Source: Siphonodentalium dalli
Lineage: Eukaryota; Mollusca; Scaphopoda; Gadilida; Siphonodentaliidae
DNA: 64,000 nt
Direction: 5' to 3'
NCBI GenBank assembly: GCA_032622095.1
Contig: CP136069.1
Coordinates: 186,919,122 to 186,983,121 of the forward strand
Below are positions 1-64,000 of the stretch, piece after piece. The notes under the pieces are model-generated. The model made no database searches. It was not told where the DNA came from and worked only from the letters and a program-made list of their open reading frames with translations. Position 1 is the first letter of the stretch; each line of letters opens with the position of its first letter. The translations under genes were made by a program, and so were the position numbers.

Positions 1-120
1 CGACATTGTCATCATCATCGCCATCATCATCATCATCATCGACATCATCATCATCATTGTCATCATCATCATGGCCATCATAATCATCATCGTTGTCATC
101 GACATCGTCGTCATCGTCCA
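1..120. repeat. (ATC)n / (GAT)n microsatellite
   Basis: Imperfect ATC/GTC/GCC trinucleotide run at the window edge. Read on the minus strand one frame is almost all Asp codons, like the acidic run inside LINE b near 35.6-35.85 kb, so it could be the edge of a related acidic coding stretch. The window cut prevents a decision; simple-sequence origin is equally likely. Confidence 0.85.
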
Positions 121-745
121 CGCCATACCCATGATAAACTATTGCATTCGGGGTGTAGTCGGGAAATGAACTACCATTCAACGGGTCGACAGTTTCAGAT
201 TATGCAATCCAACAAGTCAACACGGGACATCTAGATTTTAACGTGTAGATCTAGGACCCCTACATGTATACTATATAATGGCATACTATTTATATTACAG
301 TCAAATCCATTTGCTCATTGTTATGTTTTCCTTGCGTATGCAATACTTTGTATTTACGAATGAGAAATGAAACAAGTTGTGTAGAAACAATACACATGTG
401 TGCGCATGTGGCTCATTGGCACATATATAAAGTAACAAGAACGTGTAAATCCATACACGTGTAGCCAGGCATCAACAATATTTACACGATACAAACTCTA
501 CACGTTAAAGGACAGGATCCACTTTGAAGCATTCTTGTGTTTTCAGTGTAATCGCATATTTAGTATTCGTCGCCATTGGGTAAGGAAACCAAGGGCTCTT
601 GGTTATCATTGGTTATCCTTAGACTTTTTGGACGCCCGACCGAAATTCAAAACCTGACACAACTGGGTGTTTTTTGCAAGTCGACAAATATAACCCCCAT
701 GACTGGGTTTTTTTTGGTTCCATCCCATTTTAGTTTTTCAAAGAC
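121..745. other. no gene seen
   Basis: AT-rich sequence with short recurring ACACGTGTAG-like words around 400-510. The only open frame (576-788) is short and has no recognisable protein features. Confidence 0.6.
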
Positions 746-873
746 GCGATCTATAGTTTGGCGAAGTCGCTTCACAGATGGACGGTGAGCGGTCGGTCAG
801 GCGTTAACGGCGATCTATAGTTTGGCGATGTCGCTTCACAGTCGGACTGCCAGCGGGAGGTCGGACGTTAACG
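746..873. repeat. two-copy 64-bp tandem repeat
   Basis: Two adjacent 64-bp copies (746-809 and 810-873). Both start GCGATCTATAGTTTGGCGA and end GTTAACG; they are nearly identical in the first half and diverged in the second. Confidence 0.85.
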
Positions 874-1550
874 GATGACGATAGCGCGATAATATCAACT
901 GATTTTGTTAGATATATTCGATATATAAGATTTGCTCAACTATATCTCTTTTTATTATTATTTTGTTTATTGAGGAAATATATATAACAAAAAGATGAAA
1001 CAGACATACATAATTAAACCACACGATACATTGAAACATATTATATTCTTGCACTCACTTTTTCACGCTCCCAATTGCAAGTGAATTTCACTTGGGCCAC
1101 TCTCTCACTGGCGACATTAATAAAAGCGTGCATGAATCATATAGTATAGTGGCGTAGTTTTTGTAAAGAGATAAATGTCAATTATTATTATTGGTTAAAT
1201 GTTTATTACCCAAAGAGGAATGTATTATATGTTCACGTTTACATAAAGATGTACCATAAACTGGGGGGGGGGGGGGGGTAACCGAACAAAATACATGTGA
1301 CTGGCGCGCACGTTCCAGAAGGCCGCATTGTGCGTGTGGGCATCTGACCCACGCTTGTATCAATAACAGCAATTTATATGGTGTCGTACTGTAATTGGTA
1401 ATGTTTGGCAACGTTATCTTGATCTCGACGTTGACATATTCTAAATTTTCTTTAACCACACATAGATCAGATCTACATGTAGATCTTAAGGATGACTGCC
1501 ACTTTTAAATATTGAGATATATTCGGCATGGTTTTCGATTGAATGAAGTT
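874..1550. other. no gene seen; G16 run
   Basis: No coding signal. Contains an uninterrupted run of 16 G at 1263-1278. Confidence 0.6.
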
Positions 1551-1583
1551 GTCCCATTGACCATTATAGATGGTCAATGGGAC
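1551..1583. repeat. 13-bp perfect inverted repeat
   Basis: Arms GTCCCATTGACCA (1551-1563) and its exact reverse complement (1571-1583) around a 7-base loop. A stable stem-loop with no gene next to it. Confidence 0.8.
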
Positions 1584-1759
1584 GCGCAAATAGGTTCAAA
1601 ATAATATCCGATTCTCCCAAAAATCAGCACGTTATCGGCTTATAATAGGATATGTTTTAGGTTTATAATCGGCGTAGATTCGCCTTATTTTGAGTCCATA
1701 ACGAATTGAAAATTATACTTTTTTCCATTATCGTCTCAACAATCACTTATAATAGTTCA

Positions 1760-2290
1760 TTATGGGCGGACAATAACAGGTACAGACCAATTAACGACTT
1801 ACCAGGTGTACGCTCTTTATAATGTATATTCACTGTGACCCGCGCCATAAAACGGAATAACGGATATAAGTCCACTATTGCCTTACTTCAGAATAAAATA
1901 ATCCAATATGAACCTTCATGAATAGTATATGTCAATTATGAACCTATTTGATCCAGGATATGTTGACAATCGATACATAATATTCATATAGGTTCATATT
2001 TGAATATTTTATTCTGATATAAGCCCATAGTGGACTTATATCCGTTATTCAGTTTATGGCGCGGGCCACAGTGAAATCACATTTTGAGGAACGTACATCT
2101 AGTTAGTCGAGAGTTTGTTTATTAATGTTATTTTCCGCTTATATCCATTATTCCGTTTTTTTTTTTTTTTTTTTTTTTTTGCTGGCCATTTGCAGTGATC
2201 ACACATTTTAAATAGCGTACATCCGTTAAGTCGAGAGTTGGTGTATTCGTGTTATATTCTGCGTGTTATTAACTTGTAGTTAAGCAAGTT
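1760..2290. mobile_element. fold-back repeat, family F
   Basis: Long inverted repeat. The block with CCGCGCCATAAAACGGAATA at 1831-1880 reappears inverted at 2026-2073, and the homology continues outward on both sides (AGGTGTACGCTC against its inverted counterpart near 2095). A third partial copy follows a T25 run (2156-2180) at about 2190-2260. Related sequence lies near 10330-10505 and 60500-60620, so this is a dispersed non-coding element. No coding capacity is seen. Confidence 0.75.
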
Positions 2291-2744
2291 ATATACGTGA
2301 TTCATTCCGTGAGTGTTCCACATGACCGGTGCAGATAAGTAGGGGACTATGTATAATAATTCAAATGTGACTTCATGGACACGCATGATTTCATATAAAT
2401 GTTTGCTGTTGTTGGAAGGAAGTGCTGCCAGGAGAAGATCTTTAACTTATTAGAAGACTGTTACAAACTTCAGATCGCATATACTAATAATGTAAACATT
2501 CAACTGAATGCATATATACAATGACAACAGTACAGTATCACATTGTAGCAAACATACCTCTACCCTTATGGCAGTGAAAGTCAAATCGATTTGATGTAAG
2601 TACTTCAGATGCACTTAGACATAAACCGGCTGGTAGAGTCATTACAATTCTCATTCGGCTGATTGAGATGGACCCCAGCAATTACAAGCAGCATCCATTT
2701 TGTAATGACAACTTTTATAATTAAGTATTGATGTTCCCACTTTA

Positions 2745-3370
2745 TATGCACCATGGTTATTATAAATGTTTAGTGGTAAGTCGGTAGAGAAAATTAAATT
2801 GATTGTTCTTCAGTATTTGTGTACCTGTGAAAGCTATTGTATATGTATAACCATTGTAGGTAAATCGGTGTATTACCAGGTGACACACCTCACAGCGTCA
2901 GTGGAAATCCTACCCATACATTCCGGAGTCCAGAATAACAGTAACATGTCACAGTGGAGGACTGGTTTTCCGTTTGTAAATTGAGGTATAGTGAACGACA
3001 CAATGGCTCGAAATAGATTATTCGACATATAATTTCTCCACATAATGAAGGTGACAGTACCTAAATACATGGATGACATGAGAAAGAGGAGGATGTCTGC
3101 TACGCATATTACAGGATATAATTTCTATAGTTATAATGACCAAGGTACAAATTTATCGCAAATATTTTATTCCTCGTTCTCATGAAGTGAGTGGAAGCAT
3201 TATCCTGAAGCGGTTTAATTTAATTTTGAAAAGAATTTTCGAACTTACTCCAAAAAAGTATATTTTATTTACGCCAAAAGTAGAATTTAGACTTTTATGG
3301 AAATTAGTTACCATGGAGTTGAAAAGATGCCAACGGTTTTAATAGGATCATCATCAGTTACAGATTACCT
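2745..3370 (+). mobile_element. diverged fragment of family S (copy C)
   Basis: Aligns in the same orientation with 47640-48250 of copy B. Shared words include GTATAGTGAA (near 2987 and 47866), CCACATAATGAAGGTG, ATGACCAAGGT and ATGCCAAAA. It is strongly diverged and lacks the minisatellite arrays. The short ORFs here (2766-2984, 3136-3342) fall inside the repeat and are not supported as genes. Confidence 0.7.
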
Positions 3371-3614
3371 AACACTTTTTCTGTTTTTATTGTTGGTAAC
3401 ACATTTAGTTCGATTGTGAAATCAGATTGGTTTTAGTCGCACCTCGACATAAATCCAGGGACCTTTTGCAAAGGCCTTGGCTAAATGTGCGAAACAAATA
3501 TAAAATTACGTCAAAAAAAAAAAACGACCAGAAACATGAAGAATTAGAAGAACTTTGTTCTTATATTTACTATTGATAACTCTCTAGTAACTAATTATAA
3601 ACGTGTGCGTGTTG

Positions 3615-3824
3615 AAACCATTGTTATGTAAATATAACTTGCATGTATGTGTCAACAAACATCGCTGATCGTCGAGAACAAATATCTAAATCTAAATTTG
3701 AATTTCAGAATATTTGGCAATGCTTGGCCCTTGTTTACCGCCAATGTTGGTGTAACATTTGGTAACTTATTGAGCTTTGGTCGACGATGCCACTGTAACA
3801 GTAATGTTTACATAACAATGGTTT
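3615..3824. mobile_element. MITE-like inverted repeat, 210 bp
   Basis: Ends AAACCATTGTTATGTAAA at 3615 and the matching inverted end at 3807-3824. The arms remain complementary inward for about 60 bp with mismatches (CGTCGA present in both). No ORF. It sits just beyond the 3' end of LINE a. Confidence 0.7.
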
Positions 3825-4467
3825 GATATTGCAGTTAGTAATAATATATATCTTTATTTATCCTCCATATCATGAAGAGTTGATATAATAAATACAAAAG
3901 GTGAACAAAAACAAAATGACAAATGAAGATAACCCAACATATATACAGAACATCCTAAAGTACAAGATGGCGCAGACGATTAATGACAAATATTGGAGTA
4001 GAGATGGGTTATTATCGATTTCGTGCTACTGATGCGTCATTTGTTGACGGCGATGAATCGAGATGGGGAACTTTCCATGAGGTTCAAAAATGTACCCCAC
4101 GCAGACACCGAATCGAAGCATCGCAGACCAAGAACTGGCTCATATATATATATATCACATAAATGTATGGACGTACATTAGGTCAGTTTCAAGTTTGATA
4201 TGAATACTATGAATATATCCACATGTGTTTATTTACAGACTCGGCTAAGCTAATGTAGCATCAGACAGAAATATCTGAGTCATAATATTTCAATTCACGT
4301 CTAAGTTATGTATTCTCGTGTAAAATAAGAGTCTATGGACGGTTGGCTTTCCGGAATATAGCTTCTCTCCATAAGCGTGCACAACTTACAGTGAAAAGGT
4401 GAATAGCTTCATATGACTCAAGATCTGTATCTTCAAGTGGTAGATCCGATAAATTTCCCAGGAAAAT

Positions 4468-6807
4468 TTATAATTGTTTTGGACAAGTATATGTATCAAG
4501 TTTTAAAAAGCAAGAAATTCCAAATTGTTCAAGAATTGTATACCAGACATCATTTCTTGTCTTGTTCAGAGACGCGCATTCCAAAATCGTATGTTGAATT
4601 TCGTCAAAAAAGACAGACTGGCACAATTCGCATTTCTGTAATAGATTGCACGAAGGTGAACAAATTAGTTGAGCTACGATGCGGTAATCGTCTGAGAAAT
4701 TTGGGTATTTGCGACAAGTTTTCCATAGAGAGGATAGCGAATGATCTAGATGAACATGACGAAATCTGTTGAATGTGGAATCGTGTGATGTGCGTCTATC
4801 CCAATCATCAAAAAGACTTTCTTTCTGTGAAGTTTTAACGATTTGTTTCCACTGTAGTTTTGAAGGGAATAATGACGAAGAACAGAAATTCAGAAAAATT
4901 AATGTAAGACCGTACTTATCAATAATTCTGGAAATATCTGAGAAATAAGACGATTGATGACCAGTTACGAGATATTCGGAGATCCGTACTAGAAATATTT
5001 CTGTAACTGTCTTCCCTGTACCCAAATTACATAGATTTTGAAAGAGAGATAGTTTTCTCCTTTCGATATATGATTCCAAACCATGTACCCCGAGGAGAGC
5101 CTGTGCCATGTCAGTTCTAGTTCTGATATGCAATCCTTGTATGTTTTTTATGCACAGCCGATGAATTTTCTCGAGGCGCTCGTTTTCTGAGTAGTTAAGG
5201 CATATGAGGAATTCTGAGCCGTATAGACCACGCGGGAGAACAATAGACTCATAACTTTTCAGGGAACTTAATGGAGTTATCCCTCCATAATAAAGACCCG
5301 CATCCGACAGCATGAAAAATGTGCTTCTAAGTTTGTTACAGATCTGAGTTACCAGATTGTCATTAAACTTAAATTTGCTAATATTGAGTCCAAGATGTGT
5401 GACAGATGTTGAATCGGGGATATTTTCGTTTAAAAAAGTCCATGTACGATTAGCTCTTTGATGTTCGTATTGTGATTCATTGAATACAATGAAGACAGTT
5501 TTGGTCGCGTTGAACTGGTATCTCCATTTACGACTAAAGTCAATACAGATTTGACACAGGTTCCGCAATCCTGTTTCAGTTAGAGAGAGGAGTACCATAT
5601 CATCAGCATGTGTCGGGGAAGCGCAATTGACGTTGTACATTTTGAGTCCCTGTCCTGAATTTTCAAGTAAATGAAGCAATTGGTCAATGTAGATTGTGTA
5701 CATTAATGGTGATATGGTACCTCCCTGGCGGGTACCAGCTTTGATATCGATCCAACGCGAGTCTTCGCCTTGGAATGTAGTTTTACATTTTAGATCCAAG
5801 AGAAGCTGAGCAAGCAGACGCCATATTTTTCCTTGGATGCCGCGTTGGTCAAGCTTGTAAAGCAGACCGTTAATCCAGACAGCATCAAATGCTTTCTTGA
5901 CATCCAAGAAGCAAGCAAATAATTTGCTATGCTTTTCGGATGTGAACGAAATACATTCATTCAGTATAAAGGAAGTCATGAGACAACTTACATTTTTCTG
6001 AAATCCGCTTTGGAGAGGGTGCGTTTGAATCTGCAAAGGTGTGTTTGTTTCCAATCTACGAAGTAAGACTTTTTCGAACACTTTGTATATTACTGGCAGC
6101 AATGTGATGGCACGATAACTATTGAAAGACTCTTTGGGTTTTGAACCTCCTTTGTGGAGTGAGACGATGAGACCCCTCTTCGCAAGCTTTGGAATGTATT
6201 CCAGTGATATAATATGATTGAAAAGGTGTGATAACGATTGTTCTATAATTGTTCCACCGAATTTCAGGTGTTCATAATATACGCCGTCGCAACCCGAGGC
6301 TTTGTTTGACTTAAGTGATTGGACTACTTCGTGTACCTCTGATACATTCACAGGATATGATGTCATCTTGTCAGCATCACTTAGATCTGATGATTCCAAT
6401 TTACATTCTACAAAGTCATTTACATGCTGGAAATGAGAATCATCAAATACACAATCATCAGATACAGAGAATATGTCCTCATAATAAGATATCCATGCCT
6501 CGGAAATTTCCTTATTGCCTCGAATAATAGCTCCATCATGTTTAAACATAGGTGTGGTACATTCTGTCCGTAGTTTCCTTTGAACATTAAATAGTCTGAA
6601 AAAGGTATCTTGGTCGGCTTCGGCTGCCTTATCTATTTCAGCATAAAAATGGTCTATAAATGATTGAGATGCCTTTCTGTATTCGCGCCTGAATTCAGAT
6701 TTGGAACGTTTATATGACTGATAACTCGAGTGAGAAGAATCATGAGGTTTTACATTTGAAATCCAGGTCGCACGCATTGCTGCCATCGCTTTGAGCAGAT
6801 TCTTCAA
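4468..6807 (-). pseudogene. LINE a reverse transcriptase, 779 open codons
   Basis: RNA-directed DNA polymerase of a non-LTR retrotransposon. Blocks in order: SNKASGCDGVYYEHL (about residues 167-181), SYRAITLLPVIYKVFEKVL (230-248), motif A FLDVKKAFDAVW with catalytic Asp302, TRQGGTISPLMY (359-370), motif C HADD (400-403) carrying the two metal-binding Asp residues, HLGLNISK (thumb, about 471), and a C-terminal Cys/His motif CELC...H...C (726-744) typical of LINE ORF2 tails. The YADD tyrosine is His here; this position varies in LINEs. The region is fully open, but the start is only the first Met after the frame break from the endonuclease, so it is the RT part of a broken ORF2. Confidence 0.92.
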
Positions 6808-6808
6808 T

Positions 6809-7850
6809 TTATTGTTCCAAAAAGGCTTTAGGTGTGAACGAAACTTTTTTCACGGGCACAGTTTTGCTGGAGGCAATGCATATGCCGTTAACTACGGCTG
6901 AGTAGTAATTGTCAAGATCACTAGCGTTGTTAATATGCGATGAAATTGGAGGCATGCAGTCGCGAAGGCCACTCTCGTATGCAGGTTGTAGAGATGGGTT
7001 AGCAGAGAATTGTTTCCAGTTATACTTTAGTCTGCCATCAACATAATTTCCATGTGGGGCATCGAAGTCAATAACGGCCCTGACAGGTCTGTGGTTTGAT
7101 AACTCAGCCATGTCGTCCGTAATGACCTCGACCTCCATCACGGTAGCCATGTCGTCTGCATGTACTAAAATGTGATCTATTATTGAGCCTGGTATATCGA
7201 TTGCTGGTATAAAAGTTTCATTGGCACCAATACAAAAGTCCTGGCAATTTGCTGAAATTAACTTGCAACGATTAAGTAAACGACGAAAGTGTTTACTTCT
7301 TGTGTCCATTCTAGTAATTGTCGCATTCAGATCACCCATTATTATGACCTTTCCATAATTGTTATACCTGTCATATATGTCACCAAGTTTTTGGGCATAC
7401 TCTTCGTAATGGTCTGAAGTATAGTTACTGGAAGGTAGATATACTTGGAAGATATAAAGGTATGTATGTTGCCCAAGGCGTATTTGAATGCCCATAATAC
7501 GATCGTCTTGCAAATCTATTGCGCAAACTGCGTTATCCAACCTTTTGTTCCAAAGGATTCCAATACCTCCCTTGGGGGCGACCTCTCTGTGTGGCCGTTC
7601 TTTGTGAAAAGTCACTGATGACATATGAGCTATAATTGCTACTCAGTGAGTCCAGAAAACGATGATCTTTATTCAACAACCAATGTTCACTCAGACCAAC
7701 TATATCATACCTTCCAGTGTCCAATATTATACGAGCGGCCACGACGATAAGTGGATTAGTGTCGATCGCAAGTTCATTTCGGAATATGAGACGATGAAAA
7801 GTATATGCATGGACATCAACAAGCATACGATATGTTGTAATAGTTGACAT
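6809..7850 (-). pseudogene. LINE a endonuclease domain, frameshifted
   Basis: Two overlapping minus-strand frames (7850-7533 and 7624-6809) together encode an apurinic-type endonuclease, the nuclease that nicks target DNA for target-primed reverse transcription. Visible blocks in order are YDIVGLSEHWLL, GGIGILWNKRLD, DRIMGIQIRL, VIIMGDLNAT (the GDxN block) and DDMAELSNHRPV (the SDHxP-like block), plus PGSIIDHILV. The frame changes near 7620: SSY continues as VTFHKERPHREV. A second change near 6810-6815 separates this part from the reverse transcriptase; the expected junction FWNNKLKNLL is readable across frames. The protein was originally continuous with the RT. Confidence 0.85.
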
Positions 7851-8480
7851 GCGAATATGTACATATACTTACTTACGACTCGGTAATCATGTTTTTTTTT
7901 AATTAAAGACATATTATGGATTTCTTCGAATGCATGAAATTTATAAGATAGGAATCTGGCGCTATGCCTTCTGCTACACGGCTGATGAGGTTTTGCGATT
8001 ATCCAATCATTGAGGATCCGTTGATCTAGTCCTGATATGGTACTGATAAAGAGCGTTATGGTCCATTTGAGTGCGGTCTCTGTGTAGACTAACGATAAAG
8101 CGCACTCACTGTAGGTATATTCCTAATATGGTATGAATAAAGAGCGGTATGCTCGCTTATATGCAGCAACAAACAGGTTTGTTAACAACATTCTGTGTGG
8201 AGTATCAGCTGGTCTTTTTAAGACATACGAGATAAACGGGACTTATGTAATAAGATTAATCCGGGTAAAATTACCTCTATATACATTTTGGCGGCATATA
8301 GCCGAACAGAAAAACGAACAAACAGACGAATTAACAGAATTGAGTCTTATTTATAGATTAATAAAGCCTGTTAATTCTCCCGAAAATAAATTCATATTAA
8401 AAGTTAATTAAAAAAGCCCATATCGGTATTATTTTAATCTGATTTACGCTCAAATTGTTTTCGTTTTTTTGATAATTTAT
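7851..8480. other. no gene seen; short dispersed repeat
   Basis: Contains two spaced copies of a ~30-bp word (8032-8066 and 8121-8156, of the form CCTGATATGG...AAAGAGCG). A reverse-complement match occurs near 12287-12315 and a related word near 50780-50825. The 92-codon frame at 8133-8411 has no recognisable features. Confidence 0.5.
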
Positions 8481-8890
8481 GATTCACTGCTCGACGTTCC
8501 TAGCCAATTATTCGCATAGTTCTCATAAGTATCGTTTCACTGTTGCAATATTCATGAAGTGGAGAGGCCATGTTTTCGACTGGTGTATATATAAAGAGTA
8601 TTTTTGTAAAACGCGAGAACATTAAGTTTATATCTCTGTTACTCGGAAAAAGATTACGTTTTGCTAATTTCCGACTCACAGCTCGATGTTCCTGGCCAAT
8701 TATACGCATAGTTCTCAACAGTAGTGTTTAAATGTTGTAATATTAAAGAAGGAATTGGGCTATGCTTTCGAATGATGTATAATATGTATTGTTTCATAGC
8801 TTTAAGTGCGAGACATTTGAGCTCTGTTCCTCATTCCTGTTACTCCAAATAGTCACTGCTTTACCAGTAGTTGTTCCTGTTCCTCGTGAA
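8480..8890. repeat. two diverged copies of the ~208-bp tandem repeat
   Basis: Two units about 190 bp apart, marked by CTCGACGTTCCTAGCCAATT and CTCGATGTTCCTGGCCAATT, then GTTGCAATATT, ACGCGAGAA and TATCTCTGTT. They match the better preserved array at 9430-10270. Confidence 0.8.
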
Positions 8891-8892
8891 GT

Positions 8893-9130
8893 ATGTGATT
8901 TGGGGGGGGTGGGTGGCTAACCCTTCACCACTCATATTTGTGTCTGTATTGCGTAAATAAAAAGAAAAAAGGAGCAAATTTTGACTTTTTTTTGTGTTCA
9001 CTTTCTTTTATCTTGTGGTGGATACTTTGAACAAGAAACCGAGAGCTGGCCCCGTGTCTTGACATATACTGTTCCAGATGTTCTTTCGAATTGGTCTCGT
9101 CCTTCGTAGACCTGTTCCTCATTCCGTTTC
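8893..9130 (-). mobile_element. family R remnant (copy 3)
   Basis: The stretch starting GTGATTTGGGGGGG followed by GGCTAACCC and TTCACC matches the 3' end of family R copy 1 (40036 onward). An A-rich stretch, GTGGTGGAT and CTGGCCCC also match. The variable 3' hairpin is deleted. It lies between two blocks of the 208-bp repeat, as if inserted there. The minus-strand frame 9122-8925 may be its decayed ORF end. Confidence 0.55.
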
Positions 9131-9429
9131 TGTTACTTCAAATTCGTCAATTCGTACCATAAAGCTGTTCCTATTCCTGGTTTTAGATTACTCCGCCTAC
9201 TGAATTTTCTGATTGGCTGAACCATATATCCTATATATAGATATTTGTCGGGGGCATCTAAGATTTCGCCTAAAAGATATCAATGATTTTCATACTTTGT
9301 CTGAACTTTATTGAACAAAAATAATCACCCTATGCATACAGTGAATGATACTCTTTCCATTTCTGTATATACTTGGCAGTGGCATTGCGTAATTCGTGAC
9401 AAATCTGCGACTTTCTACGAAGAATAAGT

Positions 9430-10330
9430 TACGTTCTTCGGGGTGCTAATTTCCGATTCACCACTCGCCGTTCCTGGCCAATTGTACGCTTTGCTCGCAA
9501 AAGTAGTGTCCAAATGTTGCAATATTAATGAAGGGCAGATACTAACCTTTCGAATGATGTATAATATGTATTGTTCCATAGCGGAAAACGCGAGAAATGT
9601 GAGCTTATATCTATGTTCCTGATTCCCGGTACTCGAATTGTTTTCGTTTTTAGCTAATTTCTGATTCAACGCTCGCCGTTCCTGGCCAATTATATGCTTT
9701 GTTCGCAAAAGTAGTGTCTAAATGTTGCAATATTAATGAAGGAGAGATGCCAACCTTTCGAATTATGTATAATATATATTGTTACATAGCGTAAAACGCG
9801 AGAAATGTGAGCTTATATCTCTGTTCCTTAATCCTGTTACTCGGATTTGTTTCCGGTTTTAACTAATTTCTGATTCAACGCTCGCCGTTCCTGGCCAATT
9901 GTACGCTTTGTTCGCAATATTAGTCTCTAAACGTTGCAATATTAATGAAGGGGATATGCTAACCTTTCGAATGATGTATAATATGTATCGTTACATAGCG
10001 TACAACGCGAGAAATGTGAGCTTATATCTCTGTTCCTCATTACCGGTACTCGGATTTTGTTCGTGTTTAGCTAATTTCTGATTCAATGCTCGCCGTTCCT
10101 GGCCAATTGTACGCTTCGTTCGCAATATTATTGTCTAAATGTTGCAATATTAATGAAGGGGATATGCTAACCTTTCGAACGATGTATAATATGTATAGTT
10201 ACATAGCGTAAAACGCGAGAAATGTGAGCTTATATCTCTGTTCCTTGTTCCTGTTACTCGAAATAGTAATTCTGTTACTCGGAACTCGTTCCTGTTCCTC
10301 GTTCCGTTCCTGTTACTCGAAATAGTCAAT
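9430..10330. repeat. ~208-bp tandem repeat, four copies
   Basis: CTCGCCGTTCCTGGCCAATT recurs at 9464, 9672, 9881 and 10089, giving periods of 208, 209 and 208. Each unit then has GTTGCAATATTAATGAAGG, CCTTTCGAATGATGTATAAT, ACGCGAGAAATGTGAGCTTA and a GTTCCTGTTACTCG tail. The array ends in several short GTTCCTGTTACTCG repeats (10240-10330). Small ORFs here come from the repeat. Confidence 0.92.
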
Positions 10331-10505
10331 CCCTCAATATGAACCTAAATCAACTTACGTGTACCACATGTAAGCTCTTCCGTACAATGTGTTTTCATTT
10401 TTGTCCGCGCGACAAAGCGAAATAACTGGTACATAAGTCCACAATGAACTTATTTCAAAATCAAATAAGTCCAGTATGAACGTATGCAAATATTTAGGTC
10501 AAATA
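10330..10505. mobile_element. family F fragment
   Basis: Half-element related to 1800-1965. Shared order is GTGTAC, a CGCG-containing centre, AATAAC, ATAAGTCCAC, AATAAGTCCAGTATGAAC and CAAATATGAA. Diverged; no inverted partner is retained. Confidence 0.55.
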
Positions 10506-13038
10506 TGAATCTATTGGCACGCGGATGTCGATTAATACTGAAAATAAAAACGAAATATATCTATTTACATGTTGATGTTAGTTGCTTTACATCCAACTAT
10601 TTATTTACTGGTGTGTTGAGATGCGTTTGTGTATGAACTATCCCTTCCCGCCCGTTGCTTCAATCCGTAAAATGCACCGCGACTGGTATACGGTATATCT
10701 TGCTCTATTGCGTTGATAAACGATGAACTTACTGACAACGATATGATCTCCGTTCATCTCAATCATCCACGATGAGCGACTGTCCCGTGTATTGTTCTAT
10801 ATTCACAACAGACCTGACCACGTTAAATAAACGTACGGCCACATTAATGACGTCGTCCTCGCCATCCAAAAAACCCCGGCATTCTGATCATTTTATATTT
10901 ATTATGGCTGAAATATGTAACCAGGGCTTTCGCGGAACCCATTTAATTGGTGATATGGTGGTCCTCATCTTAATATGATTGCGTATATTCATGTTGGTAT
11001 ATAAGCCCCAATATTTAACCAATAATGTTAATTTTCCTTACAAGTTATCCGGATTTGAAACTTGTAAAATTGTAAGTGACATCGTCTTCAAAGAATGTGT
11101 CGTTGGTGGGCTTCTAAAAGGTCGTACTTGCCATTTGGGCGCGAAACTTTTTATTGCATTTTCGGAATCTACGGGTTCATTACATAAGTTCCTGAGATAA
11201 CTAGTCAATATTTCAAGATGCCATTTTTCGATATTTTTCAGGGACATTCGTGTTCTAAAATGTCGTATCTGGGTCCCCTCGAAAAATATTCCCTTATTCT
11301 GAAATGTCGTATACTTTATTTTCGAAACAGTTCCTGATAGGATAATTCTGATTGGATTGTTTTGAAGAAGAATTGTATGAGGGCGTATCCTCCTTGTCCT
11401 AAGTGGCAGAGACTAACAAAGACGCGGCAATCGTCAAAACTAAAATGTCGTATAGATTTCAATTTTTTTACTTTTAAAGTGTCGTATAACACCATAAAGT
11501 CATGTTTTCTCATCAACTAGAAGATAATTAAATATGAAAGTGGATCTATTATAAGAACTGTGATACAAAGTGTTATTGTGCAGAGTTATTGGCAGATACC
11601 ATTTCTAGTTCGAACGATAAATATTTGTTTGTGTCTCCTGCACAATTGGATTTTCCTGAGATACGACCTTTTAGAAGCCCATCGACGGTACATGTATGTG
11701 ATCAGATTCTGACCTCATATAGCCAGATGTTAGCTATTTCTGGTGAATATAAAACCTTGGAACCAACATGGCATGCATACACGTTTATTTGTATCATACT
11801 TGCATATACATGACGCCAACACTATACATCTTTAATAAACCTCTGAATTTGGCATGAAATCTTTGTCTTTGTGTTAGAACTAAGCTAGGTTTTAAAACAT
11901 CGTCCAGTATGAAACAAACATTATTGCGAGCCGACATTATATAATTACTCGCACAGTGCTAATGGACTGTGCATCCAATTTCAAAATACGTTCGGACTTT
12001 TTTGAAGATTGTCGAATCTTGATAAATACAATATTTGAATTTGTACATGCCAAAACAGTGTTCTTAAAGGCACGTGAGGCCTTAGTTGTCGAAAATATTC
12101 ATATTTGTTCTAATCACCGTAAACAGAAAAACATTAAAACGCATACAGTTTCGTTCATATATACCATGACCATCACGTAAACAGCATGTTATCACAAAGA
12201 CCTACTATATTTTACCTAAGCAAGAGCCTGATTGTGTTACAGAAGACAGCACAATGCCACTGGCTAATCACACACAAATGGCATAGACGCTCTTTATTAG
12301 TTCCATATCAGGAATTCACCAACAAAGAACGCTCTTCATGTTTACCATCATAATATAAACAAACACCAGAAAAGTAACTTTTTATGCTTTTGTTTACATA
12401 ACAATGCTAAAACATTTGACAATAACATACTGTTTATGCGATATTTCTTATTTGTATACGGACAAAGTCTGTCTACATTTTGATGTTCTTTCTGTTTGTG
12501 GCGGTTTTTGACGGGTGGAAATATTTTCACATGATACCCACCGCCAAGGCCAACCGTACCTTTAAGCTTATATTGTACAAGAATTTCAACGAAATTAAAT
12601 TATTGTTATGAAGTTGAGGATGATCGCCGTGCTGTAAGTGAATCTCTTTCCTGAATACGTGACCGCGCTACCACTAAGCCCAATTATTGGCTGTTAGCCC
12701 GTCACGTGTTCATAAACATCCGTAATTTAATGTACGGCCAATCACAGAAACTCTCCATGTCTAGTGATATTGAATTATGTTAACTTTTTGTTCTGTCACT
12801 ACGAAACGCGAAAAACTATTAGTCTTCCAATCTGGATACCAATGAGTCATGCACATAACGGTCATTTGCGGTTTCGCTGCGCCATCTACCATGGCGTTTC
12901 CAGCATCGATCATTAACACATTATCTGGTGGCAGCAGTATAGCGCCTCTCGCTGTCAACGAATGAGTGTTTATATATGTTAGCTCCAGGGTGCTACTTCC
13001 GCCAGAATGAAGCAAGAAACTATCTGCAGAACTATTAG
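10506..13038. other. no convincing gene
   Basis: Contains a 20-22-bp inverted match, TGGGCTTCTAAAAGGTCGTA near 11110 and its reverse complement near 11660, about 550 bp apart. TGTCGTAT words lie between them. A minus-strand frame at 13015-12761 (84 codons) has balanced composition but matches nothing I recognise. The short repeat shared with 8.03 kb and 50.78 kb lies at 12287-12315. No RNA gene seen. Confidence 0.5.
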
Positions 13039-13204
13039 GGGATAACAGTGTGGTGTTTTGTGATTTCGGAAAGGTACATGACGAATATACTGTGGCAAAT
13101 TTAGTTTATGCGCGACGGCGGAGCCGGAGCCCATTAACGGATATTTGCCACAGTATATTCGCCATGTACCTTTCCGAAATCACAGAACACCACACTGTTA
13201 TCCC
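13039..13204. repeat. long near-perfect hairpin (62-bp arms)
   Basis: Left arm 13039-13100 begins GGGATAACAGTGTGGTG; right arm 13143-13204 is its reverse complement with only a few mismatches. The 42-base loop is GC-rich. A third, single-sided copy (GGTGTGGTGTTTTGTATTTT...) is at about 13547-13600. The match is close enough that the arms are recently duplicated or kept similar. Confidence 0.9.
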
Positions 13205-16200
13205 AATTCTAATGGTCTTCGAACTTAAAAACGTTATTTAGACAAACAAATGCCTCGTAATTATCAACGAAATGTGCGGCCATAGAAACCACTCAGCCAA
13301 TTCACGACTTTTTATTTTAAATTTAATGCGCTAGATAAAATATAGTTCCTCAATTACCATCGCTCTTATCGTTAAAAATGCTGATAAACATGAAAAAATT
13401 AACACTTACAAATTGCTGTTTTTATTTTACCGCGAACTTGAAGTTGAAGGAAAATTGTTTACTCAATGCGATGTATTTCACACCGTGTCTGTCGCGGTTT
13501 CATGTCAAGAATTTTGGTCAAATGATATTGAGACAATGACATTGGTGGGATATAACGGTGTGGTGTTTTGTATTTTCTGAAAGTACATGTATACAGGGCG
13601 AATGTACTGACTGTCAATTTTCGACAAAGGCGACGTAGCTGGTTTGTTTATATAACAACGAGCTAGTAACGGAAGTCAGTAGCAAGGGCGCCAACTCAAT
13701 AATATACTCCGTAACGTACTGCGTAAGGGTGACGTCATGGAGATAAACGGAACAGTGGGCGGGGCTGGATTGGGCATGGCCGATATTAGGAATTCAGCTA
13801 ACGGCAATATTGGCGCGTAGGAATATCTAACATTGAAGCGGTGAACCGGACTATACATTGCGACAGGTTATTGAATTAATAACTCCCCGCAAATATGTGT
13901 TTTTTTCCGGGGGCATATTGGCCTAAGTGCATTAGAATATATAATAATCGTATGTGGCCAGACCTGCATATACAAAATAGTCACGTAACCATTCATGTTA
14001 ACAAGCATGAAACATGTATACGCCTTTCGCAACAATTACTTATGAGTGGAGGCTATTTTTATCGTTTTGCTCGCTCAGATATTCATAAAAAAAATAACAT
14101 TCTAGGAATTCTTTATCTGTGTCGCTGCATTAAGAGCTATTATTTCTCTTCCAGTGGAACTATTATCATTACAGTATCTCCAGTTACTAATAAACCAAAG
14201 CTTTGCATGCATATATTTAGAGCAAAAAATCATCAATGTGTCCAAAACATAAATATTTTTCGTTGTCGCTATCGACTTTTCGGATGCTCTTGCTGTGAGA
14301 AGTCACAATATTGTCCATGAATTAATTTATTGTTGGATCTGGGTGATCAAAACTCACATGAAAATACTTAATTGCATACTTCGTAGATGAATTAATGACA
14401 CGCCTCTATCAATCATATCATAAATGTCATACACATACTGATATTTGAATAAATACCACCGGAATCACGTTACTATCAGTCGTCAATTTCTCCCGTCTCC
14501 CTAATGCCGAGAGATATTTAGCACGGGTACTATCCGCCTTAGATGTCAGTGACAATTTAGCCAAATTATCTGTCAAACTGTCTCTATTGAAATCCGCAGA
14601 CCAATATCTTGCACTGTGTTCGTTGTTGGCGATTTAGTACTTACTGAAGATAAAAGTACGAAACAGTTTTCATAAAATATATAAATATATCATATTATTA
14701 TCATGCGTCAAATATCATTTCCGCCAATGAAAATCTCATTGGATGCTCAGAGAAAACCCATGGTTTCCTCTCTTAGACTAGTCTTAGTTCTTACTAAGCC
14801 TTTGTTGCAAAGACTAACTATGTATTGTTAGCGTCCCCTTTAATAGCAAATATTTTATTTGTTCTCAAAATATCACTGGATGTCAACTTTGTATGTACCC
14901 TGCGCCCCATTATGAAATAATTGTTAACGCAAAACGATCATATGTATGGAGGACCCGTCGTCCATCCAAATACCAAAACAAAACAATTGTAAAACACAAA
15001 CAATGACCACCACGACAAACGCCATCTTGTCTGTGGTATATGTGGTCAATTGTTTCTTGTTGACATCCGACAAAAGTTAGTACAGACCATACGGAAGAAA
15101 ATCAAATGGTTGAGTCCTGGGGTGCAAATGCGATTTTTCAATTCCTGGTTGCCATTTTGGACGCCATATTGGATTTGGGTGAATATTCCTCAACTAAAAT
15201 GTTAGGGAAATATTTGCCTCAGAAACCTCATATACACGTAATTTTGGACGGAATCTTTGTAACAATAACGCCCACTGATGCAATGTAGATTTTGCGTTAC
15301 TATTTGTCAGTTGAGACAAATGTGTACAACGTACAGACTGCTTTGCTCCTGTTATACTAAAACAAAATGCATTGCAAGCACAAGATAGCAGAGCAAATTA
15401 GCGAGGGATGTGAGAGACAGGGTACGTGTGTGGGGTTCGGGGCTGGTGTTTCAAAACTCGTTATTTCGGAAGTCGCCAGCTATATGAATATGAAGTTGAT
15501 AGTCAACGAGACAGAATCATTTGTGTTTGTTCATTATTTGACTATGATTGATCAAAACGATTTGTTTTAGCAATATGCGATTGGGTTCCACTGAAAGAAT
15601 TGTTTTGGTCGTTGCTCTCTGTACAGAAAATGTTTCGTTTCGAGTGGATGAAAGCCGTTTATACCTAAATTGCGATATATATAAATATTCTCTCCGATAA
15701 AACGTGGACATGCTTGGTAATAGTGATTGGCATCTTCAAAACACGAATTACATGTACAAATATGAGATTAAAATATACATGTTTCGCATTTCGCTATGTA
15801 TATATTTATTTTCCTTCTCCCGATATGAAGGTATCGATGGGGCTTTATTCGTGCGCCCGAAGTGTTGGTTTCAGTTACTATGTTTCTGAATATCTTTTTG
15901 TCAGCAGTAATGCTTTTATATTTGATGGGTTCGCCAAAATGTTTCAATTGATAAAATAATTTTGTCAAACACTATGATATAAACATAATATAGACCAGTG
16001 AATATGAATAACTGCATTAGTGTCGCCTTCATCTATCCGCATGTAACGAGATGTCAGAATACTAAAGAACATTGCACCATGTACTTTATATTATTGAAAA
16101 TTGTTACCCAAAATGACCTTGACAATCATCTACTGATTTTCAAGTAATGGGCACATATCTAACGGTTTTATTCAGATATGGTGATAACAGGGGTGATATC

Positions 16201-17129
16201 ATACATAAGCTTGAAAATTTTTGTCAGAACGTTTATATATCCATTTATAAAAATGTTATTGGCTACCGCTATCGTTTACCGAGTCTACCACTAAAACTAT
16301 ATGTAATAACATTTGAATCAAACAAACATATACATCCCGCCTGCTTTAACTCAAGTGTTATTCCATAGCTGGATTGATGGAACAGCACCTAATATTACTC
16401 GATATATGTAATATATGTATACTTTAATACAAGAGATACATATATACGCTTGTAAAATGAGAAATATTGAATGCCTTCAAGGACTAATTCAGATAATCAA
16501 ATACATCTATTACAAATAAATTGAGACTTTCATTCCATCTAATTCCAATTCAATAAGATTAGATTCGGAGAAAGGTGGGACGAATTGAAACATTTCTTTG
16601 AGACACCAACCTAAATAATTTATTACAAATAATTCTAAAAATTTCACCTACATTTTCCAACATTATTCCTGTTGACAGCCACAAATTATAGGATCAAAAA
16701 TTGAAGCCATTGATACTTAAATAAAATCAAAAAGAACTTGAATAATATTACAAGTATAAATTATACATGTGTCTATATGCACCGTGTTATATGTCTTATT
16801 GTGTGACCTGATACAAATTATTAAAAGAAAAAAACATATTTCCTTCATATCTGTTCCGCGAGGCGAGGACTTTTAAAAAGCCATTTGCTTGTTGTCCAAT
16901 CTTCTTTCTCAATATCTCTGTATCTATGTGTATTGTGTTTGTGTTATATGTTTGATTTTTTGAAAATAAATATTGCTTACACCAAAACTAGATGATTCAT
17001 TTTAAGCTAGTGTGTCGCCGTATGTGACACTAATTTATAAGAAAACGCATCAGTTTTTAAACATGGATTTTTCTACGTTGAAACCCACACTTCATCATGC
17101 AGACACAAACAAGTTTAAATAAATTTTGT
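13205..17129. other. intergenic, no gene supported
   Basis: AT-rich. Apart from the third hairpin-arm copy near 13547-13600, nothing repeats clearly. The longest frame (13895-14320, 141 codons) is rich in Cys, His, Ile and Tyr and resembles translated AT-rich noncoding DNA. Any upstream noncoding exon or promoter of the GPCR would be expected in or before this stretch but cannot be picked out. Confidence 0.55.
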
Positions 17130-17144
17130 TCTATTTTATTCTAG
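17130..17144 (+). other. probable 3' splice site before the GPCR start
   Basis: A T-rich tract (TTTTGTTCTATTTTATTCTAG, split here at 17124-17144) ends in AG 10 bases before the ATG at 17155. It fits an acceptor that would leave a short 5' UTR remainder on a single coding exon. The partner donor is not identified. Confidence 0.5.
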
Positions 17145-17154
17145 GTAGAACCAC

Positions 17155-18318
17155 ATGTTTATTGGACTAAACATGACTGACTTTAATTCGTCGCTGGATT
17201 CGACCAATGACGCAAATATGACATTGTTGGATGTTTCTACAGCGACTCCAAATATAAGTGTCACATGGACTGTAGATTCTACGGACGACCCGAACAATGA
17301 CCTAACAGTGGGGGCTGGGGTGTATAAATTGATAGACCAAAACACGTATGCCGTTGTTATAGTGTGCATCGCCGTGATAGGATCGATAGGTAACGTGATG
17401 CTCCTCCTACTCATGAGTTTAAAGGCATTCCGGAAGTTCTCATACTCAGTGTACTTGAGATACATAGCTATATTCGACACATTCGTTCTTATACAGACCG
17501 TCACTGAAGATACAGTGGAGAAGTTTCACGGAGGCGATCATCTCATGGAGATATTTTACACAAAAACACTCCCCTGTTATTTCTGGAATGCGCCACTAAC
17601 AATGAGTAGATTTATCTCCCCCTGGTTGGTGGCTGCGCTTGGGCTCGACCGATTCATCGCTGTTGTATTCCCGTTAAAGCGGCATTCATTGTGCACAAAG
17701 AGAAAGGCCCACATTTGTACCCTGATCGTAGCCATCGCAGCAATTGTATTGCAAATATCGGACATGATATGCGACTCCGGGACTGCATGCTACGTAGATG
17801 CTGACTTTTGTAAACCGTTTGATGAGCATGCCATCCCCATCTTTGTCGCTCTCATGATAATACAAACGCACATGCCGTTGCTGATAATCTTCGTCGCAAC
17901 AACGTGGACGATAATAACCCTGCGCAGACAGATGACAGCGTTTAAAGGGGAGAGCACCCGTCATGGAAACTCGGACACGAAACAAGCAATTGACCGTACA
18001 AGTATCGCACTCGTTGTCGTAGCAACAATATCGTTTGTTGCGCTGTTCCCCAAGGTCGTCGTCGAATTAGTGGAGTTCGTCTACGAGGAGTCCTATCCGC
18101 ATCTCTATGACAAAGAAGGGAAGAGAATGGTCGATGTTATATGGCACATTTGCAATGCGATAATGTTGCTGAATTTTGCTCAGAATTTTTACATCCTGGT
18201 GGCGACGTCGCCAGTTTACAGAAAATCCTCTCTGAGAATATGCCAGGAGAAAAGATATATTCACTCCGACCAGACGGCAATGTCGACCAGTTCGAACGCA
18301 GCCAATATCACGACATGA
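17155..18318 (+). CDS. class A (rhodopsin-like) GPCR, peptide-receptor type
   Basis: 387-residue seven-transmembrane receptor of the plasma membrane, expected to couple an extracellular ligand to G proteins. The N-terminus has sequons at N6, N11, N21 and N33. TM1 spans about 66-88 with N80 of the GN motif; TM2 about 101-116 with D108; C141 precedes TM3, and TM3 ends in LDRFIAVVFPL (D165-R166-F167, the DRY box). TM4 is about 186-203; Cys212 or Cys219 in loop 2 can bond C141. TM5 has P241; TM6 has FVALFPKVV with P299 but no CWxP tryptophan. TM7 has NFAQNFYIL in place of NPxxY, like the N-x-x-x-NF form of many invertebrate neuropeptide receptors. The tail is short and Ser/Thr-rich. The coding region is one exon. 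ATG at 17155 was chosen as first in frame; 17173 is an alternative. The ligand cannot be inferred. Confidence 0.92.
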   Translation: MFIGLNMTDFNSSLDSTNDANMTLLDVSTATPNISVTWTVDSTDDPNNDLTVGAGVYKLIDQNTYAVVIVCIAVIGSIGNVMLLLLMSLKAFRKFSYSVYLRYIAIFDTFVLIQTVTEDTVEKFHGGDHLMEIFYTKTLPCYFWNAPLTMSRFISPWLVAALGLDRFIAVVFPLKRHSLCTKRKAHICTLIVAIAAIVLQISDMICDSGTACYVDADFCKPFDEHAIPIFVALMIIQTHMPLLIIFVATTWTIITLRRQMTAFKGESTRHGNSDTKQAIDRTSIALVVVATISFVALFPKVVVELVEFVYEESYPHLYDKEGKRMVDVIWHICNAIMLLNFAQNFYILVATSPVYRKSSLRICQEKRYIHSDQTAMSTSSNAANITT

Positions 18319-18869
18319 AAGTGCCGAAATTTTAAATTGGTAGATTTGTAATTTGTGTAGGCAATTATTCTCATAGTTTAAACAGTTTACACCAATCAGA
18401 CGGCTATGGCAACGGTGTCAACAATTTCCACGACAGCCAACACCGCATCCTGAGAGTTTTGACATTTTCGATTGGTCGTTATTTGGGCAACAAATATTGT
18501 CAATTTGTCGAACAATATCAATCATTTTGATCACAGCTAACAACACGTAATGGGAGTTTTCTGAATTTAGATTGATTGATGTGTTATCTTGTAGAACTGA
18601 AGTGTTCTTATATTTACACCGTTGACACCAATCCGTTGGCTATGACAATGATGCCAACTGCTTCAAACACAGCTAACACTATAATCAAAGAGGCAATTAT
18701 TGTGTGTAAAATGACTATATGGTAGTCAGTTTTGTTCAGTGTTATGCCGTGGTTACATGTAGGGTAGGCAATGTCACGCAGATTCCCCAAACGGATAAAA
18801 AAGACAACAAGGTTCGCTGAAACAGGTAAAAAGACTCCAGGTTGGACCCCGCCTCGTCTCCACGGTTTA
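18319..18869. repeat. GPCR 3' flank with imperfect duplication
   Basis: No clear AATAAA is seen soon after the stop. A ~75-bp block (ACACCAATC...GGCTATG...CAACAC) at about 18388-18465 recurs imperfectly at about 18615-18690, with a partial third near 18530. Confidence 0.5.
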
Positions 18870-19668
18870 ATGATTTTCAATACTAAAAAAAGCAGCTATA
18901 TGCTAATACATCCAGAGAACAATGATAACAAATGGAACTTCATAAAGGTTTACTTAAATAATACGGAACTAAATAAGATAGGAAATCTTGAGCACGAATC
19001 CTCCACAAAATTCTTAGGAATCCATATAGATGAAAACCTGACGTTTAAAAAACATGTGTCCTCAGTTTGTTCTAAAATGGTGAATGCCATATACCACATC
19101 AATAAAGTTAAACACTTCTTTCCTGGTAGCGCACTTAAAACATTATATTATGCTCTAATACAAAGCCATCTTGTGTACGGTGTTCAAATTTGGGGACACG
19201 TCCCAGCGGTCAAAAAAAAGTTCATGCTCCAAAAACGCGCGATACGAGTTTTATGTAATAAGAAATATAGAAGCCACACAGAACCTCTTTTTAAAAAAGA
19301 AAATATACTCAAAATCTACGACATCCACAAAGTACAAGCGGCTGTTTTCATGCATGATTGGTATCATATGCGCTTAATAGAATCATTCACCGACATGTTT
19401 ACGAAACGCAAAACCGGACCAGACACCCGGCAAAAGCACCCACTATTTTAAAAAAAACCAAGAACATCTTGGTCCCAACAACTACCATTCCATTCTTATC
19501 CAACCATCTGGAACAACTTAGATAACGAATTTACATCATACCAATCCAGGCACACATTCAAACGGCGTTTACATGCCGATTGCATTAAAAAATATGCTGC
19601 AACAATTAAATGCAACAATCAAAGATGTCCCGACTGTATGGTCGCTCGTCAATAAGTGACTTCCACTA
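18870..19668 (+). pseudogene. LINE c reverse transcriptase C-terminal fragment
   Basis: The frame is open to 19451. It includes TKFLGIHIDENLTFKKHV (the thumb block of LINE ORF2) and LYYALIQSHLVYGVQIWG (the YxxxxxPhxxYg-W block of CR1/Jockey-like RTs). After a stop at 19451 a second frame continues the homology (WNNLDNEFTSYQSRHTFKRR...), so a frameshift lies near 19450. No polymerase motif A or C is present, so the fragment cannot be active. Confidence 0.85.
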
Positions 19669-20030
19669 TATCGCAATCCACAACCTCACTCAACACATTC
19701 CTACTCGACTTTCAAGGAACATCTCACTGACAAGAAAGAGACAAACCATCGAGTAACCAATAATCGATTTATCTAGACGTATATCCTCCATGTATATAAT
19801 CCAGTTAAATGCAACCATTGTGAGATACATAATTATTTAGCCGTGCATTGTAAAATGAACTCTGACCGCCTATCGTAACATCTTTTCGTCTTTAAGGGGG
19901 CGGCAGTAAGACAGTCTAGCCTGACTATGCCACCCCCACAAATATACAATGTAATATTTGTCAAATGTATCATGTATTAATATGTGTATATTGAAATAAA
20001 ATATCCTATCCTATCCTATCCTATCACCGT
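18870..20030 (+). mobile_element. LINE c: 5'-truncated 3' end of a non-LTR retrotransposon
   Basis: Carries only the thumb and C-terminal part of a reverse transcriptase, then about 350 bp of 3' UTR. It ends in AAATAAAA and a short tandem run of TATCC (about 19998-20026). Ending in a short tandem repeat rather than poly(A) is known for several LINE clades. The 5' edge near 18870 is where coding similarity begins and is approximate. Confidence 0.85.
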
Positions 20031-20084
20031 CCTCTATGTAACTTGTTCTGGAAACGAGGCTTTGTGTCTTTTGAATAGTTTCAG

Positions 20085-20835
20085 CAGCCCCGGTGTCTTT
20101 TGATCAGTTTATGCGACCCGGATGTCTTTTGATCAGTTTCAGCTAACCCCGGTGTCTTGTGATCAGTTTAAGCTAACCCCGGTGTCTTGTGATCAGTTTA
20201 AGCTAACCATGTGTCTTTTGATCAGTTTCAGCTAACCACGGTGTATTGTGATCAGTTTCAGCTAACCCCGGTGTCTTGTGATCAGTTTAAGCTAACCATG
20301 TGTCTTGTGGTCAGTTTAAGCTAACCCGGGGGTGTTTTGATCAGTTTATGCTAATCCGGTGTCTTTTGATCAGTTTATGCTAACCCGGGTGTCTTTTGAT
20401 CAGTTTCAGCTAACCCGGGTGTCTTTTGATCAGTTGCAGCTAACCCCGGTGTCTTTTTAGCAGTTTATGCTAATCCGGGTGTCTTTTTATCAACTAACGC
20501 GGGTGTCTTTTTATCAGTTTCAGCTAACCCGGGTCTCTTTTGATCAGTTTATGCTAATCCGGTGTATTTTGATCAGTTTATGCTAACCCGTGTGTCTTTT
20601 GATCAGTTTATGCTAACCCGGGTGTCTTTTGATCAGTTTCAGCTAATCCGGTATTTGTTTTATCAGTTTATGCTAATCCGGTGTCTTTAGATCAGTTTAT
20701 GCTAACCCGGGTGTTTTTTGGTCAGTTTCAGCTAACCCGGGTGTCGTTTTATCAGTTTCAGCTAACCCGGGTGTGTTTTGATCACTTTATGCTAATCCGG
20801 GTGTCTTTTTATCAGTTTCAGCGAATCTGTGTGTA
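20085..20835. repeat. ~31-bp minisatellite, about 24 units
   Basis: Units of the form GTGTCTTTTGATCAG + TTTATGCTAACCCGG, with TTTCAGC variants and 30-32 bp spacing. Most contain TGATCA. The 67-codon frame at 20681-20884 is simply this repeat translated. Confidence 0.95.
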
Positions 20836-21446
20836 TTTTGTTGAGAACCTGGTTGACATTTCACTCAAAACCGTGGGATGGTGAGCATGAACTAGAACTC
20901 ATCCACTTAAACGACTCTTGAGAACCAACCCACTGCACATAACACAAGAATGGGATATAATAGACCACGCGTTCGCTACGGAGGACGCTGCCAAACTCCG
21001 TAGTGTTAAAAAACAGATAACATATAGGTTTAGATCGAGAACTTATAACTTCAAATTGCATGTGCTGTCTGCTTCCTATGATAAGATTGTTCGCGGATAA
21101 GATGCATGGCAGTAAAGGGCAACGACATGGGTAACAAATGGGCCCCGCTCCCAATGGGAAATAGTCAGGTTTTCCCCAAGTTCTGACCCTAAAATTCCCC
21201 AAATCTCTCGAGTCTTGTGAAAAAAACTATATTATATTATTCCTTGATGTTATCAAGAAACAAAACTTTGTCAAGTCATTATGCTCTATTTGTATAAACA
21301 GAAAAGGATATTCAGTATATTATTTAAAGAAATGTTTGATTACGGGTTTTCCCAACGATACTGCCCATATACTGCCTATCCCTATAGTATTTCACTCATA
21401 TAAATTCCACCCGTTTTACAGATGCAAAGGGCCCTTTCCCAACAAT
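20836..21446. other. no gene supported
   Basis: The short plus-strand frame 20918-21100 (60 codons) has even composition but no recognised domain. The remainder is AT-rich. Confidence 0.5.
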
Positions 21447-22430
21447 GGTAGGGCAATCCTAGAAATGACATTAGCTAGCTAACACTATCAGGAGATTGCC
21501 GTTAGAAGTACTCGTTCTAAACATGTATGTTATATACATTTGAGTAATCGGAGCAATGTGGAAAAGCCCAGTGTTTACAGCTGATGTCTATATAAAATAT
21601 TCACGAACTTGTACACCTTGAATAATGGCAGTGCTGGTGTTTTCAAAACGGCAAGAATGCCTATATTGTTTACTGTTGGCTGCCAACAAACACAGCCATT
21701 ATTCCAAATAAATGTGTTCGATTGTCTGTACACTTAAATTGGTTTTCCTTAATACGTTAAGATTAGCTAAATGCCGCGAACATGACTAATGTAAACAAAA
21801 CTTAACATTACTTTTCCACAAATCATCACTACTTTGTCCTACCAGCGACATTGCAATTCAGCAGGACCCACTAACATCATGGCACATCTGTAACGAGTCG
21901 AAACGTTATGTGACATGCGCCTAGCATGGCATATAGTCAGCAAACTGCAACTAATGATGATCTTATCAACAACAATTTTGCATCTTTTTAACTAATTGGG
22001 AGTAATTTTAAAAAATTTATAAATTCTACTTATGGCATTAAATGAAATCTTGTTTGTGTGGGGTACGTACTAAAACTATTTTCAAAATTCCAATAAACCG
22101 CTCCAGGATCCAGCTTCCACCTAAAAATTCATGTCATCATAACGAGGAGCAATTTGTCTGGGAGACATTGGGACCTTGGTCATCATCATAGTTAGCCTCG
22201 AATCTTTAATATCACTAGCAGACAACCTCCCCTTTCTTTTGACATCCATACATTTATGCACCACCTTCATTGTGTGGGGAAATTATATGACGGACAGGTT
22301 GTAAGCCATTATTTCTATCACTCTACGTATGTTGACAAACGGAATGGCCGCAAGGTCCGTCAGCCAGTGCTCCATTCTGACTGGTTATTGTCATTCCGGA
22401 GGGCCAGGTGTGATTTTCGTTGACCCGGAT

Positions 22431-22700
22431 AGATGTGTTACCTTGTCAGGCACCCACTTACCTGTATTGGTTAACATATAAATCAGATGTGTTACCTTGT
22501 CAGGCACCCACTTACCTGTATTGGTTAACCTATAAATCAGATGTGTTACCTTGTCAGGCACCCACTTACCTGTATTGGTTAACATATTAATCAGATGTGT
22601 TACCTTGTCAGGCACCCACTTACCTGTATTGGTTAACATATAAATCAGATGTGTTACCTTGTCAGGCACCCACTTACCTGTATTGGTTAACCTATAAAAC
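22431..22700. repeat. minisatellite c, five 54-bp units
   Basis: AGATGTGTTACCTTGTCAGG recurs at 22431, 22485, 22539, 22593 and 22647. Because 54 is a multiple of three, open frames with an 18-residue repeat (TNTGKWVPDKVTHLI) appear on the minus strand. Copy B has about one unit (near 47700-47760). Confidence 0.95.
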
Positions 22701-23544
22701 CATTGCAATTCAGCAGGACCCATTAACATCGTGGCACATTTGCAGTATCTGTAAACTAGGAACTGGTATAAGATTATCAATTTCGACAACAAATCCGACA
22801 ATATCCAAGCAGACACATCCTCTTTGAAACATGTTATGGTATAGGATATCTAACTCCGATTATATTCATACGTTATAACATCTTATATCTAATATAATTG
22901 TCTTAAAGCGTTATTATTGTAATATGTTGTTACGTGTTCATCTAAGGAGCAAGCTGTACTCACTCAATAAGAGTACAGAATAGTCAAACCAGGCTGCTAC
23001 TCTTTTTAAGTTATTGTTTTGTGTATTGGGTTATCTCTTTTCAACCCGTTCTATCCATCCATAATTGTAATGCTTAACTAATATAGCTACATGTAGCTGT
23101 AATAGCTATACATGGTATTCCCCATCCATACCTGATGATTAACAGGTCAGGAACATCCTGAATTCAACTATTATATTTAACTATCATAGTTGGTGTTGAC
23201 AGCGCTAAATAAACATTTTCCTAGTTTGCAGGAAACTGTGGCATCGAGCATGTCTGTACACAGTCAAATTGTAGTCTTAGTAATATTGCTAAAAATGAAC
23301 TGTCGCCGGATAAATTTTATTGTGTAACATTTTGAGCCATTGCGCCAGATTATTTCCTTTGGTAATGCCACACAATGGCATTAACATGCGACTCAATCAC
23401 TCCTTCATTACAATATTTAGAACAATTGATGTATATTGATTGGACGACCAAGTGTCATCAAGACCATCAGTCGCATGGATTATTTGTTTGTGAATATGAC
23501 TTGTAATTCAGCAACAGGAAGCATATCATTTCACAAAACAGCAA

Positions 23545-26500
23545 TATCCATATTCAACAAGTATAGTTAAATATAACTGTATCCATGTTAAACTATTATA
23601 TTTAAATAACACTGTATCTATATTAACCTATTATAGTTAAATGCAACTTTACCCATGTTAAGCTATTATAATTAAATATAACTGTATCCATATACAACTG
23701 TTATAGTTATATATAACTATATCCATATTTAACAATAATAGTTATATATAACTATATCCGTATACAACAGCTATAGTTAAATATATAACTATATCCATAT
23801 TCAACAATTAAAGTTAAATATAACTACATCCATATTCAACAATTCTAGTTAAATATAACAATATCCATATACAAATATTATAGTTATATATAACTATATC
23901 CATATTCAACAATCATTGTTAAATATAACTATATCCATATTCAACTGTTATAGTTATATATAACTATATCCATATTTAACAATAATAGTTATATATAACT
24001 ATATCCGTATACAGCAGCTATAGTTAAATATATAACTATATCCATATTCAACAATTATAGTTAAATATAACTACATCCATATTCAACAATTCTAGTTAAA
24101 TATAACAATATATTATAGTTAAATGTAAATGTATCCATAATGAATTATTATAGTTAAATGTAAATGTATCCATATACAAATAATTTAGTTAAAGATAAAT
24201 GCATCCATATACAACTATTATAGTTAAATATAAATGTATCCATATACAACTATTATAGTTATATATAACTATATCCATATTGAACTATTATAGTTAAATG
24301 TAAATGTATCCATATTGAACTATTATTGTTAAATGTAAATGTATCCATATTGAACTATATTAGTTAAATATAAATGTATCCATATCAAACTATTATTGTT
24401 AAATATAATTATATCCATTTGTAACTAGTATAGTTAAATATAAATATATCCATATACAACTATTAAAGTTAAATATAAATATATCCATATACAACTATTA
24501 CAGTTAAATATAAATGTATCCATATACAAATATTATAGTTAAATATATATGTATCCATATTGAACTATATCAGTTAAATATAACTGTATCCATATTGAAA
24601 TATTATAGTTAAATGTAAATGTATCCATATTAAACTATTTTAGTTAAATATAACTAAATCCATATACAACTATTATAGTTAAATATAACTATATCCATAT
24701 TCAAATGTTATAGTTATATATAACTATATCCATATTTAACAATAATAGTTATATATAACTATATCCGTATACAACAGCTGTAGTTAAATATATAACTATA
24801 TACATATTCAACTATTATAGTTAAATATAACTACATCCATATTCAACAATTCTAGTTAAATATAACAATATCCATATACAACTATTATAGTTAAATATAA
24901 ATGTATCCATATACAAATAATTTAGTTAAAGATAAATGTATCCATATACAACTATTATAGTTAAATATAACTATATCCATATCCAACTATTATAGTTATA
25001 TATAACTGTATCCGTATTGAACTATTATATTTTAATGTAAATGTATCCATATTGAACTATATTAGATAAAAATATAAATGTATCCATATCAAATTATTAT
25101 AGTTAAATATAACTATATCCATTTATAACTAGTATAGTTAAATATAACTATATCCATATACAACTATTACAGTTAAATATAAATGTATCCATATACAACT
25201 ATTATAGTTAAATATATATGTATCCATATTAAACTATTATAGTTAAATATAACTAAATCCATATTCAACAATTATATTTAAATATAACTATATCCATACT
25301 AAACTATTATAGTTAAATAAAACTGTATCCATGTTCAACTATTATAGTGAAATATAACTATATCCATATAAAACTAGTATAGTTAAATATAACAATATTC
25401 ATATACAACCATTATAGTTAAATATAACAATATCCATATACAACTATTATAGTTAAATATAACTGTATCCATATTGAAATATTATAGTTAAATGTAAATG
25501 TATCCATATTAAACTATTTTAGTTAAATATAACTATATACATATACAACTATTATAGTTAAATATAACTATATCCATATTAAAATGTTATAGTTATATAT
25601 AACTATATCCATATTTAACAATAATAGTTATATATACCTATATCCGTATACACCAGCTATAGTTAAATATATAACTATATCAATATTCAACAATTATAGT
25701 TGAATATAACTACATCCATATTCAACAATCCTAGTTAAATATAACAATATCCATATACAACTATTATAGTTAAATATAAATGTATCCATATACAACTATT
25801 ATAGTTATATATAACTGTATCCATATTGAACTAATATAGTTAAATGTAAATGTATCCATATTGAACTATATTAGTTAAATATAAATGTATCCATATCAAA
25901 CTATTATAGTTAAATATATCTGTATCCATATTAAACTATTATAGTTAAATATAACTGAATCCATATTCAACAATTATTGTTAAATATAACTATATCCATA
26001 CTAAACTATTATAGTTAAATAAAACTGTATCCATGTTCAACTATTATAGTGAAATATAACAATATCCATATACAACTAGTATAGTTAAATATAACAATAT
26101 CCATATACAACCATTATAGTTAAATATAACAATATCCATATACAACTATTATAGTTAAATATAACTGTATCCATAATGAACTATTATAGTTAAATGTAAA
26201 TGTATCCATATTAAACTATTTTAGTTAAATATAACTATATCCATATACAACTATTATAGTTAAATATAACTATATCCACATACAACTATTATAGTTAAAA
26301 ATAAATGTATCCATATACAAATAATTTAGTTAAAGATAAATGTATCCATATACAACTATTATAGTTATATATAACGATATCCATATTCAATTATTATAGT
26401 TATATATAACGATATCCATATTCAATTATTATAGTTATATATAGCTATATCCATATTCAAATGTTATAGTTATATATAGCTATATCCATATTTAATAATA

Positions 26501-27235
26501 GTAGTTATATATAAATATATCCGTATACAACAGCTATAGTTAAATATATAACTATATCCATATTCAACAATTATAGTCAAATATAACTACATCCATATTC
26601 AACCATTCTAGTTAAATATAACAATATCCATATACAACTATTATAGTTAAATATAAATGTATCCATATTGAATTATTATAGTTAAATATAACAGTATCCA
26701 TATTCAAATGTTATAGTTATATATAACCATATTCATATTCAATTATTATAGTTAAATATAACTGTATCCATATTCAAATGTTATAGTTATATATAACGAT
26801 ATCCATATTCAATTATTATAGTTAAATATAACTGTATCCATATTCAAATGTTATAGTTATATATAACGATATCCATATTCAATTATTATAGTTAAATATA
26901 ACTGTATCCATATTAAAATGTTATAGTTATATATAACTATATCCATATTTAACAATAATAGTTATATATAACTATATCCGTATACAACAGCTATAGTTAA
27001 ATATATAACTATATCCATATTCAACTATTATAGTTAAATATAACTACATCCATATACAACTATTATAGTTAAATATAACAATATCCATTTGTAACTAGTA
27101 TAGTTAAATATAACAATATCCATTTGTAACTAGTATAGTTAAATATAACTATATCCATGTTCAACTATTATTGTTAAATATAACTATAGCCATATTCAAC
27201 TAGTATAATTAAATATAACTGTGCTAAGTGAATTA
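23545..27235. repeat. minisatellite d, ~35-bp units, 3.7 kb
   Basis: About 105 units of the form CCATATACAACTATTATAGT + TAAATATAACTATAT. Higher-order order is visible: a block containing CCGTATACAACAGCTATAG recurs at about 23759, 24006, 24766, 25645, 26522 and 26979, with neighbouring units also repeated in the same order. Copy B has about ten inverted units (41202-41565). Confidence 0.97.
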
Positions 27236-27264
27236 AGCATGTGCCTGACCTGATTTAGCTATAT

Positions 27265-27471
27265 GTGCAAAAAAGCATTTCTAACAACTCTAGATCTCCT
27301 GAATCAAATTCCGAAGACGTTTTGGAGAACACACGAAACTTGTCAGTTGCACAGGAACGTGGCGACAGGGGATGGTTGGGAATTCTCGAATCCCCCCCCC
27401 AGAACATTGGTACAATTTTCTTAGCTATACAGTCATTCATACGTGAGGAAAATCAGGATTCTTTTGACTAA
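27265..27471 (+). pseudogene. exon-like C-terminus of an unrecognised protein
   Basis: The open frame ends IFLAIQSFIREENQDSFD and stop. The paralogue inside the hAT ends ILLAVQSFIRETKLDSID and stop; the second tandem copy keeps ISRSPDSNSEDVAENTRNLS before a length change in its C-run (9 C here, 8 there) breaks the frame. The stop position and a downstream AATAAA (about 27720) are conserved in all three, which suggests the last exon and 3' UTR of a real protein. The family is unknown; no start is present. Confidence 0.4.
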
Positions 27472-29310
27472 CTATTCCAATTAATTATACGTACAAGACA
27501 ACATACGCAACAAACAATCCCGATTTCAAACAAATACATATACAAACTTGTGGCTAACTCGGTAGTCATGTTGCTTTGCCATTACTAATTATTTATTGTT
27601 CAGTGTAATAACATATGGGAGAGGGGGTAGCCTTAAGTGAGTCAGCACTTGTCCTCCAATTTCATTGCATGTATTAACAAATGTATGTGTTATATATCAT
27701 GTGTTATCTAAATTGTCAAATAAATATGTTTAAACTAAACTTTGGTGCATTTCCAGCAGTTGGAAATTTCATGCCTGGCACAACATTAGTTGAACATTAA
27801 TTTGACACCATATCTAGGCTGGAATGTTCTCAACTATATCCATAAACAACTAGTATAGTTAAATATAACTGTGCTAATTGAATTAAGCATGTGCCTGACC
27901 TGATTTAGCTATTTGTGCAAATGTGTATACTGACCGTGCCACCATCATTGCTTTATTCTCTGATCAAAATAACAACGATATCGAGTGGCGTACATCATTC
28001 GCCTTTGAATGTCGTTACTTGTTCAATAAATGGATACAAAATTATCCAGGAACTCAGTCGTGTGATTGTTATACAGCCCATACCACAACACCATACATAA
28101 CCATACAATAACAGAAAGGCGAGAACAAATGGTTAGAAGGAACTAAATAAGTAGAATTACGTCCCTTCCGTTTCCCTCTCGAAAAATCGTTAATTTGACA
28201 CAAGTATCATTTGTGTCTTACATTTATAATGCTTATTTTTGTTGTGAAAGTCATGCTTTTCTTCTATGTGTATATACATGGCACATAATTAGCTGCCAAT
28301 CCGATGTAATCGCATCTTTTTCAAGTTAAAGTGTGTTTATTGATGAGGGCAAGCATTTCTAACATCTCTAGATCTCCTGACTCAAATTCCGAAGACGTTG
28401 CGGAGAACACACGAAACTTGTCGGTTGTACATGCACATGGCGACAGGGAATGGTTGGGAATTTTCGAATCCCCCCCCAGAACTTTGGTACAATTTTCTTA
28501 GCTATACAGTCATTCATACGTGAGGAAAATCAGGATTCTTTTGAGTAACTAATCCAAATAATGATACGTACAAGCCAACATACGCAACAAACAAACCCGA
28601 TTTTAAACAAATACATATACAAACTTATGGCTAACTCGGGGGAGGGGGTGACCGGTGATCTGTATATATGTTCAACTTGTTTTGGCAGTCATGTTGCCAT
28701 GCCATTACTAATTATTTATTGTTCAGTGTAATAACATATGGGAGAGGGGTAACCTTAAGTGAGTCAGCACTTGTCCTCCAATTTCATTGTCTGTATTAAC
28801 AAATGTATGTGTTATATATCATGTGTTATCTAAATTTTACAAATAAATATGTTTAAACTAAACTTTGGTACATTTCCAGCAGTTGGAAATTTCATGCCTG
28901 GCACAACATTAGTTGGACATTAATTTGACACCATATCTAGGCTGGAATGTTCTCAACTATATCCATAAACAACTAGTATAGTTAAATATAACTGTGCTAA
29001 TTGAATTATGCATGTGCCTGACCTGATTTAGCTATTTGTGCAAATGTGTATACTGACCGTGCCGCCGTCATTGCTTCATTCTCTGATCAAAATAACAATG
29101 ATATCGAGTGATGTACATCTCTCGCCTGTTGAATGTCGTTACTTGTTCAATAAATGGATACAAAATAATCCAAGAACTCAGTCGTTTGAGTGTTATACAG
29201 CCCATACCCCAACACCATAAATAACCATACAATAACAGAAAGGTGAGAACAAATGGTTAGAAGGAACTAAATAAGTAGAATCACATCCCTTTCGTTTCCA
29301 TCTCGAACAC
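27268..29310 (+). repeat. ~1.1-kb tandem duplication beside array d
   Basis: Two direct copies: about 27268-28185 and 28345-29307. Each runs from AGCATTTCTAAC through an exon-like segment, a 3' UTR-like stretch with AATAAATATGTTTAAACT, a block starting CAGTTGGAAATTTCATGCC, one leftover array-d unit, GTGCCTGACCTGATTTAGCT and a short frame. The 160 bp at 28186-28345 is unique. Part of the unit is found a third time inside the hAT element (about 42940-43346). Confidence 0.9.
27923..28111 (+). pseudogene. short frame in duplicated unit, unidentified
   Basis: 62 open codons including DRATIIALFSDQNNNDIEW and ECRYLFNKWIQNYPGTQ. The second tandem copy (29046-29220) is about 90% identical but has an in-frame stop at the equivalent of the RTS residues and an inserted base. 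It could be a captured exon fragment; no domain is recognised. Confidence 0.25.
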
Positions 29311-29655
29311 GAGTTAAAAACATTCTGGCGCGCGATTACAAATTCAAGAAATATAATATCCATAGCATGTAAAAACATCGGCGTTTCCTAAAAGCGTTCG
29401 CGTCCAAACAATGGCGGGATGTTGTGGCTGTATATTGCATTTCGTCAGGCTGTCAAATTTTGTGCAAAAAGTGGGGTAGTGTGGAACACGTATGTTTATT
29501 TTTGAAAAATGCATGGCTCGAAAGTTACTCCTCTATGCGAACAGATGCCTAAAGGGTCGGTCTTTACGAACGCATGCATCGTGCACTTCGGAACTCGATG
29601 ATTTAGTGTGGGCGTGGTCAAACGTTAACACCGTGGCCTATGGAAAACATTTCGT

Positions 29656-30650
29656 TCCTTTTAACATAAAGCACAAAATCGAATTTTTCGTATTTCGATC
29701 TATGACGGAGAAACATGGTGAAAAATCACATCATTGTGGTCTGATTTGCGAAGTATACGTAGTTAGGCATTACATCACACCAGCATTTGGATTTGATTGC
29801 CGTTTTTCAGGACGTGATGAATATTTGCACCAAATAGCCTTTGTGAGATTTTCACTTATTTATGGTTAATCTGTGTCTGGTGTGCCACTTTAAGAGAGAA
29901 ATCACATCACATCGATATCTTCATCTATTTCACTGTGTAGGAACTGTTACATCGGAAATCGTTATATCGCCGGTTTGTGGTGGTTCTTGACTGATTTGTT
30001 ACGATTCCTGATGATCGAAATTATACATTTTCACGACTTTTTGACAATTAAAACGCAATTTTGAGGCATCTAGGTGATAATTCGATTAGATATTTTCAAT
30101 CCCATCACAATCTGTGGCACCAATGAGCGTGTTAATAACGAAAATTTCATTGTGCGTTTCATAACAACGACAAAAACCGCGAATTTTGATAATTGTTTGG
30201 GTTCTCTCCTGATCGAGTCGGTTTTCTCCCCATTTAATCGTTCTACACGGGTAAAACTATGGCTAATATTTGCCATAGTACATGGTTCAAACTGCCAATT
30301 TTGTGAAAGTATACAAAGATAAACCCAACAAACTATGCATTAAGTTGACATTTGCACCACTTGTCATTAATTTCAATGAATTACACTGCCTTTCTATGCT
30401 TATCCAATAAGCTGTGTTACGCCTATCAAAATTCACAAAGTCGCCAGCTAGTTTGAAAAATAATGCGTTTTGCAGGCCCAACATTACAACATTTCAATAG
30501 CCGGTTAACAATAGTGAAATTTCATAGGGCTGGACTTCGGAAAGCGTGAACGTAGACGAGATATATAGAGTTATATGTCTTGTATGTTATCTATCATATA
30601 TTTTGGAACTTCTGTCTGTATGTATATGTATTTGTGTTATTGACTCGACA
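29656..30650. other. interior of the inverted-repeat region, no gene
   Basis: Short frames on both strands (for example 30074-30322 and 30276-30070) overlap each other without domain features. Confidence 0.5.
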
Positions 30651-30890
30651 AACTGCTGCACCGATCCGACTCAAATTTGGTGTGTAGGCCTACTTTGATC
30701 CTGGGAACAATATGGGCGGGTCCAATTTCACGTGCGACCATGTCCTTGACCTTGACCTCGCTCAAATACGCTCCTATAGGCATGTTTCTGGACCTCGACC
30801 GATCCCACTCAAATTTGGTAGCTGGTTCTACTTGAACATATTCGCTCATATAGGCATGTTTCCGGGCCGATCGAATAAAGTTTGTCCCGG
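30650..30890. repeat. imperfect two-copy repeat
   Basis: CGATCC-ACTCAAATTTGGT occurs at about 30660 and 30800, each followed by a TATAGGCATGTTTC block. GACCTTGACCT is also present. Probably a fragment of a dispersed repeat; the ORFs here lie within it. Confidence 0.6.
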
Positions 30891-31216
30891 CGGAGACGAT
30901 CACAAATAAATCCCTAAATAGCCCGGACGAAGATGGGCCACAATCCCCACATCGGCTAGTGTTGTCTATTTTTGTAGACGTATTTTACTCAACAAAAAGC
31001 CATAAATAAGACGTTAAAAGTTCGTTGACACCCATACAATGTTCTGATTACGCAGTTTATGAAGTTTATGTCGGGCACCCGCTTGTTGGATGCTGATTAT
31101 CTAGGTTAAATTCTAGAATTCTAGAATATGCAGCTATTAAAGCATACACAATCACGATAACCTTTCATTCAATCACATTTTAGATTGACTAGGGACCTCT
31201 GATTTTTTAATAGAAG

Positions 31217-31522
31217 ATATAAAAAAGCAAAGAATCCTACAGTTACAAATATTATTATATGGATGTTAAACCTTTGGTTACTAAATGCACTGTAATGAGA
31301 ATTGACTTGAATCCTATTGATTAATTTGTGGGAATGCTTAGCTATTAAGTTCAACAATCAGTAACATATAAAAAAGAGAAAAGAATCATGCAGTTACAAA
31401 TATTATTATATGGATGGTAATCCTTTGTTGACTAAATGTGCTGTAATGAGCAGCGACTTGAATCCTATTTATTCATTTGTAGGAATGCTCAGCTATTAAA
31501 TTCAACATGCAGTAACATATTG
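31217..31522. repeat. two-copy ~150-bp tandem repeat
   Basis: ATATAAAAAAG...CAGTTACAAATATTATTATA at 31217 and again near 31366. Both copies continue through CTGTAATGAG, GACTTGAATCCTATT and CAGTAACATAT. Confidence 0.9.
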
Positions 31523-32254
31523 TTGGAATTATTAGCTAAACATTCATACAAATGAATCATTAGAAATCAGTGTCTGAACCTGGCTATTATAAGGCACATT
31601 AGTATTCCTCGCTGATAACGTGTCAAGTGGGCTGGAGGGTCTCCAATGTTGGGGCGTCCACCTTGGAATTTCCAACCGCATCATCCCATTGGAACAGACC
31701 AAACTCACGCACAAGGCCTGGGATTTGGTTTTTCCCAACTGCATGACACATTATAGCTCTAGATTGTATGCCATTCTGAAGTGAATTGATTAGTAGCCTT
31801 TGATTGGCCACCATGCATACCGGGGAGAAACTCGGGACACATGGGCCCAGTGAGAACGTGACACCGTTCGAGTCATGAGTGTGGAGGGGTCACCAAAGTT
31901 TATTCAAATACGTTTAGCACTAATTTCCACCAATGCATTATGTGATTTATATAAATTAAAATCCATATGTCTTGTTTCAATCTTCATATGATATAAATGT
32001 GATCTATATAATATTTAATTGGGAAGAAGGAACGTCACGACAACAGTAAAAACTTTCTATTGATCTTTTCAATGTTTTTGGTGCCAAAAGTGTTTTCTGA
32101 AATATATATAAAACAATTTAAAAAATCGATGTTCTTCAACATTTCCCAGCTCGCTTCGTAGTAGGAAATGAATCATCTGTATTTTGTTGAGAAATTGTCG
32201 CTGAAATCTTCATCCACCAAAGACAGCAACCGGAAGCATATATCAGATTCAGTT
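31523..32254. other. no gene supported
   Basis: Short minus-strand frames at 31544-31814 overlap in two frames. No domain or repeat is recognised. Confidence 0.5.
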
Positions 32255-32400
32255 CTCCCCCTTGCCACAGCCAGAGAACACACACCAAGTTACGCGATGG
32301 AGTTCTCTTCCTTGCCACAGAACGAGAATACATACCCAAACTACACAATAGAGTTTTATACCTTGCCACAGTCAGGGAAACCCATACCAACACACGTATG
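32255..32400. repeat. 50-51-bp minisatellite, three units
   Basis: CTTGCCACAG at 32261, 32311 and 32362, each followed by GA-AACACATACC-like and GAGTT sequence. It accounts for the 77-codon frame at 32168-32401. Confidence 0.85.
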
Positions 32401-32706
32401 ATAATTTGGTTAGAAAGAACTATAAATGTTTTCCATAGGCCACGGTGTTAACGTTTGACCACGCCCACACTAAATCATCGAGTTCCGAAGTGCACGATGC
32501 ATGCGTTCGTGAAGACCAACCCTTTCGGCATCTGTTCGCACAGGGAAGTAACTTCCGAGCCATGACTTTTTCAAAAATCAACATCATTTTGCACAGAATT
32601 TGACAGTCTGACGAAAGGCAATACACAGCCATAATCTCCCGTCATTGTTTGGACACGAACGCTTTTCTGACTAGGAAACGCTCACGTTTGTTTTATAAGC
32701 TTTTTT

Positions 32707-32877
32707 TTATAATTGTTGACAGGAATTGGAGCCGAGTTCTTTGTCAACAGAATCGTTAGCTACTTGCGTAAGTAGAGCAGTATCATGATCCGAACTATTG
32801 TTAGGGTCAGGTAATCCAGGAGTTGTAGGAGGACGAAAATCAATCTTACCACTTTTTAACCAGCTTTTAAGAGACAT
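32707..32877 (-). CDS. possible 56-codon ORF or first exon
   Basis: Minus-strand ATG at 32877-32875, stop at 32709-32707. The product begins MSLKSWLKSGKIDFRPPT, continues with GLPDPNNSSDHDTALLTQ and ends SNSCQQL. The hydrophilic composition and a Pro-rich run after a basic start resemble the N-terminal leader of many hAT-derived proteins, but that is impression only. It lies between the right inverted-repeat arm and the 5' end of LINE b, and might be a leftover exon of an element inserted there. Confidence 0.3.
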   Translation of the reverse strand: MSLKSWLKSGKIDFRPPTTPGLPDPNNSSDHDTALLTQVANDSVDKELGSNSCQQL

Positions 32878-33045
32878 ATTTGCATTATGCAGGTGTCATG
32901 GCGTCAAGTGTAAACACAAATTTCTCCGCTCCGATAAATAATTAAATGTCTGGATAACAGAGTGTGGATCGCCTTAGCTAATTGTTCGAACTGATTCTAT
33001 TGAACTCATGTGAGATATATTGTGCAATAAGTTGGACTATTAATT

Positions 33046-34656
33046 ATGATCAAACGGGATTCCACCGTTGTTTTCGACCTAAAGCAGATCAGGCGGATTA
33101 CTGGTGAGGATGTTCTTCGCGCCGCCGAAAAAGTCGTCGCTGCAGACCAAATACGAGCGGTACAAATCACGAGAGATAAATGCTACATTACAGTGAGTAC
33201 CGACGAACTGAAATCTGAATTAATGCTGAAAGGGCTAAAAATGTATGGTTCAACTGTAAGGCCCATCGATGCCGAGAACAACAGTACAGTTGTTACCATA
33301 AAAGATGCCCCATTTCAAATGACCAACAAAGAACTCATAGACTGTTTTTCGTCATATGGGGAAGTTGATGCACAGTCGATAAAAAGAGTAACATTCAAAG
33401 TAAGTATCGTTGAAACAGGCACCAGGGTTATCCGGGTCAAAGAATGCAATGCAATCCCAAATACTATTACTGTGCAAGATGACCTTGAATTGAGAGTGTT
33501 TTCCGACAAAACAAAAATCGATTGTATGCATTGTTCACAATCACACATGCCCGGCGATATATGTGAGGAGAGTCGACTCGCGAACAGATTTTGCGGCAAT
33601 TGTCTGGCCAGAGGTGAACACTACTCACGTGATTGTAAAGACCTCGTTAGGTGCAGGGTTTGTCGGCTCTCTGGCCACAAATCAGTCACATGTCCGCTAC
33701 GCACAGGACAAGACCAGTATGACACACGTGGTCAATACCGACGACGCCCACCAAATGAGGACTACTTCCCGCCACCTAATTACGGTCAGCACCAGTCACG
33801 CCCTCCAGGCACCGATTACACACCATCGGCACATTACCTCTATGAACAGTTTGACAGCAGAGATGATTATCGGCAACGCCGACCGCAGATTAGCTTCCAA
33901 ATCGCCGCCACTCGCAACGATCGAAGTAATGCGACAGTGGAGGACAACATAACTGTTTATAATGACAACAATGGGCAGCCGAAAGCTACACCCGTCACTC
34001 AACGTACTCACGAAATTGACTCGCTCATTCTGGGTGCCAGTAACTGTAGAGACGTGCGGGTGAACAAACCAAATTCAAGAGTGATATCCCAATCCGGGGC
34101 TTCCTATGAACAGATCGACAAACTCATCGGTAAAGCCAAAGCTTTCAGTGACGTGAAGCCTGATAAAATAACGACAGTCATCATTCACTTGGGAACGAAT
34201 GATATCACCCATCACAGAGCTGACACCAAGATAATCACATTTTGGTTTAATAAGGCACAGGATAAACTTATAAAAGCGTTCCCGAACGCCGAAATAAATA
34301 TATGCAGCATACCACCGAGGAGGTTGCCAGGTGGCAAGAACCACAATTATAATACTGCGGCAAATGTGATTAATGAATATATGAACACACATTGTGAAAA
34401 TACTACGAAATATTTCTTCATTGACATTGATTGTGTGTTCATTAAAGATGGAAACATAGTTAAATCCTTGTTCAAGGACGAAGCTGACGGCGTGCATTTC
34501 AATTCTAAGGGAGTCGAAAGACTCTCCAGTGTGTTGGAATCTATTGTTCCGGAGATTGATTCCCAACAGGATGACAAGGTCGTGCCACAGACTGTGAAAA
34601 GGGGACCAGACCATTTCACATCACCATCAGAGCAAAATAAGAATGTTAAAACATGA
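33046..34656 (+). CDS. LINE b ORF1: RRM-like, CCHC knuckles, SGNH hydrolase
   Basis: 536 codons from a true ATG. About 80-155 resembles an RNA-recognition fold (TVVTIKDAPFQMTNKELIDC, then SYGEVDAQ). Cys/His motifs follow: C160-C163...C173, C183-x2-C186-x5-H192-x4-C197 and a canonical CCHC C203-x2-C206-x4-H211-x4-C216, expected to bind RNA. A Pro/Tyr/Arg-rich linker runs to about 320. The last part is an SGNH/GDSL-type hydrolase: ILGASNCRDV with Ser332 in the nucleophile block, LGTND (N385) and DGVHF (D481, H484), so all catalytic positions are kept. ORF1 proteins coat LINE RNA; esterase domains are known in CR1-group ORF1s. All three modules in one ORF1 with no lesions is notable. Confidence 0.9.
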   Translation: MIKRDSTVVFDLKQIRRITGEDVLRAAEKVVAADQIRAVQITRDKCYITVSTDELKSELMLKGLKMYGSTVRPIDAENNSTVVTIKDAPFQMTNKELIDCFSSYGEVDAQSIKRVTFKVSIVETGTRVIRVKECNAIPNTITVQDDLELRVFSDKTKIDCMHCSQSHMPGDICEESRLANRFCGNCLARGEHYSRDCKDLVRCRVCRLSGHKSVTCPLRTGQDQYDTRGQYRRRPPNEDYFPPPNYGQHQSRPPGTDYTPSAHYLYEQFDSRDDYRQRRPQISFQIAATRNDRSNATVEDNITVYNDNNGQPKATPVTQRTHEIDSLILGASNCRDVRVNKPNSRVISQSGASYEQIDKLIGKAKAFSDVKPDKITTVIIHLGTNDITHHRADTKIITFWFNKAQDKLIKAFPNAEINICSIPPRRLPGGKNHNYNTAANVINEYMNTHCENTTKYFFIDIDCVFIKDGNIVKSLFKDEADGVHFNSKGVERLSSVLESIVPEIDSQQDDKVVPQTVKRGPDHFTSPSEQNKNVKT

Positions 34657-34671
34657 ATTGAATATACCAAT

Positions 34672-36063
34672 GTGCAAAACCCACACATATGTATGAGTTG
34701 GCCTGAAAATTTTCAGGTTGACACTTGTCCGCAAAGCAATGTTGATTGTTTGTATAAACCTCACAACCATGTTAATGAAAACTCACACGCAATAAGAAAT
34801 GGTAATATCGTGAATGAACCAATCAACAGTTTTCAAATTATCCCAGTTTGTGACCAATGCGTGGATACAACTTGTGCCCATCAATTGAGAACGAACTCGC
34901 GGGAAGTTAACAGTTTTCACGGACAGTTTAACCGCACGATTAGTAAACGAGTTGGTGAACAGTTCGCTGCTTACTCTAACGTTTTCCGCGAAGGTAATCA
35001 GTTATCAACTGGACCGCATAACATGAACTCGGACGAACCGAACAACATTAACTCGCATTCCCTGAACATACTTAACAGTTACAATACGACTCATTTATCA
35101 ATCCATGATAACTGTAATCCCACGGATCATGTCAATCAACGCGTTTGTCACGTAAAGTCCGTTACTGAGAAGGCGGAAGGCATATGTTACGATTCTGTCT
35201 GTATGGAGTCGAGTGAAGAAACCCGTTACCAATTTGGAGACAACAATACGCGTTTCCATACTTACACCACATCTGAAAATCGTAATATATCTGATGTTCT
35301 CGCAGAATGTCGTGAAATTTTGTCCCATAATGTGACACATGAAAACACATTTATATCACATAATAATTTGATATACCTAGAACAATGTTTGTTTTCGGAC
35401 AAGCGCTACCCTAACAACCAGAATGATTATGATTATTTATGTCATTGTTATACATGTAAATTTATGAATACGTCAACAAAATATAATGATTATGTTTGCC
35501 AGACTGGCAGTGATAACGGAATAAGTACGGTTGAATCAAACGGAAATAAAGACAACTACGTCGATAGACATGAATATGATGAAGACGACGAAGGCGATGA
35601 TGATGATGATGATGGTGACGACGATGATGATGATGACACTTATGGTGATGCTGATGGTGGTGGTGACGGCGACGATGACGATGGTGGTGATGTTGTAGAT
35701 ACTGATGATTATGATGATGTTGATGATGATGACGATTTAGTTGATGATGATACTGATGGTGATGACAATGCTGAGGATGGGGAAGGTGATGATGATAATA
35801 ATGGTAATGTTAGTTATGATGATGTTGATATTGTTGATTATTATTATTATTATGATTGTAATAATGACGAGTCTAATGGCTTTGATTATACTTGTGAGCA
35901 TGATAGGTCACTTAAGAAACAATATGTGGTTGATAACAGCCTGTCGCAAGTACTGAGCGAAGCATATCATATTTTAGGCCCGGAATTTGAAGACGATCAT
36001 GAATATAATGAAATAACAAATCGGGTTACGTGCCATTCTCAGGCCCCCCTCACCGAATCTTGA
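34672..36063 (+). CDS. LINE b Asp-rich frame, likely ORF2 N-terminal extension
   Basis: 463 codons in the same frame as ORF1, separated from it by the single ORF1 stop TGA (34654-34656). The frame is open back to that stop; the first ATG is at 34693. The first 300 residues are rich in Asn, His, Cys and Ser (CDQCVDTTCAHQL, YLCHCYTCKF) without a recognised fold. Residues about 301-393 (35575-35850) are a run of Asp with Gly/Val/Asn, encoded by GAT/GAC repeats. It ends in CHSQAPLTES* next to a CCCCCC run; in the next frame the sequence continues directly into the endonuclease, so a one-base shift there probably cut it off from ORF2. A separate third ORF is the alternative. Confidence 0.6.
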   Translation: MQNPHICMSWPENFQVDTCPQSNVDCLYKPHNHVNENSHAIRNGNIVNEPINSFQIIPVCDQCVDTTCAHQLRTNSREVNSFHGQFNRTISKRVGEQFAAYSNVFREGNQLSTGPHNMNSDEPNNINSHSLNILNSYNTTHLSIHDNCNPTDHVNQRVCHVKSVTEKAEGICYDSVCMESSEETRYQFGDNNTRFHTYTTSENRNISDVLAECREILSHNVTHENTFISHNNLIYLEQCLFSDKRYPNNQNDYDYLCHCYTCKFMNTSTKYNDYVCQTGSDNGISTVESNGNKDNYVDRHEYDEDDEGDDDDDDGDDDDDDDTYGDADGGGDGDDDDGGDVVDTDDYDDVDDDDDLVDDDTDGDDNAEDGEGDDDNNGNVSYDDVDIVDYYYYYDCNNDESNGFDYTCEHDRSLKKQYVVDNSLSQVLSEAYHILGPEFEDDHEYNEITNRVTCHSQAPLTES

Positions 36064-36064
36064 A

Positions 36065-39000
36065 TGTAATACAAGTAGCGGAACTGACATAACAAATAAT
36101 GACCTCGATTTGTCAACAGAATGCAATTCACCGCAGCAAAACATCCGGCCACAGTGTACAAAATTGAAAATACTAACACTCAACGTATGTGGTCTTCGGA
36201 ATAAGTTGAATTACCCAGAATTCCAATCTTTGTGCCATGGTCATGATATTTTATGTTTCTCAGAGACAAAAACAGACGACTGTGATGAATTAGTTTTAAC
36301 AGGATTTACATTCCATATGAAAAACCGCGCATAATTTTCGCGTGTGAAATCTGGTGGCATTGTTATAGGCATTAAATCTTATTTGATAACGTCCACTCGC
36401 ATTTTATACACAGATTGTCAGTTTGTTCACTGGGTAGAGATAAACATAAGATATAATCAGGCACGCAGTGGCGAGAAACTTGTTTTGGGCGCGGTATATG
36501 TCCCCACAGAGGGAACTAAATACTCATCAAATTCGGCAATCAGTAAGTAGAGGAAGAAATTCTGTACATGAAACAGCACTACATGCACGAAACTATACAT
36601 GTGACCGGTGATTTCAATGCACGTACTGCAGTTGAGTTAGATTATATACCGTACGAAGAATGTATAACTGATCATACATGTATACGCACCGGTCATTCAC
36701 AAGCGTCACACAATTTATAACCGCTGAGACAGTACTCGAGAAAGCTGGCCTACCTCTAATAAGACACAATAGAGATCGCTTAAAAAAAAAATTTCGGGCA
36801 ACAATTGATATCAGTTTGTAGATTGAATGATTTATTGATTTAGAACGGGCATTACGGCGATGATAAAGAAATAGGATCATTGACTTGTCGCGACGCCTCA
36901 GTTGTTGACTATATGATCTGCTCGTTTCCAGCTCTGACCATGGTCGCCAATTTTACGATTTGTGAACTAAATAAATTATTCTCAGATGTTCATAAAGCCA
37001 TCACAACTGAATTAGCGATTGGTTTGGATAATGAAAGTGAAATTCGTACCGATAAACTCAACTCGGAAATATTAACACGTAAGTGGGACCCGACTAGAAC
37101 AACCGAATTTATATGGAACCTAGACCCAATTGAGATTGCCGAACTAAAGCACATGCTAAATGACTATCAAACTCCTGATGTTACTAAAGTGGAAATTAAC
37201 GAAGTAGTGGGAAAGATATCCAACATACTTAACAAATCCGCATCTGGAACTTTTGGAACTTATAGTAAGAAACAGAGAAAGCAAAGACAAAAACGAAATA
37301 CCAAACCGTGGTTTAACTCAGCTTGTTGGAAAGCCCGAAAAACATATCGCAAAGCAGAGAGACAAACTAAGCAACACCAAGTGAGTTTTCAAGTCAGTAT
37401 ATGAGGGAAATGTCCAGGCAATATAAACGCGAGATGAATGGGGCTATGGAACTGCACAGAGAATACATGGGTCGCGAAATGTCAGAGTTGAAAAAGCGAA
37501 ACACAAAGAAATTTTGGTCAAACCTGAACAAACGTGACAAAGATATGACTAGTTCCATACAACTTGATACACTAGAAACATATTTTAGAGATTTGAACGC
37601 GATATCATACGCCGATGACCCTGAAATGAAATGCGAAGATGGACACCCGGACAATTTAAGCACGCTTAACCAGCCAATTTCAGTCGATGAAATTAAAACG
37701 GCAATTAATGGCCTTTGAAATAACAAATCGTCCGGTGACGACAAGCTCTTTAACGAATATATAAAATGTTCTTGTGATACATTAATTGATATCTACTGTA
37801 AAAATTTTAACCTAGTTTTTGAGTCTGGTCGTGTCCCAGACTCATGGGGGATAGGAACGATTATCCCACTGTACAAAAACAAAGGTGACATGAATAACCC
37901 CAAGAATTACAGGCCCATCACTCTCTTGAGTTGCTTCGGAAAACTGTTTACGAAAATTCTTTCGAATCGTTTGTATTTATATGTTGAATGTGATAAACTT
38001 TTATCCGAGTACCAATCTGGATTCCGGAAAGGTTATTCGACGACTGACAATATTTTCACCTTGCATATTTTGAGCGAAATGACTCGATGCTTGAAACGGA
38101 ACTTATACTGTGCATTTATCAATTTTGAAAAAGCTTTCGACAAGATATGGAGGCAGGGACTCTGGCATAAATTGTTAGCCATCGATATAAATGGAAAAAT
38201 CTACAGAATAATACGTAATATATACTCAGATATTAAGTCAAAAGTAAAATTTGGAAACTGTTTGTCAAATTATTTCCCCTGCTTATCAGGGGTGAGGCAA
38301 GGTGAAAACCTTTCTCTCCTCTTATTTGCAATATATCTCAACGATTTGGAAGATTTTCTTAAAGAAGAAAGGGTGGAGGGTTTGTCAAAAACAACAGATG
38401 ACTTGAAAAATAACTTGGATGTCTATGTGAGACTTTTTGTTATACTATATGCGGATGACACGGTTCTGTTAGCCGAAACACCCGTGAAACTTCAGAATGC
38501 TCTCAATGCTTTTCAAAGATATTCCCAAAAGTGGAAACTGACAGTTAATGTCGAAAAAACTAAAATTATGCTGATTTCAAAATGCAGTATACCGAAAGGT
38601 AGGAAATTCTTTTATGACGGAATAGAAATTGAATATGTGAAATACTTTAACTACCTTGGAATCATACACACTAAATCGGCTCATTCTCTTTGGCTAAAAA
38701 GACTCTAGCGGATAAGGCCAGGAGAGCAATGTACTCGATAATATCAAAGTCTAGAACTCACTGTCTGTCAGTTAAAAATCAATTTGATCTGTTTGATGCC
38801 CAAGTTACTCCTATACTGACGTACTGTTGTGAGGTGTGGGGATATGGAAATAACGATATTTTTGAAAATATACACAAAAAGTTCTTGAAAGATGTACTTC
38901 AGTTGAAAACATCTACTCCAGATTACATGATATATGGTGAAAGTGGCCGTTTCCCCTTTAATATCACTATAGATTTGCGTATGATCAAGTATTGGCTGAA

Positions 39001-39628
39001 AGTGAGGAACATGACCGACACTAGATACTGTAAGATTATGTACTTGTTGGCATTGCAGCTCAGTGAAAATGCATCCGCGAAGTTCGAATGGATTGAGAAA
39101 GTGAAGACAGTGCTAACCCACTGTGGCCAAGGGCATCTTCTTTACACCTACACACGTTTACGTTCGGAAGAAATAATCACATATGTTAAATGCAGTCTCA
39201 TTAATCAATATAGGGCCGTTTGGAAATCAGCTATAGACAAACCCAGTAGAGGTAATATATACAAGATTTTTAAACACAATATCTGTTTCGAAATGTATTT
39301 GGACTGCCTTGACAACAAAAACAGAAGAACATTGTGCCAATTCCAAACATGTAATCATAGACTGCCCATAGAGAGAGGAAGATGGAACGACACTAATGTA
39401 ATGGAACGAACATGTCCCTTGTGTAATAATTATAAGCTTGGCGATGAACTTCATTACTTGCTCGAATGCAACCACTTTATAGATGTTAGAAATCGTTTTC
39501 TCCCGGCTAAATATATCAGAAAGAGACATGCGACCATCGATATTCTTGACGACTTATTTAATATGACCGATATAGCATCCCTCCGCCGACTATGTTCCTT
39601 CATTAGGGAAATTAACCGTTATTTTTAG
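36065..39628 (+). pseudogene. LINE b ORF2 (endonuclease + reverse transcriptase), disabled
   Basis: Endonuclease: LKILTLNVCGLRNKL, DILCFSETK, SGGIVIGIK, VTGDFNART (36601) and SVVDYMICSF, then LFSDVHKAI. RT: NKSSGDDKLFNEYIK, NYRPITLLSCFGKLF, EYQSGFRKGYST, motif A FINFEKAFDKIW, GVRQGENLSLLLF and YADD (about 38451). C-terminal CPLC...H...C at about 39413-39470. Disablements: TAA at 36330-36332; stop and frame change at 36548-36600; poorly readable 36620-36870; frameshift near 37390; TGA at 37716-37718; frameshift near 38690. The usual motif A Asp is Asn (AAT at 38121-38123), which should abolish polymerase activity. Confidence 0.9.
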
Positions 39629-40020
39629 CTTTATATATTGACAATTACGTTAGGTAATGATGACTATATATAACTGTTGTTGTTGTTGTTGTTGCCGAGA
39701 AATTATAAGACGATGGCAAACATGACGATGATTGCGATAATGTTGATTATAATGATGACTAGTTATATATGACGATGACACTGATGGATGTTTTTGGTGA
39801 TGATGATGATGAGGATGATGACGACGACGACGATGATGATGTTGACAACGACGAGGTATAATGTTGTTGATGCTGATAATGTGATGATGAACGAATAGAC
39901 GCAGAGCGGGAGGTCGCTGAGCATATCATGTACATAAAATTATCTTCCTTCTATCATTCTTTTGTATATACACTATTTTTCTCAATATCCTGTAATGTGT
40001 GTATGGATCAGAGAATAAAG
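39629..40020 (+). other. LINE b 3' UTR with TTG and GAT/GAC repeats
   Basis: Short TTG run (about 39676-39695) and an imperfect GAT/GAC tract (about 39780-39895), then AATAAA at 40014-40019. The GAT tract echoes the acidic coding run in the same element. Confidence 0.65.
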
Positions 40021-40040
40021 CATATAGAGGATAGTGATTT

Positions 40041-40084
40041 GGGGGGCTAACCCCGGATGGTCGAATATACCGAGAGGTATATCC
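40041..40084 (-). other. family R 3' stem-loops, copy 1
   Basis: In plus-strand notation: GGGG-CTAA-CCCC, then GGATGGTCGA, then a 7-bp stem ATATACC (40065-40071) / GGTATAT (40076-40082) around GAGA. The same positions in copy 2 pair with different bases. Confidence 0.75.
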
Positions 40085-40164
40085 ATTCACCCATCATTTT
40101 CAGAGCTTTATTTATAAATAATCAATCATAAAAAAAGAAAGAAAAACAAAACTCTTTTTGGTTT

Positions 40165-40938
40165 TCAATTTCTTCTTGGTAGTGGTGGATCTTTCGATAG
40201 GCTGATGTCAATCCTGCCCTTTGCTTGTCCGATGGTGACTCTTCCAGATGATGATCGATGTCGATCTGGCCCCTTGTGTATCTGGCGATCTCTCAGCAGG
40301 AATAATTCGTAATTGCTTGGTTGGTATGTTTTTCCTGCTGAGTAGTGGTCACTGATCGCTGTCCTGATGCGTTGGTATTCGCCGTACATCATCTGTCGCT
40401 CTTCTCTACTTGGCAACGCCGGTTTCTCTTCATACTTCGGCGTCACATGGACGGAGGTGGTGGTTTCCGTCCCTGGTGGAGTCTGGCTAGGTGGAGTTGC
40501 CATCTCCACATCGAAGACAGCGGCGGGGACATCCGGAATGGCGTCAGCGTCCCTGTTGCCGCTGCCCTCGTCAACGACAGGGACATCCGGGGTGACATCG
40601 GCGTCCCTGCTCCTGCTGGTGATGGCATCTACAGCAGGCCGATCTTCTGCCCCGGAGGCCAAGTGGGAGGGAACTGGGCATCTCTCAGTTCCCCGTTTCC
40701 ACTCGGCCCTCCTGATGGCATCTCTGCGGCGCCTTGAGGAGGTCTACGTCCTCTTCCCGGCGATCTTGGTAGCCTCTTTCCGGTGGAGTCCGGTAGGTCC
40801 ATCCAGGCCACGGCCGGTAGAGGGTTCTACCGGAGTGACATGGAACCTCAAAACCACGTCCAATCTGCCCGTATTAGCGTGGAGAGACCAGCTAATACAG
40901 TCGGCAGATTGGTAACCGCTCAGCACGCTGCGAACTTG
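40165..40938 (-). pseudogene. family R ORF, copy 1 (start lost, one stop)
   Basis: One minus-strand frame matches the copy 2 protein: IPSQVRSVLSGYQ, then ANTGRLDVVLRFHVTPVEPS, then RRRRDAIRRAEWKRGTER, LASGAEDRPAVDA and RDADVTPDVP. The ATG is replaced (TAA just before DLIPS) and there is one in-frame TAG at about 40744-40746. The frame otherwise stays open for ~254 codons, close to the 258 of copy 2. The C-terminus (SLSKDPPLPRRN) differs from copy 2, and RDAD..PDVP is duplicated. Plus-strand ORFs here (40345-40737, 40367-40915) are antisense shadows. Confidence 0.75.
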
Positions 40939-40990
40939 GCTGGGGATTAGATCTTATGCAGTTGACCGGTTGACTGGGGTTGTATTTTAT

Positions 40991-41201
40991 ATGGTGCAGA
41001 CTAATAGATGTTGGCTTCAGTAAATAATCCCCAGTCTCACATTGATTGTTTTGAGAAACGAGTACTTTCACCTAGCTTATGTATCCCGTCGTTAACATTA
41101 TCGATAGCCGGCAACAAAAGCGTGTACACGCGACGTGCTAGTTACGCACGCCTGCAGTGCAGATCGCAATTACCGGCGGCTCGTCGAGGTGTCTAATAGT
41201 T
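40991..41201. other. no gene seen
   Basis: Short stretch between family R copy 1 and array d of copy B; no recognisable features. Confidence 0.5.
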
Positions 41202-41597
41202 GAGTATGGATATAGTTATATCTAACAATAATAGTTCAATATGGATACATTTACATTTAACTATAATATTTCAATATGGATACATTTACATTTAACTATA
41301 ATAGTTCAATATGGATATAGTTACATTTAACTATAATAGTTGAATATGGATATAGTTATATATAACTATTATTGTTAAATATGGATATAGTTATATATAA
41401 CTATTATTGTTAAATATGGATATAGTTATATATAACTATTATTGTTAAATATGGATATAGTTATATATAACTATAACAGTTGAATATGGATACAGTTATA
41501 GTTAACAATAATAGTTTAATATGGATACAGTTATATTTCTATAATTGTTGAATATGGATGCTGCTGTTTTGTGAAATGACATGCTTCCTGTTGCTGA
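41202..41597 (+). mobile_element. family S copy B, left part with array d
   Basis: About ten ~35-bp units, reverse complement of array d (ATATGGATATAGTTATATAT), to about 41565. Then ATGCTTCCTGTTGCTGAATT, the inverted match of 23508-23527 in copy A. Interrupted at 41598 by the hAT element. Confidence 0.9.
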
Positions 41598-41605
41598 ATT
41601 CAAAA
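41598..41605. repeat. hAT target-site duplication, left
   Basis: ATTCAAAA, identical to 45823-45830 on the other side of the element. Confidence 0.9.
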
Positions 41606-42620
41606 CAGGGGAGTAGGAAGCTATAAATAGTGGGGGTATCAATGGGGGGCACAAGAGAGGATACCATATTTCGGACTAAAACCATAAAAATAATTAACAT
41701 TATTCCATCACTTAAATTAACACTTATTCTGATTACAACTGTACTGATTACAACTGTAAGAAAGCAATGTCTGTCTCTCGTTCATATAAGTATGAATGCA
41801 CAATAATTTTCCATTAAATGTCATACAATCCAAACGTAACCAGACAAGCATCATTCCCATGAACGAATTCATTTATTAATCTTTAGTTCATGGGGGCTGC
41901 TCGATTTACCATACATATCAGCACCCCTGTTGACTAAATCAAGATTGCGAAATACTGGACACCAAAAGCAGATTAGTGGACACGAAGTACATACATAACG
42001 TGATACATATAGAGAAGACGAACTGGGGTGTAAACAGAGCAATTTCGGGATTAACGAGACCAGATACCTTGCTAGAGAAGACTATTGAAACCCAATGCAG
42101 CGCGCTGGACGTAAGGACGCATACGAAAACGACGCTTGCTCGATTAACCCAGGAACGCCCATATTGATGCACCGTGAAATGCGCATCGAACCAGCATAAT
42201 CCTCCCGCTGTATTTAGACACAGGCAAACCGAGACACGATACTCAGTTCTAACCAACTTCCCAGTAGCTACCAATAACTCTCGGACACGCAGAAGAAGGC
42301 TTGGAACCTTGACGAGCAGCCATGGATAAGAATGCAAGGTAAACATTACAATCTTGTATTTCTAACAACACCGCGCTGATGCGCCGACGGAGAAGAAGAG
42401 CAGACGACAAGACGACGAACACCCCCCGATAGTAACCACGCAGACGACAGGCCGACGAACTCAACTGGAACTCAACCACGCAGTTGACAAGCAGACACGC
42501 CTAACTCACGAGGACGCAAGAAGATCCTAACCCGAGCAGACGACAGGAAGGCGAAAGCAACTAGGAAGAAGCCCGATGCCGCGACGATTGAACATTATTG
42601 ACTTTGTTGTAATTAAATAA

Positions 42621-45458
42621 TCAAATCGTTTTGATTGTCTTTACGTCATATGCACCCCGTATTGGCACAATGTCGATATTGTCAAGTAGTTCTCTATATA
42701 TGTCACACACCATCCAGTGATTCAAACGGTCTTGACTCATATCGGACCTTAAGTGGTTCTTCATCCTTCTTAATGTGCTTAAAGGTCGTTCGCTCGTCGC
42801 GTTCGTAGCAGGTGCTATGAAACGGAGAAGAAAATGCCTTCCATTATTTCTTTGAATGTTACCTACATTCGATCTAAAAAAATCGTCTATTAAATAAATT
42901 ACTTCCTTATAATATTTACTCACTAAACATTCTCCTATTTGGAGACCCTACTCTACCCGATTGCGACAATGAAAACATTTTATTAGCTGTACAATCATTC
43001 ATCCGTGAGACAAAACTAGATTCTATTGACTAAGTCTAGCAAACACATATACAAGCCAGCAAATGACTCAACAAGCACGACTTTCAAGTAATTCATATAT
43101 AAACACAAGACTGACTCGGGGGAGGGGAAGGACCGGTGATATGTACATGTATATATTTTCAACTTGCTTTTGGTAGTCATGTTGCAATGCCATTATTCTT
43201 GATTTATTTTTCAGTGTAATAACAAACGTGAGAGGAGGTACTAATAAGTGATTCAGCACTTGTCCTCCAATCCCATTGTCTATAAAAATGTATGTATCAT
43301 TTCCTAGGTGTTATTGAATTTAGACAAATAAATATGTTTAAACTAGGTGCTATCGCGAGGATCTTTAATAATGTTACTACCTCACTTATCAACTTTCTCG
43401 GACCATGCCCCATTTCATGGAAATGTTTGAGGATGTCATGCATATTTTACCATCAAAAGTACTCAGAGTTCTGAGATGAGTATTCAGCATCGACGGATAT
43501 AGATCATCACCGAAAATGTCAGTCACACCCCTAAGCGTTGCTTCGTAATCACGTCCGCTAACCACAGCCAACAAAAGTTCTTCGCAATCAGAGTATACAT
43601 CGTAATCTGGCTGGTCGAGACGATCACTTATAGTTGAGATAATGAGATCTACAGATTCATAGTAAATACGTCTGTAGTGAGACTCTGGGTTTTCTGGATA
43701 TTCCGCTGCTGTGTCTCCCCCTAAAAACTCCTCCAGTTTTTGTTGGTGCTCGTTTTCTGCGGGATAGAATCGGTTCGCATATTTGTTTCGTTTCCTTTGC
43801 AACTCGACATGTGTTCTCCCAAAAAAGCTTCCACGAAGTTCCATCTCTAATTGACACCAGATTCTTGACAGTCATTGAAGCAATTGATTTGGCCTCACAT
43901 GCCGTTAGTTTCATTTTTCTGTAGGGTCTCACTCAATGAATCCGCATGTGATAAAATGAGTACAGCCAATGAAGCCCCAAAAGAAGAAGTCGTACTTTCT
44001 CATCTGATATCCAACACCTTGAACTTCGGCTTTGGTCTCAGTATCGTCCGTTTCAGTCTCTACCGAGTCCCACAAGTCTAACAGCGACTGGTAGTTCTGT
44101 AAAATGCTCGTAATAGCCCGTGCGCGCACAGTCCACCTTGAGGGACACATGGTTCGTAAACCAACGGAATCAGTTTCGGGATCGTCTGCTCTCGTTTTGG
44201 TGACGCTTTGACTAGTTGTATTATCTCGTGGGCGGTATCCAACGAATAGTTCACGAATTTACATTGTTTGATGCAAGGCTCAGTGCGTGCCCGAAGCAAT
44301 GCGCGAATAGCGCGCGCGACTCTTTCCTTTTTATGGATGTTGCCACTCCGTTTATAGAACATACCATGGTGCTACACCCGTCATAACACTGACCCCTGCA
44401 TTTAGCGAGTGGCATCTGAGTTCGGATCAAGACATCACGTATTAGAGAGGTGATTGTTGATGAATCTGCTTTCTCCATCTGATAGAGACCAATGAAATCT
44501 TGATGTGGCTGTAGATCGTCATCAATCCACCGCAAACATACAACTAATTGCTGCCAGTTTGATATATCGGTGGTTTCATCCGCCATGATTGAATAGAACT
44601 GTGATCCACGGATTTCGTCGACAATCTGCCTCAGATTTCATTTTGCATCTGTGGTGATATATATCTCTTCTTACGCAAAAGCCAAGAACTCAATTCAGGA
44701 ATATTATCACACCTGAGTTTGACGAGCTTCAGGAAATTCGAGTCCATCCCAAGATGACCGCTGTATGCTATGCCATGGCGAGCTAGAAATTTAGCAGAAA
44801 AAAGGAGTGCCATAAGGACTTTCCTGTTAACTTCTTGTAAGTTTCTGACAGCAACTTACTGACATCATTGCATTCTTTGGATGTTTTAGCATACTAATAG
44901 CAAATTTGTGATAGCTGGATTGTTCGTGATTATTGAATCCTTTTTAGACTCAGTCGTTTGCTCCATTTTGGAAAATCCTTTAGTAACGAAGGCTGTTTCT
45001 CCTTTGAAATCTGATTGCATTTTCAAGGCGTCCGCTTTTGCACAGTAAAGGCACAAAACAGAGTCAGTAGCTTCTACATAATTTATCCATGACGGTTGTA
45101 CCAACTAGCTTGAAATCTTTATTTCTTATCTTTTTTCTTTGTATTTTGGATATCATCTTTCACTTCAGATTTCTTGAAGATTCTTTGAGGAAAATGTATT
45201 TTCAGTTGGTTGGTTGGGAACCTTCCCCAAAACTGCAACCAGTTTACCATCAGAGTCTTCAACGTGACCTTCACTATCATGTTCACTATCATCATCACTG
45301 TCAAAGTCAAACTTGTCATCAGCTTCAGCACTATCCTGTGAGTTCGATGAGCAGCCAGAGCTTCTGACCTCTAAGACTTGAGGGCTCGAAATATTTCGTT
45401 CATCAGAACACCTTCCGAACATCGCGATTAATTTCATTTGTTTTGGTTTCGACGACAT
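42621..45458 (-). pseudogene. hAT transposase (DUF4371/ZMYM1-like), fragmented
   Basis: Pieces in order on the minus strand: an acidic N-terminus (45458-45165); WINYVEATDSVLCLYCAK (45104-44886, the TTF-type zinc-finger region); FLARHGIAYSGHLG and KKRYISPQMQNEI (44813-44631); MADETTDISNWQQLVVCLRW, CRGQCYDGCSTM and HCFGHALSLASNNV (44586-44251, the RNase-H-like core around the first catalytic Asp); several shorter frames (44362-43389); and the C-terminal dimerisation block PATNATSERPLSTLRRMK with RLNHWMV (42923-42621). At least five frame breaks are present, and a foreign ~400-bp segment splits the last block. LLKILAIAP at about 43350-43380 and RHFLLRFIAPATNATSER at about 42800-42850 look like two versions of the same segment, so the C-terminus may be rearranged. 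Confidence 0.88.
42940..43346 (+). mobile_element. nested segment inside the hAT
   Basis: Plus-strand homology to 27385-27745 and 28455-28866: ILLAVQSFIRETKLDSID and stop, then GGGGGAGGGG..ACCGGTGAT, GTGTAATAACA, TCAGCACTTGTCCTCCAAT and AAATAAATATGTTTAAACTA. It interrupts the hAT C-terminal coding region, so it arrived after that hAT copy, or was captured by it. The right edge at 43346 is sharp; the left edge is uncertain. Confidence 0.75.
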
Positions 45459-45822
45459 ACTTTTATAATTTTCAAACTTTTCGAAACAAGTTTACATCGG
45501 AACTTATCCAAGGGACGTAACTGAACCGCAACGTAATTGAGCAAAAACGCGTACTCGTGTTTCCGTACCAAGAGAACGCGTACTGCGTAGCCGCGTATGA
45601 AACCACATATTTAAAGAATGACCCCCATCATGCCCTTCCGCGTGATACTATATTAAAGACACTATTTCCTATAGAGTATACTATATATTTTATGGCAAAA
45701 TGTGCGGGCGGAGAATGTAATTGGTTAGGTTGAATAAATAAGAAATACAGTTTAAGGGTTGACCATTTGGGGGGGGGGGGTATTTACCCCTTTGCCCCCC
45801 CCCCGGTTCTTCTTACGCCCTG

Positions 45823-45830
45823 ATTCAAAA
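45823..45830. repeat. hAT target-site duplication, right
   Basis: ATTCAAAA, identical to 41598-41605. Confidence 0.9.
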
Positions 45831-46931
45831 TCATATGCACAAACAAATATTAAAAATCAGTGGCCCACTAATTCGGTACCATGTTGGTGTTATTCTTTGT
45901 GATGAAATATGTTTCCATCTATTCCATTGATGGTCTTGATGACACTTGGTCGTTCAATCAATTAACATTCAATTGTTCTAAATATTGTAATGAAGGAGCG
46001 ATTGAGTCATATGTTAAAGCCATTTTGTGGCATTATTAAAGGAAATAATCTGGCGCTCTGGTGCAAAATGTTACACAACACATGTTATCTAGTGTAAACA
46101 ATATTTTATTTTCGAACACAACATTCAACACATACAAACAAATTGATATAATATTGCAACACATATGTTCCAAAACGGGGATAAGACAACAAACCTGAAA
46201 GGTTTTTATTATGTCATTTCCTCGGAATAAGAAGGTTACCCTTGGTATCAGAACTGATAACATATAGTGTAAATTTAGCAGACGGGGATAACATGTTATA
46301 GATCCGAAAAAAATATTGTTCTAGGAGGGGGTAGAGGGATAGCATGCAGGAAGGAAGAACGTTTGTCAAGTTAATTGGTATTGTATATTATACATTGGCC
46401 AAAATGAAAGAGGGGAGTGAAGAAAAGTACCGCATATATTTTTATTTACACAACTTTGGTATTAAAAACATACTATTTGTGAACCAAGCAAAATTCAAAA
46501 TCAAATCATAACGCATCGCGGCCCACTTGGAGGAAAGCGAAAAATCAGTCAACCTACATGTAATGTGGATTCAGTAATAAAATAATTGGTTAAAAGTGTA
46601 CTTTAGCATTTTATGATGAATTGTTTGCATGCAGAGTAGCCTAGAGACACGCAGAGTGATTTTTTATATGGCGACAGCTCAAATTTGCTGAGCACAGAGA
46701 TGATCGATGCCACAGTTTCCTGCAATTATAGGGAAAATGTGGATTTTGCACTGTCATCATCAACTATAATAGTTAAATACAGGATGAGCCTGAACTGTAA
46801 ATCATCATGTATGCATGGAGAATCCCATGTATAGCTATTATAGCTACATGAGCTATACTAGTTAAGCATTACTATTATGAATGGATATAACGGATTGAAG
46901 AGAAGTAACCTAATACACAATAACTTTAAAA

Positions 46932-47420
46932 GAGTAACAGTCTGGTGTGAGTACTCAATACTCGTATTGAGTGATTATGGTTTGTAATAGCCGGGTGTGA
47001 CTACTCTGTACTCGTATTGAGTGATTATGGTTTGTAATAGCCGGGTGTGACTACTCTGTACTCGTATTGAGTGATTATGGTTTGTAATAGCCGGGTGTGA
47101 CTACTCTGTACTCGTATTGAGTGATTATGGTTTGTAATAGCCGGGTGTGACTACTCTGTACTCGTATTGAGTGATTATGGTTTGTAATAGCCGGGTGTGA
47201 CTACTCTGTACTCGTATTGAGTGATTATGGTTTGTAATAGCCGGGTGTGACTACTCTGTACTCGTATTGAGTGATTATGGTTTGTAATAGTCGGGTGTGA
47301 CTACTCTGTACTCGTATTGAGTGATTATGGTTTGCAATAGCCTGGTTTGACTATTCTGTACTCTTATTGGGTGAGTGTAGTGTTCCTCGCTTGACTACAC
47401 TGTACTCATTTTGAGTGAGT
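46932..47420. repeat. minisatellite b, 50-bp units
   Basis: Eight 50-bp units (46981-47380), most of them identical: TTTGTAATAGCCGGGTGTGA + CTACTCTGTACTCGTATTGA + GTGATTATGG; diverged units flank them. Copy A has about 1.5 inverted units near 22930-23000. The near-identity points to recent expansion. Confidence 0.96.
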
Positions 47421-48349
47421 ATATTTTGCTTTTTATGTGAACACGTAACAACATATTACAATAATAACGCTTTAAAACAATTATACTTATATATATCAAG
47501 CTATAACCAGGATATATCGGAGTTAGATATCATATATCATAACATATTTCAACGAGGATTTGTCTGCTTTGATATTGTCGGATTTGTTTTCGAAATTGAT
47601 CATCTTATACCCATCCCTAGTTGAATGATACTGCAAATGTGCCATGGTGTTAGTGGGTCCTGCTGAATTGAAATGGTGCTGGTAGGACAAAGTGATGATT
47701 TGTGGCTTTATGGGTTAACAAATACAGGTTAGTGGGTTCCTGGTAAGGTAAGATATCTGCCCGGGTCAACGAAAATCACACCTAGCCCTCCGGAATGACA
47801 ATCACAAATCAGAATGGAGCACTGGCTGACGGATCTTACGGCCTTTTCGTTTGTCACCATAAGTATAGTGAAAGACATAATGGCTTACAACCTATCCGTA
47901 ATATAATTTCCCCACATAATGAAGGTGGTGCATAAATGTATGGATGTCAAAAGAAAGGGGAGGTTGTCTGCTAGGCATATTAAAGAAGATTCGAGGCTAA
48001 ATATGATGATGACCAAGGTCCCAATTTCTCCCAGACAAATTGCTCCTCGTTCTGATGACATGAATTTTGAGGTGGGAGCTGGACCCTGGAGCGGTTTATT
48101 GGAATTTTGAAAATAGTTTTAGAACGTACACCACAAAATCAAGATATCATTTTATGCCAAAAGTAAAATTTATACATTTTTTGAAATTACCCCAATGAGT
48201 TACAAAAATGCCAAAATGTTTTGATAAGATCATAATCATCATCATGCAGATTGCTGACTATATGTCATGCTAAGCACTGAACACTGGGATTTTCCACATC
48301 GCTCCGATTACTCAAATGTATACAACATACAAGTTTAGATCGAGTACTT

Positions 48350-48965
48350 CTAATGTCAATCGCATGACAGTGTTAGCTAGCTAGCTCTAGGATTGCCCTA
48401 CCCTTCTAACGCCAATCACCTGACAGTGTTAGCTAGCTAAATCTAGGATTGTCCCACCCTTATAATGTCAATCACCTGACAGTGTTAGCTAGCTACATCG
48501 AGGATTGTCCCACCCTTCTAATGTCAATCAACTGACAGTGTTAGCTAGCTAAATCTAGGATTGTCCCACTCTTCTAATGTCAATCGCCTGACAATGTTAG
48601 CTAGCTAAATCTAGGATTGTCCCACCCTTCTAATGTCAATCACCTGACAGTGTTAGCTAGCTAACACACTGTCAGCTAGCTAACACTAGGATGTCCCTAC
48701 CCTTCTAACGTCAATCACCCGACAGTGTTAGCTAGCTAACTCTAGGAGTTCCCTACCCTTCTAACGTCAATCACCTGACAGTGTTAGCTAGCTAACTCTA
48801 GGATTGTCCCACCCTTCTAACGTCAATCACCCGCCTGCCAGTGTTAGCTAGCTAACTCTAGGATTGCCATACCCTTCTAACGTCAATCACCTGACAGTGT
48901 TAGCTAGCTAACTCTAGGATTGTCCCACCCTTCTAACGTCAATCACCTGACAGTGTTAGCTACAT
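48350..48965. repeat. minisatellite a, 56-bp units, about 11
   Basis: Units GTTAGCTAGCTAACTCTAGG + ATTGTCCCACCCTTCTAACG + TCAATCACCTGACAGT. One unit junction (about 48645-48675) is inverted, making a palindrome around TAGCTAGCTA. Copy A has one unit at 21447-21505. Confidence 0.95.
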
Positions 48966-49384
48966 GTAATTCACTGGACTCGTTTTGAAAATTCCGCTTT
49001 TAACTGGGGACTCGTTGTAGATCCTCTATATACTAAATACTTATGGACGAGTAGTTCTCTTAGGAAATGTTTATATCATAAGTTCAATGTTTTAACAAAC
49101 GACCATTGTTACATGAACCTATTATCTGAACATTTCCAACCAAAGAATATAAATCCTTCTGCGTCCTGTATTACCTTTTGGGTCGTCTGTCGCCACCTTT
49201 TATTACCGGAACACCCCTCCAAATGAACAATATACCATTTCAAAGTATACTTTTGTAACTGGGTGGGAGAATCCATTTAGTCTAGAACATGTTAACACGC
49301 GGGATATGCCTCTTTTGAATCTCAAAATTCTGCATAATTCAGAAGGGTAAGATGAAATAAAAATGTCGAATAATACGCGATATT
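48966..49384. other. no gene seen
   Basis: No repeat or coding feature recognised. Confidence 0.5.
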
Positions 49385-49850
49385 ATGGTCTACATTACAG
49401 ACTTTAAAGGTATTCAATCCGATTCGATGGTCCCCATAACATCAGATTCCAACAAAAAAAATTAAATGCCGCTTCAGTGATCAGAATCGATTAATTGCTG
49501 AAAAATAATGCTAACCACAGTCAACTATAGTATAAAATTGCCCAAAACCTGTTATTTATCAACAGTTTGTTCAAATAAAGTTTGCCAGTTTGTCAAATAC
49601 CTGACACAAAAATCCACCTGATTTTAGAGTTATCCATCTTCATCCGTAATTTGGTCCGATACCGTCTTCTTGTCGACTCTTTACAGGGCCTCTTAAATTA
49701 TCGGTGGTGAAAAATAAAAGATTTCAAAAATCGATATATGATCACTCTGAGCTTTGATGGGTGGATCCCTCGACTCGAATCAAATTTTGTTTAGCCCCGA
49801 TGCCAAGGAAATAGTAATTTGCGAGCGTTAATACGGATTATGCATCTTTA
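49385..49850 (+). repeat. dispersed repeat, copy 1 of 2
   Basis: Direct match to 51540-51965: CCGATTCGAT, ATCAGATTCCAAC, CAGAATCGATTAATT, GTCAACTATAGTAT, CTCTGAGCTTTGATGG and CCTCGACTCGAATCAAAT appear in the same order. Non-coding. Confidence 0.85.
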
Positions 49851-50925
49851 ATGATTAAGCCCGTGAGAACGCGGTGGTTTTGATGGCACTGATTGAGCTC
49901 AATCTGAACAGTATTAGTCGTGATGGTTCAAGTGAATTGCGTCCGGTAAACAACATGTAGTCCATATTGGCAATTCATAACATTATGACATTTACAACTG
50001 TTGACATGTATTACCGTAGAGTAATGAGAAAGTGTTCACCAGTTGGAAATTTCATATCTGACACAATATTACACCAACAATGGGTTGAAATTGTTCTGGT
50101 AGTCTGAATTTCCAACCAGTAATGTATGTGGAATTTGATGTTTTAGACCAATTGGTTTGGAATTTCCTCTAGGTCCCTCCCTCCCTCCCCGGTGTCCAGT
50201 CAAAATTCAAGTTAAAAAAACAAGGCATGTGAGGTACCAGGTGGGGAATTCACAGGCGAGGGGAGGGGTGCAAATTGAATTATGTTATCTTGGGAATTTG
50301 GCCTGGTTCAAGGGAGGGGGTGCAGTTGGAAATCCTACATGGACATCCTCCGTCAACGGAAACGATCTATAGATATACGCCCCTACACACATATTCATAT
50401 AATACTTCAGCGATTCTTTCAACCCATCTCAAATTGAATTATAAAGTCATTTTTGAAACAGGCGATAATATTGCTATGCTGGATCATAACTCGAGTGTGT
50501 GAACGGTTACCAGCGTATCCATTAGATATTTTAACGGATACCGATGACTTCCAATCAAGGTGAACACATATCACCAACATTCGATCACATACAGTTCACT
50601 GCCTCCATCGGATATTTTCCTGTATTATTTTGTTCATTGCTCAAAGTAAGTCACATGGGGCATACTTGATATTTTCTTGCCCGTCATGTGGACGCGCCAT
50701 AAATATGGATATTTGTCGACGCCAAGCAATTTTCCAGCTGTTTTTAATTTTTCACATATAAGTGAGTTAAAAGCTCTTTTTTATGTATTCCATATCAGGA
50801 ACATACGAAGCAGTAACGCTCTTTGTTTTTCCCTGCTGAAGAAAATGTGGGACCAGACTTTCCAAATCCTGTGACCTGAGTAAGTCTTCATGGTGACGTA
50901 TACAGTATGTAATATATTGAATTGT
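49851..50925. other. no gene; small dispersed repeat
   Basis: 50037-50124 shares CAGTTGGAAATTTCAT and GACACAATATTA with the duplicated unit near 27755 and 28880, and is itself palindromic (CCAGTTGGAAATTTCA... with an inverted end). The word near 50780-50825 (CCATATCAGGAA, AACGCTCTTTG) recalls 12287-12315. Short ORFs here are not supported. Confidence 0.5.
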
Positions 50926-50929
50926 TTAA

Positions 50930-51181
50930 CCCTTCTATGACTGGAGCTTCCTGATTTTTTTTTTGGAAAACCCTGTGCCAATGCATTCTCTTATATATGC
51001 AAGTCCTCCATAGGGAGTCTCGCATATATGAGAGAATACATTGGCCTAACAATAATTACATTGACCTTGTAAGCCAGCATTCTCTGTTTATATGTGAGGC
51101 TCGTTATGGGGGGCTCGCATATAAAAGAGAATGCACTGGCACATGGTCTTTAAAGCTGCACCAGCTCCCGTCATGAAAGTG
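50930..51181. mobile_element. TTAA-flanked MITE, family T, copy 1
   Basis: Flanked by TTAA at 50926-50929 and 51182-51185. Ends CCCTTCTATGACTGGAGCT and, inverted, CACTTTCATGACGGGAGCT. Inside is a palindromic block TGCCAATGCATTCTCTTATA / TATATGAGAGAATACATTGG and a second one ending TAAAAGAGAATGCACTGGCA. A TTAA duplication with CCC-type ends fits the piggyBac superfamily. Confidence 0.8.
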
Positions 51182-51185
51182 TTAA

Positions 51186-51539
51186 AGAAGTTCCGCGGTC
51201 CTATGTGGCATAATAACACTACCATTATAGTGTGGTTGTGTCCATTGATTTACGCAATGTTGCGAGCATTTAATGTGGCACAGAGGTGTCTTGTTTTAGC
51301 ATAGATCATGTCATGAATCGTTCTACTCAAGCTAAAAATAATGTAGGTAATTTATTTCTTAGTTAATACATGTTCCTTAAGAACGTATTTTACAGTAGTC
51401 AAAGATCCCAGCTCGCGATTACATGATTTAGGCATCTTGTGTGAGCCGATGTTTTGCACTTGTATTACCCGAGGAAATGTCTTGATTGTAAGCGACGCAG
51501 AATGCAATCGGTTAAGAAATTCGTGTAATCACATATACT
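51186..51539. other. no gene seen
   Basis: No feature recognised. Confidence 0.5.
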
Positions 51540-51965
51540 CTGGTACAAAATCCGATTCGATTGTCCTCGCATCATCAGATTCCAACAACAACAACAACAA
51601 AATTCTTCAAAAGAAGCTTGTTATCAGAATCGATTAATTACCAAAAATAATGCTATCCACTGTCAACTATAGTATATATTTCCCAAAAAGTGTTATATAT
51701 CATCATTTTGTTCAACGCACTTTGGTATATCTACAGTATGTTGGTCGGCTCGTCGAATATTTGCCAGACCGCCAAATATTCCAGGTGGTGAAAATAACAG
51801 ATTTCAAATATCGATATCTAATAACTCTGAGCTTTGATGGATGGATTCCTCGACTCGAATCAAATACCCCCCCCCCCTCCAAAGTCAAAGAAATTGTAAT
51901 TTCGGAGCGTTAATTCTAATTATGTAACTGTATGAAATCCGATTCGATGATCCCCATATCATCCA
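51540..51965 (+). repeat. dispersed repeat, copy 2 of 2
   Basis: Direct counterpart of 49385-49850, with an AAC microsatellite (about 51583-51600) and a C13 run near 51866-51878 as local differences. Confidence 0.85.
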
Positions 51966-52015
51966 GTTACAACAGCAAGGGAATTTCACCAAATAAATAC
52001 TCACAGCGATATTAA

Positions 52016-52407
52016 CCCTTTACCCAACAAAACGGCCAAAACCGGCCAAATAAAGCTTCAACAGCCTAAAATATCTTCGGTCTGTCTCAATAGAACCATA
52101 CAAATATGGATATCATTGGAACCGGCTCCTTGACCACATTGTGATAGTTACAGTTATGCCCTGTGTCAATGCATTCTCTTATATATGCGAGTCGACCATA
52201 GGTCGCCTCGCATATATAAGAGAATGCATTGGCCTAAAAAAAATCTTTTTTTAACACTTTTTACCATTTTTTCTTACATTCTTTAACAATTTTGTAATTT
52301 TTAATGTGTTAAGCCAATGCATTCTCTTATTTATGCGAGGCGACCTATGGTCGACTCGCATATATAAGAGAATGCATTGGCACAGGGCCCTTCTGTTGGG
52401 TAAAGGG
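52016..52407. mobile_element. TTAA-flanked MITE, family T, copy 2
   Basis: Flanked by TTAA at 52012-52015 and 52408-52411. The ends CCCTTTACCCAACA are inverted copies apart from a small indel. Two internal hairpins (about 52167-52233 and 52314-52380), each reading AATGCATTCTCTTATATATG and back, are also inverted relative to each other. The hairpin block is shared with copy 1, but the outer ends differ, so the two are related through the internal part. Confidence 0.85.
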
Positions 52408-52548
52408 TTAAACACGATATCATATTTGCCGAAAAAGTCCTGTAATAACGTGTTTTTCTTGACGGTTTGTACGACGAGCGAGTAATTTCCATATATGGTG
52501 GTGCCCATAGTTTTAGTGGAATTCCCCACAAATGTAAACAAACAACAT

Positions 52549-52764
52549 ATGTCCACGTGTAACCGCATGCTGTTATATAACATGTCCATTTGCATGACTA
52601 AAACATGCTTACCGATTCGTATGTCCACGTGTAACCGCATGCTGTTATATAACATGTCCATTTGCATGACTAAAACATGCTTACCGATTCGTATGTCCAC
52701 GTGTAACCGCATACTGTTATATAACATGTCCATTTGCATGACTAAAACATGCTTACCTATTCGT
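52549..52764. repeat. 72-bp minisatellite, three units
   Basis: ATGTCCACGTGTAACCGCAT at 52549, 52621 and 52693, nearly identical. The period is a multiple of three, so repeated-peptide frames appear on both strands (52495-52770 and 52802-52251); neither is supported as a gene. Confidence 0.95.
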
Positions 52765-53481
52765 AAATAAGTATATGAATATATCCATACGTCAACAATC
52801 ACAAGTTTTCTTATTTGTTGTTACTGACGTTACTTTTCGTCGTGTTATATTCCGAAGTTAATTTGCGATAGCATTGATCGCCATGTAAAGTCATAGCGAA
52901 CTGTGACATTGCGTGACTCACTACACCAAAGAAACACCGATTCGAAAATATCCGAATCAGCGGACCGATTCTGTGTCGATCTCGAATTGGGTGCCTGATA
53001 TCGATAGATATCGACACCGAATCGAATCTCGAATATTCGCAGATCCCTACACTTGAAGAGATACATGTTTGCATATCATACTCTAAAAATATGGAGAGAG
53101 TGAGGTAATTTAAGGGCGATATCATATGGGGCATTCTATAAGTCCACAAGAATGGTCCGCTGTAAGCGTTACCGCTTATATCTTTCAAACGGGTGTAGCC
53201 TGCATCTTCGAGCAAGATAAACGTTACCATCTCAACAACAAAAAATTCGACCATAACTTCAATAATGCTTCGATATAATAAAACAACAACACAATAACAG
53301 TATGGTGGTCTCCAATCCACGGTTATGTTGACATAATATTATTAGACGAATCGGTATAGCTAAACTTGCCATTAATGTGTAAAATATAGGCAAATGTTCA
53401 CTAAAACATTAATTTATAGAGTGGTTACTAAACGAATATCAATGGAAAAATATATGTCATGTATTAAACCTCCTGCTACAA
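52765..53481. other. no gene seen
   Basis: Contains CGAATCGAATCTCGAATATTCG-like words near 53018-53040 (split motif) and GTAGGGATCTGCG on the minus strand, perhaps a transposon end. Frames 53320-52811 and 53066-52845 show no domain. Confidence 0.45.
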
Positions 53482-53728
53482 CACTGAAAAAAAAAACTTA
53501 GTCATAGCCTTAGTCAACCCGTAACTTAGTTATTTTTTACTAACTTAGCCAAAAGTAACTAAGTTTGACCTTAGTCACATCTTACTAATTCTTAGTTACT
53601 TAGGTTAATATTTTCGTCAAAAAAATAACTTAGTCATAGCCTTAGTCAACCCGTAACTCAGTTATTTTTGACTAACTTAGCCAAAAGTAACATAATGACT
53701 AAGGCTATGACTAAGTTTTTTTTCAGTG
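53482..53728. mobile_element. CACTG-ended MITE, family K, copy 1 (247 bp)
   Basis: Begins CACTGAAAAAAA and AACTTAGTCATAGCCTTAGT; ends with the inverse, GACTAAGGCTATGACTAAG + TTTTTTTTCAGTG. Direct internal repetition of AACTTAGTCATAGCCTTAGT near 53628. No ORF. Confidence 0.85.
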
Positions 53729-53737
53729 AACATTTTA

Positions 53738-53840
53738 TATGCATGTACAACTACAAGAGAGGATATACGTGTACTAGTACTGCACTGTGCGCACCAGTGT
53801 AACTCACACGCTTCAATGTCAACAAATAGACAACAAACAA
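53738..53840 (+). repeat. ~103-bp direct repeat, copy 1
   Basis: ATGCATGTACAACTACAAGA through CAGTGTAACTCACACG and TTCAATGTCAACAAATAGAC; matches 54743-54848 closely. It starts 10 bp after the family K MITE. Confidence 0.85.
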
Positions 53841-54742
53841 TGTATATATTATATATAATATCGCATTCATTCTGTGTTAATCGGGTCGGTACGTATATGG
53901 CGAGTACGTAATTTTAACTCAAATTATTGTTTCTCCATTTTGTGGCCGACATTTTAATCACTAAAATCAGAGTGATTTAGACGTGATGTTGGCGTCGAAC
54001 GAACTAAAAGAGACGACATATTACATAAATAACAACCATGGCGTATTTAGAGAGCGGATAAAATCAGGATAAACGAGAAGTTATTAAAATAATCTGCGAA
54101 ACCGTTCATCGTGTATTGTTGAACTAATTATTCAGACTCAGAGTCAGAGCTCTGTTTTCATTCAACAAGTGGACAATTTGTCAATAATGGTTTGAATCTT
54201 TATTCTACATGTGAAAGAACGGCGCCTGAAATATTTGCTGCCAAAATTAGATGTGTGACTGATGACTCCTTCAAGGTTACATGTACACAGTACAGTACAT
54301 ACGGTGTGGTGAACGTTTTTCGCAGTGGCATTCAGTGTGGACGAGCACCCTAACTTGAACTTGATGTTCATTCCGGCTTGGTGATCGAGGCTGTTACCTG
54401 TTCGATTGCGGACAGTTGTTAAAGACGGTCTGATTTCGGTTCCTTTGATAACCGGACAAGTTTAAATTCTGCGAAAAAAAGGCTTATTAATCATTGACAA
54501 TTTCCACTAAATTCATCGAGAGCAGAGATGCATGCCAATTAATCGATGAATCATGATATGATCCATTCAATCGAATCAATGGTCTGACTTCATTCAGATG
54601 AACACAAGTTTCGATGTCAAGCAATAGTGACAATAATAACAACGACTCAACGAGCAGCTATTAATATTATAATGTTGAAAATGCAGTTCATGACAGTACT
54701 TGTTCAGAATCTAATTCTTTCAGAGCACATCAATATGATCGA
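53841..54742. other. no gene seen
   Basis: The minus-strand frame 54371-54162 has no recognised features. The stretch separates the two ~103-bp direct repeats. Confidence 0.5.
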
Positions 54743-54848
54743 CATGCATGTACAACTACAAGAGAGGACATACGTGTACTAGTACTGATATGTGCGCACC
54801 AGTGTAACTCACACGAGCTTCAATGTCAACAAATAGACAAACAACAAT
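54743..54848 (+). repeat. ~103-bp direct repeat, copy 2
   Basis: Counterpart of 53738-53840, about 1.0 kb downstream, with a few substitutions and a 2-base insertion. Confidence 0.85.
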
Positions 54849-55984
54849 GAAACCGATGCTGTGTCGTGATGGATGATCACATATCTACAATTCCAACTTT
54901 ACAATGACCCCGACCAATTCATCCTGTGTTCATCATCATTGTTCATTGAAACGTGTGGATATGAGACATTGTCATTGTTCGCCATGTTATCGTCAAGTTA
55001 CCGGTATCACGACAATTTACCAGGAGTACACTATTATTGGTTGGATGTTCTTATCAAACTACCTTCGGCTGATTCACTGATATTTCATGGAAAATGTGCG
55101 ACTACATGAGAACAATATTGTCGCCAAGTCATTGCGCACAGTTACACGTTTAAATATTGGATCTGCTGTTGTCTTGAAGGGACCAATCCCAAATAGTTGT
55201 TGTTGATGTATACAGTACCAGTCAAAAGAAGTGGTATATTAAGCATGCTATTTTCGCAAGTGGAAACGCTTATAAGCATGTCGCTTGTGATATTATTGCA
55301 ATATTTTGCGCCTTAATATGGTGACACTTTGCACTCAAAATTGTGACATTTAAATCAACTATTGCGAGGTTTGTTTTCGCGATTCACTCAAAATGTGACC
55401 GCAACAAAGCGTTCATAATTGCGTGCATTTCTGAAAACAAACATTCATTTGTTAAATAGAGGTTATGCTATGCGTGTATGGATATGCACGCTTGTATCAA
55501 GCTAAGGCGGTATTCCTGAAATTATTGTGACGAGCCTGAAGGCAAGTCACGATGTGTGTCGGAAACTCCACCGTGGCTTGATACAAGCGCTCAGTTCCAC
55601 ACATAGCGGTGAAGATATTTATCATATAATTTTTCTTCTAAAAAAAAAACTCTTCATCTCCTCCGATTTAATCTTCTATGTTGGTCGCTCGTTATCATTT
55701 TAATGTAAGCATAAATTTTTGTTTCAATTTGAAACAATTATCGACTGGTCAGATATTGAATGTATATTCAATGCATACTAGTATTTTGTGATGAATAATT
55801 TTCTTTCAAGATAAAACATTGTTTTAATAGTTAATAAAATTTATTTTGATACCTGTAAGTCATTATTTTCAGTTATTTTAATCTGCAGTTGCGATGTTCA
55901 GCTGAGGTTGCAGGGCTATGATACCCCCAATAATTAGGTCCAATTAAATGTACTAATGTATACAGTGATGACATAGTCAAGCCG
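54849..55984. other. no gene supported
   Basis: A 78-codon frame (54873-55109) has ordinary amino-acid composition but no domain or conserved context. The remainder is AT-rich. Confidence 0.5.
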
Positions 55985-56060
55985 TAGTTATTTCTGACTA
56001 AGGCCTTAGTTATTTCTGACTAAGGCCTTAGTCATTTCTGACTAAGGCCTTATATTATAT
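55985..56060. repeat. ~22-bp tandem repeat beside the family K MITE
   Basis: Three units of GTTATTTCTGACTAAGGCCT, made of the same CTGACTAAGG word found in the MITE that begins 11 bp later. Confidence 0.9.
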
Positions 56061-56070
56061 GTTATATCTA

Positions 56071-56328
56071 CACTGAGAAAAAAACTTAGTCAAAAGTAAC
56101 TAAGTTACCTTATATTAGTCGGAACCCCGTCTCAAAACTAACTAGCTTAGCTTAGTCAGAAATGACTAAGGTTGCCCTTAGTCATTTCTGACTAAGGTCT
56201 AGGGCCTTAGTCAGAAATGACTAAGGGCAACCTTAGTCATTTCTGACTAAGCTAAGCTAGTTAGTTTTGAGACGGGGGTTCTGACTAAGGTAACTTAGTT
56301 ACTTTTAACTAAGTTTTTTTTTTCAGTG
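56071..56328. mobile_element. CACTG-ended MITE, family K, copy 2 (258 bp)
   Basis: A nearly complete palindrome. CACTGAGAAAAAAACTTAGT at the left and its inverse at the right (ACTAAG...TTTTTTCAGTG); arms of about 115 bp stay complementary through AAACTAACTAGCTTAGCTTA and TTAGTCATTTCTGACTAAGG. Would fold into one long hairpin. Confidence 0.92.
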
Positions 56329-58387
56329 AACATCAGACGGAAAAAACACGCATTTGTTGTCGAGCGAGATGCACGCCATTTTCTTCTGAGGTTGGGTTGT
56401 TTTTGTTGACTTTTTAAAAGAAATTCAACAGTTGTAAACATGGATCCAAACAGGTGTAATCGCTTCTAGCAAGACAGGTTACCATGGGGTTGTTTTCGAG
56501 GTCACGTGATGTCAACATGTGCTGTTAGTTTACAACAAAACAATGTTTTCCACGGATATATATACTTCCAGAACGCATCCTATTTCCCATACTTTTAACC
56601 ATAAAATATGATGTGTTCCGGTAGTATATATATACGACAGAAAACTGTTTTTCTCCAAAAAATAACACCACAATTTGGTCTCATGTGACCAACAAAACAC
56701 ACTTTTACCGATTCGAAATGTGTTGTGCGCATGAATACACATGAAAGGTCATGTGTGCTGTTCCGGTATTATGCCAAATCGGTGTTGGGCCACGGTTCAC
56801 CGTTTGTTATTGGTGAGTATTTATTTATTTACCCGTTTTCAACACAATCGATTGATGTTGTAAGGAATCTTTTCGGGAATTATTTCGCTTACCACTTTTG
56901 AAAGAACCTGAGCGATGTAAATTGTGGAATCTTCCGAAATGCCAGCGCCGTTCGAAAATTCGAAATAAACTTATATTAATTATAAAGTTGAGGTTCACTG
57001 ACGCTGTTCAATTTAGTGTGGTAATTTTAGAATGTACGGACAATTTATACATACAGGTTCCGCGTTTAACTTGAATTGTGGAATACTTCTCAGTAAATTC
57101 ATGCAAAATTGATTTTGAGAGCTGAATTTTTGCCAAAACATAAAAAAAAATAAAATAAATACTATTCTAATTTCTAGTAATGCATCGCATGACTAATTGC
57201 ACTGGTAGTATTATGAATATGACTGAGTATAAATTAATAATAATGAGTATTCGGGGTAGGAGTGGGAGTTAGGTCAACATGACCGCTTTCGCAGATTGCT
57301 GCTTCATGACTGAACTAACTGGGAGTGGGAGTATTCCCACGCTGGCAGTGTCATCCTACTCCTAGACCTAGGATATATTAGAATTTAGATGAAAATTTAA
57401 ATTAGGCTATATTCTATAAGTATAATACCCGTTGTGGACAAATATTGAGTAAACCCCGTTGCAGCCATAGGTGAAGAGTACATGTATTCGTTGGGGTATC
57501 GGGAGTCTCAGTGGAGAAGTCGGCCCCATACGAAGTCGGCCCCATTAATTAGAAGGGATCAAATCGGCTTAATTTTATTGAGATAGTGTTATGTTGGCTT
57601 ATCCATATACGTCTATAAATTCAAGTGAGGATAATGAGCTAATGGCTTCGTTCGCTAAGCAGCACCTATATCATGCCATGAATTTCTTCTCAATTTTGAT
57701 TTGCGTCGGTTACAATTATGGAAATTATCCTGGGTAATTAATTCAATGTTACGATATATGTTCACAAAAGTTACAGAAAAGCATGCGATATCAAGCTGGG
57801 AATACCCCATAATGTGAAGTAGATTATTAAGGAACAAATATTAACACAGAAATATATTCCCTGCCTTGTTTGTTCAATGTTATAATGTTCCCTATCAGAA
57901 CAGGTCAGCACATCAACAAGTTCCCAGGTTTTGTACTGGTGGAGTATGATCTCTAAGAGCTTCCATGGTTAGTCCCTTTCATTTTAATGAATCCAATATT
58001 TGTTGATGGTGTCCATGCATTACAAGTAGCGTTTTTTTGTCGTTCAGTGTGAATTTATCAGTGATTTTATATTTGTCCTGATCGAGCATTACAAACCAAT
58101 GTGAATCAAAATTGTTATTCTGAGTTTGATTCTTGTAAATTATGTCAATTTGTTTGTATGTGTTAAATGTTCTGTTCGAAAATTAAATATTGTTACACTA
58201 AGCTCATGGTTCAGTGTAGAAAGACTTTGTTTTGATTTGTGCAACATTTAATGGATTTTGTGGCCTGACAATAGCTCCATGCCAGAATGCATTGGTACCC
58301 ACAAACGGTCCACAACAGTAGACCAAGTCTGCTCTGTCTACAGCAGCTTGGGATAGCAGTTGGGTCCGTTGGAGTGATGCTGTTTTG
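56329..58387. other. no gene supported
   Basis: AT-rich. Small local repeats: GTAGGAGTGGGAGTTAGG near 57256 with a partly inverted relative near 57355, and GAAGTCGGCCCCAT twice at about 57517-57546. Short ORFs lack features. Confidence 0.5.
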
Positions 58388-58531
58388 GACCGAGTCCAGT
58401 CCCGTTATATTACAGACTTTCATTGTGGAGCTCGGGTATATACACATACCCCTGAATGTGACCGAGTCCAGTCCCGTTATATTACAGACTTTCATTGTGG
58501 AGCTCGGGTATATACACATACCCCTGAATGT
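58388..58531. repeat. 72-bp tandem duplication
   Basis: GACCGAGTCCAGTCCCGTTA starts at 58388 and 58460; the copies are identical or nearly so. It gives repeated peptides in 58287-58556 (+) and 58519-58211 (-), which are not supported as genes. Confidence 0.95.
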
Positions 58532-58623
58532 GATTAATCGTCTGACATATCGGTGATTAATCTGTCTTTGAAATGATATATCATTTACAATTATAGAAAA
58601 AAGGTAAAGTGATGATAGGATCG

Positions 58624-58690
58624 TTTAACCCTTCCATTACTGGAGCTTCCTGAAGTTTTGCGAAAACCCTGTGCCAATGCATTATATACT
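58624..58690. mobile_element. family T MITE, left half only
   Basis: GTTTAACCCTTCCATTACTG, GGAGCTTCCTGA and AAAACCCTGTGCCAATGCAT match the left side of copy 1 (50924-50990). The right half is missing. Confidence 0.7.
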
Positions 58691-58717
58691 ACATAGTTTG
58701 AGACTTCCGTGTGTATA

Positions 58718-58721
<4 letters not shown>

Positions 58722-58764
<43 letters not shown>
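58722..58764. repeat. (TA)n microsatellite
   Basis: About 21 uninterrupted TA units just beyond the half MITE. Confidence 0.97.
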
Positions 58765-58766
<2 letters not shown>

Positions 58767-58877
58767 CACCACAGTGATGCAGCACATCTGCTGAGGTCAT
58801 AATAAAATGCGATACGTCTGGCTTCGGACAATAGAGACCTTTCGCTTATTGAACGACGACATATAACTATTACGAAT

Positions 58878-59335
58878 ATGGCTATTTGTTGTCGTAATTT
58901 TTTAGGACGGTCCATAAAACCTTTTCGCATAATTGACGACAACGAGTCCATTTGTGAGACAATCGTGCTTGCTACTGACAGTAAGGGGATTACGGGACTG
59001 CGTACCGTGATTATTTTGTTCTTAATTATGCTGTTATCTGGCCATACATGTAGCTTAGCGCTTTGTGTTACGTAAGTATCTCATGTTTCAAGATGACGAA
59101 TGGTTTGATTGTAATCGAAGTAAAACACAGATGTAAATGTATTACAACGGAACTAGACACTGTGAAATTCGAATGTTACCGGAAACTTGTTACTCCTAAA
59201 TATTGGGACAGCCGGAAATTAATAGAACAATCTGGAACTGTATGGCGATGTGTTAGCGATACTGATAGGAATGTCGTGCAGGACATTGTCAATGTACCAA
59301 CGAAACAAAACCGAGACGAGTCACAATTCATTTAA
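58878..59335 (+). other. two adjacent short frames, possible exons
   Basis: 58878-59075 begins MAICCRNFLGRSIKPFRI and ends in a hydrophobic stretch (TVIILFLIMLLSGHTCSLAL) where a good 5' splice donor, GTAAGT, occurs (59071-59076). The next frame (59093-59335 from ATG) encodes MTNGLIVIEVKHRCKCIT and KFECYRKLVTPKYWDSRK. A membrane or secretory gene fragment is conceivable, but nothing is recognised and chance is possible. Confidence 0.2.
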
Positions 59336-59450
59336 TTATGACCCAAACAAAATAATGCTACAGGGTACAAAGGCCAATATTTCCAACATATACCCTCGTA
59401 GAAATACGCACATAATCGACCTATAATGTGAGATGGGTACATAATGTGAT

Positions 59451-59484
<34 letters not shown>

Positions 59485-59498
59485 GCAGGTCATTGAGG

Positions 59499-59540
59499 GG
59501 GGTTAACCCCGGGATGGTCGAAAGGGCCGATGGGCCCTTT
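59499..59540 (-). other. family R 3' stem-loops, copy 2
   Basis: In plus-strand notation: GGGGTTAACCCC (59499-59510), GGATGGTCG (59512-59520), then a stem of at least 7 bp AAGGGCC / GGCCCTT (extendable to AAAGGGCC / GGCCCTTT, 59521-59540) around GATG. Same place as the ATATACC / GGTATAT stem in copy 1. Confidence 0.8.
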
Positions 59541-59595
59541 CCTTCACCCCTCCTGTTATTGACTTTATTTAGAACAAAGCTGAAAAAAGAGCATT

Positions 59596-60372
59596 TTATG
59601 TTGTTAGATTATTTTCTTTTTTTCTTTTTTTCTTCGGGTGCTGTTTTTCCGAAGACGATTGTGCAGATGGTGGGGTCGTCTGTGAATCCTGGTAGGCTCT
59701 GCATTGCGCTAACGCTGCATCCGCCTGGGCTTGCATTCTGTCAATTGTGGCATGTAATGCGGATTCTTCTTTTTCTTTTGGTGTTAGGCCAGGAGCAGAG
59801 GGTGTTGGTTCCTGCTCCTCTTCCGCGATGCAGTCGGGGGACACCGGAGGTCTCGGTGTCGGTGGATTGTAGTCCTCCGCTGCATCCTGGTCAGGAGACG
59901 GTGGTAGTGGTGGCAAAGTCTCCATCCGTACAACAAAGTCGGCGGCAGGGACGGCCGGGGTGACGTCGGCGTCCCTGTCGTTTCCGCTATTGGTGTTGGT
60001 GGCTGACGCATCGACAGTGGGCTGTTGTTCTTGCGCAGAGGCCAGGTGGGGGAGAACTGGGCGTCTCTCAGTTCTCCCATGTCTCCACCTGACCTTCCTG
60101 TCGGCGTCCCTTCGGCGGCGAAACGGGGTCTTCTTCTTGTTCTTCTTTTTCTTTCTTCCGTCTATGTCCGTGGTAGTCAGGCCAGCCCCGGACCGGTGGA
60201 TTCCGGTCGGACCTATCGAGCTGCGGCCGGCAGAGGGTTCTTCTGAGGCGACTCGATATTCCAGAACCACGTCCAGTCTGCCCGCGTAGGCATGCACATG
60301 CCAACCAAGACAATGGACAGACGGGAATCCGCTCAGCACGTTGCGGACTTGGCTGGGGGTTAAGCTATCCAT
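59596..60372 (-). CDS. family R protein, 258 codons, unrecognised
   Basis: Starts MDSLTPSQVRNVLSGF, with a conserved N-terminal segment AYAGRLDVVLEYRVASEEPS shared with copy 1. A basic patch follows (RKKKKNKKKTPFRRRRDADR, about residues 73-92), then HLASAQEQQPTVDAS and RDADVTPAVPAADF, a long Pro/Glu-rich stretch, a short helical segment (MQAQADAALAQCRAYQ) and a Lys-rich tail. The base composition is far more GC-rich than its surroundings. The open frame and similar length in copy 1 support real coding; the basic regions suggest nucleic-acid binding (inference). No known family is recognised. Plus-strand frames over it (59493-59963, 59960-60289) are shadows. Confidence 0.65.
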   Translation of the reverse strand: MDSLTPSQVRNVLSGFPSVHCLGWHVHAYAGRLDVVLEYRVASEEPSAGRSSIGPTGIHRSGAGLTTTDIDGRKKKKNKKKTPFRRRRDADRKVRWRHGRTERRPVLPHLASAQEQQPTVDASATNTNSGNDRDADVTPAVPAADFVVRMETLPPLPPSPDQDAAEDYNPPTPRPPVSPDCIAEEEQEPTPSAPGLTPKEKEESALHATIDRMQAQADAALAQCRAYQDSQTTPPSAQSSSEKQHPKKKRKKENNLTT

Positions 60373-60399
60373 GTCCAGCCAAGCCCGACAAAAAACTCA

Positions 60400-60455
60400 C
60401 GGTCAATCAACGGCTCGTGCGTCAAGCACAATGCGACCGTCCCGTCGATTGACCG
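60400..60455 (-). other. family R 5' stem-loop, copy 2
   Basis: CGGTCAATCAACGG (60400-60413) pairs with CCGTCGATTGACCG (60442-60455): 13 of 14 Watson-Crick, the last a G-T type pair, loop 28 bases. Lies in the 5' UTR about 28 bases before the ORF start. Confidence 0.7.
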
Positions 60456-60470
60456 GAACAAGAATGAATT

Positions 60471-60845
60471 GTGATTATTTGATCCTGAAATAAGCACATA
60501 ATATACTCTTATCCGTTTTATGGCGCGGGCCACAGTGAAAACTCCTGTTAAACAGCGTACACCTGAAAAGTCACGAGTTGGCTTATTTGTGGCATTGACT
60601 CATTGTGCGCACATAGTATGCTTAGAATCGCCTCATTGTGAGTCGATAATGTGACTAAAATGTTCTAATTTTCAACACATTTATCGAATCGAAATATGGC
60701 AATTCTAAGCATATTATCTGCCCAAAAACAAGTACTGGATTCGGCTCTGTAGTTATGCCTGGACCAGTCAGTGATTTAACACCTGGGGAAAGGGAACGAA
60801 ACTGTGAATAGGGAGCCCGACGGTGCAGACGAAGAGGAAGACAGA
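60471..60845. mobile_element. family F fragment
   Basis: CTTATCCGTTTTATGGCGCG and GGCCACAGTGAAA (60508-60540), then GCGTACACCTGAAAAGTC and GAGTTGGCTTATTTGTGG, match 2037-2130 and 2195-2260. The rest to 60845 has no recognised content. Confidence 0.65.
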
Positions 60846-61119
60846 AATTATGATAAAACTATACATGGACACGACGAGAGCGTGGTGCGGTATGATGAGG
60901 TGAATAAAGAAGTATTATTTGTGACTCCCGAAGAAGCCTGATGTTTTCGTTGGAAGTCACGTAAGACAAATTCTGGAACAATGAAGTTTATGTCAACTGC
61001 ATCCATCAGACGGCCAGTGGATGAGATGTAGGTCATGGTTGAGGAAACTGAGGATATTTCATGGGAACTGAAAGCGGACATGGACAAACAGACATAAGAA
61101 ATAACGATTAAAATCGGAA

Positions 61120-62110
61120 ATAGTTCCGAAAATTCAATTTTCAAATGAAGAGTTACAACAGGAATGCAAGAAACTTAAGCGACATAATAGTCGACTGGCA
61201 AATCAGGTTTCTTCATTGGAGAAGACTGTAAAAGAATAAAAGAATATGAATGTCCTGTCGCTGATATTGAAGAAACTCCTATCGGTACTACAAATTCGAA
61301 ACCCGGAAATGTGAAATCCACGGAAAGTGAAGAAATCACACCCGGCCATTGTAATTCAGAGGAACTTATTCCAGACGACAGTGTGACCCGTGTCAAAGCA
61401 ATCGGACGCCTTGTCATTTCTAAATGAAACCTTGTGTGACATTGATTGTACTGATGCCATGCATGAATATGGGATATCGGAATCATACCATTACAGCCAC
61501 CATAATTTTAATAAAATGTCTTCACTCCAAACACCAATTTAGCTAAACGATGACCATACTATAAAGTACAATAATGTATATAAAGTTACTGTACATATTG
61601 GCATTCAGACGCCGAGAGAGGAAATTTCGGACTTGACAGGGAAACTTCGAAAAATTACCTGCCGCAATGATAAGTTCTTCTTCAATTATTCCTATGCTGA
61701 ATTCAGATCGCATCAATGAATTGGTTCGTGATACAAATAACCTGATCCGTGAGGGTTGTCAAACTAATCAGTGCAAGTTTATTGACGATACGCCAAGATT
61801 TGTGAATATGAACAAAGATTTGTATTAGGACAGTTGGCACCCCCAAGTTATGCGGGAATCAGGGTGTTAGCTAAGAACACACAGACATGACAATTTCAAA
61901 GTCAATTCCAACAAGTTCGTGGCAATAGAGGGGACAACCGACAAAACTTCTCGTACAACCAGTACAGAGGAGACGCTCACAGCGGGAGGGTTATACAATA
62001 CCAGAGATATCGAGCAGCTCACACCAGACCATCGACCTGAGCAACGGCAGCCACGAGTTTCAAATCACAATGGGATACAGTTAATGAATAAAAGTTCAAA
62101 TACTGACTTT
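61120..62110 (+). pseudogene. decayed LINE ORF1: coiled coil and SGNH domain
   Basis: 61140-61240 reads SNEELQQECKKLKRHNSR and LANQVSSLEKTVKE, a coiled coil. Near 61588, VTVHIGIQTP then EISDLTGKLRK stand where the SGNH G-x-N-D block would be. 61667-61828 gives SIIPMLNSDRINELVRDTNN and CKFIDDTPRFVNMNKDLY; after a stop, DSWH and, one frame over, SYAGIRVLAKN correspond to the catalytic D-x-x-H block. It continues as an RG/NQY-rich tail (RGNRGDNRQNFSYNQYRG). At least four stops or frame changes. No RT follows within the window's next kilobase. Confidence 0.6.
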
Positions 62111-62170
62111 TCACTAAGAGATGATGGTGTTCATAAGTCAACTTATGATATTTCCATAAGCGATCAGTAG

Positions 62171-64000
62171 AACAATCAATTCATCTATAACATTTTCATA
62201 AGCAATATGTTAAACATTCAATGCATCTATTATATTTTCACAACAATCGATGCTTAAACATTGTCATTGTGATAGTTCATATTCATGCGTGTGTATATGT
62301 TATTTAATATGTTACATATATGCTAATGTTGAAATCACACCAAAAATGTAATTATCCTCTGATCATTAACATGCTTTAATTCACTCGAATGAAAATTGTA
62401 TTTCAACTATAGTTTTGAGTATTGAAAGACTCCGTTCTATATATCTCGATGACCGTGGAATATTTATATAATTCCGATATATACAATTCTCAATTCAGAC
62501 ATACACAATGTGCGTTATTCGCCGTTGAATGTATAGGGTCTTAGTGCAACGGCCAAATCGAAAAAGAGCTCTAGTTTTCGAGATACCCCTACCCACGGTA
62601 GAACAAGTTAAACCCACCTGTTTTAAAGAAGAAATATATTTGTAATACGACCCTGTCTAACTATGCTTAAAAGTCATGTCCTGATTGGCCAGTGGCCCGA
62701 GTTACCATGGCTATCTCGTTCCAGTTTTGTGGTACAATTCTACTTTTTCCAATTGTACCACGAAAAAAATCGGTTTATTCAGATCGCCCCACGCGACTTT
62801 TCCCGTCTTTTCTAACTCCGCGCAAACGGGGCGTCAACGGAGTACACCCGCACCCGTAACCCTTTCAATTTTGCTACATCTTGACAATCTTGCGAATTTT
62901 CTAGCGATTTGTCGCTTGAAAGCAGTTTGGTTGCCAATGAATATGGTCCAGATGATGTTATGGTATATTGATATATGTTACGACCAAAGGAAGTTACTTA
63001 ATAAGTATATTAAATGATGGTGGTAACGAATTGGATAATAGTTACAATGGCCGAGGTTGTGTATAGTTGGGAGGTTAAGCAGCTAGGTGTAAGAGGTATA
63101 TCAGCTGGACAGTCCTTCAAACTCCACGAGTCAAACATGTTTGAGTGCTGCGTCTGTCCCGAATTGAACAGCTATGGTGCGATATCCTATAAATATCGAC
63201 GAATGTCCAGAGCTTCAGAAAATGCACTACGTTTCACATAGATGTAAGCATGCCACCGGTTGCTCCAAAAACTATAGCAGCTGGCACGCGGACGCACAGC
63301 ATCGCATTCGGTTGGTGGGCCACGAGATCACAACCAGTCATCAGCTGTAAAATTTATCTCCATGTTCTGTTCCAGGTGGCATTACCCACATATTAATTAA
63401 GCGGCATGCGCCTGCAGCCAAATTTCGTTAGTTGTAGTGGTAACCAAGTGGCCAATACGTGATTATCCGATGTTCTTTAATCGTTACTTTGATGGTGCAA
63501 CGAATGGTTATAATGACATCAGTTATGGCTATAATATTATAGGTACGACAATCCGGTGTCATACGTATGCCACTTAAACAATCATCTTTGGCCAATTAAT
63601 GATAGCACACTTTCACAAAAGGGTCAGGTTATTACGAATTAGGCGGCTGGTTCATTTGGGGCAATGACATTCGTCATCAGTTGTCTAATTTGTTTTTTTT
63701 TTTCTTCACGGAAGTAAAAATCCATTTTAATAATATGTTTTTATTTCAAAGTTGATATGAATGCTTATTGAATGGGTATTGCTATATATATATGTCGCCT
63801 GTCAATATTTTTGTGTTTTGTGACTTTCAATTATGTTTGCTGACGTCTCCTGGTGACTAGACCTATTTCTTGTTAACTACTGCGAACATTTGAAAACATA
63901 GTATAATAACCTCACCCCGTTAGACATACTCTCCGGCAACACAAATATCAGTCGCTTAATTTCAATATTACAACAGTATGAATCACAGACTTAATCTCGT
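62171..64000. other. no gene supported
   Basis: Frames at 62685-63017 and 63014-63241 have no recognised domain. AT-rich, with a poly-T run near 63694 and a short TA run near 63785. No repeat shared with the rest of the window was noticed. Confidence 0.5.

Follow-up and report, generated by a model that had tools for sequence, protein, structure and literature searches.

Family R of Siphonodentalium dalli: a young retroposon family with a selected basic protein and a folded 3' tail maintained by compensatory change

The stretch of DNA analysed here (the window) comprises 64,000 nt of the 2.23 Gb, nine-contig genome assembly of Siphonodentalium dalli (GCA_032622095.1, contig CP136069.1, 186,919,122-186,983,121, forward strand). 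It harbours three copies of a retroposon that we call family R, and these three copies are the only places in the 64 kb that match our model of the family's 3' tail:

59453-60466, minus strand: copy 1, a full-length family R retroposon (heads and tails aligned with genomic copies)
60325-60456, minus strand: folded 5' domain of copy 1, with hairpin H1 (14 bp) and a hairpin that presents the start codon in the loop (fold z -4.39)
59596-60372, minus strand: 258-codon ORF, from the start codon at 60372 to the stop codon at 59596-59598
59564-59569, minus strand: AATAAA upstream of the folded tail (from the sequence; also in the majority consensus of 54 tails)
59511-59550, minus strand: tail stem A (59550-59545 with 59516-59511) around hairpin B (59541-59533 with 59528-59520)
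59497-59510, minus strand: tail hairpin C, GGGG/CCCC
about 40026-40953, minus strand: copy 2, 5'-truncated, with a broken ORF
40041-40092, minus strand: folded tail of copy 2 (stems A, B and C), hairpin B of the ATATACC type
8886-9110, minus strand: copy 3, 5'-truncated, with hairpin B deleted (model match 8890-8954, 26.3 bits)

Copy 1 reads, from 5' to 3', as a folded 5' end, the 258-codon ORF, AATAAA, the folded tail and a run of 30 A (59482-59453, minus strand); its 5' end lies near 60466 and its exact flanking repeat is just 6 bp long. The first-pass annotation, made from the sequence of the window, had described a minus-strand ORF common to the copies at 59 and 40 kb and accompanied by AATAAA. 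In copy 1 all 258 codons are indeed open and AATAAA lies at 59569-59564, whereas the 5'-truncated copy 2 retains the ORF as two pieces, of 69 and 192 aa. The two different hairpin stems reported between the same conserved flanks are both present, but the copies had been interchanged: the ATATACC stem belongs to the 40-kb copy (ATATACC-TCTC-GGTATAT on the minus strand, placed at window position 40065) and the AAGGGCC stem to the 59-kb copy (AAAGGGCC-CATC-GGCCCTTT at 59540-59521, minus strand, with one further G-C pair below). As described, at four of the seven inner pairs both bases differ between copies 1 and 2 and pairing is preserved. The structure extends beyond these seven pairs, with hairpin B being 9 bp long and enclosed by a previously missed outer stem A of 6 bp (GGGGTG/CATCCC); hairpin C has 4 bp. 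Copy 3 has lost the hairpin, as had been noticed, and scores 26.3 bits with the tail model versus 101.7 and 78.9 bits for the other two window copies; on either side of it, at 9111-9120 and 8876-8885, stands the 10-bp repeat GAGGAACAGG.

The window contains other repeats as well. A LINE on the plus strand (33031-39628) has a GDSL-esterase ORF1 and a reverse transcriptase (RT) ORF and ends in (TTG)n, an end unlike that of family R, and a second LINE on the minus strand (4468-7642) has an RVT_1 ORF and an upstream endonuclease ORF (Exo_endo_phos). A 35-bp satellite array occupies 23429 to about 27000 and 41194-41545 (106 overlapping 300-nt matches in register); it includes an inverted piece ~240 bp upstream of copy 2.

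Family R is numerous and young, its members being retroposons of roughly 1 kb. Searching the genome with the protein of the copy 1 ORF gave 4923 first-look candidates, a rough count, of which 144 were scored, all with E of 2.3e-29 or better and with matches on all nine contigs; searches with tails gave 1692, 802, 1320 and 378 candidates (rough counts, 40 scored each). Since a head search found five places, the query's own included, with 100% identity over 185 nt, the family has been active recently. The earlier description of these elements as retroposons holds: exact flanking repeats of at least 10 bp were found at 17 of 32 full-length copies, and of at least 8 bp at 20 of 32 (one of these 20, at L006, being a run of A), as compared with a mean of 0.04 and a maximum of 1 (at least 10 bp) or a mean of 0.7 and a maximum of 3 (at least 8 bp) in a mismatched-flank control. 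The test covered copies with a recognised head and tail plus enough flank, allowed the repeat to lie up to 35 nt upstream and up to 42 nt downstream, and dropped L004, L012 and L017 as duplicates of L003 and L002. At a further locus, L007, nearly identical stretches of ~85 bp, judged by eye, flank the R copy; they would make an unusually long target-site duplication.

Truncated copies have lost their 5' part and retained the 3' end. Copies with the tail type seen in the window (tail 1) end in CATTCCCGC or A, many of them stopping at the fixed CATTCCCGC with no run of A and some carrying such a run (of 30 A in copy 1, and long in L024 and L031), while several copies with a second tail type, described below, end in (TAG)n. 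In loci with both head and tail, the frames listed between the two (cut-off 90-130 aa) include none for an RT or endonuclease. Given the flanking duplications, the 5' truncation and the short repeats at the ends, together with this lack of an RT and endonuclease of its own, family R moves by target-primed reverse transcription, with the endonuclease and RT supplied in trans.

The first-pass annotation had suggested looking for an autonomous LINE with the same 3' hairpin, and none was found in 58 tail-selected loci or in 33 LINE 3' regions. Similarity to the R ORF is present in 47 of the 58 loci; in all the other 11 (L022, L033, L072, L074, L080, L093, L095 and L098-L101) the stretch preceding the tail reads as 5'-truncated R, and L033 and L095 lie within LINEs. 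The tail was a LINE's own end in none of the 58. L033, with an RT ORF 440 nt before the tail, was rejected as the partner: its junction is that of a 5'-truncated R in the 3' UTR of a LINE, and the 13 other ends fetched from the L033-type group have another tail. R is nested in a LINE at L095 as well, where an endonuclease ORF continues into the tail. Neither tail profile matched in any of the 33 LINE 3' regions, which are 13 ends of the L033-type LINE and 20 others, some of which may stop short of the true 3' end (best tail-HMM match 4.9 bits, E 1.1, on the reverse strand). An RVT_1 search of the genome scored 150 of 38730 candidates, and the tail was present in none of the 20 scored places that were sampled 3'-wards. 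The L033-type LINEs L039-L051 have another structured tail, a small end hairpin of their own (CTTCTCC-loop-GGAGG; the loops vary) with an A/T-rich, AATAAA-like end after it.

What the heads and tails fetched was family R, truncated R tails and one unique junction of an R head with a LINE. At this locus (L054:1-1160; one of ten head-fetched loci) the R head gives way, near L054:288, to part of a LINE that includes an RT frame (RVT_1, E 1.9e-15). The junction is spanned by L054 alone of 40 scored matches, the other 39 starting at or a few bases past the breakpoint, and therefore does not mark where a repeated LINE begins; as it occurs once, L054 was rejected as an autonomous R. No flanking repeat of at least 8 bp was found in the 3 kb of this locus. 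L054 could be a chimeric insertion formed when the RT changed template, and as such could provide a lead to the partner LINE.

These searches bear on the view that family R is an internally deleted derivative (a SIDE, or an element like HAL1 or HeT-A) of an autonomous LINE, its ORF being the ORF1 of that LINE and still in use. Elements of this kind exist, Persaeus and Zenon (excerpted from PMC6740152) and HeT-A (excerpted from PMC5537684) being examples; a basic ORF ahead of a 3' recognition tail would fit an ORF1-only derivative, and L054 does join an R head to a LINE fragment with an RT frame. However, no LINE with the tail emerged from the 58 tail loci or the 33 LINE 3' regions, and the L054 junction is single among its 40 scored matches. 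We regard such a derivation as rather unlikely, though the ORF search behind this question scored 144 of 4923 candidates and may have missed such a LINE.

The 3' domain of family R, stem A around hairpin B, is maintained by compensatory change. Both window tails fold below chance (z -2.68 and -2.91; 3 and 1 of 200 shuffles as low). Pairing was followed in two sets of tails, both aligned without structure guidance: A1, of 20 tails, and A5, of 54 distinct tails that were left from 66 hits after removal of identical cores. A5 omits hits below 38 bits or ending before model position 84 (e.g. copy 3, L005 and L007), and badly decayed tails are consequently under-represented in it. In A5, pairing is kept in 98.2% of 1014 cells, and changes on both sides occur at 8 of 19 pairs, in 95 cells as compared with a shuffled mean of 31.7 (0 of 500 shuffles as high); because the rows are related, the number of events behind these 95 cells is much smaller. 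When the partner was shifted by 1-3 columns, 41-70% of cells were paired and double changes occupied at most 23 cells. The smaller A1 has 96.8% of 373 cells paired and 7 pairs with changes on both sides, in 35 cells, the shuffled mean being 9.9 and the slid versions giving at most 6. The number of further pair types did not exceed that in shuffles (16 versus 15.6 in A5; the observed number was reached by 148 of 500 shuffles for A1 and 286 for A5). Hairpin B exists in paired versions that include AAAGGGCC, GGAGGACC, AAAGGGTC, AATAGACC, GATATACC and AATGGGCC, some with a G-U pair. What had been seen in two copies of the window is thereby extended to the genome, where other copies, 54 distinct tails in all, keep the stem paired through double changes. 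Folding de novo with RNAalifold recovered stems A and B in both sets and hairpin C in the 20-tail set only, hairpin C being absent from the 54-row consensus; 95.7% of its cells are paired in the 54 tails, with one double change only, and in copy 1 it is part of the minimum-energy fold but not of the centroid.

A second tail type is found in L059-L061, which have a head and an ORF of the same kind but end in GTGGGTTGTAGGAGAGGGGTTCCGCCCCTTTCAAATCTTCCCGGGAAAGTTTCCCAAACCCCC, followed in several copies by (TAG)n. Its 11 distinct sequences match the first tail weakly (best E 0.017). In folding predictions, five of eight sequences show an outer stem, a hairpin and a second hairpin, as in tail 1; the five include four near-identical sequences, the outer stem measures just 3-4 bp (z -2.12 for L060), and we read this as a possible likeness of layout between the two tails. 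Three tail-2 matches lie ~1.2 kb apart on one strand at G000:C6:26672661-26675178, which suggests tandem R copies.

Because the tail combines a conserved fold with free stem sequence and a position adjoining the start of copying, we infer that it is recognised by the RT of a LINE. The A-B stem would be the handle that the RT of a putative stringent-type LINE grips in order to begin copying; as described in an excerpt of PMC4176376, proteins of stringent-type LINEs bind the stem-loop of the 3' tail and need it for retrotransposition. What ranks as the main rival to this recognition is a role of the fold in forming or stabilising the 3' end of the RNA, which would be polyadenylated just past hairpin C and copied by any poly(A)-using LINE, with the fold between AATAAA and the A tract drawing the two together in space. 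The AATAAA, which in copy 1 precedes stem A by 13 nt and is present in the majority consensus of 54 tails, and the A tracts of some copies (copy 1, L024 and L031) also fit 3'-end formation, and to that extent speak against recognition by an RT in trans. On the other hand, neither the many fixed CATTCCCGC ends that lack a run of A nor the (TAG)n ends would be expected from an RT that reads poly(A), and we consider this account of the tail unlikely. That the paired changes reflect correction of an inverted repeat at the DNA level (palindrome or gene conversion) and not selection on the RNA is very improbable: template switching can homogenise inverted repeats, yet stem A, whose arms are set apart by hairpin B and unpaired bases, also exchanges U-A for G-C at one pair, in 23 of 54 rows.

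Family R proteins are basic and about 250-310 aa long. The ORF of copy 1 specifies an N-terminal helix-strand-strand element, a basic RRRRDA..W motif, a Pro/Asp-rich middle and a basic C end, and an alignment of 16 ORFs has invariant positions along the N-terminal element, in RRRRDA..W and in an RD.D.T..VP...F.V motif. Length and sequence differ widely in the C-terminal third, which nevertheless ends in a basic stretch in most of the 16 rows. For the N-terminal 72 aa (two window sequences) AlphaFold predicts a helix at residues 6-14 and strands at 19-29 and 32-41 with modest confidence (mean pLDDT 56; 77 for residues 21-40). Pfam revealed no family common to the 16 ORFs and no L1 ORF1 match; stray matches concerned six families with one ORF each (best LAG-3, E 3.6e-4), and the ORF piece of copy 2 matched SIP1 at E 0.029. 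The PDB gave 0 matches for the 16 ORFs, and three pattern matches in viral contigs included no relative by tblastn. L025, L063, L070 and L071 have a second, overlapping frame of 98-211 aa open inside the R ORF.

Purifying selection acts on the ORF, and the frame noticed in the window is not of a neutral kind. All 26 pairs with dS up to 1, from 55 pairs of 11 ORFs, have dN/dS of 0.37-0.74, with upper bootstrap limits of 0.50-0.99, all below 1; the remaining 29 pairs, in which dS exceeded 1 or was saturated, were set aside. Over the first 100 aligned codons dN/dS is 0.18-0.65. An earlier set of 12 ORFs (66 pairs), from which the present set differs by omitting L002, L005, L009 and L028 and adding L055, L063 and L070, contained higher values: 0.89-0.91 for L005 versus L001 and L002, and 2.5 for the close pair L001-L002 (31 non-synonymous and 4 synonymous changes). 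Such pairs, a few of which approach or exceed 1, and the strongly varying length and sequence of the C-terminal parts are what one would cite for the ORF being a neutral relic in an element of which only the RNA matters (a SINE with a compositional long frame); against the values below 1 in 26 of 26 usable pairs and the 24 open frames of at least 230 aa that have the start motif, among 68 scanned loci that include truncated copies, this idea is scarcely tenable.

At the other end of the element, the 5' domain presents the start codon in a hairpin loop, as seen in its fold and pairing. None of 200 shuffles of the window 5' domain folded as low as the domain itself. Heads are of several types, one beginning with CATTCTTGTTCCGGTCAATCG and having a CGTCTCCGGATCGCT variant, another beginning with CTCTGGCAGGAGAGTGG, and L037 and L009 having other leading sequences; the 24 heads folded have minimum energies of -30.6 to -81.8 kcal/mol, values that come without a shuffle control. 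Heads of the first type (15 aligned, 14 distinct) form a 12-bp hairpin whose loop holds the start codon, with 98.2% of 167 cells paired and one pair showing a double change, in 3 of 14 rows. The count of double-change cells was reached by 4 of 500 shuffles; the covariation is nonetheless weak, because 269 of 500 shuffles reach the same number of double-change pairs. ARAGORN found 0 tRNAs in 11 loci, and in 17 loci searched against Rfam up to E of 5 there was no match to a tRNA, 5S or SRP RNA and none to an HDV-like or hammerhead ribozyme, and no hit reached the cut-off of its family. The one hit with a ribozyme name, CoTC on L029 (E 4.6), lies outside the element, and a hit over a tail, Phe_leader on L024, is below threshold (34.5 bits versus a cut-off of 55). 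An HDV-like ribozyme in the head was rejected: Rfam names none, and in our reading of the fold the outer stem of head 1 is continuous.

The modules of the element recombine, as witnessed by L028, which over the first 300 columns is 98-100% like L029 and over columns 500-1100 is 97-100% like L025, and thus joins an L029-like 5' part to an L025-like 3' part. Subfamilies probably swap heads, ORF ends and tails by template switching.

Taken together, we propose, with a probability of roughly six in ten, that family R is a non-LTR-type retroposon with RT and endonuclease supplied in trans, a selected basic protein and folded ends, its tail being read by a stringent-type LINE. Most likely, such a LINE reads the tail in trans while the basic protein binds its own RNA. 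The latter step is suggested by the basic motifs and by analogy with HeT-A: the R protein would bind R RNA in the manner of LINE ORF1 or of Gag proteins, and would thereby favour the copying of its own source element, while the 5' fold would govern translation and template switching would allow subfamilies to exchange modules. Family R resembles a parasite that lives off another parasite while supplying a helper protein of its own. Most non-autonomous retroposons are SINEs without a protein gene or deletion products in decay. More tentatively, family R may exemplify protein-coding satellites of LINEs that have a Gag-like gene of their own, folded ends and no autonomous parent, and that swap modules to follow their partners. 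If so, satellite retroposons would borrow only the endonuclease and RT, changing heads, ORF ends and tails to follow partner LINEs. No description of a family like R was found in the literature searched (open-licence papers). A selected gene in an element that lacks an RT raises the question of why the element brings a protein when its partner already has one, with cis-preference, packaging and choice of partner as candidate answers. The many subfamilies, the two tail types and the mosaics constitute a natural experiment on what the RT of a LINE reads in RNA tails.

The nearest known kinds of element are SIDEs and HeT-A, and family R may be of an ORF1-only or SIDE-like kind. As far as an excerpt of PMC6740152 describes them, SIDEs such as Persaeus, which derives from the CR1 LINE Zenon, are short, non-autonomous elements of non-LTR type mobilised in trans, as is family R. 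Family R differs in its selected protein gene, several heads and two tail types, and in that no parent LINE was found for it. The HeT-A element of Drosophila is not known to produce target-site duplications. It encodes Gag but no RT, which is supplied in trans, its gag has signs of negative selection, and it forms arrays on chromosome ends (all from an excerpt of PMC5537684). Family R likewise has a selected ORF, possibly with a gag-like function, and no RT listed between head and tail; unlike HeT-A, it is dispersed over all nine contigs, has flanking duplications (17 of 32), 5' truncations and a structured 3' tail, and its protein has no common Pfam match.

HAL1 elements are ORF1-only L1 derivatives of mammals that retain an ORF1-like gene without ORF2. 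Family R shares this arrangement, but its ORFs have no L1 ORF1 match in Pfam and its tail is structured and often lacks poly(A). With SINEs that carry the tail of a stringent LINE, family R has in common the 3' stem-loop at the start of copying and a presumed dependence on a LINE (for the SINEs, as excerpted from PMC4176376); it differs in being about 1 kb long and protein-coding under selection, in having many 5'-truncated copies and in lacking a tRNA, 5S or 7SL head by ARAGORN and Rfam. Like non-LTR retroposons that move by target-primed reverse transcription, it has flanking duplications, 5' truncation and 3' ends of A or short repeats. Finally, its tail has a stem-loop structure with covariation and, by analogy with the tails of stringent-type LINEs, is a candidate binding site for an RT.
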